Part shown: positions 1-64,000 of the stretch, one piece after another
Layout: every line of letters starts with the position of its first letter
Numbering within the stretch: the stretch's first letter is position 1
From: Halomonas sp. A11-A
GTDB lineage: Bacteria; Pseudomonadota; Gammaproteobacteria; Pseudomonadales; Halomonadaceae
Length of the DNA: 64,000 nucleotides
Assembly (NCBI RefSeq): GCF_003182195.1
Contig: NZ_QGTM01000003.1
Location: 62,001-126,000 of the forward strand
Direction of reading: 5' to 3'
Position numbers and translations under genes: made by a program
The notes under the pieces: generated by a model
Told to the model about the DNA's origin: nothing
The model's database searches: none
What the model saw: the letters and a program-made list of their open reading frames with translations, nothing else

Positions 1-1457
1 GCGGCCCCCTGGCTATCGCCGGCGTCATGGGTGGCGAGCACTCCGGCGTGAATGCCGAGACCCGCGACATCTTCCTGGAGTCGGCCTTCTTCGCGCCCCT
101 AGCGGTGGCCGGCCAGGCGCGCAACTACGGCCTGCATACCGATGCCTCCCACCGCTTCGAGCGCGGGGTGGACCCGCTCCTGGCCCGGGAGGCCGCCGAA
201 CGCGCCACGGCGCTGCTGCTCGAGATCACCGGCGGCGAGCCGGGGCCGCTGGTGGAGGTGGCAAGCGGTGAGCACCTGCCCGGCGAGCGCCAGGTGCGCC
301 TGCGCGCCGCGCGGCTCGAGCAGGCGCTGAGCAAGGCGCTGCCCGCCGATGAGGTCACCGACATCCTGGAGCGTCTTGGGATGGCGGTGAAGGCCGATGC
401 GCTTGGCTGGAGCGCCGCGGTGCCGAGCTGGCGCTTCGATATCGCCATCGAGGAGGACCTGATCGAGGAGGTGGCCCGGATCCACGGCTACAACCGCCTG
501 CCGGTACGCCGTCCGGCGGCACGCCTGGCCCTGCGTCCCGACCACGAGTCGCGCACACCGCTCGCCCGCCTGCGTCGCCAGATGGTGGCCCGCGGCTACC
601 AGGAGGCGGTGACCTACAGCTTCGTCGCCCCTGACCTGCAGAAGGCGCTGCTGCCCGAGGCCGTCTCGCCGGTACTGGCCAACCCCATCTCCGCGGACCT
701 GTCGGTGATGCGGGCGAGCCTCTTCCCGGGCCTGGTGCGTGCGCTTCAGCACAACCTCAATCGCCAGCAGACTCGGGTGCGCCTGTTCGAGACCGGCCTG
801 ATCTTCCGCGGTGAGCTCGACGAGCTGCAGCAGCTGCCCATGCTGGGCGCACTGGTGTGTGGTTCCCGGGATCCCGAGGGCTGGGCCGCCGCGCGCGACG
901 GTGTCGACTTCTTCGACCTCAAGGGCGACCTGGAGAGCCTCCTGGCCATGGGCGGCGAGCCCGAGGCCTGGCGCTTCGAGCCCGCGACGCATTCGGCACT
1001 GCATCCTGGTCAGTGCGCCCGGATCCTCCACCGCGGTGAGGAGGCCGGCTGGATCGGCACCTTGCACCCCGCGGTGCGCGCCCAGCTGGGGCTGAAGGTG
1101 GACGCCGTGCTGTTCGAGGTGCGCCTCGATGCCCTGACCCATGGCCGGGTGCCGGCCTTCACGCCGCTGTCGCGCTTCCCGGAAGTGCGCCGTGACCTGG
1201 CCTTCCTGGTGGACGAGGATCTGCCCGTCCAGGCGCTGCTCGATACCATCCAAGGCCAGGCCGGCGAATGGCTCACCGAGAGCCGCCTGTTCGATGTCTA
1301 TCGGGGCAAGGGGGTCGCGGAAGGACGCAAGAGCGTGGCGCTGGGCTTGACCTGGCAGCATCCTTCGCGCACGCTGAATGACGAAGAAATCAATCAGTTG
1401 GTCGATGCCATCGTCACCGAGTCACGTCAGCACCTGGGCGCGGAGCTTCGCGGTTAA
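1..1457 (+). CDS. pheT: Phenylalanine--tRNA ligase beta subunit, C-terminal part (5' end outside window)
   Basis: Charges tRNA-Phe as the beta half of the cytoplasmic alpha2beta2 PheRS. The reading frame is open from base 3 and about 484 residues remain of a protein usually near 795, so the start lies upstream of the window. Visible parts, in order, are the end of the B3/B4 editing domain (RNYGLHTDASHRFERG), a B5 domain, the catalytic-like core, and a C-terminal FDX-ACB anticodon-binding domain beginning around PLSRFPEVRRDLAFLVDE. The TAA stop is at 1455-1457. ihfA follows 90 bases later on the same strand, the usual pheST-ihfA order, so co-transcription is likely. Confidence 0.97.
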   Translation, partial: GPLAIAGVMGGEHSGVNAETRDIFLESAFFAPLAVAGQARNYGLHTDASHRFERGVDPLLAREAAERATALLLEITGGEPGPLVEVASGEHLPGERQVRLRAARLEQALSKALPADEVTDILERLGMAVKADALGWSAAVPSWRFDIAIEEDLIEEVARIHGYNRLPVRRPAARLALRPDHESRTPLARLRRQMVARGYQEAVTYSFVAPDLQKALLPEAVSPVLANPISADLSVMRASLFPGLVRALQHNLNRQQTRVRLFETGLIFRGELDELQQLPMLGALVCGSRDPEGWAAARDGVDFFDLKGDLESLLAMGGEPEAWRFEPATHSALHPGQCARILHRGEEAGWIGTLHPAVRAQLGLKVDAVLFEVRLDALTHGRVPAFTPLSRFPEVRRDLAFLVDEDLPVQALLDTIQGQAGEWLTESRLFDVYRGKGVAEGRKSVALGLTWQHPSRTLNDEEINQLVDAIVTESRQHLGAELRG

Positions 1458-1547
1458 GCGTTGCGGAGAGGCGCGGCGAAGGAGCCGGCGAGGCGGAGCG
1501 GGGAGTCGGTACCGGCCGTGAGGCGGACCCCATACGAGGGAGTGAAC

Positions 1548-1847
1548 ATGGGTGCACTGACCAAGGCCGAGCTGGCCGAGCATCTGCATGCCGAGCTGGG
1601 CCTCTCCAAGCGCGAGGCCAAGTCCATGGTGGAAGCCTTCTTCGAGGAGATCCGGGCCTGCCTGCGCGAGAATGAACAGGTCAAGCTGTCCGGTTTCGGC
1701 AACTTCGACCTGCGCGACAAGCGCGAACGGCCGGGCCGCAACCCCAAGACCGGCGAGGAGATCCCGATCTCCGCCCGGCGCGTGGTGACTTTTCGACCCG
1801 GCCAGAAGCTCAAGAGCCAGGTGGAGGGCTACCGCGGCGACGCCTGA
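1548..1847 (+). CDS. ihfA: Integration host factor subunit alpha
   Basis: DNA-bending nucleoid protein that acts as a heterodimer with IhfB. The 99-residue product has the family length. It shows the HU/IHF fold with the beta-arm [13 protein letters not shown] (residues 63-75), whose Pro66 is the DNA-intercalating proline. The frame is open further upstream, but ATG 1548 is chosen because GAGGGAG lies just before it and the protein then begins like known IhfA ([13 protein letters not shown]). It follows pheT and is closed by a strong hairpin at 1868-1899. Confidence 0.96.
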
Positions 1848-1867
1848 TCTTCGCCGTGCCACCCTGC

Positions 1868-1899
1868 GTAGAACGCCACCCTTCGGGGTGGCGTTCTAC
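1868..1899. terminator. Bidirectional terminator hairpin between ihfA and the DUF2788 gene
   Basis: A perfect 14-bp stem (arms 1868-1881 and 1886-1899) closes a TTCG tetraloop. It lies between the convergent ends of ihfA (+) and the DUF2788 gene (-). There is no long U tract on either side. Confidence 0.8.
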
Positions 1900-1904
1900 G
1901 TTCC

Positions 1905-2114
1905 TTATACGCCGCCGCCGTTCTCCAGTGCCCAGGTGATCACCACCTTGAACACATAGCCCAGGATGCCGGCGCCCAGCACGACGAAGAGCATGAGGGT
2001 GCCGAAGCGTCCGGCGTTGGACTTCTTCGCCAGGTCCCAGATGATGAAGCCCATGAACAGGATCAGGCCGCCGATCATGATCGGGGTGATCCAGGTCTCG
2101 AAGGTCTGCTGCAT
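1905..2114 (-). CDS. DUF2788 family small membrane protein
   Basis: A 69-residue protein with two hydrophobic segments (about residues 9-27 and 39-61) separated by a short basic loop (LAKKSNAGRFG). Size and pattern match the DUF2788 proteins of Pseudomonas and relatives, whose function is unknown. It is a single-gene unit on the minus strand, convergent with ihfA. An AGGCG-like ribosome site precedes ATG 2114, and a TATAAT box (2147-2152) sits inside an inverted repeat just upstream. Confidence 0.75.
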   Translation of the reverse strand: MQQTFETWITPIMIGGLILFMGFIIWDLAKKSNAGRFGTLMLFVVLGAGILGYVFKVVITWALENGGGV

Positions 2115-2138
2115 GTCGCCTCCGTGCAGGGGATGAAA

Positions 2139-2159
2139 GACCCAGCATTATACTGGGTC
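2139..2159 (-). promoter_or_regulatory. Candidate promoter/operator of the DUF2788 gene
   Basis: On the minus strand a perfect TATAAT (2152-2147) sits in the spacer of an inverted repeat GACCCAG-N7-CTGGGTC (arms 2139-2145 and 2153-2159). The start codon is about 33 bases downstream of the -10 box. The corresponding -35 (CTGCGC) is weak, so activation or a bound regulator is plausible but inferred. Confidence 0.5.
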
Positions 2160-2268
2160 ATCCCGCCCGGCGCAGGGCCCGGGGTGCGGCGAAACGCCTC
2201 GCCGGGGGATGGGCCGCGCCAATGAGTCGTGTTAATATCCGAGTGGAATTCTCAGGTAAATCCAAGAC

Positions 2269-2733
2269 ATGCCCATGCTCAAGATCTTCGTCGGTACCAT
2301 GTATGGCGGCGCCCTGGACGTCGCCGAGCAGGTCAAGCCGCTGTTCGAGGAGGCCGGCTTCGAGGTGGCCATCCTCGAGAATCCCGTCCTCGAGGACCTC
2401 ACCGGGTCGGATATCGACCTGGCGCTGTTCTGCGTCTCCACCACCGGCAGCGGCGACTACCCGGGCAACTTCGTGCCCTTCGCCCGGGCCATCGCCGAGC
2501 AGAGCCCCGGGCTCTCCTCGCTGCGCTACGGGCTGATCGCCCTGGGCGACAGCTCCTACGGCGAGACCTTCTGCGGTGCCGGGCGTCAGCTCGACGAGCT
2601 GTTGCAGGGGCAGGGCGCCCAGCGTCTCGGCGAGCGGCTGGAGGTCGATGCCATGGAGACCTTCATGGCCGATGACGCCGCCTTGCCCTGGGCCGAGGAG
2701 TGGATCGAGTCCCAAGCGCTCAAGGTGGCCTGA
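2269..2733 (+). CDS. Flavodoxin-domain protein (MioC-like)
   Basis: Single-domain FMN-binding flavodoxin of 154 residues, probably a cytoplasmic one-electron carrier. The phosphate-binding loop appears as VGTMYGGALDVAEQV near the N-terminus. Two further FMN-contact stretches follow: STTGSGDYPGNF (about residues 58-69) and LGDSSYGETFCGAG (about 92-105). The last resembles the third FMN loop of short flavodoxins such as MioC. ATG 2269 is used; ATG 2275 (third residue) is an alternative, and no strong ribosome site decides. The next gene starts 1 base after its stop, so they are translationally close. Confidence 0.85.
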   Translation: MPMLKIFVGTMYGGALDVAEQVKPLFEEAGFEVAILENPVLEDLTGSDIDLALFCVSTTGSGDYPGNFVPFARAIAEQSPGLSSLRYGLIALGDSSYGETFCGAGRQLDELLQGQGAQRLGERLEVDAMETFMADDAALPWAEEWIESQALKVA

Positions 2734-2734
2734 G

Positions 2735-3100
2735 ATGGGCGCCCAGCCGACCCCCGAACGGCTCAGCCTGATGCTGGGCCTTGCGCTGCTGATGCTGTCG
2801 ACCATCCCCCGCTACCTGGTGGGCGGCCACGACAACCGCTTCAACCTGATCCTGATCGCCCTGCTGGTGGTGGCCGGCGTGGCGGTGGCCCACTGGCGGA
2901 TGCTCGAGGCCGAGGCACGCCGGCGCCTGCCGCCCCTGATGGGGCGGCTGGCCGTGTGCATGGTGGTAGGCCTGGCGGGGATGGGGCTCTACCACGCCCT
3001 GTTCACCGACTTCATCGGCTGGGAGCTGCTGATTGCCCACGGCGCCACCCTGGGGCTGCTGCTGCACGCCCTCGGGCTGTGGATCAAGGCGCCTCGCTAG
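2735..3100 (+). CDS. Small integral membrane protein, unknown
   Basis: A 121-residue protein starting at ATG 2735, one base after the flavodoxin stop, so probably co-translated with it. Three to four hydrophobic segments are visible (about residues 11-24, 37-53, 69-87 and 93-116), separated by a basic stretch MLEAEARRRLPP. I recognise no family motif. The pairing with a flavodoxin could suggest a membrane redox role, but that is only inference from position. A hairpin at 3144-3185 follows. Confidence 0.7.
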   Translation: MGAQPTPERLSLMLGLALLMLSTIPRYLVGGHDNRFNLILIALLVVAGVAVAHWRMLEAEARRRLPPLMGRLAVCMVVGLAGMGLYHALFTDFIGWELLIAHGATLGLLLHALGLWIKAPR

Positions 3101-3143
3101 GCCTGCCACAGGCAAAGAGCCAACAAGCCTCAAGCATATGCGA

Positions 3144-3185
3144 CAAGGAGCAAGCGTCAGGGACCTCCCCTGGGCTTGCTCCTTG
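3144..3185. terminator. Hairpin between the convergent small membrane protein gene and ppnN
   Basis: A perfect 12-bp outer stem (arms 3144-3155 and 3174-3185) encloses an inner 5-bp stem (CAGGG/CCCTG). It lies between convergent genes and lacks a clear U run. A bidirectional terminator is the likely role. Confidence 0.6.
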
Positions 3186-3219
3186 CGTTGGTGAGCCTTG
3201 ATCTCCTGAGGCGTGCGGC

Positions 3220-4581
3220 TCAGCCCAGGGTGTAGCAGGGCTCGTAGTCGCCGGAGAGCTTCATGCGGCCTTGGGCGACGAAGGAGTCGAGGAGCCGGTC
3301 GAGGCGCGCCATCAGCTCCTCCTCGGCGTGCAGGCGGAAGGGGCCGTGGGCCTGAATGGCGCGGATGCCCTGTTCCTTGACGTTGCCGGCGACGATCCCC
3401 GAGAAGGCGCGGCGCAGGTTGGCGGCCAGCTCATGAACCGGCTGGTTGCGGTGCAGGGCCAGCCCGGCCATGGCCTCGTGGGTGGGCGCGAAGGGCTCCT
3501 GGAAGGGGCGGTCGATGGTCAGGCGCCAGTTGTAGTAGAAGGCGTCCTGGCGCGCCCGGCGGTACTCGGCCACCGCATCGATGCCCTTGCGCATGGCGCG
3601 GGCCACCTCGGTGGGGTCGTCGATGATGATGCGATAGCGCTGACGCACCGTTTCCCCGAGGGTGTAGACCAGGAACTCGTCGATGCGCGCGAAGTACTCG
3701 GCGCTGTTGGCCGGCCCGCTGAAGATCACCGGCAGTTCCATGTCGGCATTGTCCGGATGGAGCAGGATGCCGAGCAGGTAGAGGATCTCCTCGGCGGTGC
3801 CCACCCCGCCCGGGAAGACGATGATGCCGTGGCCCAGGCGCACGAAGGCCTCCAGGCGTTTCTCGATGTCGGGCATCACCACCAGTTCGTTGACGATGGG
3901 GTTGGGCGCCTCGGCGGCGATGATGCCGGGCTCCGAGACCCCGAGGTAGCGGCCCTCGCGACGGCGCTGCTTGGCATGGGCCACGTTGGCGCCCTTCATG
4001 GGGCCCTTCATGGCGCCCGGGCCGCAGCCGGTGCAGATGTCCATCTCGCGCAGGCCCAGGTGGTAGCCGACGTCCTTGCTGTACTCGTACTCCTCGCGGG
4101 AGATGGAGTGGCCGCCCCAGCAAACCACCAGGCTGGGATCGCGGCCGGGCTTGAGGGTGCCGGCCTTGCGCAGGATATGGAACACGGCGTTGGTGGTGCC
4201 CTCGCCGGTGCTCAGGTCGAAGCGCTGGTGGCCCTGGATCTCGTTGTAGACGTAGACGATGTCGCGCAGCACCGAGGAGAGGTGCTCGCGGATGCCGCGG
4301 ATCATCTTGCCATCCACGAAGGCCTCGGCCGGGGCGTTGGTGAGCTTGAGGCGGATGCCGCGATCCTGCGGGATCACCTCGATATCGAAGTCCCGGTAGG
4401 CCTCCATCAGGGCGACGCCGTCGTCGATGGGCGAGCCGCAGTTGAGCACTGCCAGGGAGCAGCGGCGCAGGATGTCGTGCAGGCCGGCCTTGGAGGTGTC
4501 GTGAAGGCGACTCACCTCGTGCTGGGAGAGGATCTCGAGGCTGCCTTCAGGAGAGATGATGCTGGAGATGGTATCGGGCAT
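3220..4581 (-). CDS. ppnN: Nucleotide 5'-monophosphate nucleosidase PpnN (LOG family)
   Basis: Cleaves purine and pyrimidine nucleoside monophosphates to base plus ribose 5-phosphate; in E. coli the enzyme is stimulated by (p)ppGpp. The 453-residue length matches E. coli PpnN/YgdH (454). The central lysine-decarboxylase-like (LOG) fold carries the motif PGGVGTAEEILYLLG and an upstream GCGPGAMKGPMKGA glycine-rich stretch, flanked by the N- and C-terminal extensions typical of PpnN. ATG 4581 is 98 bases from a divergent LysR gene; the stop faces a convergent unit across the 3144-3185 hairpin. Probably monocistronic. Confidence 0.95.
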   Translation of the reverse strand: MPDTISSIISPEGSLEILSQHEVSRLHDTSKAGLHDILRRCSLAVLNCGSPIDDGVALMEAYRDFDIEVIPQDRGIRLKLTNAPAEAFVDGKMIRGIREHLSSVLRDIVYVYNEIQGHQRFDLSTGEGTTNAVFHILRKAGTLKPGRDPSLVVCWGGHSISREEYEYSKDVGYHLGLREMDICTGCGPGAMKGPMKGANVAHAKQRRREGRYLGVSEPGIIAAEAPNPIVNELVVMPDIEKRLEAFVRLGHGIIVFPGGVGTAEEILYLLGILLHPDNADMELPVIFSGPANSAEYFARIDEFLVYTLGETVRQRYRIIIDDPTEVARAMRKGIDAVAEYRRARQDAFYYNWRLTIDRPFQEPFAPTHEAMAGLALHRNQPVHELAANLRRAFSGIVAGNVKEQGIRAIQAHGPFRLHAEEELMARLDRLLDSFVAQGRMKLSGDYEPCYTLG

Positions 4582-4679
4582 AGAGGCGTCCTTGTCGCGG
4601 GTGTCGTCTGTGCCGATGCTATCACGGCACGCTTGCGCCCGGTGCTACAATGGCCTGCCCACCCCTCATCTGGCCCGCC

Positions 4680-5594
4680 ATGTTCAACGCGCTCTACTTT
4701 CGCACCTTCATCACCCTGGTCGAGACCGGCAGCTTCACCCAGACGGCGCGCCGCCTGGAGATGACCCAGCCCGGCGTCAGCCAGCACGTGCGCAAGCTCG
4801 AGCAGTACCTGGAGAAGCCGCTGCTGGAGCGTCACGGCCGGCGCTTTACCCTCACCGAGGCGGGGCGGCGGGCCTATGACTATGCGCTGAAGCTGTTTGC
4901 CGACCACGAGCAGTTTCGCCACTCCCTGGATGCCGACTCCCTCTTCTCGGGGGAGTGCCGGCTCGCCTCGCCAGGCAGCGTGGGGCTGATGCTCTACCCC
5001 TTCCTGCTCGGGCAGCAGCAGATGCACCCCGGCCTCTCGGTCAGCTACAGCTTTGCCTTCAACCACGAGATCGTCCAGGACGTGCTGGCCGGCCGCTACG
5101 ACCTGGGCATCGTCACCGACACCCTGCGCCAGCCTGACCTTAAGGTGGAACCCTGGCACCGCGAGCCCCTGTGCTTGGTGGTGCCGGCGGATTTCGCCGG
5201 CAGCGGGCTCGCCGAGCTGATGGGCATCGGCTTCGTCAACTACTACGATGGCCTCAACCACGCCAGTGCGCTGCTGCGCAGCAACTTCCCCCGCGAGTTT
5301 CGCTCCATGAGCCACTTCCGGCGCCAGGGCTTCACCAACGAGGTGGGCATGGTGCTGGATGCGGTGGCCCGGGGGCTAGGTTTTACCGTGGTCTCGCGGC
5401 TGGTGCTGGAGACCTCGCCCTGGCAGCGCCAGGTCAAGGAGCTGGACCTGCCGGTGGCGGTCCACGAGACCCTGCATCTGGTCACCCGCGCCGGCAGCGA
5501 GATGCCGCGCCGCTACGTGCGCCTGCTCGAGGATTTCCGGGAGCAGCGTCGCCAGGCGCTCTCCGGCTTCGGGGAGCTCCCGGCAGGGCCTTGA
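4680..5594 (+). CDS. LysR-family transcriptional regulator
   Basis: A 304-residue LTTR with an N-terminal winged helix-turn-helix (FITLVETGSFTQTARRLEMT, then QPGVSQHVRKLEQ) and a C-terminal periplasmic-binding-protein-like effector domain. An upstream in-frame ATG (4650) would add ten residues, but ATG 4680 starts right before the HTH as in most family members. A TACAAT sequence at 4646-4651 could be its -10, which would place the upstream ATG in the promoter. It is divergent from ppnN and ends at a hairpin shared with gcvP. The target gene and effector cannot be read from sequence. Confidence 0.9.
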   Translation: MFNALYFRTFITLVETGSFTQTARRLEMTQPGVSQHVRKLEQYLEKPLLERHGRRFTLTEAGRRAYDYALKLFADHEQFRHSLDADSLFSGECRLASPGSVGLMLYPFLLGQQQMHPGLSVSYSFAFNHEIVQDVLAGRYDLGIVTDTLRQPDLKVEPWHREPLCLVVPADFAGSGLAELMGIGFVNYYDGLNHASALLRSNFPREFRSMSHFRRQGFTNEVGMVLDAVARGLGFTVVSRLVLETSPWQRQVKELDLPVAVHETLHLVTRAGSEMPRRYVRLLEDFREQRRQALSGFGELPAGP

Positions 5595-5650
5595 TGATGT
5601 GAAAGCGAGAAGCACCGAGGGCAGGCCGGCCTGACCGGCGCCGTCAAACG

Positions 5651-5678
5651 CAAGGCCCCGCCGGATGGCGGGGCCTTG
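5651..5678. terminator. Bidirectional terminator between LysR and gcvP
   Basis: A perfect 12-bp stem, CAAGGCCCCGCC with its complement, closes a GGAT loop. It lies between convergent stops; on the minus strand it is followed by CGTTTGAC. Confidence 0.8.
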
Positions 5679-5699
5679 GTCGTCATGGGCGAGAGCGGA

Positions 5700-8594
<2,895 letters not shown>

Positions 8595-8653
8595 GGGGGC
8601 ACCGTAGCGTGGGTCAGGGGCGTCGAGGGGACGACGCAGGCGTTGAAATCAAG

Positions 8654-8676
8654 GCCCCGGCCAGGGCGGCCGGGGC
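8654..8676 (-). terminator. Intercistronic hairpin between gcvH and gcvP
   Basis: A 9-bp perfect stem (arms 8654-8662 and 8668-8676) lies in the 104-base gap. On the minus strand it is followed by CTTGATTTC. It could be an attenuator setting a high GcvH:GcvP ratio, which suits the stoichiometry of the complex; this role is inference. Confidence 0.45.
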
Positions 8677-8698
8677 AGCAGGGAGCGTCGCGGCGGCC

Positions 8699-9091
8699 TC
8701 AGTCGTCGGACTGGGCGACGGCGGCGTAGCCGTCAGCATCCAGCAGGTCGTCGAGCTGGGCGCTGTCGTCCAGGCGAACCTTCATGATCCAGCCGTCCGC
8801 ATAGGGGGCCTCGTTGACGGTCTCGGGGGCGTCCTCGAGCGCTTCGTTGACGGCGATGACCTCGCCGGCCACCGGGGCGTAGAGGTCGGAGGCGGCCTTG
8901 ACCGACTCGATCACGCCGAACTCCTCCTTCACGGCGAGGGTGCGGCCGACCTCGGGCAGCTCCACGAACACCACGTCGCCGAGCGCCTGCTGGGCGTGGT
9001 CGCTGATGCCGATGGTCACGGTGCCGTCACCGTTGTCCAGCACCCATTCGTGGCTGTCGGCGTAGCGGAGGTTGGCAGGAATTGAGCTCAT
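8699..9091 (-). CDS. gcvH: Glycine cleavage system H protein
   Basis: Lipoyl carrier protein of the glycine cleavage complex, 130 residues. Lys65 in [11 protein letters not shown] is the lipoylation site, within the usual hammerhead fold ([22 protein letters not shown] upstream). ATG 9091 is the only sensible start. It is the first gene of a gcvH-gcvP unit transcribed leftward. Upstream, TTGCAC and TATAGG (19-base spacing) could form a weak promoter on the minus strand. Confidence 0.97.
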
Positions 9092-9588
9092 GAGAATTTC
9101 CTATACGAAAAAGGTTTTCTGGATGTGCAAATGCTAACGCCATCGACGGCGTTTGGCGAGCCCCCGCGGCGTATCCGGGGCGTACTCCCGCCTCCAAGGG
9201 TGGCCTGGCGGTGGCCTTTCGTCCAGCCGCAGGCCCCGTCACGGGGAGATTTGGCCTCGTCACTGGTGGTCAACGCCGCCTGGGGTCACGGCTCGGCGCC
9301 GGGCAGGCGGCGCGGGGCGACGATGCCGGCGAGACTGACTATCCTGCGGGTAGCGGCATGGCTTCGCGGGCCCTGTTCGTGTTTCTCATCGGAAACATGT
9401 TTTCACCGAATGGGGCAAGAATTGAAGTTGAGTCTTTCGTCAGGCTGGTGAAGAGGCGGCAAGATCCGCTATGTTAGCGCGGTTCGTTTCGTCGATCCTG
9501 CGCATGGCCAACGCCACGGCGGGATGATCGCCTGGCATTGCGGGGCGTGGTCGGCGAATCAAAACAACAATCGCAAAGGGAGATTCAC
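9092..9588. other. 497-base divergent intergenic region between gcvH and the AGCS symporter gene
   Basis: No convincing gene. The short open frames here have no domain or ribosome site. I looked on both strands for the conserved cores of a glycine riboswitch, which often precedes gcv genes or AGCS transporters, and did not recognise them. The right half (9360-9590) is more AT-rich and should hold the symporter promoter. AAAGGGAG at 9575-9582 is the symporter ribosome-binding site. Confidence 0.5.
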
Positions 9589-10992
9589 GTGGAAACCTTG
9601 AACAGTATCTTTGGGGCCATCAACGGCGTGGTGTGGGGGCCGCTGATGCTCATCCTGCTGCTGGGGGTAGGCCTCTACCTCCAGATCGGCCTCAAGCTGA
9701 TGCCGCTGCGCAAGCTCGGCATGGGCTTCAAGCTGATGTGGCAGGGGCGGGATGCCAAGCCGGCGCCCGGCGAAAAGAAGAAGGACGATGACGGCGAGAT
9801 CTCGCCCTTCAACGCCCTGATGACGGCGCTTTCCGCCACCATCGGCACCGGCAACATCGCCGGCGTGGCGACCGCCATCGCCCTGGGCGGCCCCGGTGCG
9901 GTGTTCTGGATGTGGATCACGGCGCTGGTGGGCATGGCCACCAAGTTTGCCGAGGCGGTGCTGGCGGTGCGCTACCGCGAGACCGACAGCACCGGCTACC
10001 ATATCGGTGGTCCGATGTTCTACATCAAGAACGGCCTGGGCAAGAAGTGGCTGTGGCTGGGTGGCGCCTTCGCCTTCTTTGGGGCCGTGGCGGCCTTCGG
10101 CATCGGCAATACCGTGCAGTCCAACTCGGTGGCCGACGCCCTGGATTCCACCTTCGGCATCCCCCATGGGCTCACCGGCGTGGTGATCATGGTGCTGGCC
10201 GGTGCGGTGATCCTGGGTGGCATCAAGCGGATCGCCAAGGTAGCCGGCAAGCTGGTGCCGATCATGGGCATCCTCTATGTGATCGCCGGTATCCTGGTGC
10301 TGATCGTCAACGCTGGCCAGATCGGCGAGGCCTTCCGGCTGATCTTCTACTACGCCTTCAACCCGATCGCGGCGGCCGGCGGCTTCGCCGGGGCGGCGGT
10401 GATGGCGGCCATTCGCTTCGGTGTGGCCCGCGGCATCTTCTCCAACGAGGCGGGCCTGGGCAGTGCGCCCATCGCCCACGCCGCTGCCAGGACCAAGAAC
10501 CCGGTGCGCCAGGGCATGATCGCCATGCTCGGCACCTTCATCGATACCATCATCATCTGCACCATCACCGCCCTGGTGATCCTGACCTCCACGGTGTGGA
10601 TCGAGGGGGAGGCCGGCGCCTCGCTGACCGCGCTCTCGTTCGACGCGGCCCTGCCGGGCTTCGGCAACCAGATCGTGTCGGTGGCGCTGGCGGTCTTCGC
10701 CTTCACCACCATCCTCGGTTGGTCCTTCTACGGCGAGAAGTGCTTCCAGTTCCTGTTCGGTACCCGCTCGATCATGCTCTACCGGGTGCTGTTCGTGCTG
10801 GCGATCCCGCTGGGGGCCATGGCCAACCTGGGCTTCATCTGGTTGATGGCCGACACCTTCAACGCCATGATGGCGATTCCCAACCTGATCGCCCTGGCGC
10901 TGCTGTCGCCGGTGGTGTTCAAGCTGACCCGAGACTACTTCGACGGCAAGGAGGTCCTGCCGGGCGAAGAGCTCGACCACGACAAGGGCTGA
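9589..10992 (+). CDS. Alanine/glycine:sodium symporter (AGCS family)
   Basis: Inner-membrane Na+-coupled importer of alanine or glycine, 467 residues, with ten or more hydrophobic segments. The AGCS signature region SPFNALMTALSATIGTGNI is near residue 80, followed by GGPGAVFWMWITALVGMATKF. A TTG at 9538 would extend the N-terminus by 17 residues, but GTG 9589 is preferred because AAAGGGAG stands 6 bases before it and the protein then begins METLNSIFG. It lies between gcvH (divergent) and gcvT (same strand), which points to glycine as a physiological substrate; this is inference. A strong hairpin separates it from gcvT. Confidence 0.93.
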   Translation: METLNSIFGAINGVVWGPLMLILLLGVGLYLQIGLKLMPLRKLGMGFKLMWQGRDAKPAPGEKKKDDDGEISPFNALMTALSATIGTGNIAGVATAIALGGPGAVFWMWITALVGMATKFAEAVLAVRYRETDSTGYHIGGPMFYIKNGLGKKWLWLGGAFAFFGAVAAFGIGNTVQSNSVADALDSTFGIPHGLTGVVIMVLAGAVILGGIKRIAKVAGKLVPIMGILYVIAGILVLIVNAGQIGEAFRLIFYYAFNPIAAAGGFAGAAVMAAIRFGVARGIFSNEAGLGSAPIAHAAARTKNPVRQGMIAMLGTFIDTIIICTITALVILTSTVWIEGEAGASLTALSFDAALPGFGNQIVSVALAVFAFTTILGWSFYGEKCFQFLFGTRSIMLYRVLFVLAIPLGAMANLGFIWLMADTFNAMMAIPNLIALALLSPVVFKLTRDYFDGKEVLPGEELDHDKG

Positions 10993-11007
10993 GGCCGGCC
11001 CGATGAC

Positions 11008-11035
11008 GACGGGAGGTGCCATGGCACCTCCCGTC
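11008..11035 (+). terminator. Terminator after the AGCS symporter gene
   Basis: A perfect 28-base palindrome, with arms GACGGGAGGTGCCA and its complement, is followed by CTTGTTT. It lies between the symporter stop and gcvT, so it may terminate or attenuate read-through into gcvT. Confidence 0.75.
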
Positions 11036-11069
11036 CTTGTTTGCGAGACTCGAAGACGAGGGAGAGAAG

Positions 11070-12182
11070 ATGAGCGAACTCAAGCACACCCCGCTGCATG
11101 GTCTGCATCGGGAGCTGGGCGCGAAGCTGGTGCCCTTCGCCGGCTACGAGATGCCGGTTCAGTACCCGCTCGGTGTCAAGAAGGAGCACGAGCATACCCG
11201 CAGCGCCTGCGGCCTCTTCGATGTCTCCCACATGGGCCAGCTGCTGCTGCGGGGGCCGTCTCCGGCCGAGGCGCTGGAGACCTTGGTGCCGGCGGATATC
11301 GTCGGCCTCGAGCCGGGCTGGCAGCGCTATGCGCTGTTCACCAGCGAGGCGGGCGGCATCCTCGACGACCTGATGGTGGTCAATGCCGGGGACCATCTCT
11401 ACCTGGTGGTCAATGCCGCCTGCAAGGAGCAGGACATCGCCCACCTGCGCCGTGGGCTCTCCGCTGGGCATGAGCTCGAGGTCCTCGACCGCGGCCTGCT
11501 GGCCCTGCAGGGCCCCAAGGCCGCCGAGGTCATGGCGCGCCTCTGCCCGGCGGCCTGCGAGATGGTCTTCATGCAGCACGGCCGCTTCGAGATCGATGGC
11601 TTCCCCGTGTGGGTCAGCCGCAGCGGCTACACCGGCGAGGATGGCTTCGAGATCTCGGTGGCGGCCGAGCAGAGCGAGGCACTGGCGCAACGCCTGCTGG
11701 CCGAGCCAGAGGTGGAGGCGATCGGCCTGGGCGCCCGGGACTCCCTGCGTCTGGAGGCGGGGCTCTGCCTCTATGGCCACGATATCGACACCGAGACCAC
11801 GCCGGTGGAGGCGGGGCTGGTGTGGGCGATCGGCCAGCCGCGGCGCCGCGGCGGAGAGCGTGCCGGTGGCTTCCCCGGGGCGGATGTGATCCTGCACCAG
11901 ATGCACGCGAAGGATCACCAGCGCAAGCGGGTCGGGCTGCTGGGGGAGGGGCGTGCGCCGGTGCGCGAGGGTGTCGAGCTGTTCGATGCCGAGGGCGGTT
12001 GCATCGGGATCGTCACCTCCGGAGGCTTCGGTCCGTCGGTGGGGCGGCCGGTCGCCATGGGCTACGTGGCGGTGTCCCATGCCGAGATCGGGACCCAGGT
12101 GTTCGCCGATGTGCGTGGCAAGCGCCTGCCGATGACGGTCAGCAGGATGCCCTTCGTGGCGCCGGGCTACTACCGCGGCTGA
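11070..12182 (+). CDS. gcvT: Aminomethyltransferase, glycine cleavage T protein
   Basis: Transfers the methylene group from aminomethyl-lipoyl GcvH to tetrahydrofolate and releases ammonia. The 370-residue product starts MSELKHTPLHGLHRELGAKL, and the family stretch PFAGYEMPVQY...GLFDVSHMGQ follows. The C-terminal beta-barrel domain carries GYVAVSHAEIGTQVFADVRGK. ATG 11070 follows GGGAGAG; an upstream in-frame ATG (11016) lies inside the terminator palindrome and is rejected. It is separated from gcvHP by the AGCS gene, so the three glycine-cleavage genes are in two divergent units. Confidence 0.96.
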   Translation: MSELKHTPLHGLHRELGAKLVPFAGYEMPVQYPLGVKKEHEHTRSACGLFDVSHMGQLLLRGPSPAEALETLVPADIVGLEPGWQRYALFTSEAGGILDDLMVVNAGDHLYLVVNAACKEQDIAHLRRGLSAGHELEVLDRGLLALQGPKAAEVMARLCPAACEMVFMQHGRFEIDGFPVWVSRSGYTGEDGFEISVAAEQSEALAQRLLAEPEVEAIGLGARDSLRLEAGLCLYGHDIDTETTPVEAGLVWAIGQPRRRGGERAGGFPGADVILHQMHAKDHQRKRVGLLGEGRAPVREGVELFDAEGGCIGIVTSGGFGPSVGRPVAMGYVAVSHAEIGTQVFADVRGKRLPMTVSRMPFVAPGYYRG

Positions 12183-12201
12183 TCGCTGGGAGTTGATGGA
12201 C

Positions 12202-12233
12202 ACAGGACGGCCACCTTCGGGTGGCCGTCCTGT
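12202..12233. terminator. Bidirectional terminator after gcvT
   Basis: A perfect 14-bp stem (12202-12215 with 12220-12233) closes a TTCG loop. It lies between gcvT (+) and the alkB-like gene (-). Confidence 0.82.
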
Positions 12234-12252
12234 ACTCGGGGCGCGGCGGTTG

Positions 12253-12272
12253 TTTTTATACCGTTAACTTGT
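12253..12272. repeat. AT-rich 20-mer, copy 1
   Basis: TTTTTATACCGTTAACTTGT. It recurs with a single mismatch at 31412-31431, stands out in this GC-rich sequence, and lies between the gcvT terminator and the alkB-like stop. Function unknown. Confidence 0.6.
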
Positions 12273-12314
12273 CGTCGTGCTCGCCCGTAGGAATCCCCCC
12301 TCCACTCGCCGTGC

Positions 12315-12935
12315 CTAGCCTCTTATCCAACGAAACGTCAGGCTGATGCGCAGCCCGGGGATTCGCCGCGGCAGCAGGGCGTGCTGCAGGGTACGCTGCA
12401 CGCCGGGCCCCATGACCAGCAGGCTGTCGTGGGGCAGCCAGGCATTGAAGGGCGCGGCGGCTCCCGCGACTCCGGCAGGGGCCGCGCTCGGCTTCCGGCG
12501 AAAGCGCAGCGGGCGCTCGGCCCCCAGCGAGACGGCGGTGATCAGCGGCTCGCGTCCGAGCTCGGGCTCGTCATCGCTGTGCCAGCCCATGCGCTCCTCG
12601 CCGCCCGCATAGCGATTGAGCAGCACGCTGTTGAAGCCGGCCTGCATGCCGTGGTCTGCCAGGGCGGCGATCACCCGATCCCGCAGTTCGGCCACGGCTG
12701 GGTGCCAGGGCTCGGGGCGAAAGTCCCGACCGGAATAGCGATAGTGCGCCTCGGGGTCGCCCATCCAGACCTGGGCGCGGGGAATGAGGTGCTCACGGCC
12801 GTAGAGGCGCAGGGTGGGGCGCTGCCAGGCGAGCTCGGCATCGAGGGTGTGAAGCAGCCGGGAGGCATGGGGCTCCCCCAGCAGGGGAGCCGTGAGCCAC
12901 AGGGGCGGGTCGGGCAGCAGGATCTCGGTCGGCAT
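12315..12935 (-). CDS. AlkB-like 2-oxoglutarate/Fe(II) dioxygenase (ALKBH2/3 type)
   Basis: Probably an oxidative DNA or RNA dealkylase that removes methyl groups from alkylated bases. In the 206-residue product the signature NRYAGGEERMGWHSDDE contains the HxD iron ligands. The distal histidine is in VQRTLQHALLPRR, and the 2-oxoglutarate-binding arginines are in RISLTFR near the C-terminus. The motif arrangement resembles ALKBH2/3 rather than E. coli AlkB. The long upstream open frame overlaps the PAP2 gene; ATG 12935 (MPTEILLPDPPLWL) is taken as start. It is last in a leftward run behind the PAP2 gene, 50 bases away. Confidence 0.85.
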   Translation of the reverse strand: MPTEILLPDPPLWLTAPLLGEPHASRLLHTLDAELAWQRPTLRLYGREHLIPRAQVWMGDPEAHYRYSGRDFRPEPWHPAVAELRDRVIAALADHGMQAGFNSVLLNRYAGGEERMGWHSDDEPELGREPLITAVSLGAERPLRFRRKPSAAPAGVAGAAAPFNAWLPHDSLLVMGPGVQRTLQHALLPRRIPGLRISLTFRWIRG

Positions 12936-12985
12936 CGCCCAAGGATGCCACGGCGGTGCTGATCCGACGAGCCGTGCGCCGAGCG

Positions 12986-13528
12986 TCAGCCGACCAGGGC
13001 CAGGCTCGCGCCGGCGAACAGCAGCCCGAGCAGGGCGCCGGCCACCACATCGCTCAGGTAGTGCAGGCCGAGGCCAACCCGGGAGAGGGCTATCAGCAGC
13101 ACCAGCGGGACCAGCCAAGGCGCCAGCCAGGGCAGATGGTTCGCGGTCAGCACAAGGAACATCACCGCATGCATGGTGTGGCCGCTGGGAAAGCTGTAGC
13201 GGTCCCGGGCCGGCTCGTGGGAGCGCACGTTGCCCACGAAGGTGATGAAGGGACGCTCCCGGCACAGGCGCGTCTTCACCAGGCGGTAAACGGCAATGGC
13301 GACCAGGGCCGTCAGGGTGTACTGCACCAGGTGCCGCCAGCCGCCGCTCTCCTGCAGCAGCGGCTGGGCGAGCACCAGGGCCACCCAGGCGGGCCAGTCC
13401 CCGAGACGGTTGGCAAGGCGGAGCAGCCAAAGCCAGGGGCGATAGAGGTTGAGGCGGCCGATGCGCTGGCAGAGTCGCCACTCCAACAGGTCGAGGCGGT
13501 CAAGCAGGGCGGGGGCGCGAGTGTCCAT
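12986..13528 (-). CDS. PAP2-family membrane phosphatase
   Basis: A 180-residue phosphatidic-acid-phosphatase type 2 protein with about five hydrophobic segments. All three catalytic motifs are present in order: KTRLCRERP, then PSGH, then SRVGLGLHYLSDV. Likely substrates are lipid phosphates or undecaprenyl pyrophosphate. ATG 13528 overlaps the end of the upstream glycosyltransferase gene by 29 bases in another frame, implying translational coupling. The frame stays open further upstream but only within the glycosyltransferase. The pairing suggests a joint role in glycolipid or envelope synthesis. Confidence 0.87.
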   Translation of the reverse strand: MDTRAPALLDRLDLLEWRLCQRIGRLNLYRPWLWLLRLANRLGDWPAWVALVLAQPLLQESGGWRHLVQYTLTALVAIAVYRLVKTRLCRERPFITFVGNVRSHEPARDRYSFPSGHTMHAVMFLVLTANHLPWLAPWLVPLVLLIALSRVGLGLHYLSDVVAGALLGLLFAGASLALVG

Positions 13529-14663
13529 GGGGAGTCTCCCGGGCGTGGTCGAGAACAGCGAGGAAGGCGTCGGCGATCGCCGGCCAGGCGTAGGCCAGCG
13601 CCCGCTCACGGGCATTTCGCCCCAGGCGGGCCCGTCGGGCCGGCTGCTGGCAGAGGGTAACGGCGGCCTCCCGGAAGCCGGCGACGTCCTCCACTGCCGG
13701 CGCCAAGCCGTTGAGGTCGTGGTCGATCAGCTCGGCGCCGGCGGCATGCCGAAAGGCCACCGTGGCCAGGCCGCTGGCCATCGCCTCGAGCAGCACGTTG
13801 CCCCAGGTCTCCGAGAGCGAGGGGAACAGGAAGAGGTCGGCGCTGGCATAGTGGCGCGCCAGGTCGTCGGCGGGGATGAAGCCGGTGAAGTGGGCATGGG
13901 GCAGCGAGGCCGCCAGGGCCTTGCGTCCCGGGCCGTCGCCGACGATAACGATGCGCGCATCGGGGCGGGCCTCGCCGATGGCCACGCAGCTCTCCCGCAG
14001 CAGCGCCAGGTTCTTCTCCGGGGCCAGGCGTCCCACGTGGAGGATGACCGGGGTGTGTTCGCCGGCCCCCCAGCGGGCGCGCAGGGCGGGGTCGCGGTGG
14101 GCCGGGGAGAAGCGCTCCCCGTCGATGCCGCGTGCCATGACCCGCACCTCCCGGAAGCCATCGGCCGTGAGCGCCTCGGCCTGACTGCGGGTCGGCACCA
14201 GGGTGGCCTGGCTGCGGTTGTGGAAGGTGCGCAGGCGGCGGCGCACCGGGCCGCTCAGCCAGGGAACGCCATAGTCATGGCAGTAGTGGTCGAAGTTGGT
14301 GTGCCAGCCGGCGACGCTTGGGATGGCCAGGCGCCGCGCGACACCCTGCGCCGACCAGCCCAGCGGGCCCTGGGTGGCGAGGTAGACCACGTCGGGGCGC
14401 TGTTCACGCCAGAACTGGGTGAGGCAGCGGGCGGCGGGCAGCCCCAGGCGGACCTCCCGGTAGCCCGGCAGCGAGACGCCGCGCACCCGAAGCTCGGCCT
14501 CCATGCCCTCGCTGCGTGGCGCCGGTGAGGCCGGTCGCGGACGCACCAGCTGCAGGCGATGGCCGCGTGCGATGGCTTCCCGGCTCAGGTGACCCAGGGT
14601 ATGGGCGACGCCGTTGATCTCCGGCGCCCAGGTTTCGCTGACCAGACAGATACGCATGTGCAT
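13500..14663 (-). CDS. GT4-type glycosyltransferase
   Basis: GT-B fold glycosyltransferase of 387 residues. The N-terminal acceptor-side loop ETWAPEINGVAHTLGHLS is typical of the MgtA/SqdX-like group. The C-terminal nucleotide-sugar domain has HVGRLAPEKNL and the EX7E motif in SETWGNVLLEAMASG. It is likely cytoplasmic or membrane-associated and transfers a hexose to a lipid. ATG 14657 (third residue) is a possible alternative start. Its 3' end overlaps the PAP2 gene. The actual sugar and acceptor cannot be inferred. Confidence 0.88.
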   Translation of the reverse strand: MHMRICLVSETWAPEINGVAHTLGHLSREAIARGHRLQLVRPRPASPAPRSEGMEAELRVRGVSLPGYREVRLGLPAARCLTQFWREQRPDVVYLATQGPLGWSAQGVARRLAIPSVAGWHTNFDHYCHDYGVPWLSGPVRRRLRTFHNRSQATLVPTRSQAEALTADGFREVRVMARGIDGERFSPAHRDPALRARWGAGEHTPVILHVGRLAPEKNLALLRESCVAIGEARPDARIVIVGDGPGRKALAASLPHAHFTGFIPADDLARHYASADLFLFPSLSETWGNVLLEAMASGLATVAFRHAAGAELIDHDLNGLAPAVEDVAGFREAAVTLCQQPARRARLGRNARERALAYAWPAIADAFLAVLDHARETPHGHSRPRPA

Positions 14664-14726
14664 CCCCGCGGCGTGGCGGGCCCGTCATGGGCCCCGTCAC
14701 CCGTCGAGGATGGGCCTGCGCGATGA

Positions 14727-14747
14727 CACCCCGGCGACGCCGGGGTG
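14727..14747 (-). terminator. Hairpin after the LysM/LytM lipoprotein gene
   Basis: A 9-bp perfect stem, CACCCCGGC with its complement, and a GAC loop lie just past the stop of the lipoprotein gene on the minus strand. They are upstream of the glycosyltransferase start. Confidence 0.55.
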
Positions 14748-14765
14748 ACGGTTGCATGACGCGGT

Positions 14766-15701
14766 TCAGCGCAGTACGCGGCGCGGATCGATCGGCTTGC
14801 CGCCGTGGCGCAGGTCGAACAGCAGGTCATGGCGCTCGCTGGTGCTGCTGTAGCCCACCTCGCAGAGCGGGTCGCCGCGGCTGACCCGGGCGCCGTTGGC
14901 GACCAGGGTGGTCTCGCACAGGGCGTAGACGCTCTGCAGGTTGTCGGCGTGGTGGACGATGACCACCTGCCCCAGCTGGCGCATGCTGTCGGCGAAGCGC
15001 ACCTCGCCATCGGCTACTGCGCGGGCCCGGGCGCCGCGGCCGGTGGCCAGCAGCATCGGCTGCAGGGTCCCGCGGCTGTCGGCACCGAAGGCACGCACGA
15101 TGCGGTAGTCCTCCAGGGGCCAGGGCCAGTTGCGGGCCGAACTCGGCAGGTTGCCGGGGTCGGGGAGGCTGGCTCGCGCCGGGGCGGCGGCGCCCCCCGA
15201 CCCGCTCGAGCCGGCTTGCGCCGGGCGAGAGGCACCGGCCGAGGCGCCGCCGGCGAGGGGGACCTGGATGAGCTGGCCGACCCTCAGGGCGGTGGGCTGG
15301 ACCCCGGGGTTGGCGGCCTGGATGCGCGACGCACGGGTGCCGAAGCGGCGCGCGATGCTCGAGTAGGTATCGCCGGGCCGCACCTGGTAGCGATAGGGGC
15401 CGCCGGAGGGGGCACGCTCCTGCTGGGTGGGCATCAGCAGGCGCTGGCCCACGGCGAGGCGCCGCGGGTCCACGTCGGGGTTGAAGCGCTGCAGGCGTTC
15501 GAGGGGCACCTGACCGCGTCGCGCGATCTCGCCCAGGGTATCGCCGCGCTGCACCACCACCCAGCCGCCGCTCTCGGCGGTGGCGTTGGTGCGGGCGCTG
15601 TCGGGGGCGTCGGGCCGCGAGGCGCAGCCTCCCAGCAGCAGCGCCGCCAGCATCAGCGCGAGAGCGAGTCGTCCTTTTCCTGCCACAGGGCGTTGAGCCA
15701 T
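14766..15701 (-). CDS. LysM/LytM-domain lipoprotein with eroded peptidase site (NlpD/EnvC-like)
   Basis: A 311-residue envelope protein. The N-terminal lipoprotein signal ends in LLLGGCASR. Two LysM repeats follow (VVVQRGDTLGEIARRGQV and YQVRPGDTYSSIARRFGT), then a low-complexity Ala/Gly/Ser linker and a C-terminal M23-like domain. The metallopeptidase ligands are mostly lost: the first His...Asp is absent, and HxH has become HDL in RHDLLFDL. It is therefore probably a non-catalytic amidase activator rather than a hydrolase. ATG 15701 is chosen since the signal peptide starts there. It overlaps the acyltransferase end by 49 bases. Confidence 0.85.
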   Translation of the reverse strand: MAQRPVAGKGRLALALMLAALLLGGCASRPDAPDSARTNATAESGGWVVVQRGDTLGEIARRGQVPLERLQRFNPDVDPRRLAVGQRLLMPTQQERAPSGGPYRYQVRPGDTYSSIARRFGTRASRIQAANPGVQPTALRVGQLIQVPLAGGASAGASRPAQAGSSGSGGAAAPARASLPDPGNLPSSARNWPWPLEDYRIVRAFGADSRGTLQPMLLATGRGARARAVADGEVRFADSMRQLGQVVIVHHADNLQSVYALCETTLVANGARVSRGDPLCEVGYSSTSERHDLLFDLRHGGKPIDPRRVLR

Positions 15702-16519
15702 GAGTGGAAGCGCTCCTTGAGGTCGGGGTCGTCCTGATAGTCCCCCTCGAGCATCCAGGCCGGCACCGGAAGGACGCGCGCCTTCATCACCACGCGTTGC
15801 TCCTGGCCGCACAGGAAGCCCCAGAAGGTGGGGTCGGGGTTGTCATAGCTCAGGGTCACGTCGAGGACCCCTTCCAGCCGGTCGCCGAGCAGGTTGATCA
15901 CCTGGGCGATGCCGCCGGCCCTGGGGCGCAGCAGCTGGCGGAAGGGGGCGCCCTGGGCCTCGCGCTTGGCCGGCGTGAAGCGGGTGCCCTCGAGGAAGTT
16001 GAAGATGGCGATGGGCGCCTCCCGGGCGCGGTGGCACATCCGCTCGGTGGCCTCCTGGTCGCGGCGCGCCAGGTGGGGGTGGCGGGCCCGCTGCTCGGCG
16101 CTCATGCGGCGCATGAAGGGGTACTCCAGGGCCCACCAGGCCAGCCCCACGATGGGGATCCAGATCAGCTGACGCTTGAGGAAGAAGCGCGGCATGGGGA
16201 TGCGGCGGTGCAGGGCGAAGAACAGCACGAAGATGTCGGTCCAGCTGCGGTGGTTGGAGATCACCAGCCACCACTGGTCGCGGCGCAGCCCCTCGGGGAC
16301 CTCGATCTCGAAGCGCGGCTTGAGCCAGTGGCGCATCCACCACAGGTTGACGCCGATCCAGTTGAGGGCCACGGCGTTGAGCCCACCCAGGACGCGCCGG
16401 CGCAGTCGCCGGCCGGGGGTCACCAGCTTGAGCAGGGTGAGCAGGATCAGCGGAACGCCCCAGAACAGGGTGTTGAGGGTGAGCAGCAGAAGGCTGACGA
16501 GACCCTTGAGGGTCGGCAT
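15653..16519 (-). CDS. PlsC-type acyltransferase (YihG-like)
   Basis: Membrane lysophospholipid or glycerophosphate acyltransferase family, 288 residues. An N-terminal hydrophobic anchor precedes the catalytic NHRSWTD (NHX4D) and the substrate-binding FLEGTRFT motif. Together with its length these resemble E. coli YihG more than the shorter PlsC. ATG 16519 is preferred over an upstream in-frame ATG because GGAGAG stands 5 bases before it. First gene of a leftward run with the LysM/LytM lipoprotein, glycosyltransferase and PAP2 genes. Confidence 0.88.
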   Translation of the reverse strand: MPTLKGLVSLLLLTLNTLFWGVPLILLTLLKLVTPGRRLRRRVLGGLNAVALNWIGVNLWWMRHWLKPRFEIEVPEGLRRDQWWLVISNHRSWTDIFVLFFALHRRIPMPRFFLKRQLIWIPIVGLAWWALEYPFMRRMSAEQRARHPHLARRDQEATERMCHRAREAPIAIFNFLEGTRFTPAKREAQGAPFRQLLRPRAGGIAQVINLLGDRLEGVLDVTLSYDNPDPTFWGFLCGQEQRVVMKARVLPVPAWMLEGDYQDDPDLKERFHSWLNALWQEKDDSLSR

Positions 16520-16594
16520 GCGTCTCTCCGTGGGCAGTGGGAGGGGCAAGGATGCGGCAATGCTAAAGGATCGCCGGGCGGCTGCCCAGCGTCC

Positions 16595-17491
16595 TCACTC
16601 GGCCACCGGCTCGGCTCGGCCGAGGGTCTCCACCAGCACCTGGCGAAGCGCGAGCGCGGCGGCGGAGAGCTCGCCGTGGGTGAGCATGCCGACGGCGTGC
16701 TCGATGGCCGGGTCGTCCAGCGGCAGGCAGCGGGCGCCGAGCTCCTCCATCTGCCGGGCGCACAGCGAGGGCACCGCGCTGACGCCCAGGCCGCTGGCCA
16801 CCATGCGCCCCACGGTGGCCAGCTGGTGGCTCTCGAAGGCGGACGGCAGGCGGATGCCGCGTTCGCCGAGTTGCTGCTCGAGCAGCCGCCGCACCATGGA
16901 GGGGCGCTGCAGGGCGATGAAGTCATGGGTCAAGAGGGTCTCCCAGCTGAGCCTGTCGTGATGGGCCAGCAGCGAGCGGGGCGGCACCACGGCCACGAAG
17001 CGGTCGACGAACAGCGGGGTGAAGGCCAGGCTGCCCACCGCCTCGGGCTCGAAGGCGATGCCCAGCTCCACCTGGCGGTCGCGCACCATGTCGATGACCT
17101 GCTCGTTGATCACGTCGTGAACCGTGACGTTGATGCGCGGATGGCGACTGCGAAAGGCCATCAGCGCCGGCGGCAGCAGGTTGCTGGCGAAGGACGGCAT
17201 GGTGGCCACCGCCAGGCGACCCAGCTGGAGGGTGAAGCGCTGGCGCATCAGCTCCTCGGTGTTGTCCCACTCCGCCAGCAGCCGCTTGGCCAGCGGCACG
17301 AAGGACTCGCCCTCCGGGGTGAGGCGCACGCTGCGGGTAGTGCGGATCAGCAGTCGCCCCCCCAGGCTCTCCTCGAGCCCCTTGATGGCCAGGCTCAGCG
17401 CCGGCTGGGAGAGATGCAGCCGTTCGCAGGCCTGGGTGAAGCTCAGGGACTGGGCCACGGCGAGGAAGGCGCGAAGCTGCTTGACGGTCAT
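16595..17491 (-). CDS. LysR-family regulator, divergent from scoAB
   Basis: A 298-residue LTTR. The N-terminal HTH is in [20 protein letters not shown] followed by [14 protein letters not shown], and a substrate-binding domain follows. It is divergent from scoA across a 206-base, unusually AT-rich gap containing the palindrome GATTGATCAATC, the normal arrangement for an LTTR controlling its neighbour. Control of ketone-body CoA transferase is therefore the likely job; this is inference from layout. The effector is unknown, perhaps acetoacetate or 3-hydroxybutyrate. Confidence 0.9.
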
Positions 17492-17522
17492 GGCATGCTA
17501 CCAAGGTCAAATTTATAAGCCG

Positions 17523-17534
17523 GATTGATCAATC
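17523..17534. promoter_or_regulatory. Candidate LysR operator in the LysR-scoA intergenic region
   Basis: A perfect 12-base palindrome GATTGATCAATC is embedded in AT-rich sequence (17505-17570), 32 bases upstream of the LysR start and about 165 bases before scoA. Position and symmetry suit an LTTR recognition site. Confidence 0.45.
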
Positions 17535-17697
17535 AATAAGAAAAACAAACTTAACAAATATATCACCAGGCACAACACTGGGGCCATCGTGTCCCCAGGG
17601 ACCCGCTATCCTTCACCCCCGAGCCGCCTCCAGGGCGCCGACACCACAGCGTCCCCCTGGCCAGGCTCATTCACAACAACATGAGGCGCCACTCACT

Positions 17698-18399
17698 ATG
17701 GCCGGATTCGACAAGCGCGTTAACTCCTACGAAGAGGCGATGGCAGGCATCGAGAGCGGCATGACCGTCGTTGCCGGCGGCTTCGGTCTCTGCGGCATCC
17801 CCGAGAACCTGATCGCCGAGATCAAGCGCCTGGGCGTCAAGGACCTCACCGTGATCTCCAACAACTGCGGCGTCGACGGCTTCGGCCTCGGCATCCTGCT
17901 GGAGGACAAGCAGATCAGCCGCATCTTCGCCTCCTACGTGGGCGAGAACGCCATGTTCGAGCAGCAGATGCTCAACGACGAGATCGAGGTGATCCTGACG
18001 CCCCAGGGCACCCTGGCCGAGAAGATGCGGGCCGGGGGCGCGGGCATCCCCGCCTTCTACACCGCCACCGGCTACGGCACCCCGATCGGCGAGGGCAAGG
18101 AGGTGCGCGAGTTCAACGGCCGTCACTATATCCTCGAGGAGGCGTTCCACGCCGACTTCGCCATCGTCAAGGGCTGGAAGGCCGATCGCTACGGCAACGT
18201 GGTCTATCGCGACACCGCCCAGAACTTCAACCCGCTGGCCGCCACCTGCGGCAAGATCACCGTGGTGGAAGTGGAGGAGATCGTCGAGCCGGGCGAGCTC
18301 AAGCCGGACCAGATCCACACCCCGGGCATCTATGTCGATCGCATCATCCAGGGCAGCTTCGAGAAGCGCATCGAGAAGCGCACCGTCCGCGAGGCCTGA
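17698..18399 (+). CDS. scoA: 3-oxoacid CoA-transferase subunit A
   Basis: Alpha subunit of succinyl-CoA:3-ketoacid (or acetate:acetoacetate) CoA-transferase, which activates acetoacetate to acetoacetyl-CoA. The 233-residue length and the N-terminal glycine-rich [16 protein letters not shown] segment are typical of the A subunit, as are [15 protein letters not shown] and [11 protein letters not shown]. scoB follows after 88 bases. With bdhA about 3.6 kb downstream this allows growth on 3-hydroxybutyrate or turnover of polyhydroxybutyrate; that pathway link is established, the use here is inferred. Confidence 0.95.
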
Positions 18400-18487
18400 G
18401 GCCATAGCGATGCGTTGACCGCCGGCCCGGCCGGCGCTTCCTGAGCTTCTCCCCCGAAGCTGTTACATCGAACAACGAGGCAACAAG

Positions 18488-19147
18488 ATGGCACTTACTC
18501 GCGAACAGATGGCAATGCGCGTGGCGCGCGAACTCGAGGACGGCTTCTACGTCAACCTGGGCATCGGCATCCCGACCCTGGTGGCCAACTACGTGCCGGA
18601 CGGCATCGACGTGATGCTGCAGTCCGAGAACGGCCTACTCGGCATGGGTCGCTTCCCCACCGAGGAGGAGGTCGACGCGGACATGATCAACGCCGGCAAG
18701 CAGACGGTGACCGCCCGCCCTGGCGCGGCGATCTTCGACTCCGCGGAGTCCTTCGCCATGATCCGCGGCGGCCACGTGGACCTGACCGTGCTCGGCGCCT
18801 TCGAGGTGGATCAGGAGGGCAATATCGCCTCCTGGATGGTCCCGGGCAAGCTGATCAAGGGCATGGGCGGTGCCATGGACCTGGTGGCCGGTGCCGAGAA
18901 CATCATCTGCACCATGACCCACGCCTCCAAGCACGGCGAGTCCAAGCTGCTCGAGAAGTGCAGCCTGCCGCTGACCGGCGCGGGCTGCATCAACCGGGTG
19001 CTGACCGACCTGGCCTATCTGGAGATCAAGGACGGCGCCTTCCACCTCAAGGAGCGCGCCCCGGGCGTCTCCGTGGAGGAGATCGTCGAGAAGACCGCCG
19101 GCAAGCTGATCGTTCCGGATCACGTGCCGGAGATGACCTTCGACTAA
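18488..19147 (+). CDS. scoB: 3-oxoacid CoA-transferase subunit B
   Basis: Beta subunit carrying the catalytic glutamate, Glu47 in LQSENGLLGMG, which forms the enzyme-CoA thioester. The 219-residue product also has the GIGIPTLVANYVPDG motif typical of this subunit. ACGAGGCAAC precedes ATG 18488. The 88-base gap from scoA contains a short GC palindrome (18420-18436) whose effect is unclear. The unit ends in a 14-bp hairpin. Confidence 0.96.
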   Translation: MALTREQMAMRVARELEDGFYVNLGIGIPTLVANYVPDGIDVMLQSENGLLGMGRFPTEEEVDADMINAGKQTVTARPGAAIFDSAESFAMIRGGHVDLTVLGAFEVDQEGNIASWMVPGKLIKGMGGAMDLVAGAENIICTMTHASKHGESKLLEKCSLPLTGAGCINRVLTDLAYLEIKDGAFHLKERAPGVSVEEIVEKTAGKLIVPDHVPEMTFD

Positions 19148-19167
19148 TCACGTCACGTGTGAGACAT

Positions 19168-19198
19168 GCCGGCCCGGTCGCGATGCGACCGGGCCGGC
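19168..19198. terminator. Bidirectional terminator after scoB
   Basis: A perfect 14-bp stem (19168-19181 with 19185-19198) with a GAT loop, between scoB (+) and the DUF1338-like gene (-). Confidence 0.8.
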
Positions 19199-19227
19199 GT
19201 CGTTCGGGGCGGTGAAACGGCTGGCGC

Positions 19228-19995
19228 TCAGGCGATCTCGCAGCGGGTATGGTGGGGCAGCAGCAGCTCCACGGCGCGCTCCTGGTTGGCGCTGACCGAT
19301 TTCTGCACCAGGGCGAGCCCGCCGCTCTCGATGCGGTGCTCGTCGCCCTCGGCAAAGGGCAGGCGCTGGGAGCAGGCCGGGTAGAAGCGGTAGTCGAGCA
19401 GCCCGGAGACCGGGAAGATGCCGTGGTGGCGGTCGCTGCTGCCGCTGAAGCCGCTCTCGCCGAGCCGCGCATCGAAATACTCGAGGGAGTCCCCCAGGCG
19501 CTGGCAGTCGAAGCCGGCATGGTGGAGGCGGGGGCCGTTGACGGCCAGTAGGCCGGCCAGGGGGTGGGCCTCGCACAGCCTCTGGTAGGTGTCCCAGTCC
19601 GGCATTGGCCAGGGGCGTCCGCGGCACAGCAGGTTCTGACCGCGCTGATCGGCCACCGGGGCCTGGGCCATCAGGGATTCGAGCCGCTGGCGCGGTTCCC
19701 GGGAGAGGGTGCCCAGCTGCAGCTCGGCCAGTACCAGCCAGGGGCCATCGTCCGGCGGGGAGAGCAGGGTCACCAGCAGCCCGCGGTCGGCCATGGCGTG
19801 GCGGTGCCCGGGGCGATAGCCCAGATGCGCCAGGCTGGGCATCAGGGCATCCATGCTCCAGGGCCCATGGTTAAGTGTCAGCAGCGCGAGATATTCCGCG
19901 GGGGCGTCCACCGGCCATAACCGCAGGGCGCCCACTTCCGGGTGCTGATGAATATAGTCCAGCCACAGCTGCTGGACGAACTCTTCCCTCTGCAT
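19228..19995 (-). CDS. Uncharacterised protein, DUF1338 (HglS)-like
   Basis: A 255-residue soluble protein. By eye, its two halves match the DUF1338 pattern. The first is LWLDYIHQHP, then LTLNHGPWSMDALMPSLAHLG and VLAELQLGTLSREPRQRLESLM. The second is LHHAGFDCQRLGDSLEYFDARLGESGF, then a tail with ALVQKSVSANQERAVEL. DUF1338 includes HglS, an Fe(II) 2-oxoadipate hydroxylase/decarboxylase of lysine breakdown. This protein is shorter and the metal ligands are not obvious, so activity is uncertain. A minus-strand TATACT (20037-20032) lies 37 bases upstream. Gene reality is secure; family assignment is moderate. Confidence 0.65.
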   Translation of the reverse strand: MQREEFVQQLWLDYIHQHPEVGALRLWPVDAPAEYLALLTLNHGPWSMDALMPSLAHLGYRPGHRHAMADRGLLVTLLSPPDDGPWLVLAELQLGTLSREPRQRLESLMAQAPVADQRGQNLLCRGRPWPMPDWDTYQRLCEAHPLAGLLAVNGPRLHHAGFDCQRLGDSLEYFDARLGESGFSGSSDRHHGIFPVSGLLDYRFYPACSQRLPFAEGDEHRIESGGLALVQKSVSANQERAVELLLPHHTRCEIA

Positions 19996-20031
19996 CTCGC
20001 TGGCTTCCCTTGTCGTCTGATGCTGGCGGGA

Positions 20032-20037
20032 AGTATA
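20032..20037 (-). promoter_or_regulatory. Candidate -10 box of the DUF1338-like gene
   Basis: TATACT on the minus strand, 37 bases before the start codon at 19995. The matching -35 position reads AAAGCC and is weak. Confidence 0.35.
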
Positions 20038-20118
20038 GGCGGGTGCCGCCCGGGGGCTTTCAACGCCGCGATGACGCTTCTGGGTAGCCGGAAGCGCGCT
20101 GCAGGGAGGGGCGCTGGC

Positions 20119-20394
20119 TCAGACGCTGCGGGCCGGCTCCAGCAGGCGATGCTCGCGCACATACTGCTCGAACTCGGTGTAGCCGCCGATCGGGGTCTCG
20201 TCGATGAAGATCTGCGGCACGGTATGCACCGGCTTGCCGATGGTCTTCTCCAGATCGGCCTTGGTGATGCCCTCCGCCTGGATGTCCACGTAGCGGAAGC
20301 CCTCGATGGCGCCGGCGCCCTGCAACCGGGTGGCCAGCTCGTTGGCGAAGACGCAGAAGGGGCAGCCGGGGCGGCCGAAGATGACGACGAACAT
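20119..20394 (-). CDS. grxA: Glutaredoxin (GrxA-like)
   Basis: Glutathione-dependent thiol-disulfide oxidoreductase of 91 residues. The active site is Cys11-Pro-Phe-Cys14, where E. coli Grx1 has CPYC. The glutathione-binding TVPQIFIDETPIGGYTEF is near residues 60-77. The frame extends upstream, but ATG 20394 is preceded by CAGGAGTCC and begins right at the first beta strand. It is followed about 120 bases later by the DUF1338-like gene on the same strand. Confidence 0.93.
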   Translation of the reverse strand: MFVVIFGRPGCPFCVFANELATRLQGAGAIEGFRYVDIQAEGITKADLEKTIGKPVHTVPQIFIDETPIGGYTEFEQYVREHRLLEPARSV

Positions 20395-20512
20395 GCGGAC
20401 TCCTGGTGGCGAAGTGGTCGAATGGTGTCGATTGTGACGGATCGACACCGGGTGCGCCAATAGTCGACATCAAGAGGCACCATTGGCGGGCCCTATGGGG
20501 GCGCGGTGTGCT

Positions 20513-21334
20513 TCAGCGCGGGATGCCCTCGCCGCTGTCGGCGCGGCGCAGCAGCTCGCCCAGCTCTCGGTGGATGGCGGGGCTCGCCACCAGCAGGTTC
20601 TCGCCGTAGAGATCCTCGGGGAAACCTTCGGGGCGGGGGTAGAGGTGCCCGGTGCGTGCGCCGGCCTCCCGGGCGATCAGCCAGCCCGCGGCGAAGTCCC
20701 AGGGTGAGACGCTCTCGTAGTAGGCATCGAGCCGGCCACAGGCCACGTCGCAGAGGTCCAGCGCGGCGGAACCGTTGCGGCGCACGTCCTGGCAGCGCTC
20801 GAGGACCGCCGTCAGGCGGCGCATCAGCGGCGGGCGGCTGTCGCGGCGGTAGGGGAAGCCGGTGCCCACCAGGCTGCGCTCGAGGCTGCCGCGGCGACTG
20901 GCCTGGATGGGCCGCCCGTTGCAGTGGGCCCCCTGGCCGTCGAGCGCCGTGAAGGTCTCGCCGAGGAAGGGTGCGTGGACTACCCCGAGGCGCACGCGGC
21001 CCGCCACGGCCCAGGCGATGGAGACCGCCACATGGTGGAGGCCGTGGGCGAAGTTGACGGTACCGTCGATGGGGTCCACCACCCACAGCGGCGCCGGGCT
21101 GCCAAGCACCTCGCGATCCGGGGCGAGCTCCTCGCTGAGTCGCGCCTCGCCGGGAAAGCTCGCCTCGAGCCGTGCGCTGATATGGGTGTCGACGGCGACA
21201 TCCACATCGGTGACCAGCTCGTGCCCCTGCTTGTAGCGGTGGCCGAAGGTCCGCTGTTCCCGCGCCTCGCGGATCATCTGGCCGGCCTCCCGGGCGATCT
21301 CGACGGCCAGGGCCAGGCGTTCGGCATCGGTCAT
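20513..21334 (-). CDS. Inositol-monophosphatase-family phosphatase
   Basis: Mg2+-dependent sugar-phosphate phosphatase superfamily member, 273 residues. Metal-binding motifs are SEELAPD (about residue 70), WVVDPIDGTVNFAHG, and WDFAAGWLIAREAG near the C-terminus. It could act like SuhB or on another phosphomonoester such as PAP (CysQ-like); sequence alone does not decide. ATG 21334 is preferred over ATG 21346 because GGAG lies 8 bases before it. It is divergent from the HybE-like gene, sharing a 100-base promoter region. Confidence 0.88.
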   Translation of the reverse strand: MTDAERLALAVEIAREAGQMIREAREQRTFGHRYKQGHELVTDVDVAVDTHISARLEASFPGEARLSEELAPDREVLGSPAPLWVVDPIDGTVNFAHGLHHVAVSIAWAVAGRVRLGVVHAPFLGETFTALDGQGAHCNGRPIQASRRGSLERSLVGTGFPYRRDSRPPLMRRLTAVLERCQDVRRNGSAALDLCDVACGRLDAYYESVSPWDFAAGWLIAREAGARTGHLYPRPEGFPEDLYGENLLVASPAIHRELGELLRRADSGEGIPR

Positions 21335-21382
21335 GACGGGCTCCATGGGGTGGGAAACGGCCTTCCAGCATAGCAGGCCGGG

Positions 21383-21411
21383 CTGAACCGCGGGGAGGGC
21401 GACGCTATACT
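21383..21411 (+). promoter_or_regulatory. Candidate promoter of the HybE-like gene
   Basis: CTGAAC (21383-21388) and TATACT (21406-21411) are separated by 17 bases; transcription would start about 20 bases before ATG 21438. The -10 is good, the -35 modest. Confidence 0.45.
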
Positions 21412-21437
21412 GCCGCCCACTTGCCGAGGAGCCCACC

Positions 21438-21884
21438 ATGCATGCCCTGACCGCCGAGCAGTATGCCCGCCTGCGCCAGCTGGCCGAGGCCTGGACCCAT
21501 GCGCACCTGCGCGACGCCAAGGCGTCGCCGACCTTCAACCCCCGGCTGGCCGCCGATGCCCTCTGTTTCCAGCGCCACACCGACCCCGAGCTCGGCGAGC
21601 AGCTGGTGGGGGCCCTGGTCACCCCGGTGTCGCTGTGGCTGGCGATGGTGCCCGCGGCCGACAGCGCCGAGATGCCCGAGGCGGGCAGCCGCCACTGGCT
21701 GGCGCTGCCCTCGGGGGAGTACCCGCTGGAGACCGTCACCCTGGGGGAGTCGGCCTGGTGTCGGCGCCTGGTGCTGCTCGACGATCTCGCCGACGTGGCC
21801 AGCCGACCGGCCGCGAGCCGGCTGGCCCAGCAGCTGATGGAGCGGGTGATGGCCGATGGCTCGCCCGGCGATGGTAGCGCCTGA
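21438..21884 (+). CDS. HybE-like ([NiFe]-hydrogenase assembly chaperone family) protein
   Basis: A 148-residue protein matching the HybE family by its conserved core: a FNPRL-type segment (residues 34-38), then LVGALVTPVSLWLAMVPA and LALPSGEYPLETVTLGE. In hydrogenase operons HybE helps small-subunit maturation before Tat export. No hydrogenase gene is in this window, so here the role is unknown; it may have been reused for another cofactor protein. GAGGAG precedes ATG 21438. It is divergent from the inositol-monophosphatase-family gene and 83 bases before bdhA. Confidence 0.72.
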   Translation: MHALTAEQYARLRQLAEAWTHAHLRDAKASPTFNPRLAADALCFQRHTDPELGEQLVGALVTPVSLWLAMVPAADSAEMPEAGSRHWLALPSGEYPLETVTLGESAWCRRLVLLDDLADVASRPAASRLAQQLMERVMADGSPGDGSA

Positions 21885-21967
21885 GAGCAGGCGGCCTTAT
21901 GCTGGGGGCGCTTCATTTCTCCAGCCCCGCGCGCTGGGCATGACAACGAAAAGACAAGGAGCTGCTG

Positions 21968-22741
21968 ATGTCAGGAACCGCCCCCATTACTCCCCGCGTT
22001 GCCCTGGTGACCGGCACCTCGAGCGGCATCGGTGAAGCCGTGGTGCGCCACTTCTGCGCGCAGGGCCACCAGGTGCTGGCCGTGGACTTCAACCCGGCCG
22101 GTGCCGAGGTCGCCGAGCAGGCCGGCGCCGTCTTCTTCCAGGCCGACCTGACCGATGGCGAGGCCTGCAAGGCGGCAGTGGCGGAGGCCATCCGCCGCTT
22201 CGGGCGGGTGGACATCCTGGTCAACAATGCCGGGATCCAGCATGTCGCCCCCATCGAGGCGTTTCCGGAGGAGAAGTGGCGCCAGATCATCGACCTGATG
22301 CTGACGGCGCCCTTCCTGCTGACCCAGGCCGTCTGGCCCTCCATGCGCGAGAATGGCTGGGGTAGGGTGATCAACATCGCCTCGGTGCATGCCCAGGTGG
22401 CCTCGCCCGGCAAGTCCGCCTACATCAGCGCCAAGCACGGCATGATCGGCCTGACCAAGACCGCGGCGCTCGAGGGCGGGGCCCAGGGCATCACCGCCAA
22501 CGCCATCTGTCCGGCCTATGTGAAGACTCCGCTGGTGGACAATCAGATCGCCGACCAGGCGAAGCTCCACGGCATGGAGGAGCAGCAGGTGATCGAGCAG
22601 ATCATGCTCAAGAACGCCGCCGTGAAGCGTCTGATCGAGCCCGCCGAGGTGGCCGAGCTGGTCGCCTACCTGGCCTCGGATGCCGCTGGTGCGGTCACCG
22701 GCTCGAGCTGGAACATCGACCTGGGCTGGACGGCGCAGTAA
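21968..22741 (+). CDS. bdhA: D-3-hydroxybutyrate dehydrogenase
   Basis: NAD-dependent short-chain dehydrogenase, 257 residues, that converts 3-hydroxybutyrate to acetoacetate. It shows the cofactor motif TGTSSGIG, the NNAGIQ core motif, and the catalytic Ser plus YISAK (Tyr-x3-Lys). The substrate-lid stretch AYVKTPLVDNQIADQAK is typical of bacterial BDH. AAGGAG stands just before ATG 21968. Its product feeds the CoA-transferase encoded by scoAB upstream. A very strong palindrome terminates it. Confidence 0.93.
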   Translation: MSGTAPITPRVALVTGTSSGIGEAVVRHFCAQGHQVLAVDFNPAGAEVAEQAGAVFFQADLTDGEACKAAVAEAIRRFGRVDILVNNAGIQHVAPIEAFPEEKWRQIIDLMLTAPFLLTQAVWPSMRENGWGRVINIASVHAQVASPGKSAYISAKHGMIGLTKTAALEGGAQGITANAICPAYVKTPLVDNQIADQAKLHGMEEQQVIEQIMLKNAAVKRLIEPAEVAELVAYLASDAAGAVTGSSWNIDLGWTAQ

Positions 22742-22775
22742 GCGCCAGCGCCCTGCCGTAGGCGCCGAGCTATAT

Positions 22776-22807
22776 GCAAACCCCGAGGCCATGGCCTCGG
22801 GGTTTGC
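22776..22807. terminator. Bidirectional terminator between bdhA and the response regulator gene
   Basis: A 32-base perfect palindrome starting GCAAACCCCGAGGCC, followed on the plus strand by GTCTGAGGG. It lies between convergent genes. Confidence 0.85.
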
Positions 22808-22845
22808 GTCTGAGGGTCGGCATCGCTTCCTGGCCGCTTGCCGCG

Positions 22846-23391
22846 TTATCGCCTCACCGGCCGCTTCTGCAGCTTGCGCTGCAGGGTGCGTCGGTGCATC
22901 CCCAGGGCGCGGGCGGTGGCGGAGATGTTGCCATCGTGCTCCTGCAGCACCTTCTGGATATGCTCCCACGCCAGGCGGTTGATGGAAGGCGGCTGCTCGG
23001 CCACTTCCGTCTCCGGGTCGCCGCCCTCCCGGCCGAAGGCCGCCAGCACCTCGTCGGCATCCGCCGGCTTGCAGAGGTAGTTCACCGCCCCCAGCTTGAT
23101 CGCCTCCACGGCGGTGGCGATGCTGGAGTAGCCGGTCAGCACCACGACGCGGCACTCGGGCACCACCTCGAGCAGCTCCGGCAGCAGCTTCAGCCCCGAG
23201 TCGTGCTCGAGCTTCAGGTCGAGGGTGGCCAGCGCCGGGCGCTGCTGATGCGCCAGGGCCAGCGCCTGCTCGGCGTCGTGGGCCACCACGACCTCGAAGC
23301 CGCGGCGGCGCATGGCGCGGTCCAGCACGTGGCAGAACATCTCGTCGTCGTCGATGATCAGCAGCCGTTCGGCTGTGGTTGGCTCTTGCAT
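22846..23391 (-). CDS. RegA/PrrA/RoxR-type response regulator
   Basis: A 181-residue two-component response regulator. The receiver domain has acidic residues DDDE (14-17), phosphoacceptor Asp58 in LATLDLKLEHDSG, and Lys in YLCKPADADEVL. A short Fis-type HTH ends the protein (NISATARALGMHRRTLQRKL). This small two-domain layout is that of the RegA/ActR/PrrA/RoxR group. ATG 23391 follows GAGGACGCC and is preferred over ATG 23415. It sits 27 bases after the kinase gene, so the pair forms an operon for redox or respiratory control; the targets are inferred by family. Confidence 0.9.
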   Translation of the reverse strand: MQEPTTAERLLIIDDDEMFCHVLDRAMRRRGFEVVVAHDAEQALALAHQQRPALATLDLKLEHDSGLKLLPELLEVVPECRVVVLTGYSSIATAVEAIKLGAVNYLCKPADADEVLAAFGREGGDPETEVAEQPPSINRLAWEHIQKVLQEHDGNISATARALGMHRRTLQRKLQKRPVRR

Positions 23392-23418
23392 GGCGTCCTC
23401 GTCACGTCGGGTCATGGC

Positions 23419-24693
23419 TCAGCTGGCCGGTTCGCTGCGCGGCAGCACCACTTCGGTCAGGGTGCCGCCTTCGGGATGATTGTACAGGCTCACGCCGCCG
23501 CCGAGACGGTTGATGGTGGCGTGGGTCAGGAACAGCCCGATCCCGAGCCCCTTGCTCTTGGTGGAGATGAAGGTCTCGCCCAGCTGGTCGGCGATGGCGA
23601 GCGCCACGCCGGGGCCATGGTCGCGGATGTCGATCACCACCTCCTGGGTGTTCCAGTCGAGGCTGATCAGGATGTCGTCCGGGTTGGCATCGGCTGCGTT
23701 GTCGAGCAGGTTGGTCAGCGCCTGCTCCAGGGTGGTGTCCACCGAGATCCAGGGGCGCCCCCGGCGCTCCGCCACCGCCATGCGGTGGCTGACATCGGGG
23801 CGCAGCACCAGCCAGCGCTGCACCACGGCGGCCAGCCACATCTCGGCGTCGCGCACCTGGGGCTCCCCCATGCGCCGTCGGTCGGCGTTCTCCACCAGCT
23901 GGCGCAACCGCGACTTGCAGGTGTCCACCTGCTGGCGCAGCAGCTCGATGTCCTTGACCAGTGCGGGGTTGTCGCGGGCCTCATCGCGCATCTCGGTGAG
24001 CAGGACCGCCATGGTGGAGAGCGGGGTCCCCAGCTCGTGGGCGGTGCCCGCCGCCTGGGTGGCGACGGCCAGCACCTGCTCGTTGCGCAGCGCGGCTTCC
24101 CGGGTGCGCGACAGCGCCTGCTCCCGGCTGCGCAGCGCATGGGCCATCTTGTAGATGAAGAAGGTCACCAGCCCCGCCGACAGGGCGAAGTTGAGCCACA
24201 TCCCCAGCACGTGAAGGCTGATGCCGTGATCGGCATGGCTGCCGTGGGCCAGCTGGGGCACCGGGTGGTACTGCACCATCAGCAGCGAGTAGGCCAGCAG
24301 GGCGGTGGTGGCGATGATCCAGGCGAAGCGCCAGGGCAGGGTGGCGGCGGCGATGGTCACCGGCACCAGATAGTAGGTGATGAAGGGGTTGCTGGAGCCG
24401 CCGGTGAAGTAGAACAGCAGGGTGAGACCCGCCACATCGGCCAGCAGGTGGGTCAGGTACTCGCCGTGGGAGACGGCGCGGTGACGACCCAGGCGCCACC
24501 AGGTGGCCAGATTGATCAGCGCCATCGCCAGTATCACCCCGATCACCGCCTTGACCTGGAGCTCGAAGCCGAGCAGCTCGACGCCGACGATCACCCCGAT
24601 CAGGAAACCTGTCCAGGTGATCCCGCGCACGATGGTCAGGCGCACCAGGTTGCGACTGGGGGTGGAGAGAGGCAGTGGCTGGGTGGTGGTCAT
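23419..24693 (-). CDS. RegB/PrrB/RoxS-type redox sensor histidine kinase
   Basis: Inner-membrane histidine kinase of 424 residues. About six transmembrane segments precede the quinone-associated motif GGSSNPF, a hallmark of RegB. The H-box is GTAHELGTPLSTMAVLL with His219. Cys259 in QVDTCKSRL occupies the place of the redox-active cysteine of RegB. N- and G-boxes (NLLDNAADANPDD, KGLGIGLFLTHATI) form the ATPase domain. ATG 24693 is chosen for its GAGGAG ribosome site. Expected input is the redox state of the quinone pool; the partner is the response regulator gene just downstream. Confidence 0.92.
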   Translation of the reverse strand: MTTTQPLPLSTPSRNLVRLTIVRGITWTGFLIGVIVGVELLGFELQVKAVIGVILAMALINLATWWRLGRHRAVSHGEYLTHLLADVAGLTLLFYFTGGSSNPFITYYLVPVTIAAATLPWRFAWIIATTALLAYSLLMVQYHPVPQLAHGSHADHGISLHVLGMWLNFALSAGLVTFFIYKMAHALRSREQALSRTREAALRNEQVLAVATQAAGTAHELGTPLSTMAVLLTEMRDEARDNPALVKDIELLRQQVDTCKSRLRQLVENADRRRMGEPQVRDAEMWLAAVVQRWLVLRPDVSHRMAVAERRGRPWISVDTTLEQALTNLLDNAADANPDDILISLDWNTQEVVIDIRDHGPGVALAIADQLGETFISTKSKGLGIGLFLTHATINRLGGGVSLYNHPEGGTLTEVVLPRSEPAS

Positions 24694-24837
24694 GGCGGCT
24701 CCTCGCTGACGGCTATCCATCATACCCGCTGCCGGGCCGCCCTACATTTCGCCGGCCGACCGGCGTAGAATGCGGCCACTGCCGAACCGGCACTCATTCA
24801 CGCACCCATGACGGTGCCTCGATGACGAACCCCATCG

Positions 24838-26427
24838 ATGTCAGACGCCACACTGGCCCGCGAAGTCGGGCTGCGCAGGACCTTCGCCATCATCTCGCAC
24901 CCCGATGCGGGCAAGACCACCATCACCGAGAAGATGCTGCTGTTCGGAAACGCCATCCAGATGGCCGGCTCCGTCAAGAGCAAGCGCGCCGACCGCCACG
25001 CCACCTCCGACTGGATGAAGATGGAGCAGGAGCGCGGCATCTCGGTGACCACCTCGGTGATGCAGTTCCCCTACGGTGGGCGCATCGTCAACCTGCTCGA
25101 CACCCCCGGCCACGAGGACTTCTCCGAGGACACCTACCGCACCCTGACGGCGGTGGACTCGGCGCTGATGGTGATCGACGGCGCCAAGGGCGTCGAGGCC
25201 CGCACCATCAAGCTGATGGAGGTGTGCCGCCTGCGCACCACGCCGATCCTCACCTTCGTCAACAAGATGGACCGCGATATCCGCGATCCCATCGAGGTCA
25301 TGGACGAGGTGGAGACGGTGCTCAACATCCAGTGCGCGCCCATGACCTGGCCGATCGGCATGGGGCGCCACTTCAAGGGGGTCTACCACCTCTATAACGA
25401 CGTCATCCATCTCTACACCCAGGGGCAGGGCAGCCGCATTCCCGACGACCGCCGCATCGAGGGGCTCGACAACCCCGAGGTGGACGCGGTGCTGGGCGAG
25501 GACCAGGCGGAGGAGCTGCGCATGGAGGTGGAGCTGGTGCGCGGGGCCTCTCACGCCTTCGACCATGACGCCTACCTGCGCGGCGAGCTGACCCCGGTCT
25601 ACTTCGGTACCGCCATGGGCAACTTCGGCGTGCGCGAGATGATGGACGGCTTCGTGGAGTATGCGCCGCCGCCCCAGGCGCGGGAGACCGACACCCGCAC
25701 CGTGGAGGCCGAGGATTCACGCTTCACTGGCTTCGTGTTCAAGATCCAGGCCAACATGGACCCCAACCACCGCGACCGTATCGCCTTCCTGCGGGTCTGC
25801 TCTGGCAAGTACGAGAAGAACATGAAGATGCGCCATGTGCGCATCGGCAAGGACGTCAAGATCGCCGACGCCCTGACCTTCATGGCCTCGGACCGCTCCC
25901 AGGTAGAGGAGGCCTGGCCCGGTGACATCATCGGCCTGCACAACCACGGCACCATCCAGATCGGCGACACCTTCACGGTGGGCGAGGAGATGCGCTTCAC
26001 CGGCATCCCGCATTTCGCCCCGGAGCTGTTCAAGCGGGTGCGCTTGAAGGACCCGCTCAAGATGAAGGCGCTGCAGAAGGGCCTGCAGCAGCTCTCCGAG
26101 GAGGGCGCCACTCAGGTCTTCATGCCGCTTGACAACAACGACCTGATCCTCGGCGCCGTGGGTACCCTGCAGTTCGACGTGGTCGCCCATCGCCTCAAGG
26201 AGGAGTACAAGGTGGAGGCGGTCTACGAGGGGGTGAACGTCAACACCGCCCGCTGGATCTACTGCGACGATGCGAAGAAGCTCGAGGAGTTCAAGCGCAA
26301 GGCGAGCGCCAACCTGGCCATCGACGGCGGTGGCTACCTGACCTATATCGCCCCCACCCGGGTCAACCTGCAGATGACCCAGGAGCGCTGGCCGGAGATC
26401 CGCTTCCAGCCCACCCGGGAGCACTGA
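24838..26427 (+). CDS. prfC: Peptide chain release factor 3
   Basis: Translational GTPase that recycles RF1/RF2 from the terminated ribosome. The 529-residue product has G1 [13 protein letters not shown]2 around [13 protein letters not shown]3 [14 protein letters not shown] and G4 NKMDR, followed by RF3-specific domains with [20 protein letters not shown] at 24766-24771 is a possible -10. It is divergent from the sensor kinase gene, 145 bases apart. tatD follows 60 bases later. Confidence 0.97.
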
Positions 26428-26487
26428 GGTACCAAGCCGAATCGCAAACCGGCGAGCGGCGCCGGGGACGGGCCTGGAGGGGGATAC

Positions 26488-27258
26488 ATGCTGATCGACG
26501 CCCACTGCCATCTGGACTTCCCCGATTTCGACGCCGACCGTGAGGCGGTGGTCGAGCGGGCCAGGGCGGTGGGCGTTTCGCATTTCGTGGTGCCGGGCAC
26601 GACGCGCAAACGCTGGCCCGGCGTGCTGGCGCTGGGGGCGCGCGACGACGTCAGCGTCTGCCTGGGGCTGCACCCCTATTTCATGGATGAGCACGGCGAG
26701 GGAGATATCGAGGCGCTGGCCCAAGCGCTGGACGACCATGTGGCGGCGGCCCCCGGGGTGGTCGCCATTGGGGAGTGCGGCATCGACGCCCGCTTTCCCG
26801 AGACCCTCGACGCCCAGTGGCGGCTCTTCGATGCCCAGCTCAGGCTGGCCAAGGCTCGCCGCCTGCCGGTGGTAATCCACTGCGTGCGGGCCAACGATCG
26901 GGTCGCCAGGCGACTGCGTGAGCTGGCGCTCCCTGGTGGCGGGCTGATCCACGCCTTCGCCGGGTCGCCGGAGCAGGCTCGGCGCTTCATCGATCTGGGT
27001 TTCGTGGTGGGGCTGGGGGGCGCCGTCACCTTCGACCGGGCGAAACGCCTGCGTCGGGCGGTGGCGAGCCTGCCTGCGCAGGGCTATGTGCTGGAGACCG
27101 ACAGCCCCGACATGCCGCTGGCAGGGCACCGGGGCGAGCGCAACGAGCCGGCGCGGGTGGCGGAGGTGTGCCGGGTCGTGGCCGAACTGCGCGAGGAACC
27201 CTTCGAGGCCGTGGCGGCGGCCAGCACCGCCACGGCCAGGCGGCTTTTTCGGCTGTGA
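26488..27258 (+). CDS. TatD/YjjV-family metal-dependent hydrolase
   Basis: A 256-residue TIM-barrel amidohydrolase-like nuclease. Metal ligands appear as DAHCHLD (residues 4-10), GECGID (Glu), VVIHC (His), LIHAFAGSPEQ (His) and ETDSPDMP (Asp). The sequence looks closer to YjjV than to TatD itself, but which is uncertain. GGAGGGGG precedes ATG 26488. Its stop codon directly abuts the stop of the convergent ygfZ, with no base between and no terminator. Confidence 0.88.
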   Translation: MLIDAHCHLDFPDFDADREAVVERARAVGVSHFVVPGTTRKRWPGVLALGARDDVSVCLGLHPYFMDEHGEGDIEALAQALDDHVAAAPGVVAIGECGIDARFPETLDAQWRLFDAQLRLAKARRLPVVIHCVRANDRVARRLRELALPGGGLIHAFAGSPEQARRFIDLGFVVGLGGAVTFDRAKRLRRAVASLPAQGYVLETDSPDMPLAGHRGERNEPARVAEVCRVVAELREEPFEAVAAASTATARRLFRL

Positions 27259-28296
27259 CTAGCGGCTGGCCGCCAGGCTCTCCGGGTCCAGGCGTTCGAT
27301 GGGGTAGGGCAGCTTCAGCTGCTTGACGGCCTGGCCGGCCACGCGGAGCGGTCCCAGGTCTTCTTTGGTGCTCAGTACCGCCAGGATCTCCGCCTGGTCA
27401 TAGGCGTCGAGTTCGGCGGCCACCACCTCGCCCACCGCCTTGCCATCGGCACTCTCCACCGGGCTTGCCAGGGCGGGCAGCTCGCCGCCTTCCAGTTGGG
27501 CTCGCACCAGGCGGCGCTTCACCTGGCCGCGGAAGTGGGCCCGGGCCACTACCTCCTGCCCCGTGTAGCAGCCCTTCTTGAAGCTGATCCCGCCGAGCGC
27601 CTCCCAGTTGATCATCTGCGGCAGCAGGGCATCGCGATGGGCGGGGGTCAGCCAGGCCAGGCCGGCCTGGATGTCATGCAGGCACCAGATGGCATTGCCC
27701 ACCGGCGTGGCCTGCTCGGCGAGGCGCGACCATAGCGCTGCGGCCTGGCCGGAGGCCAGGCAGATCAGCTGGCGCGGGAGCGGCCCCGGGTGGGTCAGCA
27801 GCTGGGCCTCGGCATCGCCTGCCTGATGCCACACCGGGGGCGGCACCAGGTCCAGCCTCACCTCGGCCAGCGCCGGGGCGTCACGGCCGATCAGGCCGAT
27901 CAGCGCCAGGTCGTCGCGAACCCGGAGCTCGGCCTTGTAGAAGGCGGCGAACTTGCCCAGGTGCTCCGACAGGGGCTGGACCAGGCCGCGCTGCATCAGC
28001 AGTCGATAGTGCCCCTCGGCGACGCGCAGCAGCTGGGCATTGGCCAGCATTCGCCCCTTGGGGGTGCAGAACACGGTGAGAGGAGCGAAATCGCCGTTGG
28101 CCAGGCCCACCTGGGCGCTGGCCTGGCCCTGCAGGAAGCGCTCGGCGTCCTGGCCGATCACGTCGAGTACGCCCAGATGCACCAGCGGTGTGACCACGGT
28201 GCCATCCAGGGCCTGGCGGGCCGGCGCCGGGGTGTCGAAGGCGATCCGGTCCTCGGCGTCCTGCCGTCCGCCACAGGCGGTGATCCAGTCGTGCAT
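27259..28296 (-). CDS. ygfZ: tRNA-modifying/iron-sulfur protein YgfZ (folate-binding)
   Basis: Folate-dependent factor for iron-sulfur enzyme assembly or repair, also needed for MiaB-type tRNA thiomethylation. The 345-residue product has the GcvT-like fold and the family signature KGCYTGQEVVARAHFRG, including the reactive cysteine. The open frame runs upstream to 28590, but ATG 28296 follows AAGGAGCTCCCC and fits family length. It is monocistronic, and its TAG adjoins the tatD TGA. Confidence 0.93.
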   Translation of the reverse strand: MHDWITACGGRQDAEDRIAFDTPAPARQALDGTVVTPLVHLGVLDVIGQDAERFLQGQASAQVGLANGDFAPLTVFCTPKGRMLANAQLLRVAEGHYRLLMQRGLVQPLSEHLGKFAAFYKAELRVRDDLALIGLIGRDAPALAEVRLDLVPPPVWHQAGDAEAQLLTHPGPLPRQLICLASGQAAALWSRLAEQATPVGNAIWCLHDIQAGLAWLTPAHRDALLPQMINWEALGGISFKKGCYTGQEVVARAHFRGQVKRRLVRAQLEGGELPALASPVESADGKAVGEVVAAELDAYDQAEILAVLSTKEDLGPLRVAGQAVKQLKLPYPIERLDPESLAASR

Positions 28297-28476
28297 GGGG
28301 AGCTCCTTGTCGTCTGCTGGGTGGCTGGCTCTTCTTATGCGGGTAGCCGTGCGACATTGCAACCGCTGTGGTCGTCTCGGCGCCATGCTAGACTCGCCGC
28401 AGTCTTCCGCTGGGCGGTCGCGGCATGCCGTGACAGGCCCGCCCCCGCTTTTGCCATCCTCTCGGAGAGCCGTCCC

Positions 28477-28674
28477 ATGGCGCACCAATCGCTGAGCTTC
28501 ACCGGCGTCGAGAACGCCGATCAGATCAACCGTATCACCACCGCCCTGATGATGCTCGACGGCGTCGACAGCGCCGAGGTGGGGCGTCACGGTGCCGAGG
28601 TCGAGGGGCGCGCCCGGCGCGAGGCGCTGATCAAGGCCATCGAGGCCCTCAAGCTTCCCATCCAGGTCAAGTGA
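28477..28674 (+). CDS. HMA-like small protein without the CxxC metal site
   Basis: A 65-residue protein (ATG 28477 after CGGAGAG) with the beta-alpha-beta-beta-alpha-beta spacing of heavy-metal-associated domains: a first strand SLSFTGV, then ITTALMMLDGVDSAEVGRHG. The metal-binding CxxC is replaced (GVENADQIN), so it should not bind copper in the usual way. An OsmC-family gene starts 14 bases later, suggesting a pair. The function is not known. Confidence 0.65.
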   Translation: MAHQSLSFTGVENADQINRITTALMMLDGVDSAEVGRHGAEVEGRARREALIKAIEALKLPIQVK

Positions 28675-28688
28675 ACAGGAGGTTCCCC

Positions 28689-29105
28689 ATGAAGAAGACC
28701 ATTGAGATCGTAAGCGTACGCAACCATATCTTCCGCCAGCGAGTCGAACTGGATGGCTTCGACGACCTCTTCGTCGATGTGCCGGAGGCCTATGGCGGCG
28801 AGGGCAGCGCCCCGGATCCCCACGATTTCTTCGACCTGTCGCTCGGGGCCTGCAAGGCGATCACCTCGATGATGTATGCCAAGCGCAAGAAGTGGCCCCT
28901 GGAGGGGGTGAGCGTGAAGGTGCATCGCGATGACAGCGAGGAGCGCCATGGCACCTACCGGCTCGACGTGGAGATGACCTTTCACGGCATCGAGGAGCCC
29001 GAGCAGCGCCTGCGCCTCGAGGAGATCAGCCACAAGTGCCCCATCCATCGCCTGATGACCAGCTCCACCGTGGAGGTTTCCACGCGGACCACCGTCGAGG
29101 CCTGA
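28689..29105 (+). CDS. OsmC family protein
   Basis: A 138-residue OsmC/Ohr-superfamily thiol protein, probably a peroxide- or persulfide-handling enzyme of the YhfA-like branch. The two family cysteines are in [13 protein letters not shown] (about residue 56) and [11 protein letters not shown] (about residue 118). A GTG 28671 overlaps the previous stop, but ATG 28689 with AGGAGG in front is the convincing start. It follows the HMA-like gene and precedes uvrB by 28 bases. Confidence 0.86.
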
Positions 29106-29133
29106 CCTTCCGGACCCCACACGCGGAGACGCC

Positions 29134-31155
29134 ATGAGCAAGCCCTTTCGCCTCGCCTCTAAGTTCCAGCCCGCCGGCGACCAGCCCACGGCTATCGACA
29201 GCCTGGTCAAGGGGCTCGAGGCGGGGCTCGCCCACCAGACCCTGCTCGGGGTGACGGGGTCGGGCAAGACCTTCACCATGGCCAACGTGGTCGAGCGCCT
29301 GCAGCGCCCGACCATCGTCATGGCGCCCAACAAGACCCTGGCGGCGCAGCTCTACGGCGAGTTCAAGGCGTTCTTCCCCGACAACGCCATCGAGTACTTC
29401 GTCTCCTACTACGACTACTACCAGCCCGAGGCCTATGTGCCGTCGTCGGACACCTTCATCGAGAAGGATGCCTCCATCAACGACCATATCGAGCAGATGC
29501 GCCTCTCCGCCACCAAGGCCCTGCTGGAGCGGCGCGATGCGCTGATCGTGGTCTCGGTGTCGGCCATCTACGGCCTGGGTGACCCCGACCAGTACCTGAA
29601 GATGCGCCTGCACTTTACCCGCGGCGAGCTGATCGACCAGCGCTCCTTCCTGCGCCGCCTGGCGGAGCTGCAGTACACCCGCAACGACATGGACTTCAAG
29701 CGCGGCACCTATCGGGTGCGCGGCGATGTCATCGACATCTTTCCGGCAGACGCCGAGGACGAGGCGGTGCGCGTGGAGCTGTTCGACGACGAGATCGACA
29801 CCATCAGTCTCTTCGACCCGCTCACCGGCGAGGTCAGGGGCAAGGTGCCGCGCATGACGATCTACCCCAAGTCCCACTACGTGACGCCCCGGGAGACCAT
29901 CCTCGGCGCCATCGACGCCATCAAGGCGGAGCTCAAGGAGCGCCTCGACTGGCTGCGCAAGCATGACAAGCTGGTGGAGGCCCAGCGCCTGGAGCAGCGT
30001 ACTCTCTACGACATCGAGATGATGCTCGAGCTGGGCTACTGCAACGGCATCGAGAACTATTCCCGCTACCTCTCAGGACGCAACCCGGGCGAGCCGCCGC
30101 CCACCTTCTTCGACTACCTGCCGGCGGATGCGCTGCTGTTCATCGACGAGAGTCACGTCAGCGTTCCCCAGGTGGGCGGCATGTACAAGGGCGACCGCTC
30201 GCGCAAGGAGACCCTGGTGGAGTACGGCTTCCGGCTCCCCTCGGCGCTGGATAACCGCCCCATGAAGTTCGAGGAGTGGGAGGCGATCTGCCCCCAGACG
30301 ATCTTCGTCTCGGCGACCCCAGGTCCCTACGAGGCCGAGCATGCCGGCCAGGTGGTGGAGCAGGTGGTGCGGCCTACCGGGCTGCTCGACCCGGAGCTGG
30401 AGGTGCGCCCGGCCGGCACCCAGGTGGACGACCTGCTCTCGGAGATCCGCCTGCGCAGCGCGGTGGGCGAGCGGGTGCTGGTGACGACGCTGACCAAGCG
30501 CATGGCCGAGGATCTCACCGAGTATCTCGGCGAGCACGACGTGCGGGTGCGCTACCTGCACTCCGACATCGATACCGTGGAGCGGGTGGAGATCATCCGC
30601 GACCTGCGCCTGGGCAAGTTCGATGTGCTGGTGGGGATCAACCTGCTGCGCGAGGGGCTCGACATTCCCGAGGTCTCGCTGGTGGCGATCCTCGATGCCG
30701 ACAAGGAGGGGTTCCTGCGCAACGAGCGCTCGCTGATCCAGACCATCGGCCGCGCGGCCCGCAATGCCCACGGCAAGGCGATCCTCTACGGTGACCGGGT
30801 CACCGACTCCATGCGCCGCGCCATGGAGGAGACCGAGCGACGCCGCGACAAGCAGATCGCCCACAACGAGGCCCATGGCATCACCCCGACCACGGTGACC
30901 CGCTCGGTGGCCGATATCCTCGAGGCCGCCCAGGCGCCGGGCCGCAAGGGCAAGGGGCGCCGCGGCGAGCGCAAGGTGGCGGAGCGCGAGGCGATCTACG
31001 ACCCCGCCGCGCTGTCGCCGGCCGAGCTGGCCCAGGAGCTGACCCGGGTGGAGGACGCCATGTTCGAGGCGGCCCAGAACCTCGAGTTCGAGGAGGCGGC
31101 GCGGCTGCGCGACCGGCTGCACGAGCTCAAGGAGCGCCAGCTGGCGCTTGGATAG
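29134..31155 (+). CDS. uvrB: Excinuclease ABC subunit B
   Basis: Damage-verifying helicase-like subunit of nucleotide excision repair, 673 residues. Walker A is [15 protein letters not shown]. The DNA-gripping beta-hairpin is in [17 protein letters not shown], the DEAD-like box in [11 protein letters not shown], and helicase motif VI in [21 protein letters not shown]-terminal UVR domain ([22 protein letters not shown]) binds UvrC. GCGGAGACGCC precedes ATG 29134. A decayed nei fragment begins about 30 bases past its stop. Confidence 0.98.
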
Positions 31156-31184
31156 CGCTTGGATAGACAGCCTCGCGACTTCGC

Positions 31185-31404
31185 CAAGGTGAGGGGCGGC
31201 GGGTCAGCGCCGTGGACAGCAGGGGCAAGGCGCTGCTGGCCCGCTTCGACGATGGCCGGGTGCGCTACTCCCATAACCAAGCTCTACGGCGTCTGGAGGC
31301 TCCACGATGCCGAACGCGAGCCGGACACCGGCTGCTCGCTGCGGGTGCGGCTGGTGGCCGAGGGTAGGCTCTTCGCCTGCCTGCGCTGCCAGGCATCCCC
31401 TTGA
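31185..31404 (+). pseudogene. Relic of endonuclease VIII (nei): truncated and frameshifted
   Basis: Read in the frame of codon 31212 the DNA encodes GRRVSAVDSRGKALLARF...RVRYSHNQ. One extra G at 31281 shifts the frame, and the other frame continues LYGVWRLHDAEREPDTGC and SLRVRL. Joined, these match the E. coli Nei stretch with VETRGKALL, YSHNQLYGVWR and LRVKL (about Nei residues 45-100). The catalytic N-terminus (MPEGPE), the H2TH domain and the zinc finger are absent, and the shifted frame stops at 31402. It cannot make an active glycosylase. The 81-codon open frame starting at 31159 is therefore not a real gene. Confidence 0.82.
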
Positions 31405-31411
31405 GCCTCCA

Positions 31412-31431
31412 TTTTTATACCGTTATCTTGT
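31412..31431. repeat. AT-rich 20-mer, copy 2
   Basis: TTTTTATACCGTTATCTTGT, 19 of 20 identical to 12253-12272. Here it lies just after the nei relic and about 145 bases before fumA. Confidence 0.6.
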
Positions 31432-31468
31432 GTTGCGGAAGGCATCTGCTACCTTTGGCGGCCCAATG

Positions 31469-31495
31469 TCGACAGGCGGCGGGGTAGGGTATAAT
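31469..31495 (+). promoter_or_regulatory. Candidate promoter of the class I fumarase gene
   Basis: A perfect -10 TATAAT (31490-31495) with TCGACA (31469-31474, five of six to consensus) 15 bases upstream. The spacing is short. The resulting leader would be about 75 bases. Confidence 0.55.
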
Positions 31496-31576
31496 GCCGG
31501 CCGTTCGAGCCCGCCACGCCGGCCGCGACGCCGGCGACGAGCGGGCATGCCGACAACGCCAAGGAGCCCCTTGCTC

Positions 31577-33082
31577 ATGACCGAGATCCGCCAGGACGAT
31601 CTGATTCAGAGCGTCGCCGATGCGCTGCAGTACATCTCCTACTACCATCCCAAGGACTTCATTGACGCCATGGCTCAGGCCTACGAGCGCGAGGAGAACC
31701 CTGCCGCCAAGGACGCCATCGCCCAGATCCTGATCAACTCGCGCATGTGTGCCATGGGGCACCGGCCGATCTGCCAGGACACCGGCATCGTGACCGTCTT
31801 CCTGCACGTGGGCATGAACGTGCGCTGGGACGCCGAGATGAGCCTGGACGACATGGTCAACGAAGGCGTTCGCCGTGCCTATGCGCTGCCCGACAACGTG
31901 CTGCGCGCCTCGGTGCTGGCCGACCCGGACGGCGCCCGCAAGAACACCGGTGACAACACCCCGGCGATCATCCACCACAAGATCGTGCCCGGTGACACCG
32001 TGGAGGTCTACGTAGCAGCCAAGGGGGGCGGCAGCGAGGCCAAGTCCAAGTTCGCCATGCTCAACCCCTCCGACAGCGTGGTCGACTGGGTGATGGAACA
32101 GCTTCCCAAGATGGGCGCCGGCTGGTGTCCGCCCGGCATGCTGGGTATCGGCATCGGCGGCACCGCCGAGAAGGCCATGGAGATCGCCAAGGAAGCGCTG
32201 CTGGATCCCATCGATATCCAGGAGCTGCAGGCCCGCGGGCCCTCCAATCGCGCCGAGGAACTGCGCCTCGAACTCTTCGACAGGGTGAACAAGAGCGGCA
32301 TCGGCGCCCAGGGCCTGGGCGGCCTGACCACGGTACTCGACATCAAGGTCAAGGACTACCCGACCCACGCGGCCAACAAGCCGGTGGCGATCATCCCCAA
32401 CTGCGCCGCCACGCGTCACGCCCACTTCACCCTGGACGGCTCCGGCCCGGCCGCGCTGCCGGCGCCGAAGCTCGAGGACTGGCCGGAAATCACCCGCGAG
32501 GCGGGGGGCAACGTCAAGCGCGTCAACCTCGACAGTGTCACGCCGGAGGAGGTACAGAGCTGGCAGCCCGGCGACACCCTGCTGCTCAACGGCAAGCTGC
32601 TGACCGGCCGCGACGCCGCCCACAAGCGCATGGTGGACATGATCGCCAAGGGCGAGCCGTTGCCGGTGGACCTGAAGGGGCGCTTCATTTACTACGTCGG
32701 CCCGGTGGATCCGGTGGGCGACGAGGTCGTGGGTCCGGCCGGTCCCACCACCGCCACCCGCATGGACAAGTTCACCCGTACCATGCTGGAAGAGACCGGC
32801 CTGCTGGGCATGGTAGGTAAGGCCGAGCGCGGCCCGGCCGCCATCGAGGCGATCCGCGACAACAAGGCGGTCTACCTGATGGCCGTGGGCGGCGCCGCCT
32901 ACCTGGTGGCCCAAGCGATCAAGAAGTCCCGCGTGGTGGGCTTCGAGGACCTCGGCATGGAGGCCATCTACGAGTTCGAGGTGGAGGACATGCCGGTGAC
33001 CGTGGCCGTGGACAGCCAAGGCACCTCGGTGCACCAGACCGGCCCCGCCAAGTGGAAGGAGATCATCGCCGAGCGCGCCTGA
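31577..33082 (+). CDS. fumA: Fumarate hydratase, class I (iron-sulfur)
   Basis: [4Fe-4S] hydratase interconverting fumarate and malate in the TCA cycle. At 501 residues it is the fused alpha-beta form. Visible signatures are HRPICQDTGIVTVF, AKGGGSEAKSKFAMLNPSD, NCAATRHAHFTLDG and YYVGPVDPVGDEVVGPAGPT. Tartrate dehydratase is related, but the full-length single-chain form fits fumarase. ATG 31577 lies 11 bases after AAGGAG; the open frame upstream runs into the nei relic. It is probably transcribed alone between a TATAAT promoter and a 12-bp hairpin. Confidence 0.95.
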   Translation: MTEIRQDDLIQSVADALQYISYYHPKDFIDAMAQAYEREENPAAKDAIAQILINSRMCAMGHRPICQDTGIVTVFLHVGMNVRWDAEMSLDDMVNEGVRRAYALPDNVLRASVLADPDGARKNTGDNTPAIIHHKIVPGDTVEVYVAAKGGGSEAKSKFAMLNPSDSVVDWVMEQLPKMGAGWCPPGMLGIGIGGTAEKAMEIAKEALLDPIDIQELQARGPSNRAEELRLELFDRVNKSGIGAQGLGGLTTVLDIKVKDYPTHAANKPVAIIPNCAATRHAHFTLDGSGPAALPAPKLEDWPEITREAGGNVKRVNLDSVTPEEVQSWQPGDTLLLNGKLLTGRDAAHKRMVDMIAKGEPLPVDLKGRFIYYVGPVDPVGDEVVGPAGPTTATRMDKFTRTMLEETGLLGMVGKAERGPAAIEAIRDNKAVYLMAVGGAAYLVAQAIKKSRVVGFEDLGMEAIYEFEVEDMPVTVAVDSQGTSVHQTGPAKWKEIIAERA

Positions 33083-33101
33083 TCCCTGCCGAGGGTAACC
33101 G

Positions 33102-33129
33102 AGCGGCCCCGCCATCTGGCGGGGCCGCT
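33102..33129 (+). terminator. Terminator after fumA
   Basis: A perfect 12-bp stem AGCGGCCCCGCC with its complement and an ATCT loop, followed by GCCGTTTGGG. The stem is identical to the hairpin at 55268-55294. Confidence 0.75.
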
Positions 33130-33174
33130 GCCGTTTGGGTATCCTGTAGGACACTGTTTTTTCAGGGAGAGATC

Positions 33175-34590
33175 ATGACCTCCTGGCTGTTCGGCCTGGC
33201 CATCTTTCTTTTCCACGTGCTGGGGGTCGTCTCCGCGCTGCTGGCCCTGCTGTCGAGTCGTACCTCCCAGGGCGCCATCGCCTGGATCCTCTCCCTCATC
33301 ACGCTGCCCTATCTGGCAGTGCCCGCCTACTGGATCTTCGGCCGCCCGCGCTTCTACGGCTACGTCTCCGCCCGCGGCGAGCGCGACTCCGTGCTGCGCC
33401 GTGTGCTGTCCCGCTATCGCGAGCAGCTCGAACCCTTCGTGGCCGATGCCCGGGATCCCGACGTGCGCGCCGTGGAGCAGCTGGCCCAGATGCCGCTGAC
33501 CAGCGGCAACCGCGCCGAGCTGCTGGTGGACGGGGAGGCCACCTTCGACAGCCTCTTCGACGGCATCGAGCGGGCCAGGGACTACGTGCTGATCCAGTTC
33601 TTCATCGTGCGCAACGACGCCCTGGGCATCGAGCTCAAGCACCGCCTGCAGCGGGTGGCCGAGCGCGGGGTGCGGGTCTACTTCCTCTACGACGAGGTGG
33701 GCAGCCACAAGCTCAACGAGGGTTATCTGCGCGACCTCGCCAGCAGTGGGGTGGAGGTGAGCGCCTTCCGGTCGTCGCGGGGCTTCCGCCACCGCTTCCA
33801 GCTCAACTTCCGCAACCATCGCAAGGTGCTGGTGGTGGACGGCCACGTGGGGTGGGTCGGCGGCTTCAACGTCGGCGTGGAGTACCTGGGACAGGGGCGC
33901 CATGGGCCCTGGAGGGACACCCACCTCAAGCTGACCGGGCCGAGTGCGCTGGGCCTCCAGGAGGCCTTCTGGGAGGACTGGCACTGGGCGACGGGCGAGG
34001 TCATCACCCTCTCCTGGACCCCGCGGGTCACCTGCGAGGAGTGCCACCAGGTGGTCATCGTGCCCTCGGGGCCGGCGGACCGCCAGGACACCGCCGGGCT
34101 GCTGGTGCAGCATGCCATCCACAGCGCCCGCGAGCGCTTCTGGGTGACCAGCCCCTACTTCGTGCCCGACCAGGGCGTCCAGGACGCCCTGCGCCTGGCC
34201 GCCATGCGCGGCGTCGATGTGCGCATCATGATCCCGGAGCGCCCCGACCACCTGCTTGTGTTCCTCTCGGCCTTCTCCTTCCTGCCCGACATGCTCAGGG
34301 CCGGCGTGAAGGTCTATCGCTACCAGCCGGGCTTCCTGCACCAGAAGGTGATGCTGATCGATGATGCGGCGGCCAGCGTCGGCACCGTGAACCTCGACAA
34401 CCGCTCCTTCCGGCTCAACTTCGAGATCACCGCCTTCCTGCCGGATCGCCTGTTCGCCGCCAAGGTGCGCCTGATGCTGGAGAAGGACTTCGCCGACTGC
34501 CGACGGATCAGCCTCGACGAGATCACCTCGCGCCCCCTGTGGCGCAAGCTGGTCTCGCGGGCCGCCTACCTGCTGTCCCCCATCCAGTGA
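33175..34590 (+). CDS. cls: Cardiolipin synthase (ClsA type)
   Basis: Phospholipase-D-superfamily enzyme that joins two phosphatidylglycerols into cardiolipin at the inner membrane, 471 residues. Two N-terminal transmembrane segments (about 1-27 and 36-57) precede two HKD motifs: NHRKVLVVDG with GGFNVG, and LHQKVMLIDDAAASVGTVNLDNRS. The family stretch WITLPYLA is represented by ILSLITLPYLAVPAYWIFG. CAGGGAGAG precedes ATG 33175. A HypT-like regulator follows 64 bases downstream. Confidence 0.94.
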   Translation: MTSWLFGLAIFLFHVLGVVSALLALLSSRTSQGAIAWILSLITLPYLAVPAYWIFGRPRFYGYVSARGERDSVLRRVLSRYREQLEPFVADARDPDVRAVEQLAQMPLTSGNRAELLVDGEATFDSLFDGIERARDYVLIQFFIVRNDALGIELKHRLQRVAERGVRVYFLYDEVGSHKLNEGYLRDLASSGVEVSAFRSSRGFRHRFQLNFRNHRKVLVVDGHVGWVGGFNVGVEYLGQGRHGPWRDTHLKLTGPSALGLQEAFWEDWHWATGEVITLSWTPRVTCEECHQVVIVPSGPADRQDTAGLLVQHAIHSARERFWVTSPYFVPDQGVQDALRLAAMRGVDVRIMIPERPDHLLVFLSAFSFLPDMLRAGVKVYRYQPGFLHQKVMLIDDAAASVGTVNLDNRSFRLNFEITAFLPDRLFAAKVRLMLEKDFADCRRISLDEITSRPLWRKLVSRAAYLLSPIQ

Positions 34591-34654
34591 TACATTATCG
34601 TTTCACGATGGCCGCTGCGTCGGCCACCCTGCCATCCGCGGACCGGGAGTCACG

Positions 34655-35572
34655 GTGAACCTCGAGACCAAGTGGCTGGAAGACTTCGTCGCTCTGGCCA
34701 ATACCCGCAGCTTTTCCGCCTCGGCGAGGCAGCGCCACGTTACCCAGCCCGCCTTCAGCCGCCGCATTCGCGCCCTGGAGCAGGTGGTGGGCGCCACCCT
34801 GGTGGACCGCTCCACCACGCCCGTGGACCTCACTCCCGAAGGGCAGCTGTTCCTGGTGACCGCCCGCAACCTGGTGGAGCAGCTCAACGAGAGCCTGGGC
34901 CACCTGCGTGGGCTCTCCATCGCCAACGAGGCGCTGGATATCGTCGCCGCCCACTCCCTGGCGCTGAGCTTCTTCCCGCCCTGGATCTCACGCCTTCAGC
35001 AGGGGGTCGGCGAGCTGCCGACCCGGCTGGTGGCCATGAACGTGGGGGAGGCGATCCACGTGCTGAGGGAGGGCAAGTGCGACCTGATGCTGGCCTACTA
35101 CGACCCCTACGCCAGCATGCAGCTCGACCCGGAGGTGTTTCCCTCCTTCTCCATCGGCCAGGTGAAGATGCTGCCGGTGAGCCTGCCGGACGAGGAGGGC
35201 AGGCCGCGCTTTCCGCTGGAGGGGAGCGAGTCGATTCCCTATCTCGCCTATACCCAGGGCGCCTTCCTGGGCAGCAGCGTGCGCATGCTGCTCAAGAATG
35301 ACGCCCTGCGCCTGCGTCTGCGCACCGTCTACGAGACCGCCATGGCCGAGGGGCTCAAGGGGATGGTGCTGCAGGGCATCGGCATGGCCTGGATCCCCGA
35401 TTTCTGCATCCGCGAGGAGCTCAAGAGCGGGCGCCTGGTGCGCGCCGGTGGCGAGGAGTGGGACGTGCCCCTGGAGATCCGCCTCTACCGCTGTTCGCTG
35501 GTCCACAAGCCCGGCGTGGAGAAGCTGTGGCGGCAGATGCAGAAGCTCCCGCGCGACTTCCTCCAGGCCTGA
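34655..35572 (+). CDS. LysR-family regulator, HypT (YjiE)-like
   Basis: A 305-residue LTTR beginning at GTG 34655 (CGGGAGTCACG in front). The N-terminus NLETKWLEDFVALANTRSFS followed by TQPAFSRRIRALEQ is close to E. coli HypT, the hypochlorite-responsive regulator activated by methionine oxidation, and the resemblance extends into the effector domain (ALDIVAAHSLALSFFPPWIS, GIGMAWIPDFCIREELKSG). HypT-like function is a family-based guess. It follows cls on the same strand. About 150 bases without recognisable features separate it from the convergent nadM-nudix gene. Confidence 0.88.
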   Translation: MNLETKWLEDFVALANTRSFSASARQRHVTQPAFSRRIRALEQVVGATLVDRSTTPVDLTPEGQLFLVTARNLVEQLNESLGHLRGLSIANEALDIVAAHSLALSFFPPWISRLQQGVGELPTRLVAMNVGEAIHVLREGKCDLMLAYYDPYASMQLDPEVFPSFSIGQVKMLPVSLPDEEGRPRFPLEGSESIPYLAYTQGAFLGSSVRMLLKNDALRLRLRTVYETAMAEGLKGMVLQGIGMAWIPDFCIREELKSGRLVRAGGEEWDVPLEIRLYRCSLVHKPGVEKLWRQMQKLPRDFLQA

Positions 35573-35719
35573 AAAAGGTGCGATTTCCTGCTGCGCTCGA
35601 TAGCCCGGCCCCCGGCGGATCGTCGCTATCCTCATGTAGGCCACTACACTCCGGTAGCTCCTCTCCGGCGGTGACCGGCCCCTCATCGCTCGCGACGGAA
35701 ATCACATCCTTTTCCTGAG

Positions 35720-36814
35720 CTAGGTGCCGCCGAAGTCGGCGGGCAGGCCCAGGAAGTCCTGGATGATGAAGAAGTGGTCCTCGAAGAGGGCCTCGGGATC
35801 GAGGTCCGCCAGTGCCACCCAGCGGGCGTGGTCGCCGCCCTTGACCGGCTTGAGGCGCGGCAGCTGCTGGTCGGGGGTCAGCGCGAAGTAGAAGGCCTCC
35901 GCCAGGGTGCGACCCCGCCAGCTGCGATGGGGTTCGTCGAAGAGCCGCTGGCCGCGCAGCGACCCCTTGAGCACCGGTTCCGGCACCTTGAGGCGAATCC
36001 GCTCGCGCAGCTCCCGGAGGCAGGCATCCAGCAGCCGCTCATGGGAGTTGATGAAGCCGCCGGGCAGCGCCAGTAGCCCCTTGCCGGGCGCCGCCGTGCG
36101 GCGCACCAGCAGCACGTGTCCCGACTGCACCACCACCGCATTCACCGTGACGAAGATGGGTGGATAGGGCGCCTGGGCCCAGGCGCTGCGGTACTGGTCC
36201 AGCAGGCGCTGCTCCTCGCTGAGCTGGCGATAGTGGTCGCCGGCGCAGAAGTCCCGGACGGCGGCGACCACCCCGGGTGGCAGGTCGTGGGCGGCCCCGG
36301 TGCTCAGGTAGTCGTCGGCGGAGGAGGGGGAGCGGAACAGGCGCTCGCGGATCTGGCTGGCCGAGATGCCCTCCACCAGCGGCACGCTCACCGACTCCCA
36401 CTGGGGAAACAGCGAGAGGTAGTAGCTGGACTGTCCGCGACTGGCGCCGATCAGGCCGATGCGCGGCAGCCGCGCCCCCTGAGGGCTGGCGATATCGCGC
36501 ACCTTGCGCTGCACGTCGCGCACCCAGACATCGTTGTTGTAGAGGGCGTCGAGCAGCGGCACCACGGCGAGCCGGCGGTTCTCCTCGTCGTCGAAGGCGC
36601 TGCGCAGCATGGCGCGGCGCTCGTCGAAGCGCCAGGGATTGCGCAGCGAGCGCGCCTGCCAGGAGGAGCCCACCAGCACGATCACCTGGCGGGCGCGCTT
36701 GAGCGCCTCGTGGATCACCGCGAGGTGCCCCAGATGAGGCGGCTGGAAGCGACCGATGAACACCAGGCAGTCGAAGTCGAAGGCGTCGCGGTCGATGTCC
36801 GGGCAGTCGGTCAT
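35720..36814 (-). CDS. Bifunctional NMN adenylyltransferase/Nudix protein (NadM-Nudix)
   Basis: NAD biosynthesis enzyme with a fused Nudix domain, 364 residues. The N-terminal half carries the nucleotidyltransferase motifs GRFQPPHLGH and GISASQIRERLF, which bind ATP and NMN. The C-terminal half is Nudix, with GGFINSHERLLDACLRELRE in the position of the Nudix box. The box then reads RERIRL where RExxEExGL is expected, so the second catalytic glutamate and the glycine are replaced. ADP-ribose pyrophosphatase activity may be weak or absent. ATG 36814 is taken, with AGGA 7 bases before it; ATG 36820 is too close to that site. Confidence 0.9.
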   Translation of the reverse strand: MTDCPDIDRDAFDFDCLVFIGRFQPPHLGHLAVIHEALKRARQVIVLVGSSWQARSLRNPWRFDERRAMLRSAFDDEENRRLAVVPLLDALYNNDVWVRDVQRKVRDIASPQGARLPRIGLIGASRGQSSYYLSLFPQWESVSVPLVEGISASQIRERLFRSPSSADDYLSTGAAHDLPPGVVAAVRDFCAGDHYRQLSEEQRLLDQYRSAWAQAPYPPIFVTVNAVVVQSGHVLLVRRTAAPGKGLLALPGGFINSHERLLDACLRELRERIRLKVPEPVLKGSLRGQRLFDEPHRSWRGRTLAEAFYFALTPDQQLPRLKPVKGGDHARWVALADLDPEALFEDHFFIIQDFLGLPADFGGT

Positions 36815-36948
36815 GGGCATTCCTGGCGGGCGGTGTGAAGGCGCCGCTCATTATGGTCAGCGCCGCAGGCGGGTGCAATGCGCCCTATGGCAGCACACGC
36901 GGTTACATTCGCGTATGCTGAAAGGCACACAGGGATGCGGGGAACACC

Positions 36949-37884
36949 ATGATCGAGCTCAACCGACTGACACCGGCCGCGCTCAGGGCCACGCTGCTGT
37001 TCTGGTGGAACGTGACCCAGGGGGCGATTCGCCTCTGGCTGGAGCGCAACGCCTTCAGCTACGCCGGGTCGCTGGCCTTCTACACGCTCTTCTCCCTGGC
37101 CCCCACGGTGATCATCGCCGTCACCGTGATCGGCCTGGTGCTGGGCGAGGATGCCGCCCAGGGCCAGATCGTCGCCCAGCTGCAGGACACCATGGGCCAT
37201 GATGCCGCCGCCGCCATCGAACAGGCCGTGGCGAGCTCGCGCATCGAGGAGTCGGGCCTGCTGCCCACGCTGCTGGGCATCGGGGCCCTGCTGGTCGGGG
37301 CCACCACGGTGTTCGCCCAGATGCAGTTCTCGCTCAATACCATCTGGGGGGTCACCGCTCGGCCCAGCGCCAACAGCGCCCTGGTCTTCATCAAGAATCG
37401 CCTGCTGTCGCTCACCGTGGTGCTCTCTATCGGCTTCATCCTGCTGGTGTCACTGGTGCTCGGGGTAGTGGTGCGCGCCATGCTGCAGGCCGCCGATGAC
37501 CTGCTGCCCTTCGTGGGCTTCCTGACCACGGGGGTGGAGTTCCTGGTCTCCCTGGCGGTGATCGCGGTGCTCTTCGCCACCATCTTCAAGGTGCTGCCCG
37601 ACGTGGTGCTGCGCTGGCAGGACGTGGTGGTGGGGGCCGTGGTCACGGCGGTGCTGTTCTCGGTGGGGCGCTCGGCGATCGCCGTCTATCTCTCCCACAC
37701 CGCCACCGCCTCGACCTACGGGGCCGCGGGCTCGGTGGTGATGATCCTGCTGTGGGTCTACTACAGCTCGCTGATCCTGCTGTTCGGCGCCGCCTTCACT
37801 CGCTGCCATCTGGCCGAGCGGGGACGCCCGCTGGTGCCGCGCAATACCGCCGTGGTGGTCAGGCGCGAGCTGATGGACCCCTGA
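36949..37884 (+). CDS. YihY/BrkB-family membrane protein
   Basis: Inner-membrane protein of 311 residues with about six hydrophobic segments. It shows the family N-terminal stretch RNAFSYAGSLAFYTLFSLAP and the C-terminal TYGAAGSVVMILLWVYYSSLILLFGA region. It was once called a tRNA-processing ribonuclease BN by mistake; its biochemical role is not known. It is divergent from nadM-nudix and followed by a hairpin and acyP on the same strand. Confidence 0.9.
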   Translation: MIELNRLTPAALRATLLFWWNVTQGAIRLWLERNAFSYAGSLAFYTLFSLAPTVIIAVTVIGLVLGEDAAQGQIVAQLQDTMGHDAAAAIEQAVASSRIEESGLLPTLLGIGALLVGATTVFAQMQFSLNTIWGVTARPSANSALVFIKNRLLSLTVVLSIGFILLVSLVLGVVVRAMLQAADDLLPFVGFLTTGVEFLVSLAVIAVLFATIFKVLPDVVLRWQDVVVGAVVTAVLFSVGRSAIAVYLSHTATASTYGAAGSVVMILLWVYYSSLILLFGAAFTRCHLAERGRPLVPRNTAVVVRRELMDP

Positions 37885-37922
37885 CGGGGCCAGGCACCAA
37901 GACCAAGAGACCCCAAGGCGAT

Positions 37923-37945
37923 GAGGCCGGCAGCATGCCGGCCTC
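37923..37945 (+). terminator. Hairpin after the YihY gene
   Basis: A 10-bp perfect stem GAGGCCGGCA with its complement and a GCA loop, 39 bases past the stop. It has no U tract, so termination is only likely. Confidence 0.5.
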
Positions 37946-38057
37946 GCGCGGTATGGCGTGCCCGGCCGCCACCGCAGCGTCGGGGCTGGTAGAAACGAGG
38001 GCATACCCAGCGGAGCGGCAGCGGGCCGTTCCGGACACTGCGACGATGGAGGTGGGC

Positions 38058-38330
38058 ATGGAGATGTGTTGCGTCAAGGCCCTGGTGACGGGCAAGGTGC
38101 AGGGGGTCTGGTATCGCCGGGCGACTCAAGAGCAGGCCCTGCAGCACGGTGTCACCGGCCACGCCAGGAACCTGCCCGACGGACGGGTGGAGGTGCTGCT
38201 GTGCGGCGGCCGCGACGCCGTCAAGGAGGTCGCCGAGTGGCTGTGGAAGGGGCCGGAGAACGCCCGGGTCACTCACGTGGAGTTTGAGGTGCTCGACACC
38301 CACGCCCCGGACGACTTCCGCACCGGCTGA
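38058..38330 (+). CDS. acyP: Acylphosphatase
   Basis: Small cytosolic enzyme hydrolysing acyl phosphates, 90 residues. Catalytic Arg20 lies in VTGKVQGVWYRRAT and Asn38 in GHARNLPDGRVEV, the two family signatures. GGAGG lies 5 bases before ATG 38058; ATG 38046 upstream would add four residues but has no ribosome site. Its stop is only 3 bases from the stop of the convergent nucleoside hydrolase gene. Confidence 0.93.
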   Translation: MEMCCVKALVTGKVQGVWYRRATQEQALQHGVTGHARNLPDGRVEVLLCGGRDAVKEVAEWLWKGPENARVTHVEFEVLDTHAPDDFRTG

Positions 38331-38333
38331 GCC

Positions 38334-39278
38334 TCAGGCGAGAACGTCGGCGATCCAGTCGCTCACCGCTTCGCCGTCGACCCCCAGGCAGGCGTCCACC
38401 GCGGGCGTTCGCAACCAGCGTGAGTCGATGAAGGTCCGCCCCTCGGGGGCGAAGAGCGTCTGGCCTTCAGCATCACCGTCGGTGACCACGGTGATGTGGC
38501 CGCGTACCGTGCTGAAGAGCTCTGGCCTGAGCAACCAGGCGAGGGCGCAGCTGTCGTGGGGGCAGCAGCCGTCGATGTCCAGGAAGGTCCGGTAGAAGTC
38601 GCGGTAGAAGGCGTAGCTGCCGGCCAGCACGCGGCCAAGCTCGCCCTGGCCGGCCTCGATGTGCGCCATGTGCTCTGCCGTCAGCACGCAGCGGTGGGTG
38701 ACATCGAGGCCGACCAGGGTCAGCGGCCAGCCGGCGGTCAGTACCCGACTCGCTGCATGGGGGTCGTTGAACATGTTGGCCTCGGCCACCGGGGTGACGT
38801 TGCCCCCCTCGCGGATCGAACCGCCCATGATGACCACCTGCTTCACCTGCTGGATAAGCGACGGGTCGAGCTGGAGGGCGGCGGCCAGGTTGCCCAGCGG
38901 CCCCACCGCCACCAGGGTGACCTCGCCGGGGCGGGCATTGACGGTATCGACGATGAACTGCGCAGCATTTCGCCCATCGGCCCGGCCCTTCACCGCTGGC
39001 AGCGCGATGTCCCCCAGGCCGTTGGCGCCGTGAATATGGGCCGGCGGCGGACAGCGGGTCTTGACCAGCGGCGCGGCCGCCCCCTGGGCCACCGGCACAT
39101 CGCCGCGGCCGGCCAGCTCGGCCAGCAGCAGGGCATTGTGAGTGGCGGTGGCCACGTCGACGTTGCCATAGGTGGTGGTCAGGCCGAGCAGCTCGAGCTC
39201 GGGGTGACGCAGGGCGATGGCGATGGCTTGGGCGTCATCCACCCCGGGGTCGGTATCGAAGATGATCGGATGGCGCAT
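38334..39278 (-). CDS. Inosine-uridine-preferring nucleoside hydrolase family protein
   Basis: Ca2+-dependent N-ribohydrolase, 314 residues, that releases the base from ribonucleosides. The N-terminal DTDPGVDDAQAI aspartate cluster binds calcium and ribose. Other family motifs are VAVGPLGNLAAAL, VVIMGGS, and AEANMFNDPHAA. Substrate preference (purine, pyrimidine or mixed) cannot be read. GAGGAG precedes ATG 39278. It is transcribed leftward behind the 2-hydroxyacid dehydrogenase gene, 41 bases away, so possibly an operon. Confidence 0.92.
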   Translation of the reverse strand: MRHPIIFDTDPGVDDAQAIAIALRHPELELLGLTTTYGNVDVATATHNALLLAELAGRGDVPVAQGAAAPLVKTRCPPPAHIHGANGLGDIALPAVKGRADGRNAAQFIVDTVNARPGEVTLVAVGPLGNLAAALQLDPSLIQQVKQVVIMGGSIREGGNVTPVAEANMFNDPHAASRVLTAGWPLTLVGLDVTHRCVLTAEHMAHIEAGQGELGRVLAGSYAFYRDFYRTFLDIDGCCPHDSCALAWLLRPELFSTVRGHITVVTDGDAEGQTLFAPEGRTFIDSRWLRTPAVDACLGVDGEAVSDWIADVLA

Positions 39279-39319
39279 GGGGGCTCCTCAAGGGGCTGGG
39301 GCTGTGAGCGGGGCCTCCG

Positions 39320-40252
39320 TCACTCGGACTGCCAGGCTCGCAGGTTGTCGGCGGTGAGGGCCACCACATTCTGGCGCGACTCCGGGGTGATCCAGGCATT
39401 GTGAGGGGTCACGATCAGGTTCAGCGGCTCCGCCAGGGCATCAATCAGCGGATGGCCGTCCTGGGGCGGCTCCACCGGCAGCACGTCGACGCCGAGCCCG
39501 CCCAGGCGTCCCTCGCGGAGGGCCTCGAGGGCCGCCAGCTCGTCGATGATGGCCCCGCGGGCGCAGTTGACCAGCAGGGCGCCGGGCTTGAGGGTGGCCA
39601 GCAGGTCGGCATCGACCAGGTGCCGGGTCGCTTCGCTGAGCGGGCAGTGCAGACTGATGATGTCGGCCTCGGGGGCGAGGTCGGCCAGGGTGGGGCGGCT
39701 GTCATCCGCCTTGCCGGGCCGGGCCGCGAAGGTCACGGCCATGCCGAAGGCCTCGGCGAGCTGGGCGACCCGGCTGCCGAGCACCCCCTGGCCGACGATC
39801 ACCAGGCGCTTGCCCTCCAGCTGCAGGGTGCCGTGGTCCATCAGGCAGAAGAAGGGGCTCTCGCCCCAGCGCCCGGTCGCCACGTCGCGCTGGTAGAGGG
39901 GCAGGCGGTTGGCCAGGGCGAGCATCAGCATCAGGGTGTGCTGGGCCACGCTGGCGGTGCCGTAGGCGGTGACGTTCTTCACCGCGATGCCCAGGCGCTC
40001 GGCGGCGGCCATGTCGATGTTGTTGGTGCCAGTGGCAAGCACGCAGATCAACCTGAGCTCGGGCAGCGCCTCGAGGGTCGCGGCGTCCAGCACCACCTTG
40101 TTGACGATGGCGACCCGGGCCCCGGCCAGGCGCTCGCGGGCTTCGGCGGTGGTGCTCTGATCGTGGACCGCCAGGGAGTCGACCTGCTCACGGATCGGGG
40201 CGAGGTCGATATCGGGGCCTAGGCTTGAGGCATCGAGGAGGACGGCATTCAT
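39320..40252 (-). CDS. D-2-hydroxyacid dehydrogenase (glycerate dehydrogenase-like)
   Basis: NAD(P)-dependent oxidoreductase of 310 residues. The Rossmann motif is VIVGQGVLGSRVAQLAEAFG. Catalytic Arg is in NCARGAIID, Glu in DVLPVEPP and His in TPHNAW, so the active site is complete. The sequence resembles hydroxypyruvate/glycerate dehydrogenases (HprA), which would fit one-carbon and glycine metabolism, but substrate is inferred. GAAGGAAGCC precedes ATG 40252. It heads a leftward pair with the nucleoside hydrolase gene. Confidence 0.9.
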   Translation of the reverse strand: MNAVLLDASSLGPDIDLAPIREQVDSLAVHDQSTTAEARERLAGARVAIVNKVVLDAATLEALPELRLICVLATGTNNIDMAAAERLGIAVKNVTAYGTASVAQHTLMLMLALANRLPLYQRDVATGRWGESPFFCLMDHGTLQLEGKRLVIVGQGVLGSRVAQLAEAFGMAVTFAARPGKADDSRPTLADLAPEADIISLHCPLSEATRHLVDADLLATLKPGALLVNCARGAIIDELAALEALREGRLGGLGVDVLPVEPPQDGHPLIDALAEPLNLIVTPHNAWITPESRQNVVALTADNLRAWQSE

Positions 40253-40313
40253 CGGTTGGCTTCCTTCTGGGGGCCTTGCGCAGGCGCCTTGCCCGCACGG
40301 GTGGTGGGCACGC

Positions 40314-40319
40314 TATAAT
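40314..40319 (+). promoter_or_regulatory. Candidate -10 box upstream of the FmdB-like gene and aspS
   Basis: Perfect TATAAT. TTGCCC (40289-40294) lies 19 bases upstream as a poor -35. Transcription would give a leader of about 105 bases before ATG 40433. Confidence 0.5.
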
Positions 40320-40432
40320 GTCCGGCTTTGGCAGGCTTGGATTCGCTGCGGGCCGGCCACATATTCGTTGTCGCCGGGAACGCCCGGCAGCGTCCTGATC
40401 TGGATACCGTGATTTTCCGGAGTGATCAAACC

Positions 40433-40699
40433 ATGCCCATCTACGAATACGAGTGCAAGGCCTGCGGCCAGCGCCTGGAAAAGCTGCAGAAGATCAGCGC
40501 CGCCCCGCTGACCGACTGTCCCGCCTGCGAGGCCCCCGAGCTTTCGCGGCTGGTCTCGGCGGCCGGTTTCCGCCTGGCCGGCGGCGGCTGGTACGAGACC
40601 GACTTCAAGTCCGGCGGCAAGAAGAACCTGGCCGGTGATGCAGGAGGCTCCGCCCAGAGCGGGTCATCGTCCAGCAAGAAGGAGGGCGCGGCGGCCTGA
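40433..40699 (+). CDS. FmdB-type zinc ribbon protein
   Basis: An 88-residue protein with the FmdB putative regulatory domain: [19 protein letters not shown], then [15 protein letters not shown]. The two CxxC pairs form a zinc ribbon. The C-terminus is a low-complexity Gly/Ser/Lys tail. Such genes commonly stand before aspS in gammaproteobacteria; here aspS follows after 53 bases. Function is unknown. ATG 40433 is chosen because the family begins exactly with MPIYEY. Confidence 0.88.
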
Positions 40700-40752
40700 G
40701 GGCCGCCCAGCCACTCGCCAACCCCTCATTTCGCTACAGAACAGGATACGAC

Positions 40753-42531
<1,779 letters not shown>

Positions 42532-42559
42532 TCCCTCCTGGCCCCTGACGCAGCAAGAG

Positions 42560-42582
42560 ACCGGCGCCCGATGGGCGCCGGT
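42560..42582 (+). terminator. Hairpin after aspS
   Basis: A 10-bp perfect stem ACCGGCGCCC with its complement and a GAT loop, followed by GTCGTATGATGG. The TATGAT within that sequence (42587-42592) may be the -10 of ruvC. Confidence 0.6.
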
Positions 42583-42669
42583 GTCGTATGATGGCGACTG
42601 ATCCGATCACCGAGCCGAGCAGGGAGGCCCCATGAGGAGCACGCAGCAAACCGATGGCGGGGCAGGGCC

Positions 42670-43209
42670 GTGCTGATTCTCGGCATCGACCCCGGCTCGC
42701 GGCTCACCGGCTACGGGGTGCTCGACGTCTCGACCTCGACGCCACGCTACGTGGCCAGCGGCTGCATCCGCATCCGGGCCGATGACCTGGCCCAGAAGCT
42801 GGCCCAGGTCTATGCGGGGGTGAGCGAGCTGATCGCCATCCATCGCCCCGGTGAATTCGCCATCGAGCAGGTGTTCATGGCCAAGAACGCCGATTCGGCG
42901 CTCAAGCTCGGCCAGGCTCGGGGCACCGCCATCGTCTGTGCCGCCAACCACGGCCTCCCGGTGAGCGAGTACGGTCCGCGGCAGATCAAGCAGGCGGTGA
43001 CCGGCACCGGCGGCGCCGACAAGGCCCAGGTGCAACATATGGTGACAGCCATCCTGGGGCTCTCCGCCAGGCCCCAGGCCGATGCCGCCGACGCCCTGGC
43101 CATCGCCCTGACCCACGCCCATGCCCGCCTCGGCCTGCTCCAGGCCGGCAGCTTCGGCGGCCACCGCAGCCGCCGGAAGGGCGGTTCCTGGCGCGATTTC
43201 CAACCCTGA
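42670..43209 (+). CDS. ruvC: Crossover junction endodeoxyribonuclease RuvC
   Basis: Holliday-junction resolvase of 179 residues. The RNase H-like active site is visible: Asp7 in LGIDPGS, the Glu in [23 protein letters not shown], and the C-terminal aspartates in [15 protein letters not shown]. The start is GTG 42670. ruvAB follow after 152 bases with their own candidate promoter. Confidence 0.96.
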
Positions 43210-43276
43210 GGCTGTCGCTCCCCGGCGACGCCGGATGAGGCGTCGGCGAGTTGTCGAACGCTGTTTCAGCATGGGC

Positions 43277-43305
43277 TGGTCAGCCGCACGGGCGACCAGT
43301 ATAGT
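43277..43305 (+). promoter_or_regulatory. Candidate promoter of ruvA
   Basis: TGGTCA (43277-43282), a 17-base spacer and TATAGT (43300-43305). Spacing is ideal and the -10 is near consensus. The leader would be about 50 bases. Confidence 0.55.
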
Positions 43306-43361
43306 GGCGTCATTGGCGGCCCTGAGCCGCCTTTCCTGCAGTGAAGGACACGGATTTCTCC

Positions 43362-43973
43362 ATGATTGGACGCCTGCGCGGCACCCTGCTTGAGAAGCAG
43401 CCTCCCTGGCTGGTGGTGGATGTGGCCGGGGTCGGCTATGAACTCGAGGCCTCCATGACCACCCTGGTGGCCCTGCCAGCCACCGGCGAGGCCGTCTCCC
43501 TGCACACCCACCTGATCGTGCGCGATGACGCTCACCTGCTCTACGGCTTCGCTCGGGAGCAGGAGCGGGCGTTGTTCCGCGCACTGATCAAGGTCAATGG
43601 CATAGGCCCCAGGCTGGCACTCGCGATCCTCTCCGGTATGGACGAGGCCGCCTTCCGGCGCTGCGTGCTCGACGACGACGTCAAGGCGCTGATGCGCCTG
43701 CCCGGGGTGGGCAGGAAGACCGCCGAGCGGCTGATCATCGAGATGCGCGACCGCTTCCCCCACTGGGAGCCCGGCGACGATGCCCTGGCGGAGCTGGCCG
43801 GCGGTGCCCAGCCTGCCGATTCGCGCCACGCCCCCCTGGCCGATGCCGAGGCGGCCCTGATCAGCCTGGGCTACAAGCCCGCCGAGGCGGCCAGGATGCT
43901 GGCGGGCCTCGAGAGCGAGGGCAGCACCGAGGCGATGATCAAGGCGGCCCTGAGCCGCCGGATGGAGGGGTAG
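43362..43973 (+). CDS. ruvA: Holliday junction branch migration protein RuvA
   Basis: Tetrameric Holliday-junction-binding protein, 203 residues. An N-terminal OB fold ([20 protein letters not shown]) is followed by tandem helix-hairpin-helix motifs ([17 protein letters not shown] and [19 protein letters not shown]). A flexible linker leads to the C-terminal RuvB-contacting domain ([18 protein letters not shown]). ATG 43362 starts exactly at the OB fold; an upstream start in the same frame would add seven residues. ruvB follows 4 bases after its stop. Confidence 0.97.
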
Positions 43974-43977
43974 CGCG

Positions 43978-45015
43978 ATGCTGGAGAACGATCGTCTGAT
44001 CGCTGCCGACGCCCGCGAGGACGAGGAGCCCATCGACCGCGCCATCCGCCCCAAGCGGCTGGCCGACTACATCGGCCAGCCGCGGGTGCGCGAGCAGCTG
44101 GAGATCTTCATCGGCGCCGCCCGCGCCCGTGACGAGAGCCTCGACCACACCCTGGTGTTCGGCCCGCCGGGGCTCGGCAAGACGACCCTGGCCAACATCA
44201 TCGCCGCCGAGATGGGGGTAGGGCTGAAGTCCACCTCCGGCCCGGTGCTGGAGCGCGCCGGCGACCTGGCCGCCATGCTGACCAACCTCGAGGCCGGCGA
44301 TGTGCTCTTCATCGACGAGATTCATCGCCTCTCGCCGGTGGTGGAGGAGATCCTCTATCCCGCCATGGAGGACTTCCAGCTCGACATCATGATCGGCGAG
44401 GGGCCGGCGGCGCGCTCCATCAAGCTCGACCTGCCGCCCTTCACCCTGGTGGGGGCGACCACCCGGGCGGGACTCCTGACCTCGCCGCTGCGCGATCGCT
44501 TCGGGATCGTCCAGCGCCTGGAGTTCTATGCCATCGGCGAGCTCACCGAGATCGTCACCCGCTCGGCGCGGCTGATGGGGGTCGAGGCGGACGCCGACGG
44601 CGCCCGGGAAGTGGCGCGCCGTTCCCGAGGTACCCCGCGCATCGCCAACCGCCTGCTGCGCCGCGTGCGCGACTACGCCGAGGTGCGCGGCAGCGGCCGT
44701 ATCGACGCCGAGATCGCCGACCGGGCGCTGGACATGCTCCACGTCGACCATCACGGCCTGGACCACATGGACCGCCGCCTGCTGCTGGCGATGATCGAGA
44801 AGTTCGACGGCGGCCCGGTGGGGGTCGACTCGCTGGCCGCCGCCATCGGCGAGGAGCGCGATACCATCGAGGACGTCATCGAGCCCTACCTGATCCAGCA
44901 GGGGCTGATGATGCGCACCGCGCGGGGGCGGGTGGTGACCCGCCAGGCCTGGCTGCACTTCGGCCTGGCACCCGCCGAGGATGCCGCGGACGCCGCCGGG
45001 GAGACCCGGCCGTGA
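43978..45015 (+). CDS. ruvB: Holliday junction DNA helicase RuvB
   Basis: AAA+ motor driving branch migration with RuvA, 345 residues. Walker A is [13 protein letters not shown], Walker B is [12 protein letters not shown], sensor 1 is in [11 protein letters not shown], and the arginine finger region is [16 protein letters not shown] winged-helix domain ends the protein. Its TGA overlaps the GTG start of ybgC (GTGA), so the ruv and tol genes are translationally linked. Confidence 0.98.
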
Positions 45016-45440
45016 GCGAGTTCCGTCTGCCGGTGCGCGTCTATATCGAGGACACCGATGCCGGTGGCATCGTCTACTACGTCAACTACCTCAAGTACAT
45101 GGAGCGGGCACGCAGCGAGTGGCTGCGCGCGCAGGGGATCACCCAGCGCGAGCTGTTCGAGGCCGGCATCCAGCTGGTGGTGCACAAGCTGGAGTGTCGC
45201 TATGCCAAGCCCGCCCGACTGGATGACGCGCTCGAGGTGAGCGCCGAGATCCGGTCCCATGGCCGCGCCCGGCTGCAGTTCGGCCAGGTCGTGAGCCGTC
45301 GCGGGGAACCCTTGTGCGAGGCGCGGGTCGACATCGCCTGCATCGATGCGACGCGCCTCAAGCCCGTACCCTGGCCGCCGGCGCTGGCCGCGGCCCTGGC
45401 CCAACCCTCTGCCCAACCCTCTGCCCAACCGCAAGACTGA
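45012..45440 (+). CDS. ybgC: Acyl-CoA thioesterase YbgC of the Tol-Pal cluster
   Basis: Hotdog-fold thioesterase, 142 residues, that begins the tol-pal operon in many gammaproteobacteria. The signature [29 protein letters not shown] holds the catalytic Asp in the EDTDAGG loop. It starts at GTG 45012, overlapping the ruvB stop. The C-terminus ends in a small tandem repeat ([13 protein letters not shown]) encoded by 12-base DNA repeats, probably a length-variable unstructured tail. Confidence 0.94.
45399..45430 (+). repeat. 12-base tandem repeat at the 3' end of ybgC
   Basis: Unit GCCCAACCCTCT, about 2.7 copies, encoding AQPS repeats. Because the unit is a multiple of three, copy-number change would not shift the frame. 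Confidence 0.85.
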
Positions 45441-45451
45441 CGAGGATGCCC

Positions 45452-46141
45452 GTGAACGACTCCATGTCCATACCCCACCTGATCATGAGCGCCAGTACCG
45501 TGGTGCAGCTGGTCATGCTGCTGCTCACGGTGGGCTCGATCCTCTCCTGGGTCGTGATCTTCCAGCGCACCTTCGTGATGCGCCGTGCCAAGCAGACCCA
45601 CCAGGCCTTCGAGGAGCGCTTCTGGTCCGGCGTCGACCTCAACGAGCTCTACCGGGAGACCCCGGCGGAGCAGGAGACCCAGGGCGCCGAGCACGTGTTC
45701 CGCGCCGGCTTCCGCGAATTCAACCGCCTGTTGCCCAAAACCAAGAGCCCCCAGGCGATCCTCGATGGCGTCCAGCGCAGCATGCGGGTGGCCTGGTCCC
45801 GGGAGGAGGAGCGCCTCAGCCTGCACCTGGTGTTCCTGGCCACCGTGGCCTCGGCCAGCCCCTATATCGGCCTGTTCGGCACCGTCTGGGGCATCATGGG
45901 CTCCTTCCAGGCACTCTCCATGACCCAGCAGGCGACGCTTGCTACCGTGGCCCCCTGGATCGCCGAGGCGCTGATCGCCACCGCCATGGGGCTGTTCGCC
46001 GCCATCCCGGCGGTGATCTTCTACAACCGCCTGTCGTCCGAATCCGCGCGGCTGCTGGGCAAGTACGAGGACTTCGCCGAGGAGTTCCACTCCATCCTGC
46101 ACCGCAACCTGCAGGGCCGGGCCGAATCCGGCGCCGCCTGA
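45452..46141 (+). CDS. tolQ: Tol-Pal system proton channel subunit TolQ
   Basis: Inner-membrane partner of TolR in the proton-driven Tol motor, 229 residues (E. coli 230). Three transmembrane segments are visible: about residues 14-36, then two around [24 protein letters not shown] and [27 protein letters not shown]. The motor motif region [10 protein letters not shown] is intact. GTG 45452 is preferred because GAGG stands 6 bases before it; ATG 45446 directly touches that site. Confidence 0.95.
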
Positions 46142-46153
46142 GGGAGTCTGGCC

Positions 46154-46591
<438 letters not shown>

Positions 46592-46600
46592 GGATTATCG

Positions 46601-47824
46601 ATGGCCACACAGGACCCACGGGTAGGGTACGGCCTGCCGACGATCCTCGCGGTGGCGCTGCACGTGGTGGTGGTGCTGTTCAGCGTGATCAGCCTGCCCA
46701 GCCGCGAGCCGGAACCGACCTCATCCTCCATCGTCCAGGCGACCCTGGTCAGCACCGAGACGGTGACCGACCAGGCGCAGCGTGCCGAGGCGGCGCGCTC
46801 GCGCGCCCTGGCGCGGGAAGCGGAGGAGCAGCGTCAGGCCGAGGAGGCCGCCCGCGAGGCAGAGGAGGCGGCTGCCGCCGTCGAGGCCGCGCGTCAGGCG
46901 GAGCAGGAGGCCGAGACCCAGGCTCAGGAAGAGGCCCGTCGTGCCGCCGAGGCGGCCGAGGCCGACGCCGCCCGGCGCGCCGAAGAGGCCGAACGCCAGG
47001 CCCAGCAGCGTGAGGAGCAGCGCGTTCAGCAGGAAGAGGCCGAACGGCAGCGTCAGGCCGAGGCGGAAGCCGAGCGACAGCGTCAGGCCGAGGCGGAAGC
47101 CGAGCGACAGCGCCAGGCCGAGGCGGAAGCCGAGCGACAGCGCCAGGCCGAAGCGGAAGCCGAACGGCAGCGTCAGGCCGAGGCAGAGGCCGAGCGCCAG
47201 CGCCAGGCCGAGGCGGAAGCCGAACGCCAGCGTCAGGCCGAGGCAGAGGCCGAGCGCCAGCGCCAGGCCGAGGCGGAAGCCGAACGCCAGCGTCAGGCCG
47301 AGGCGGAAGCCGAGCGTCAGCGCCAGGCCGAAGCCGAACGCCAGCGTCAGGCCGAGGAAGAGGCCCGTCGTCAGCGCGAAGCGGAGGAGCAGCGCCGCCG
47401 GGAGCAGGAGGCCCAGCGCCAGCGCGAGGCCGAGGAAGCCGCGCGCCGCGCCGCCGAGGCGGCGAGCCAGGGGCTCGATCGCGCCATCGATGGCGAGAGC
47501 GACGCCGTCGCCAATGCGCGACAGGGCCAGGAGGCCGCCAACAGCTTCATCAACCTGGTCCGCCGCGCGGTGGAGCAGGCCTGGGTGATTCCCCCCAATG
47601 TACCGGGCGGTTCCACCGCGGAGGTCGCGGTGCGTCTCGGCCCTTCCGGCGAGCTGTTCGGCGCCTCGATCACCCGCAGCAGCGGCGACAGCGCCTTCGA
47701 TCGCTCGGCGATCCAGGCGGTCGAGGCCGCGGCACCGTTCGCCGAACTGCGACAGTTGCCAGCCAACCTGCAACGGGACTACCGTCAATTCAATCTGCGT
47801 TTCACACCGGGAGACGTGCGCTGA
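46601..47824 (+). CDS. tolA: Tol-Pal system energy transducer TolA
   Basis: Spans from the inner membrane to the outer envelope, 407 residues. A short cytoplasmic start and one transmembrane helix (about residues 11-30) precede a very long charged helical domain II (about 50-300). Its centre is nine perfect copies of [10 protein letters not shown] (148-237). The C-terminal domain III ends with [20 protein letters not shown], the TolB/TolQ-side contact fold of the TonB-like family. The TGA overlaps the tolB ATG (ATGA). The long open frame on the opposite strand is only a mirror of the repeats. Confidence 0.95.
47042..47311 (+). repeat. 30-base tandem repeat array in tolA domain II
   Basis: Nine in-frame copies encoding [10 protein letters not shown]. 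The DNA copies differ at synonymous positions (CGG/CGA/CGC/CGT for Arg, GAG/GAA for Glu) while the protein is identical. A shortened tenth unit follows. Some neighbouring 60-base pairs are nearly identical, suggesting duplication in two-unit steps. Confidence 0.9.
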
Positions 47825-49110
47825 TGAAAGCCCTGATCACTTCCTGGCTGACGGCTCTGCTGCTGTTCTTCAGCGGCATGGCCCAGGCCAACCTGACCAT
47901 CGAGATCACCCGCGGCAGTGACCGGGCGACCCCGGTCGCCGTGGTGCCCTTCGCCGGCGGCGACGACTTCCCTGAGGACGTCGCCCAGGTGATCCACGAC
48001 AACCTGGAGCGCAGCGGCTACTTCGACCCGCTGCCGCGCCGTCAGATGCTCGACCGCCCCAGCGAGAGCGACGAGGTGCGCTATGGCACCTGGCGCAGCC
48101 TAGACGTGCGCTACCTAGTGGTGGGGCGTGCCAGCCGCGAAGGCAACGGCTACCGCCTGCGCTACGAGCTGATGGACGTCAGCGGCGAGCGCCGCATGCT
48201 GGGGGAGGTGGTTACCGCCGACCAGAACGAACTGCGCGGCGCCGCCCACTACATCAGCGACCAGATCTTCGAGGCGATCACCGGCATTCGCGGTGCCTTC
48301 TCGACCCGCATCGCCTACGTGACGGCCCAGGGCGTGGGCGACAACATGCAGTTTACCCTCTACGTGGCGGATGCCGACGGCCGCAACAGCCAGCAGGTGC
48401 TGAGCTCACGGGAACCGATCCTGTCGCCGGCCTGGTCGCCCGACGGGCGCCGCCTGGCCTATGTCTCCTTCGAGACCGAGCGGCCGGCGATCTATATCCA
48501 GGACCTGGCCTCGGGCCAGCGGGTGCGCGCGACCTCCTTCCCGGGCGTCAACGGAGCGCCGGCCTGGTCACCGGATGGCCGCCGACTCGCCATGTCGCTC
48601 TCCAAGGATGGCCAGCCGGAGATCTACGTGATGGACATCGCCTCGCGAGAGTTCCAGCGCATCACCAACAGCTCGAGCATCGACACCGAGCCGGCTTGGG
48701 CGCCGGACGGTCGCAGCTTGCTATTCACCTCGGACCGCAGCGGCGGGCCGCAGCTCTACCGCCACGACTTCGCCAGCGGCCAGCAGCAGCGGCTCACCTT
48801 CACCGGCAACTACAATGCCCGCGGGCGCTTCTCGCCCGACGGGGAATCGATCTTCCTCGTTCACCGCTCCAGCAACGGCTTCCAGGTGGCGCGCCAGGAC
48901 CTGGACAGCGGACGACTGGTCGTGCTGAGCGATTCGCGCTGGGATGAATCCCCCAGTGTTGCGCCCAACGGGACCATGGTAATCTTCGCCACCCAGCAGG
49001 GTAACAGCGGGGTATTGGGGGCAGTGACCGCCGACGGACGTGCGTCCTTCCGGCTGCCTTCCGCATCGGGCGACGTGCGTGAACCCGCATGGTCTCCCTT
49101 TCTCAACTGA
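47824..49110 (+). CDS. tolB: Tol-Pal system beta-propeller protein TolB
   Basis: Periplasmic protein that couples TolA to Pal, 428 residues. A Sec signal peptide (cleavage after SGMAQA, about residue 22) is followed by an N-terminal alpha/beta domain. A six-bladed propeller then shows repeated [13 protein letters not shown] blades ([49 protein letters not shown]). Its start overlaps the tolA stop. pal follows after 44 bases with its own AAGGAG site. Confidence 0.96.
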
Positions 49111-49154
49111 CCACAGTGATGTTGGTGCTCTTCGATTCAGTAAGGAGTAACACA

Positions 49155-49703
49155 ATGCAACTCAAGCGCGGTCTCAAGCCCTATGCCAGGACCCTGGCGG
49201 TCGCTCTGTCCCTGGCCTTCGTGGCAGGTTGTTCCAGCAGTGGCGGGACCCAGGACGGGTCCATGGACAGTTCCCGCACCGGCAACGGCGTGGCCGGCAG
49301 CGGCGTCTCCGGTAGCCAGGTAGGCGGCACCGGTTTCGGCAGCGGCACCGCAGGCCAGGAGGCCGATGGCCGCATCCCCCAGCAGCGCACCATCTACTTC
49401 GAGTTCGACAGCGACCGCATCCGCAGCGAGTTCGAGCCGGTGCTGGCCGCCCACGCCCGCTACCTGCGCGAGAACGGCAACTCCCGCGTGGTCCTGCAGG
49501 GCCATACCGATGAGCGTGGCACCCGCGAGTACAACATGGCACTGGGCGAGCGCCGTGCCCGCTCCGTGGAGCGCTTCCTCTCCGTGCAGGGCGTGTCGCC
49601 CTCCCAGGTCGAGGTGGTGAGCTACGGTGAGGAGCGCCCGGCCGCCCGTGGCCAGAACGAGGACGCCTACGCCCAGAACCGTCGGGTCGTCTTCGCCTAC
49701 TGA
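49155..49703 (+). CDS. pal: Peptidoglycan-associated lipoprotein Pal
   Basis: Outer-membrane lipoprotein bound to peptidoglycan, 182 residues. The lipobox is FVAGC, giving lipidated Cys24. A Gly/Ser-rich linker leads to the OmpA-like domain with VVLQGHTDERGTREYNMALG and RARSVERFL, which bind diaminopimelate. AAGGAG stands before ATG 49155. An open frame extends upstream into tolB but has no signal sequence. Confidence 0.97.
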   Translation: MQLKRGLKPYARTLAVALSLAFVAGCSSSGGTQDGSMDSSRTGNGVAGSGVSGSQVGGTGFGSGTAGQEADGRIPQQRTIYFEFDSDRIRSEFEPVLAAHARYLRENGNSRVVLQGHTDERGTREYNMALGERRARSVERFLSVQGVSPSQVEVVSYGEERPAARGQNEDAYAQNRRVVFAY

Positions 49704-49734
49704 GTCGTCGGCACCCGCGTCGATGGAGACACGC

Positions 49735-50511
49735 ATGAAACACGGTCTGAAAGGACTGTGCGGCGCGGGAGCCCTGGTGCTCCCGCTGTCCGTATGGCTC
49801 CCCGCAGTCGCGCAGCAGCCGGTGGTCGAAGACCTCACCTCCCAGCCGCGCACCTTCTACCAGCAGACGGAAACCCGCGAGGCCGCGGGCGGCAGCCTGG
49901 TGATCTTCAATCAGGTCCAGCAGCACGAGGAGGAGATCCGCCAGCTGCGCGGCCAGGTCGAGGAGCTTCGGCACCAGCTCGAGCAGCTGCGCCGCCAGAC
50001 TCGCGACCAGTACCTGGACCTCGAGGACAGGCTCGCCACGGCGCCGGTCGGCGTCGGCGGGGATGCGAGCGCTCAGGTCGATGACGAGGCCGCACGCCAG
50101 GTGGCCCAGGCACCGTCGCCCAGCGGCGCGAGCCCCGAGGCCCAGCAGGCCTATCAGCAGGCCTTCGCCAGGGTCCAGGCCCGGGAGTTCAGCGAGGCCA
50201 TCGGCGCCTTCGAACGCTTCGTGGCCCAGCACCCCGACAACAGCCTGACCGCCAATGCCTACTACTGGCTGGGGGAGCTGCACGCCGCGGAGGGCGACCT
50301 CGAGGCGGCCGAGCGCGAGTTCCGCACCGTGCTCGACGACTTCCCGCAGAGCAACAAGGTGCCCGACTCCCTCTACAAGCTGGGCCTGCTCAAGGCGCGC
50401 CAGGGCGACCCCCAGGCCAGCCGCGAGCTGCTCGAGCGGGTGCGCGAAGACTACCCGGACACCACCGCGGCGGGCCTGGCCAACGACTTCCTGCGCCAGT
50501 CCGGCAACTGA
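49735..50511 (+). CDS. cpoB: Cell division coordinator CpoB (YbgF)
   Basis: Periplasmic partner of TolA and PBP1B that coordinates peptidoglycan synthesis with outer-membrane constriction, 258 residues. The signal peptide ends near PAVAQQ. A trimerising coiled coil follows (VQQHEEEIRQLRGQVEELRHQLEQLRRQ, residues 61-88). The C-terminal TPR domain begins at AQQAYQQAFARVQAREFSEAI with YYWLGELHAAEGDLEAAEREF. ATG 49735 has GGAG 7 bases upstream. It ends the tol-pal operon; yciK follows after 16 bases. Confidence 0.94.
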   Translation: MKHGLKGLCGAGALVLPLSVWLPAVAQQPVVEDLTSQPRTFYQQTETREAAGGSLVIFNQVQQHEEEIRQLRGQVEELRHQLEQLRRQTRDQYLDLEDRLATAPVGVGGDASAQVDDEAARQVAQAPSPSGASPEAQQAYQQAFARVQAREFSEAIGAFERFVAQHPDNSLTANAYYWLGELHAAEGDLEAAEREFRTVLDDFPQSNKVPDSLYKLGLLKARQGDPQASRELLERVREDYPDTTAAGLANDFLRQSGN

Positions 50512-50527
50512 TCACCAAGGAGACCCC

Positions 50528-51292
50528 ATGACGACCTGCAAGATCGACTATCAGGCCCCTGCGGACCTGCTCAAGGACCGCATCATCCTGGTAACGGGCG
50601 CGGGCGACGGGATCGGCCGGGCCGCAGCCCTGACCTTTGCCCGTTACGGGGCCACGGTGATCCTGCTGGGCCGCACCATCGCCAAGCTGGAGAAGGTCTA
50701 CGACGAGATCGAGGCCGCCGGCGGCCCTCAGCCGGCGATCTTCCCGCTCAACTTCGAGGGCGCCACCCTCAAGGACTACCACGACATGGCCGAGACCCTG
50801 GACCGGGAGTTCGGCCGCCTCGACGGTATCCTGCACAACGCCGGCCTGCTGGGGCGCATCACGCCCTTCGAGCAGTACAATCCGGAGCTGTGGGACCAGG
50901 TGATGCAGGTCAATATCAACGGGCCGATCTGGATGACCCAGGCGCTGCTGCCGCTGCTCAAGAGCGCCGAGGATGCCTCGGTGGTCTTCACTTCGTCCGG
51001 CGTGGGGCGCAAGGGGCGGGCCTACTGGGGGGCCTACGCCGTCTCCAAGTTCGCCACCGAGGGCTTCGTGGAGGTGCTGGCCGACGAGCTGGAGCACCTG
51101 GGGAACGTCCGCGTCAACAGCTTGAACCCGGGGGCGACGCGCACCCAGATGCGCAAGCAGGCCTACCCCGGCGAGCTGGCCGAGAGCCTGCGTACCCCGG
51201 AGGAGATCATGCCCACCTACCTGTGGCTGATGGGCGCGGAGAGCCGCGGCCACAACGGCGAGACATTCGACGCTCAGCCGCCGAAGGAGTAA
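50528..51292 (+). CDS. yciK: YciK-family short-chain oxidoreductase
   Basis: SDR enzyme of 254 residues with VTGAGDGIGRAAALTFARYG for the cofactor, HNAGLLG, and catalytic SSGVGRKGRAYWGAYAVSK (Tyr-x3-Lys). The overall sequence fits YciK, whose substrate is unknown. In Pseudomonas yciK neighbours mupP and ubiG on one strand; here those two are convergent to it, and it is instead behind cpoB. ATG 50528 follows AAGGAGACCCC. Confidence 0.88.
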   Translation: MTTCKIDYQAPADLLKDRIILVTGAGDGIGRAAALTFARYGATVILLGRTIAKLEKVYDEIEAAGGPQPAIFPLNFEGATLKDYHDMAETLDREFGRLDGILHNAGLLGRITPFEQYNPELWDQVMQVNINGPIWMTQALLPLLKSAEDASVVFTSSGVGRKGRAYWGAYAVSKFATEGFVEVLADELEHLGNVRVNSLNPGATRTQMRKQAYPGELAESLRTPEEIMPTYLWLMGAESRGHNGETFDAQPPKE

Positions 51293-51335
51293 CCGCCCGA
51301 CAACAGGCTCATGGGGTCAGGCCTGTGCGGTGTCG

Positions 51336-51361
51336 ACCAGGCCCACCACGGTGGGCCTGGT
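51336..51361. terminator. Bidirectional terminator between yciK and mupP
   Basis: An 11-bp perfect stem ACCAGGCCCAC with its complement and a CACG loop, between convergent genes. Confidence 0.7.
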
Positions 51362-51426
51362 GGCCGGGTCGGGGTCTGCGCCCGTGGCGACCGGGCCTGT
51401 CCCGGCGCCACTCACACTGTTTCCCG

Positions 51427-52092
51427 TCATCCTTGCAGCAGCGCGGCCACCAGCGCCTCGCCGCTCTCGAACCAGAGATCGGCGGGCCAGGCGCGATAGT
51501 CGTCGCCTTCCTCCACATAGCCCCAGCCCACCGCCACGGCCGCCATGCCGGCAGCGCGGGCGGCCTGGATGTCGCGCAGGTGGTCGCCCAGGTACCAGCA
51601 GGCCTGGGGCGCCACCGCAAGACGGCGGGCGGCCTCCAGCAGCGGGGCTGGGTCCGGCTTCTTCACCGGCAGGTCGTCGGCACACAGCAGCGCCCCCGGG
51701 GCCAGCCCCAGGGCAGCCACCAGAGGCTCGGCATAGGCCCGCGGCTTGTTGGTGACGATGCCCCAGGGGCGCTCGGCACCCTCCCACTGCTCCAGCAGCC
51801 GCACCAGCGGCGGGAAGACGCGGCTCTCGTCGGCCACCGCCTCGCCGTACGCGGCGAGCAGGAAGGTGCGCGCCTCGTCGTGGCCCTCGGCCTCCCTGGC
51901 GAGTCCGAGTGCCAGGGTCACCAGGGCGCTGCCGCCATTGGAGACCTGGGCGCGGATCACCGGATAGGGCAGGGGGGCGAGCCCATGGTGGGCGCGCAGG
52001 GCATTGGTGGCCCGGGCCAGGTCCGGCGCGGTATCCACCAGGGTGCCGTCGAGGTCGAAGAGCAGGGCGGCCGGACGCGTCGCGGTGATCAC
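51427..52092 (-). CDS. mupP: HAD phosphatase, probable N-acetylmuramic acid 6-phosphate phosphatase MupP
   Basis: HAD-superfamily phosphatase of 221 residues. Motif I is [16 protein letters not shown], the motif II Thr is in IVTNKPRAY, motif III has KKPDPAP, and motif IV is [16 protein letters not shown]. Gph-like phosphoglycolate phosphatases look similar, but the position next to ubiG and yciK is that of Pseudomonas MupP in cell-wall recycling, so MupP is favoured by context. It starts at GTG 52092, overlapping the ubiG stop (GTGA). Confidence 0.78.
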
Positions 52093-52814
52093 TCGGCCTC
52101 CCGGCGGCAGTGCATCAGGTAGTTCACCGAGACGTCGGTGGGGTGCAGGCGGTAGCGCCGGGTCAGCGGGTTGTAGACCAGGCCGCTCTGCTCCTGGATC
52201 TCGAGGTGTGCCGCGCGGCACCAGCCGGCCAGCTCCGCCGGGCGGATGAACTTCTCGTAGTCGTGGGTCCCGCGGGGCAGCAGGCGCAGCAGGTATTCCG
52301 CACCGAGGATCGCCAGGGCATAGGCCTTGGGGTTGCGGTTGAGGGTGGAGAAGAAGAGCTGGCCGCCGGGCTTGACCAGGGTGGCGCAGGCGCGCACCAC
52401 CGAAGCCGGATCGGGCACGTGCTCGAGCATCTCCAGGCAGGTCACCACGTCGAACTCGCCGGGCCTTTCCTCGGCCAGCGCCTCCACGCTGATGCGGCGA
52501 TAGTCGACCTCGACGCCGCTCTCCTCGGCATGCAGCCTGGCCACCGCCAGGGGCGCCTCGCCGAGATCGATGCCGGTGACCCGGGCGCCGCGGTGCGCCA
52601 TCGCCTCGGCCAGGATGCCGCCGCCGCAGCCCACGTCCACCACTCGCTTGCCGGCCAGGCCCGCGCGGGCATCGATGAAGTCCAGGCGCAGCGGGTTGAT
52701 CTCATGGAGCGGCTTGAACTCGCTCTCCGGGTCCCACCAGCGGCTGGCCAGGGCCTCGAACTTGGCAATCTCGCCGGGGTCGACGTTGCCCGCTTGCGTC
52801 TGACTTGCGCCCAT
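52089..52814 (-). CDS. ubiG: Ubiquinone biosynthesis O-methyltransferase UbiG
   Basis: SAM-dependent enzyme for both O-methylations of ubiquinone, 241 residues. The N-terminal family stretch [26 protein letters not shown] is followed by SAM motif [16 protein letters not shown]. The active-site stretch [13 protein letters not shown] and the C-terminal [11 protein letters not shown] are also typical. ATG 52814 is used since GGAGAG is 5-6 bases before it; ATG 52838 would add eight residues. First gene of the ubiG-mupP pair, divergent from galU. Confidence 0.96.
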
Positions 52815-53044
52815 CTGAGCTCTCCGTTCAGGATTCACGATGCAGTCCTAACCATGGATGTTGCCTGGCCGGCACAGTGGCAGGGCCAGGCTCGTCCGGT
52901 ATCATGGCACCATTCTACCCGCTCTTGAGGCCGCATTCCCATGGCCAGGGGCGGGAGTCGCCTGGCGCGACGCGGCGGGGCTCTCAGGGTCCGGCCGCGT
53001 CGTGGCCATTCACTGACGATGACGTTACGGACAAGGATTTCACC

Positions 53045-53935
53045 ATGATCAAGAAGGCCGTGCTTCCCGTCGCCGGCTTCGGTACCCGCTGCCTGCCGGC
53101 CTCCAAGGCAATTCCCAAGGAGATGATCACCATCGTTGACCGTCCGGTGATCCAGTACGTGGTCGAGGAGGCGGTCGCCGCCGGCATCCGCGATATCGTG
53201 CTGGTGACCCATGGCAGCAAGTCGGCCATCGAGAACCACTTCGACAAGCACTTCGAGCTGGAGGCGAGCCTCGAGGCCAAGGGCAAGCACGAGCTGCTCG
53301 CCGAGCTGCGCAGCATCGTGCCGGAGGACGTCAATATCATCAGCGTGCGCCAGCCCGAGCCCCTGGGGCTCGGCCATGCCGTGCTCTGCGCCCGCCCGGT
53401 GGTGGGTGACAACGAGCCCTTCGCGGTGCTGCTCCCCGACGTGCTGGTGGATGCCGAGGGCCTCGAACGCAACGACCTGGCCTGCATGCTCGGCGCCTTC
53501 GACGCCAGCGGCCGCGCCCAGCTGATGGTGGAGGAGGTGCCCCGCGAGCTGACCTACAAGTACGGCATCGTCGATACCGGGGGCGAGACACCCGCACCCG
53601 GCGAGTCGCACCCGCTGGCCGGCGTGGTGGAGAAGCCGCCGGTGGAGGAGGCACCCTCCAACCTGGCGGTGATCGGCCGCTACGCGCTGCCCGGCAGCAT
53701 CTTCCAGCTGCTGGCCGAGACGGCCCCGGGGGCCGGGGGCGAGATCCAGCTCACCGACGCCATCGAGACCCTCCGCCAGCGCGAGGGCGTCGATGCCTTC
53801 CGCATGCGCGGCAAGACCTATGACTGCGGTCACCAGCTCGGCTACCTGGAAGCGATCCTCGCCTACGGACGCCGCCATGCCCGCTACGGCGAGGGATTCC
53901 GCGAGCTGCTCACCCGCTACGCCGACGAGGCCTGA
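53045..53935 (+). CDS. galU: UTP--glucose-1-phosphate uridylyltransferase
   Basis: Makes UDP-glucose for envelope polysaccharides and glycolipids, 296 residues. Nucleotide-binding motif VLPVAGFGTRCLPASKAIPKEM is at the N-terminus, and the uridine/sugar-site motif GLGHAVLCARPVVGDNEPFAVLLPD is in the middle. The catalytic lysine region is VVEKP. ATG 53045 is the family start. The next gene, a UDP-glucose-dehydrogenase-like protein, begins 4 bases after its stop, so the two are one operon. Confidence 0.96.
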   Translation: MIKKAVLPVAGFGTRCLPASKAIPKEMITIVDRPVIQYVVEEAVAAGIRDIVLVTHGSKSAIENHFDKHFELEASLEAKGKHELLAELRSIVPEDVNIISVRQPEPLGLGHAVLCARPVVGDNEPFAVLLPDVLVDAEGLERNDLACMLGAFDASGRAQLMVEEVPRELTYKYGIVDTGGETPAPGESHPLAGVVEKPPVEEAPSNLAVIGRYALPGSIFQLLAETAPGAGGEIQLTDAIETLRQREGVDAFRMRGKTYDCGHQLGYLEAILAYGRRHARYGEGFRELLTRYADEA

Positions 53936-53939
53936 CGCC

Positions 53940-55241
53940 ATGCGTGTGCTGATCCATGGCAGTGAACTGGCCGCGGCCACCGCCGCCGCCGCGCTCTCCT
54001 CGGTGGGCCATCGCGTCACCTGGCTTCCCCATCCCGAGACGCCCTGGGCAGAGCTCGAGCACGCCGACTGGCTGCGCCGCGAGCCCCGGCTGCTGGCCCA
54101 GCTGGAGGAGAGCCGCCAGGGCGGCAGCCTGCGGCTTGTCGAGACCCTCGAGGCGGCGCGCCCCGCCGACCAGGAGGTGCTCTGGCTGGCGGTCTCCCCC
54201 GGGCAGCGCGGCGACCTGGCCCCCCTGCTGGCCGCCCTTGCCGGCGGCGCCGCGACCCTGCTGGTGGTCAACAACTCCACCTTCCCGGTGGGCGAAACCG
54301 AGCGCCTGGAGGCCCAGCTCGAGGGCCGCGGCCGGACGGTCTCCCTGCCGGACCTGCTGGAGGAGGGGCGCGCCTGGGACACCTTCACGCGCCCCGGGCG
54401 CTGGCTGCTCGGCAGCGACGATGCCACCGCCGAGGCGCAGATGCGTGAGCTGCTGCGGGCCTTCAACCGCCGCAGCGAGGTGATCCAGCGCATGCCGCGC
54501 CGCGCCGCCGAGCTCACCAAGTTCGCCATCAACGGCATGCTGGCCACCCGCATCAGCTACATGAACGAGATGGCCGGCCTGGCCGACAGCCTGGGCGTCG
54601 ACGTCGAGTACGTGCGCCGGGGCATGGGGGCGGATTCCCGCATCGGCTACGAGTATCTCTATCCCGGCTGCGGCTTCGGCGGCCCCAACTTCTCCCGGGA
54701 CCTGATGCGCCTGGCCGACGTCCAGTCCGCCAGCGGTCGCCGCTCGGCGCTGCTCGAGCAGGTGCTCGACATCAACGAGCACAAGAAGGAGACGCTGTTC
54801 CGCAAGCTGTGGTCCCACTTCCATGGTCGCCTCGAGGGGCGCACCGTGGCCATCTGGGGTGCGGCGTTCAAGCCCGGCACGGCGCGCATCGACCATGCCC
54901 CGGTGCTGCGCCTGCTGCGGGCGCTGTGGGCGGAGGGGGTGCGGGTCCGGCTCCACGATCCCGCGGCGATTCCGGCACTGCTGGAGGAGGTGGGTGAGCA
55001 GCCGCTGTTGGAGGTGTTCGACGGCGATCCCCACGTCGCCTGCGAGGGCGCCTGCGCGCTGATGCTGGTGACCGAATGGAAGGCCTACTGGAACCCCGAC
55101 TGGGAACGGCTCGCCGGCCTGCTGGGGGAGGGCCTGCTGGGGGAGGGCCTGCTGCTGGATGGCCGCAACATCTTCGACCCGGGCTGGGTGGCCGCCCAGG
55201 GCCTGCACTATCGGGGCATCGGACGTCGCGCGGATCCCTGA
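53940..55241 (+). CDS. UDP-glucose/GDP-mannose dehydrogenase-family protein lacking the catalytic cysteine
   Basis: A 433-residue protein with the three-domain layout of UDP-glucose 6-dehydrogenase. The central domain is well kept (AAELTKFAINGMLATRISYMNE, with conserved Lys and Asn; FKPGTARIDHAP). The active-site loop, normally FGGSCFPKD, reads FGGPNFSRD, so the catalytic Cys is Asn250; another Cys (244) lies six residues earlier. The N-terminal NAD motif GxGxxG is also degraded (HGSELAAATAAAAL). It is translated right behind galU, as ugd often is. It may be a pseudo-enzyme regulating UDP-glucose use, or an enzyme with changed chemistry. Confidence 0.85.
   Translation: MRVLIHGSELAAATAAAALSSVGHRVTWLPHPETPWAELEHADWLRREPRLLAQLEESRQGGSLRLVETLEAARPADQEVLWLAVSPGQRGDLAPLLAALAGGAATLLVVNNSTFPVGETERLEAQLEGRGRTVSLPDLLEEGRAWDTFTRPGRWLLGSDDATAEAQMRELLRAFNRRSEVIQRMPRRAAELTKFAINGMLATRISYMNEMAGLADSLGVDVEYVRRGMGADSRIGYEYLYPGCGFGGPNFSRDLMRLADVQSASGRRSALLEQVLDINEHKKETLFRKLWSHFHGRLEGRTVAIWGAAFKPGTARIDHAPVLRLLRALWAEGVRVRLHDPAAIPALLEEVGEQPLLEVFDGDPHVACEGACALMLVTEWKAYWNPDWERLAGLLGEGLLGEGLLLDGRNIFDPGWVAAQGLHYRGIGRRADP
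55116..55154 (+). repeat. 15-base tandem duplication inside the UDP-glucose-dehydrogenase-like gene
   Basis: Unit GGCCTGCTGGGGGAG, 2.6 copies, giving LLGEGLLGEGLL. It is in frame and near the C-terminus. Confidence 0.85.
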
Positions 55242-55267
55242 CCGCCTCGGGCCTTCCCACCACAGCA

Positions 55268-55294
55268 AGCGGCCCCGCCAATGGCGGGGCCGCT
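55268..55294. terminator. Bidirectional terminator between the UDP-glucose-dehydrogenase-like gene and sodB
   Basis: A perfect 12-bp stem AGCGGCCCCGCC with its complement and an AAT loop. It has the same stem as the hairpin after fumA. Confidence 0.8.
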
Positions 55295-55335
55295 CGTCTC
55301 CATCGGGCGTCAGCGACGCCTGACGTGCTTGCCGA

Positions 55336-55917
55336 TCAGCCGGCGAAGTTCTGGGCGACGAACTCCCAGTTCAGCACGTTCCACACGCTCTCCAGGTACT
55401 TCGGACGGGCGTTGCGATAGTCGATGTAGTAGGCATGCTCCCACACGTCGATGGTCATCAGCGGGGTCTGGCCATGGGCGATCGGGGTGTCGGCGTTGCT
55501 GGTGTTGACGATGTCGACGCCGCCGTCCTCGGTCTTGATCAGCCAGGTCCAGCCGGAGCCGAAGTTGGCCACGGCGTTGGCGTTGAAGGTCTCCTTGAAC
55601 TTCTCGAAGGAGCCGAACTTGGCGTTGATGGCGTCGGCCAGGGCGCCTGAGGGTTCGCCGCCGCCGTTGGGCGCCAGGCAGTGCCAGTAGAAGGTGTGGT
55701 TCCACACCTGGGCCGCCTGGTTGAAGAGGCCGCCGGAGGAGGACTTGATGATCTCTTCCAGAGACTTGCTGGCATCAGCGGTGCCTTCGGTCAGCTCGTT
55801 GAGCTTGGTCACGTAGGCCTGGTGGTGCTTGCCGTAGTGGTACTCGAGGGTCTCGGCGGAGATGTGCGGCTCCAGAGCGTTCTTGTCGTACGGCAGGGCG
55901 GGCAGTTCAAATGCCAT
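55336..55917 (-). CDS. sodB: Superoxide dismutase (Fe type)
   Basis: Cytoplasmic dismutase of 193 residues. Metal ligands are His27 ([11 protein letters not shown]), His74 (VWNHTFYW) and the Asp/His of [11 protein letters not shown]. The segment GSGWTWLI and the NHTFYW context are those of Fe-SOD. ATG 55917 follows CGAGGAGAAACC. It is monocistronic and convergent with the galU operon. Confidence 0.96.
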
Positions 55918-56141
55918 TCAGGTTTCTCCTCGGGTCGTCACAATGAGTCACAGCGATCGTCCATGGTGGGTATTCCTTGCCTGGACTTCAAGGGGGCCGC
56001 TCCGTTGGCCGGACCCCGTGCGCCGTGGGGCAAAAAAACCTTACACTACGGCGACGCTGTACAGGGTGCCGCGGCATCATAGCACCCGTCGCAGGGGGCG
56101 CCAATTGTGCCCCCCGCCCACCGCCAGAGAAGGAGTTGACC

Positions 56142-57053
56142 ATGGCTGATCGCCATGAGGACCGCCGTCATGCCGCCTCCATCGTCCCCGATCCCGAGGC
56201 CAGCCTCGCCTCCCGGCGCTGGCGGAGACCGCCGCCGCCCCGGGTATGGCCGCTGTGGCTGCTGGTCCTGGGGCTGGCCGCCGCCGGGGGCGGGGCGGGC
56301 TATCTGGCCTGGGAGGAGCGTGCGCGCCTCGATGCCGAAGTGGCCCGGCTTTCCGGGGAGCTCTCCAATGTCCATGCGCGCTTCGACGCGGCCCTCGGCG
56401 AGGGCGAGGCGCTCACCGACATCGAGGCACGCCTGACGGCCCTCGTGCGTCGCGACGAAGCTCACGACGGGCTGCTGGCGGTACTCGAGGAGGACCTTGC
56501 CGCGGGGCTGGAGGCCCAGGAGGCCCGCCACGACGCCCTTCAGCAGCGCCTCGTACGCATCGCCGAGGCCGCCGCCACCCGCGAGGCGATGCTGGCGGCG
56601 ACCCAGCTCTCCCTGGATGCCCTGGAGCGCGCCGGAACCGAGGGGCGGGGCGCCCTGGGCGATGCCCTCGAGGCCCAGCGCGGCCAGCTGGACGACCTGG
56701 TCGAGGCCCAGGCCAGCGAGCGCCGGCGCCTGGACGCGCTGGAAGAGCGGCTCGGCCAGCTTGCCGTCGAGAGCGGCCAGGACGAGGCCGTGGCGCGCCT
56801 CGAGGCCGACCAGCAGGCCCTGGCCGAGCGCCTCGCCGAGGCCGAGGAGGCCGCCGAGCGTCAGCGTCAGAGCCTCGACGAGCGGTTGGCCGCCTTGGGA
56901 AGGGAGGTTGAAGCCCTCGCCGCGGCAAGGGATGATGAGGTCAGCGCGCAGGAGGCCCTGGCGGCCCGCCTCGCGGCCCTGGCGGTGGAAGTCGGAGAGC
57001 TGCGGCGCAGCCAGCTTGCGCTGAGTGCGCGCCTGGAGGCCCTGCGTCCCTGA
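56142..57053 (+). CDS. Membrane-anchored coiled-coil protein, unknown
   Basis: A 303-residue protein starting at ATG 56142 after GAAGGAG. A short basic cytoplasmic tail precedes one transmembrane helix (about residues 36-57). About 240 residues of Ala/Glu/Arg/Leu-rich heptad-like sequence follow with almost no aromatic residues (for example LDALEERLGQLAVESGQDEA), certainly an extended coiled coil in the periplasm. I recognise no catalytic motif. Its stop overlaps a possible upstream start of tamA, so it may be co-transcribed with tamAB. A role as periplasmic spacer or scaffold is only conceivable from shape. Confidence 0.75.
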   Translation: MADRHEDRRHAASIVPDPEASLASRRWRRPPPPRVWPLWLLVLGLAAAGGGAGYLAWEERARLDAEVARLSGELSNVHARFDAALGEGEALTDIEARLTALVRRDEAHDGLLAVLEEDLAAGLEAQEARHDALQQRLVRIAEAAATREAMLAATQLSLDALERAGTEGRGALGDALEAQRGQLDDLVEAQASERRRLDALEERLGQLAVESGQDEAVARLEADQQALAERLAEAEEAAERQRQSLDERLAALGREVEALAAARDDEVSAQEALAARLAALAVEVGELRRSQLALSARLEALRP

Positions 57054-57121
57054 TGGCGACTTGCCATGGGGGCGGGAACACGAGTCGCATGGAGCGAAGG
57101 CGTCTAGAGATGGGAGATCAT

Positions 57122-58981
57122 GTGGGAAAACGCCTGGGAGCCGCGACTCTGGTGGCGGCCCTTGCCCTGATGCCGGGCGGGGCCCTTGCCCTGGATGTTC
57201 GCATCGACGGCATCGACGGCAACGTGGCCGAGAACATCCGCCACTACCTGGACGGGCTGGACCCCGAGCAGTTCAGCCGCGCCCGGGTCGAGGGCGAGGC
57301 CCAGCGCCGCACCCGCGAGGCGATGCGGGTTTACGGCTACTACGCGCCTGATATCCGGCTGCGCCTCGACGAGCGCGATCCTCCGCGCCACGTCGAGCTG
57401 GCCATCGACCCCGGCCCCCGCGTCACCATCGAGCGCCTCTCCTTTCGCCTGGCCGGCGATGCCCGCGAGGACCCTCCCTTCCAGGAGGCCATCGACGCCT
57501 TTCCCCTGGCCGTGGGCGACCCCCTGGTGCATGCCCCTTACGACCACCTGCGAGCCCGGCTGGCCAACCTCTCCCTGGAGCGGGGCTACTTCGACTGGCG
57601 CTTCATCGACCGCCGCATGGAGGTACGCCCCTTCGCCGAGAGCGCTCGACTCTACCTCGCCCTGGACAGCGGGCCCCGCTATCGCTTCGGCAACGTCACC
57701 TTGAACGGCAGCCATATCGAGCCCGAGCGCCTGCGCAACATGCTGACCTTCGCCCCCGGTGACCCCTACCTGGCCGGCGAGCTGGCTCGCTACAACCAGC
57801 GCCTCGGCCAGACCCGCTGGTTCGGCTCGATCACCGTGCGCCCCCGGCTGCTCGAGGGCGAGGCGCTGTTTCGTGACGCCGACGCCGCGTCAGCCGAGGC
57901 AGACGGCTGGTGGGGCGAGCTTGAGGCCTCACCCCCGGAGGTCGGGACACCGACCCTGACCATGGCCGCGGTCGACGCGGCCACCGCGGTGGGGCGTCGC
58001 GGCCCCCCCGAAGTGCCGGTCGACGTCACCCTCACACCGGCCGATCGTCACCAGTTCGAGGTGGGGGTGGGCTTCGCCACTGACGTGGGGCCGCGGTTGC
58101 GCTTCTCATGGGACCAGCCGTGGATCAACCGCTATGGCCATGGGCTGGACCACGACCTCTTCATCTCGGCGCCGGAGCAGCGCTTCTCCGGGGTCTACAG
58201 CATGCCGCTGGATGATCCGCTGCGCGACAGCTACCGCTTCCAGTACGGCTTTCGGCATCGCGACAACCAGGATACTCGCTCGCTGGAGGCGACCCTCGAG
58301 GGCGCGCGGCGCTGGGAGTTCGAGAACCGCTGGGTGCAGACGATCTACGTGCGCAGCACCTTCGAGGACTTCGCCCAGGGCGGCGACGACGAGCAGGTGG
58401 TGATCTTCTACCCCGGCGTCAGCTGGTCGCGGACCCGGACCCGCAATCCCACCTTCCCCACCTGGGGGGATCGCCAGCGCATCGCCTTCGAGGTCTCCGA
58501 CGGCGCCTGGGGCTCCGACGCCGACTTCCTGCGCATGACCGGTGAGACCCAGTGGATCCGCCTGTTAGGCGACGACATGCGCCTGGTGACCGGCATGGGC
58601 ATCGGCGCCATCGAGACCGACGACTTCAGCAAGATCCCCCCCTCGCTGCGCTTCTTCGCCGGCGGTGACCGCAGCGTGCGCGGCTATGGCTACGAGAGCC
58701 TCTCGCCCCGCAACGAGGAGGGCAAGCTGACCGGTGGCCAGCAGCTGTTGACCGCCAGCGTGGAGCTGCAGCGACGGCTGACCGGCGACTGGTGGGGCGC
58801 CGCCTTCGTCGACGCTGGCGACGCCTTCGAGGAGTGGGGGCCCGATGACCTCAACACCGGTGCCGGCCTCGGCGTTCGCTGGATCTCTCCGGTGGGCCCC
58901 ATCCGTTTCGACATCGCTCACCCCTTAGACGACGAGGACAATGCGTGGCGCATCCACTTCGCCATCGGTCCAGAGTTCTGA
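57122..58981 (+). CDS. tamA: Translocation and assembly module outer-membrane subunit TamA
   Basis: Omp85-family outer-membrane protein, 619 residues, working with TamB in envelope assembly and phospholipid transport. The signal peptide ends near GGALA, giving mature LDVRIDGIDG. Three POTRA-like domains follow, then a 16-strand barrel. The barrel's late motifs are FFAGGDRSVRGYGYESLSP and GVRWISPVGPIRFDIAHPL, with a terminal Phe. Three starts are possible (57053, 57110, 57122). GTG 57122 has GGGAG at a 6-base spacing and leaves a normal signal peptide, so it is chosen. tamB overlaps its 3' end by 37 bases. Confidence 0.93.
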   Translation: MGKRLGAATLVAALALMPGGALALDVRIDGIDGNVAENIRHYLDGLDPEQFSRARVEGEAQRRTREAMRVYGYYAPDIRLRLDERDPPRHVELAIDPGPRVTIERLSFRLAGDAREDPPFQEAIDAFPLAVGDPLVHAPYDHLRARLANLSLERGYFDWRFIDRRMEVRPFAESARLYLALDSGPRYRFGNVTLNGSHIEPERLRNMLTFAPGDPYLAGELARYNQRLGQTRWFGSITVRPRLLEGEALFRDADAASAEADGWWGELEASPPEVGTPTLTMAAVDAATAVGRRGPPEVPVDVTLTPADRHQFEVGVGFATDVGPRLRFSWDQPWINRYGHGLDHDLFISAPEQRFSGVYSMPLDDPLRDSYRFQYGFRHRDNQDTRSLEATLEGARRWEFENRWVQTIYVRSTFEDFAQGGDDEQVVIFYPGVSWSRTRTRNPTFPTWGDRQRIAFEVSDGAWGSDADFLRMTGETQWIRLLGDDMRLVTGMGIGAIETDDFSKIPPSLRFFAGGDRSVRGYGYESLSPRNEEGKLTGGQQLLTASVELQRRLTGDWWGAAFVDAGDAFEEWGPDDLNTGAGLGVRWISPVGPIRFDIAHPLDDEDNAWRIHFAIGPEF

Positions 58982-61900
58982 GCCTGCTCTGGGCCCTGTT
59001 TCGCCTGCTGATCCTGCTGCCGCTCACCCTGCTGGGGCTGGCCATCCTGGCCCTGGGCCTGGCGCTCTCCCCCTGGGGCACGGGGCTGCTGCTGGATGCC
59101 GGGGCGCGCCAGGGGGTCTACCAGCTGGAGAGCCATGAGGGCGCGCCGCTCGATCGCCTGGTGCTGCACGGGTTCAAGCTCGAGGCCGGTCCGGCCCGCG
59201 TGGCGCTCGAGCGCCTCGAGCTCGCCTGGGCCGACGACTGCCTGCTGCAGGGGCGGCTCTGCCTGGACACCCTGGCGGTGGACGGCGCTCGGATCCGAGT
59301 CGGGGCGGGCGAGGAGGGCGACGACGACCCGGCGCTCGCCGGCGAGCCCCTGGAGGAGATCCGTCTGCCGTTTCCGGTGGAACTGCGCACCCTGGCCTTC
59401 AACGATGTGGAGGTGATGCTGGCCGACGGCACCCGGCTGCGCTGGGACACCTTCACCAGCGGGGCGCTGGCCGAGGAGCAGAGCGTCACCCTGCGCCCCA
59501 CGCGCCTGGCCGGCATGCGGCTGCTGCTGCCCCTGTCGCCGGGCGCCCTGCTCGCCCTAAGCGAGGCCGAGCACGAGGGGCCGCGCATCGCCGCCGCCGC
59601 TATCGATGCCGCCATCGCCGTGCGCTCGCCGCTGCCGGCGGAAGTGGCCGCGGAGCTCGAGGGGCTCGCCGCCACGCCGCTTGCCGAGCAGCCCCGCCGC
59701 GCGCTGCCCGAGATCCACCTGCCGCTGCGCCTGGAGGTCCCGGAGCTGCTGGTGGAGGACAGCGCCGTGGAAGGCGCCGTGGAGTACGGCATACGGCGCC
59801 TGGCCCTGACGCTCTCCGCCAGCGGTCACGACGTGGAGCTCCACCCCCTGGAGGTGAGCAGCCGCGACGCCGATGCCCGCCTCCAGGCGCGGGTCTCGCT
59901 GCGCGATGACTACCCGCTTAAGGCGCGACTGCAGAGCGCCCTGTGGTTGCCGGACCGCCTTCCTGAGCTTGCCGGCCAGCGCATCGACCTGGCCCTGGAC
60001 GGCAGCTTGGCCGAGCTGCTGGTGCGGCTGCAGCTGGAGGGGCCAGTCAACGCCGCCCTGGATGCGCGCCTGGATGCGCTGGAGCCGACGCTGCCCTTCA
60101 GCGCCTCCCTGGCCAGCGACCTGGTGCAGTGGCCGCTGCCCGGCGCCATGTCGGAGGAGGAGGCCGCCCCCGAGCCCTGGCTGGTGGAGGAGCTGGCGCT
60201 GCGCGCCGAGGGTCGCCTGACCGGCTACCGGCTGGCCGCCTCGCTGATGGTGGAGGGCCCCGAGGTCCCCTTCACCCGGGTGGCGCTGGCCGGCAGCGGC
60301 GATCTCGAGCACTTCGCCTGGACCCCGCTCTCGATTAGCCTCGCCGGCGGCTCCCTGGTGACCCGCGGGCGCGTCGACTGGGCCGAGGAGCTGGCGGTGG
60401 AGGCCGTGGCGCGCCTGGATCGCGTGAAGCCCGGGCGCTTCGTGGAGGGGCTCGACGGGCGCCTCGACGGCGACATCGCGGCGAGCTTCACCCAGTCGGC
60501 AGAGGGCTGGCAGCTGGCCATCCCGACCCTCTCCATCAGCGGCGTTCTCCAGGAGCTGCCACTGGCCCTCGATGCACGCCTGAGCGGCAACAGCGACATG
60601 CGCTGGGAGATCGACACCCTCGACTTCCGTCAGGGGGAGAATCGCCTCAATGCCGCCGGCCGGGTCAGCGAGGCCCTCATCGACCTGGCCGGCGAGTTGG
60701 ACATGCCCAACCTCCGGAGCCTCCACGACGAGCTCTCCGGCACCCTGGCCGGGCGCTTTGCCGCCGGTGGCAGCCTCGAGGCGCCCCAGCTCGACCTCGA
60801 GCTCGGCGGCGACGACCTGGCCTTCGCCCAGCATCGGGTGGACTCGCTGCGCCTTAGTGCCGATATCAGCGGCATCGAGGACCCTGCCCTCGACGTGAGC
60901 CTCGAGCTCGAGCGCCTCAACGCCGCCGGCCAGCGCTTCAGCGAGATCACCCTGGGGGTCGACGGCCGCCTCTCCGACCATCGCCTGACCGTGGTGGCCC
61001 AAGCCGCACGCGGCATGCCCCTGTCGCGTGCGGCCCTTGCCCTCGAGGGTGGGCTCGATGGGGCCCGGGAACGCTATCGCGGCGCGCTCATGCCGCTGGA
61101 GGTCGATACCGAGTTCGGCGACATCCGCCTGGCGGAGGCGATCGCCTTCGAGGCCAACCTGCCCGCCGGCAGCGTCAGAGCCGAGCCCTTCTGCCTGCGT
61201 CGCGAGCAGGGCGGCGAGCTCTGCCTCGTCGAGACGCTCGAGGCCTCTGCCGGCCGCGGGCGCACCGCGCTGACCCTGCGTGACCTGCCCATGTCGCTGC
61301 TCGACGAGTGGGTGCCGGAGGAGTGGACCCTCAAGGGCGGAAGCGAGCTCGACCTGGTGGCCGAGTGGCGCCAGGGCGGGAGCGCCTGGCAAGCCGACCT
61401 ACGCCTTGAGAGCGACCTGGCCGTCGAGGGGCTCGATGCCTACGGCCAGCCCTGGTCGCTGCCGGCCTCACACCTGACGGCTCGGATCTCCGCCACCCAG
61501 GCGCGGGCCGAGGTGGACCTCGACCTGAACGTGGCCGAGGCGGGGCAGGTGGGCCTGGCGCTGACCATCGACGATCCGGCGGGGGCGGGACGACTCGACG
61601 GCCAGTTGCGCCTGGACGACCTGCGCCTCGATCGCTATCGCACCCTGGTGGCGGGCATGGAGACCCTGGAGGGGCGCCTGAACGGCCAGGTGGCCATTAC
61701 CGGCACCACCCAGGTGCCCTCCCTGGACGGTCGCATCGACCTGGCCGGGCTGCGCCTGCGCGGGGCCGATGTGCCGGTGGAGGTCCGCGACGGGGAGGTG
61801 GCGATCACGCTCAGCGGCGACCAGGGCCGCATCGACGGCTTCATCGCCGCCGAGGAGGGGCGCCTGGCCATTCGCGGCGATGCCGCCTGGCCCAGCGCCG

Positions 61901-62967
61901 ACGACTGGCGCATTAGCATCGCCCTGGATGGCCGCGACCAGCCGCTGCTGGCGGTACTGCCGGCCTTCGGCCGCCTACGCCTGGCCCCGGACGTGACCGT
62001 GCTGGTGACGCCCTCGCTGCTGCAGGTGCGTGGCGAGGTACGGGTGCCCTGGGCGAGGCTGGAGGTGAGCGAGCTGCCGCCCTCCGCCGTGTCGCCGAGC
62101 CCGGACGAGATCATCATCACCCGCCGCGACGAGGAGCGCGCGCGGCGCCAGGCCCAGCGGGCCGCCGAGGCGGCCGCGGGCGAACCCGGTGAGGAGGCCG
62201 CCGAGGCCCTGGCCCGCGCCGGCATGGCGGTCGATGTACAGCTGAACCTGCGCCTGGGCCCCGATATGCAGCTGTCGGCCTATGGCCTGGAGTCCGGCCT
62301 CTCCGGCACCCTGGAGGTACGCCAGCAGAGCGGGCCGGTGCAGCTGTTCGGCGATGTCAGCCTGGTGGACGGCCGCTTCCGGGCCTACGGCCAGGACCTG
62401 CTGATTCGCGAGGGGCAACTGCTGTTCAGCGGCCCGCCGGACCAGCCGCTGCTCAGCTTCGAGGCGATCCGCAACCCCAACGTCACCCAGGACGGCGTGA
62501 TCGCCGGGCTGCGCGTCACCGGCACCGCCGCGGAGCCGCAGCTGCGGGTCTTCTCCGAGCCGGCCATGGACGAGGCGCGGGCGCTCTCCTACCTGTTGCG
62601 TGGGCGCGCCCCGGACGGCGGCGATACCGACGGCGCCCTGACCCAGGCCCTGATCGGCCTGACCCTGGGCCAGACCGGTGGTGCCGTGGGCGCCATCGGC
62701 GAGGCCTTCGGCATCTCCGATCTCGCCCTTGAGACCGCCGGTACCGGCGACGAGAGCCAGGTGGTGGTGGCCGGGCAGCTCACCGATGACCTGCGCATCA
62801 GCTACGGGGTCGGGGTCTTCTCGCCGATCGCCGAGCTGACGCTACGCTATACCCTGTGGCGCAACCTCTACTTGGAGGCGATCTCCGGGGCGGCCCAGGC
62901 GGTGGACCTGGTCTACGCCTTCAGCCGTCCCGGAGATCCGCCGAGGATCTCCGAGCAAGACCGATAG
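58945..62967 (+). CDS. tamB: Translocation and assembly module inner-membrane subunit TamB
   Basis: A very large AsmA-like protein of 1,340 residues. It is anchored by one N-terminal helix (about residues 16-43) and spans the periplasm as a beta-taco groove. Low-complexity beta repeats fill most of it. The C-terminal DUF490 domain is recognisable (LLFSGPPDQPLLSFEAIRNP, ALSYLLRGRAP, YGVGVFSPIAELTLRYTLW). The start is GTG 58945 inside tamA, with GAGGA 6-7 bases before it, implying coupling. A charged Arg/Glu/Ala insert (about 1055-1090) is near the C-terminus. Confidence 0.93.
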   Translation: MAHPLRHRSRVLSLLWALFRLLILLPLTLLGLAILALGLALSPWGTGLLLDAGARQGVYQLESHEGAPLDRLVLHGFKLEAGPARVALERLELAWADDCLLQGRLCLDTLAVDGARIRVGAGEEGDDDPALAGEPLEEIRLPFPVELRTLAFNDVEVMLADGTRLRWDTFTSGALAEEQSVTLRPTRLAGMRLLLPLSPGALLALSEAEHEGPRIAAAAIDAAIAVRSPLPAEVAAELEGLAATPLAEQPRRALPEIHLPLRLEVPELLVEDSAVEGAVEYGIRRLALTLSASGHDVELHPLEVSSRDADARLQARVSLRDDYPLKARLQSALWLPDRLPELAGQRIDLALDGSLAELLVRLQLEGPVNAALDARLDALEPTLPFSASLASDLVQWPLPGAMSEEEAAPEPWLVEELALRAEGRLTGYRLAASLMVEGPEVPFTRVALAGSGDLEHFAWTPLSISLAGGSLVTRGRVDWAEELAVEAVARLDRVKPGRFVEGLDGRLDGDIAASFTQSAEGWQLAIPTLSISGVLQELPLALDARLSGNSDMRWEIDTLDFRQGENRLNAAGRVSEALIDLAGELDMPNLRSLHDELSGTLAGRFAAGGSLEAPQLDLELGGDDLAFAQHRVDSLRLSADISGIEDPALDVSLELERLNAAGQRFSEITLGVDGRLSDHRLTVVAQAARGMPLSRAALALEGGLDGARERYRGALMPLEVDTEFGDIRLAEAIAFEANLPAGSVRAEPFCLRREQGGELCLVETLEASAGRGRTALTLRDLPMSLLDEWVPEEWTLKGGSELDLVAEWRQGGSAWQADLRLESDLAVEGLDAYGQPWSLPASHLTARISATQARAEVDLDLNVAEAGQVGLALTIDDPAGAGRLDGQLRLDDLRLDRYRTLVAGMETLEGRLNGQVAITGTTQVPSLDGRIDLAGLRLRGADVPVEVRDGEVAITLSGDQGRIDGFIAAEEGRLAIRGDAAWPSADDWRISIALDGRDQPLLAVLPAFGRLRLAPDVTVLVTPSLLQVRGEVRVPWARLEVSELPPSAVSPSPDEIIITRRDEERARRQAQRAAEAAAGEPGEEAAEALARAGMAVDVQLNLRLGPDMQLSAYGLESGLSGTLEVRQQSGPVQLFGDVSLVDGRFRAYGQDLLIREGQLLFSGPPDQPLLSFEAIRNPNVTQDGVIAGLRVTGTAAEPQLRVFSEPAMDEARALSYLLRGRAPDGGDTDGALTQALIGLTLGQTGGAVGAIGEAFGISDLALETAGTGDESQVVVAGQLTDDLRISYGVGVFSPIAELTLRYTLWRNLYLEAISGAAQAVDLVYAFSRPGDPPRISEQDR

Positions 62968-62991
62968 CGACAACCCGGGAGGGACGAGACG

Positions 62992-63522
62992 ATGGCGATG
63001 GAAACCTGCGTGCTGGGCGGCGGCTGCTTCTGGTGCCTGGATGCCAGCTTCCGCCTGGTGGAGGGCGTGGAGCAGGTGGTGTGTGGCTATGCCGGGGGCG
63101 ATGACCCGGCGCCGACCTACGAGGCGGTCTGCCGCGGCACCACCGGCCACGCCGAGGTGGTCGAGCTGACCTATGACCCGGCGGTGATCGGATTTCGCGA
63201 CCTGCTGATGATCTTCTTCGCCCTGCATGACCCCACCACGCCAAACCGCCAGGGCAATGACGTGGGTACCCAGTACCGCTCGGTGATCTACACCCTGGAC
63301 GAGGAGCAGGCCCGGGAGGCTCGGGAGATGATCGATGCGCTGGCGGTCGACTACGCGGCCCCCATCGTCACCGAGGTGGCCCCCCTGGCGGTGTTCTATC
63401 CCGCCGAGGACTATCACCAGGACTACTTCACGAAGAACCCCGGCAATGCCTACTGCCAGTTCGTGATTCCCCCCAAGCGCCAGAAGCTGGCCCAGCACTT
63501 CGGCCACCGGCTCAAGGGCTGA
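62992..63522 (+). CDS. msrA: Peptide methionine sulfoxide reductase MsrA
   Basis: Repairs (S)-methionine sulfoxide residues, 176 residues. The catalytic Cys12 lies in the hallmark LGGGCFWCLD. YAGG and GTQYRSVIY motifs are present, and EDYHQDYFTKNPGNAYC supplies a resolving cysteine. ATG 62992 follows GGAGGGACGAG; ATG 62998 (third residue) is possible. It is 24 bases after tamB on the same strand. Confidence 0.96.
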   Translation: MAMETCVLGGGCFWCLDASFRLVEGVEQVVCGYAGGDDPAPTYEAVCRGTTGHAEVVELTYDPAVIGFRDLLMIFFALHDPTTPNRQGNDVGTQYRSVIYTLDEEQAREAREMIDALAVDYAAPIVTEVAPLAVFYPAEDYHQDYFTKNPGNAYCQFVIPPKRQKLAQHFGHRLKG

Positions 63523-63624
63523 GGGCCACCCTCGCCCTGGGGCAGCAGGGCCTGGACGTGGCGGTTGGGCAGCCCCGCGGGAGGGACGAAGTCAGCGCGA
63601 TGCAGCTGACCGGTCATGGCGGGC

Positions 63625-64000
63625 TCACGCCTCCTGGGGAGTGAGGTTGTCCGGGCCCTCGGCGGTCACCAGCACGTTGTCCTCGATGCGGATGCCGCCG
63701 TGGTCCGCCAGGCGCTCCACCCGTCCCCAGTTCACCTCGGTCCGGTGGCGATGGGCCTCCAGCAGCATGGGGATGACATAGAGCCCCGGCTCCATGGTGA
63801 CCACCATGCCGGCTTCCAGTTCCCGGGTGAGGCGCAGCGCCGGGTGCTCGGCGGGGGGCGGTAGCGGCGCGCCCTCGGCACTCACCCGGCCGGCCACGTC
63901 GTGGACCTGCACGCCGAGCAGGTGGCCGAGCCCGTGGGGGCAAAAAGCGCGGGTCAGGCCGCTGGCCAGCACCGCCTCCGGCGAGGCCGCCACCAGGTCG
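63625..64000 (-). CDS. Xaa-Pro dipeptidase (PepQ-like), C-terminal part (5' end outside window)
   Basis: The last ~125 residues of an M24 metallopeptidase. Three of the metal/active-site motifs are visible: HGLGHLLGVQVHD (His), VVTMEPGLYVIP (Glu) and GGIRIEDNVLVT (Glu). The sequence around HGLGHLLGVQVHDV, LLEAHRHRTEVNW and the short tail fit prolidase PepQ, which cleaves X-Pro dipeptides, rather than PepP. The frame is open to the window edge. It is convergent with msrA, with about 100 bases of unassigned sequence between. Confidence 0.85.
   Translation of the reverse strand, partial: DLVAASPEAVLASGLTRAFCPHGLGHLLGVQVHDVAGRVSAEGAPLPPPAEHPALRLTRELEAGMVVTMEPGLYVIPMLLEAHRHRTEVNWGRVERLADHGGIRIEDNVLVTAEGPDNLTPQEA

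Follow-up and report, generated by a model that had tools for sequence, protein, structure and literature searches.

The residues of a working UDP-glucose dehydrogenase (UGD) have been described across 229 nucleotide-sugar dehydrogenases, for which the accessible part of PMC4794789 gives 18 invariant residues and their roles; in its section 4, residues of the Gly9, Tyr10, Gly12, Asp29, Thr83, and Arg327 type are linked to NAD contact and thioester hydrolysis. A UGD homologue, PA2022 of Pseudomonas aeruginosa, is counted among the UGDHs in the alignment excerpted from PMC9927302. In the capsule (K) locus of Acinetobacter baumannii, ugd is listed as a UDP-D-Glc dehydrogenase making UDP-D-GlcA in Table 3 of PMC3628348, and Table 2 of PMC9676051 names the same enzyme and product in a line that may cover ugd2-ugd5 too. 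The excerpts of PMC9676051 further state that galU, ugd, gpi, and pgm are present in all described K loci and that a second ugd homology group occurs in 2.1% of K loci, and the sugar table of that paper assigns D-GlcA to ugd2-ugd5 with the number 24, taken here as a number of K loci.

The window, a stretch of 64,000 nucleotides of Halomonas sp. A11-A, carries a UGD homologue that starts 4 nt past the galU stop codon. An earlier note, made from the letters of this DNA, had described it as intact, with the nucleophilic cysteine replaced and the NAD loop degraded, and these descriptions were borne out. The open reading frame translated without an internal stop into 433 aa. The active-site loop GFGGPNFSRD aligned with the SCFPKD segment of BceC (2y0c/2y0d/2y0e), and codon 250, AAC, encodes Asn. 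As for the GxGxxG motif, its first glycine (Gly7) was retained, the second and third are Glu9 and Ala12, and the position of the hydrolytic Tyr is occupied by Leu10. The protein matched the Pfam models of the central domain, PF00984 (93.7 bits; cut-off, 25.4), and of the UDP-binding domain, PF03720 (62.1 bits; cut-off, 30), the NAD domain PF03721 remained under its cut-off (21.6 versus 27 bits), and TIGR03026 was narrowly missed (184.8 versus 189.8). An AlphaFold2 model made with 53 family sequences (pLDDT 85.7, pTM 0.73) had BceC as its best match by Foldseek and VIA-align (2y0c_B: Z 35.6, 420 aligned residues, rmsd 4.8, 36% identity), so its fold is that of a UGD; among the matches listed, only UGD-type and 6PGDH/imine-reductase-type chains appeared. 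Residues 191 to 280, harboring the loop and part of the pocket, were the least certain region of the model (block pLDDT 53 to 76). Downstream, a hairpin lies between the gene and a convergent superoxide-dismutase-like gene and is possibly the transcription end of galU and the UGD homologue; the consensus scan listed no terminator. Elsewhere in the window, at 46601-47824, a TolA-like protein was seen by eye to contain a long run of near-identical 10-residue units.

Table 1. Features of the galU-linked UGD homologue and its surroundings, in positions of the window
Feature	Position	Strand	Basis
galU (UTP--glucose-1-phosphate uridylyltransferase, 296 aa)	53045..53935	+	TIGR01099 331.2 bits (cut-off 326.8); PF00483
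UGD homologue without Cys and NAD site, 433 aa	53940..55241	+	Translation, domain models, alignment
Residues 6-13, HGSELAAA, replacing the GxGYVG NAD loop	53955..53978	+	Alignment
Lys194 = SpUGDH Lys204, kept	54519..54521	+	173/175 Lys, 2 Arg in relatives
Arg234 = SpUGDH Arg244 (inter-subunit glucose contact), kept	54639..54641	+	175/175
Cys244, ordinary residue of this UGD subgroup	54669..54671	+	Cys in 30/35 canonical UGDs
Asn250 where SpUGDH has its nucleophilic Cys260	54687..54689	+	Codon AAC
Lys311 = SpUGDH Lys320 (UDP-glucose diphosphate), kept	54870..54872	+	175/175
Arg409 of the DGRN motif, kept	55164..55166	+	175/175
12-bp G+C-rich hairpin without a T run	55268..55294	.	RNA fold of 55242-55320, -41 kcal/mol, z -3.16

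To read the residues, SpUGDH numbers were assigned to alignment columns by motif rather than by structure alignment with SpUGDH. By this assignment, the window protein has 13 of the 18 invariant residues given in the accessible text of PMC4794789, being without Gly9, Gly12, Thr83, Glu141 (Asp instead), and Cys260; Tyr10, Asp29, and Arg327 are likewise absent in the motif alignment. After removal of E. coli-type UGDs, of eight loci in fragments (L044, L051, L058, and L087-L091), and of rows that contained X or were shorter than 400 aa, the residues were tabulated in 175 distinct full-length relatives. At the Cys position, these relatives have Asn (88), Ser (45), Gly (15), His (11), Ala (11), Thr (2), Lys (1), Tyr (1), or Gln (1); since Cys-less and canonical rows were sorted by the loop itself, the lack of Cys in all 175 is partly by construction and the count alone is circular, the tree described below being the independent test. 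Columns that had not been used for sorting gave the same picture for NAD: Gly9 was retained in 7 relatives, Gly12 in 7, and Tyr10 in none, and the residues expected at Asp29, Thr83, and Arg327 were present in 0%, 1%, and 1%. UDP-sugar contacts were largely retained, with Lys320, Arg244, and Gly257 in all 175, Lys204 in 173, and Glu145 in 157, and the DGRN Arg was found in 175/175. Less conserved were Pro140 (152), Asp264 (133), Thr118 (128), and Asn208 (109). In a comparison set of 35 distinct UGDs with the Cys nucleophile, the residues listed here were all retained. The clade also has near-fixed residues of its own, for example, Phe246 (175/175), Tyr239 (173/175), Leu10 (170/175), and Trp384 (168/175); the predominant residues at these positions of canonical UGDs are Tyr, Phe, Tyr, and Arg, respectively. 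From the residues lost, the window protein is almost certainly not a working UGD.

In 11 fast-evolving sequences of family f36, the Cys position holds Thr (9) or Ser (2); Lys204 is replaced by Arg in 10 of the 11, and 9 have lost the DGRN Arg. The very fast-evolving Cys-less members at L246-L255 (genera g80 and g117), some of which carry an N-terminal extension, have Arg for Lys204 in most cases and mostly Gln for the DGRN Arg, and their neighbors are pgi-like and pgm-like or galE-like genes.

The earlier note had also considered Cys244 as the alternative nucleophile and a sequencing error at 54687-54689, and neither held. Cys244 has a counterpart in 30 of the 35 ordinary UGDs too, whereas 10 of the 11 fast f36 members have Trp there and 23 of 27 members of the Acinetobacter genus have Ala or Val; because loci L150-L229 were fetched with patterns that included Y[PA]GCGFGG, Cys244 is overcounted among them. 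A sequencing error is ruled out because the same or another Cys-less loop recurs in 175 distinct relatives.

The independent test was provided by phylogeny. A tree of 73 rows grouped 59 Cys-less rows behind a single branch (SH-aLRT 100, length 0.95) that excluded the canonical rows. A tree without the NAD domain, the loop, and the Arg327 segment (232 columns) again gave the Cys-less clade with SH-aLRT 100, so the clade is not produced by the lost residues, and a tree including A. baumannii gave a clade of 67 rows, also with SH-aLRT 100. The trees came from a quick search without bootstrap; L051 and L059 had been removed beforehand, as had close relatives sharing more than 72% identity among Cys-less rows or more than 66% among canonical rows. 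Altogether, 61 rows lacked the Cys loop, and the two outside the clade, L232 (Phe) and L243 (Arg), stood among canonical rows and were set apart by name before the group tables were made. These two UGD homologues without Cys (L232:1459-2832 in G608 and L243:1417-2835 in G377) are possibly separate losses or decay. Motiliproteus rows formed the first branch of the Cys-less clade and retain Gly9, which fits the expectation for an early stage. The simplest reading is that the clade had a single ancient origin.

Alignment of the active-site loops of galU-adjacent homologues, as proposed in the earlier note, showed that the Cys-less state belongs to this whole clade, beyond one genome. Matches at E 1e-20 or better, canonical UGDs included, occurred in 273 of 275 genomes of the window's family; from the E-values, we infer that 269 of the 275 probably have the Cys-less gene, the loop itself having been read in the fetched loci. 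The exceptions would be G005, G108, G116, G117, G264, and G274, and the gene is in pieces in G081, G266, G222, and G110. Loci identical over 4.3 kb place Halomonas alimentaria and H. halodenitrificans in the genus group of the window. Outside the family, proteins of this kind were detected in a wider search with a profile built from 19 members. In a scan of named genomes, at least 508 of 591 candidate stretches were confirmed as relatives, and the best 80 loci, which were taken further, included Alcanivorax, Alloalcanivorax, Halopseudomonas, Marinospirillum, Motiliproteus, Balneatrix, Amphritea, Alkanindiges, Salinicola, Modicisalibacter, Billgrantia, and others.

The clade extends to the K locus of Acinetobacter. 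In the family holding G521, matches at E 1e-15, canonical UGDs included, were found in 105 of 119 genomes, and from its genus g133 the gene was fetched from 26/26 genomes with a Cys-less loop in all. This genus is Acinetobacter, since A. baumannii records are 95% identical to the member protein of G702. Twenty-five g133 genomes and three A. baumannii records gave 27 distinct sequences, with Asn at the Cys position in 27/27 and Lys204, Arg244, Gly257, Lys320, and the DGRN Arg likewise in 27/27. The gene order was an initiating-transferase-like gene, galU, the Cys-less gene, pgi, and an epimerase gene. Beyond these lay a pgm-like gene and, at the far end, an lldP-like gene in L292 and L294; a search identified galU and pgi, and the other genes were named by eye. 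The three A. baumannii genes (L294:7001-8260, L295:3001-4260, and L296:3001-4260) occupy the constant ugd position of the K locus and lack both the Cys and the GxGxxG motif. If this constant ugd is dead, the assignment of D-GlcA to ugd2-ugd5 makes sense. The records NZ_CP064203.1, NZ_CP077849.1, and NZ_CP104448.1, A. baumannii sequences of 3.7 to 4.1 Mb with capsule genes, are filed as plasmids and look like chromosomes.

Our best reading, to which we give a probability of roughly 55%, is that the window protein is a conserved pseudo-dehydrogenase which binds UDP-hexose without NAD and regulates the supply of UDP-glucose by GalU and Pgi. The ancestor would have been a UGD of the ordinary long type (BceC-like) that probably sat in a cluster for UDP-glucose supply, together with galU, pgi, and others. 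The nucleophilic cysteine, the thioester-hydrolyzing tyrosine, and the NAD contacts have been lost, and the fold and the central domain are retained, as are the UDP-hexose pocket residues. UDP-glucose (or UDP-GlcA) would then bind between subunits and not be oxidized, and the liganded form would modulate GalU and/or Pgi, so that carbon flow into UDP-glucose is matched to demand. The sequence work shows the gene, its clade, the residues lost and retained, the selection, the neighborhood, and the persistence of the gene beside a broken true ugd; ligand binding, dimerization, and action on GalU or Pgi are what we infer. The loss of NAD contacts together with the retention of sugar contacts, including an arginine of the other subunit, suggests that UDP-hexose is bound as a signal, and from these residues binding of a UDP-sugar is probable; regulation of GalU or Pgi is a more tentative proposal. 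The earlier suggestion of a UDP-glucose sensor or GalU partner fits the retained sugar contacts, the lost NAD contacts, and the galU/pgi neighborhood.

GalU and Pgi are the likeliest partners because the gene stays beside them. Among 205 distinct Cys-less loci, 158 have galU at most 450 nt upstream and 83 have pgi next to the gene; at 201 loci, one or both of them lie on the same strand within that distance. The count leaves out matches no longer than 900 nt, those with HMM scores below 150 bits, and loci repeating the same middle 600 nt, and a missing neighbor is uncertain at the many loci whose flank is only about 1.5 kb. Outside the Halomonas group, with pgi named by eye and the Cys-less gene as X, the orders galU-pgi-X, galU-X-pgi, and pgi-X-galU were found, and pgm-like or galE-like genes, also named by eye, lie near X at some non-Halomonas loci. 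Neither galU nor pgi lies beside the gene at L075, L111, L116, and L211, which weakens an obligate partnership with GalU. At three of these, the Vreelandella-like loci L111, L116, and L211, the gene stays in a ubiG/tamA-like neighborhood with no galU beside it. The adjacency to galU and pgi could also be a relic of the ancestral operon of the true ugd rather than a sign of present function.

The same neighborhood, with galU and/or pgi at 201/205 loci, would suit a structural partner, i.e., a scaffold or stabilizer of GalU and/or Pgi without ligand sensing, as would the strong conservation of the central domain and the loss of the DGRN Arg in 9/11 fast f36 members. However, Lys320 and Arg244, which contact the ligand, are present in 175/175, beyond the need of a pure scaffold, and neither neighbor is present at 4 loci, so that we regard this explanation as unlikely.

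Conservation was quantified in 297 pairs from 97 distinct loci, all at least 55% identical to the window gene, the pairs not being independent. The median dN/dS was 0.203 for the whole gene, 0.332 for the NAD-domain remnant (N part), 0.044 for the central domain, and 0.139 for the C-terminal domain, compared to 0.147 for galU; the central domain was below galU in 294 of the 297 pairs. The central domain is thus under very strong purifying selection, and the gene is under selection and not decaying, as the earlier note had held. That the central domain is the most constrained part could also be expected of an enzyme performing other chemistry on a UDP-sugar without NAD or cysteine, such as an epimerase, lyase, or hydrolase acting via Lys194/Asp254; in addition, Lys204 (173/175) and Asp264 (133/175) are kept, as are the glycines that precede the loop. 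Nevertheless, some members of the clade have Asn, Thr, Tyr, Ser, or His for Asp264 and the 11 fast f36 members have Glu, Asn208 is replaced by Thr, Ile, Ser, or Met in others, and the Cys position mixes nine residues. With these positions variable, no fixed new catalytic set is seen, and other chemistry appears improbable.

The protein could instead be a catalytically dead subunit that joins a canonical UGD in a mixed oligomer and tunes that enzyme, a role that depends on which other UGD genes are present. Of the 275 genomes of the family, 274 contain PF00984, mostly with more than one copy. Genomes with the Cys-less gene as the sole one are thus few, and with another PF00984 gene in most genomes, a role tied to an active dehydrogenase is possible there. 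Furthermore, at six Alcanivoracaceae loci (L150, L151, L152, L162, L172, and L175), a canonical Cys-containing ugd lies upstream of the same galU, and both kinds of protein therefore coexist. Against this, three genomes of 95 to 99% completeness (G137, G141, and G156) have a single PF00984 member, and the gene fetched from them is Cys-less; G101 was not counted, as it has one PF00984 match versus three protein matches. The second, Cys-containing ugd that the earlier note wanted sought was not found intact in the window's draft genome (G000; 99.72% complete, 63 contigs), in which the window gene alone was above the PF00984 cut-off. The only other UGD-like DNA found in it was a broken E. coli-type ugd on contig 40 (L002:961-1999, minus strand), adjoining what by eye is a reverse transcriptase of group II intron type. 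Its reading frame changes near residue 39, and sequence is missing at a second disruption before SCLPKD. As the genome is a draft of 63 contigs, an assembly fault behind these breaks is possible. If the draft is right, the genome has lost its true UGD yet keeps the Cys-less gene intact, and an active UGD partner is unnecessary; we hold the mixed oligomer to be very unlikely. The excerpted text of PMC13296553 reports that engineered Halomonas bluephagenesis TD01 made hyaluronan from "intrinsic" GlcA synthesis, with the dehydrogenase given in a legend as hyaC, and the accessible part of PMC13297420 has a similar legend. The TD01 result shows that some Halomonas make UDP-GlcA and is neutral with respect to a dead enzyme.

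A slow or one-step dehydrogenase binding NAD in a noncanonical manner would be in line with the kept fold and with Pro140, Thr118, and Asp264 in 152, 128, and 133 of 175 relatives, but Gly9, Tyr10, Gly12, Asp29, Thr83, and Arg327 are gone in nearly all of them and PF03721 is below its cut-off, making this a highly improbable explanation. Finally, a decaying ugd pseudogene or a sequencing error, for which nothing speaks except the residue losses themselves, is dismissed, the pseudogene being refuted by a dN/dS far below 1 and by intact genes in many genera, next to clade-specific near-fixed residues such as Phe246 (175/175) and Tyr239 (173/175).

Overall, a gene near-universal in the Halomonas family and a constant gene of the A. 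baumannii K locus bear a UDP-glucose dehydrogenase label that their sequence contradicts. Even without the regulatory part, such genes should not count toward UDP-glucuronate predictions unless assayed, which affects predictions of capsule structure, pathway models, and hyaluronan engineering in Halomonas. A broader and still tentative proposal is that, order-wide, NAD-free Cys-less UGD pseudoenzymes may sense UDP-hexose and control GalU/Pgi, the Acinetobacter "ugd" included, which would then make no UDP-glucuronate. If the regulatory reading is true, a UDP-glucose-sensing pseudoenzyme would stand where envelope sugars branch off from central carbon metabolism, the UDP-glucose supply for envelope glycans would be set by a pseudoenzyme family, and the assignment of glucuronate-containing capsules to additional ugd2-ugd5 genes would be explained.

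Among the literature matches listed, mostly non-subscription and represented by partial texts, on topics including UGD pseudoenzymes and UDP-glucose sensing, no description of a Cys-less, NAD-less UGD clade was found, and we rate the galU/pgi-linked Cys-less UGD as a pseudoenzyme clade within a known superfamily. Compared to BceC, the UGD of Burkholderia cepacia, the window protein shares the full-length fold and the UDP-sugar contact residues; however, BceC has the Cys in SCFPKD, and canonical BceC relatives have the GxGYVG loop and the NAD Arg, all of which the window protein is missing. The A. baumannii K-locus "ugd" (galU-ugd-gpi), whose loop reads GFGGENFSHD in three records, belongs to the same clade and has the same neighborhood, although it sits in a capsule locus, unlike the window gene. 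PA2022 adjoins galU in P. aeruginosa and is, like the window gene, a galU-linked UGD homologue. GalF, a GalU paralogue that tunes UDP-glucose supply and gives TIGR01105 its model name, "GalU regulator GalF," shares with our proposal the idea of a paralogue acting on that supply, whereas the fold and the parent enzyme differ. Regulation by OpgH of E. coli depends on UDP-glucose. OpgH is, in the accessible text of PMC3723540, a sugar-metabolism protein doubling as a nutrient-dependent regulator, but it is an unrelated glucosyltransferase that controls cell size, unlike the window protein.
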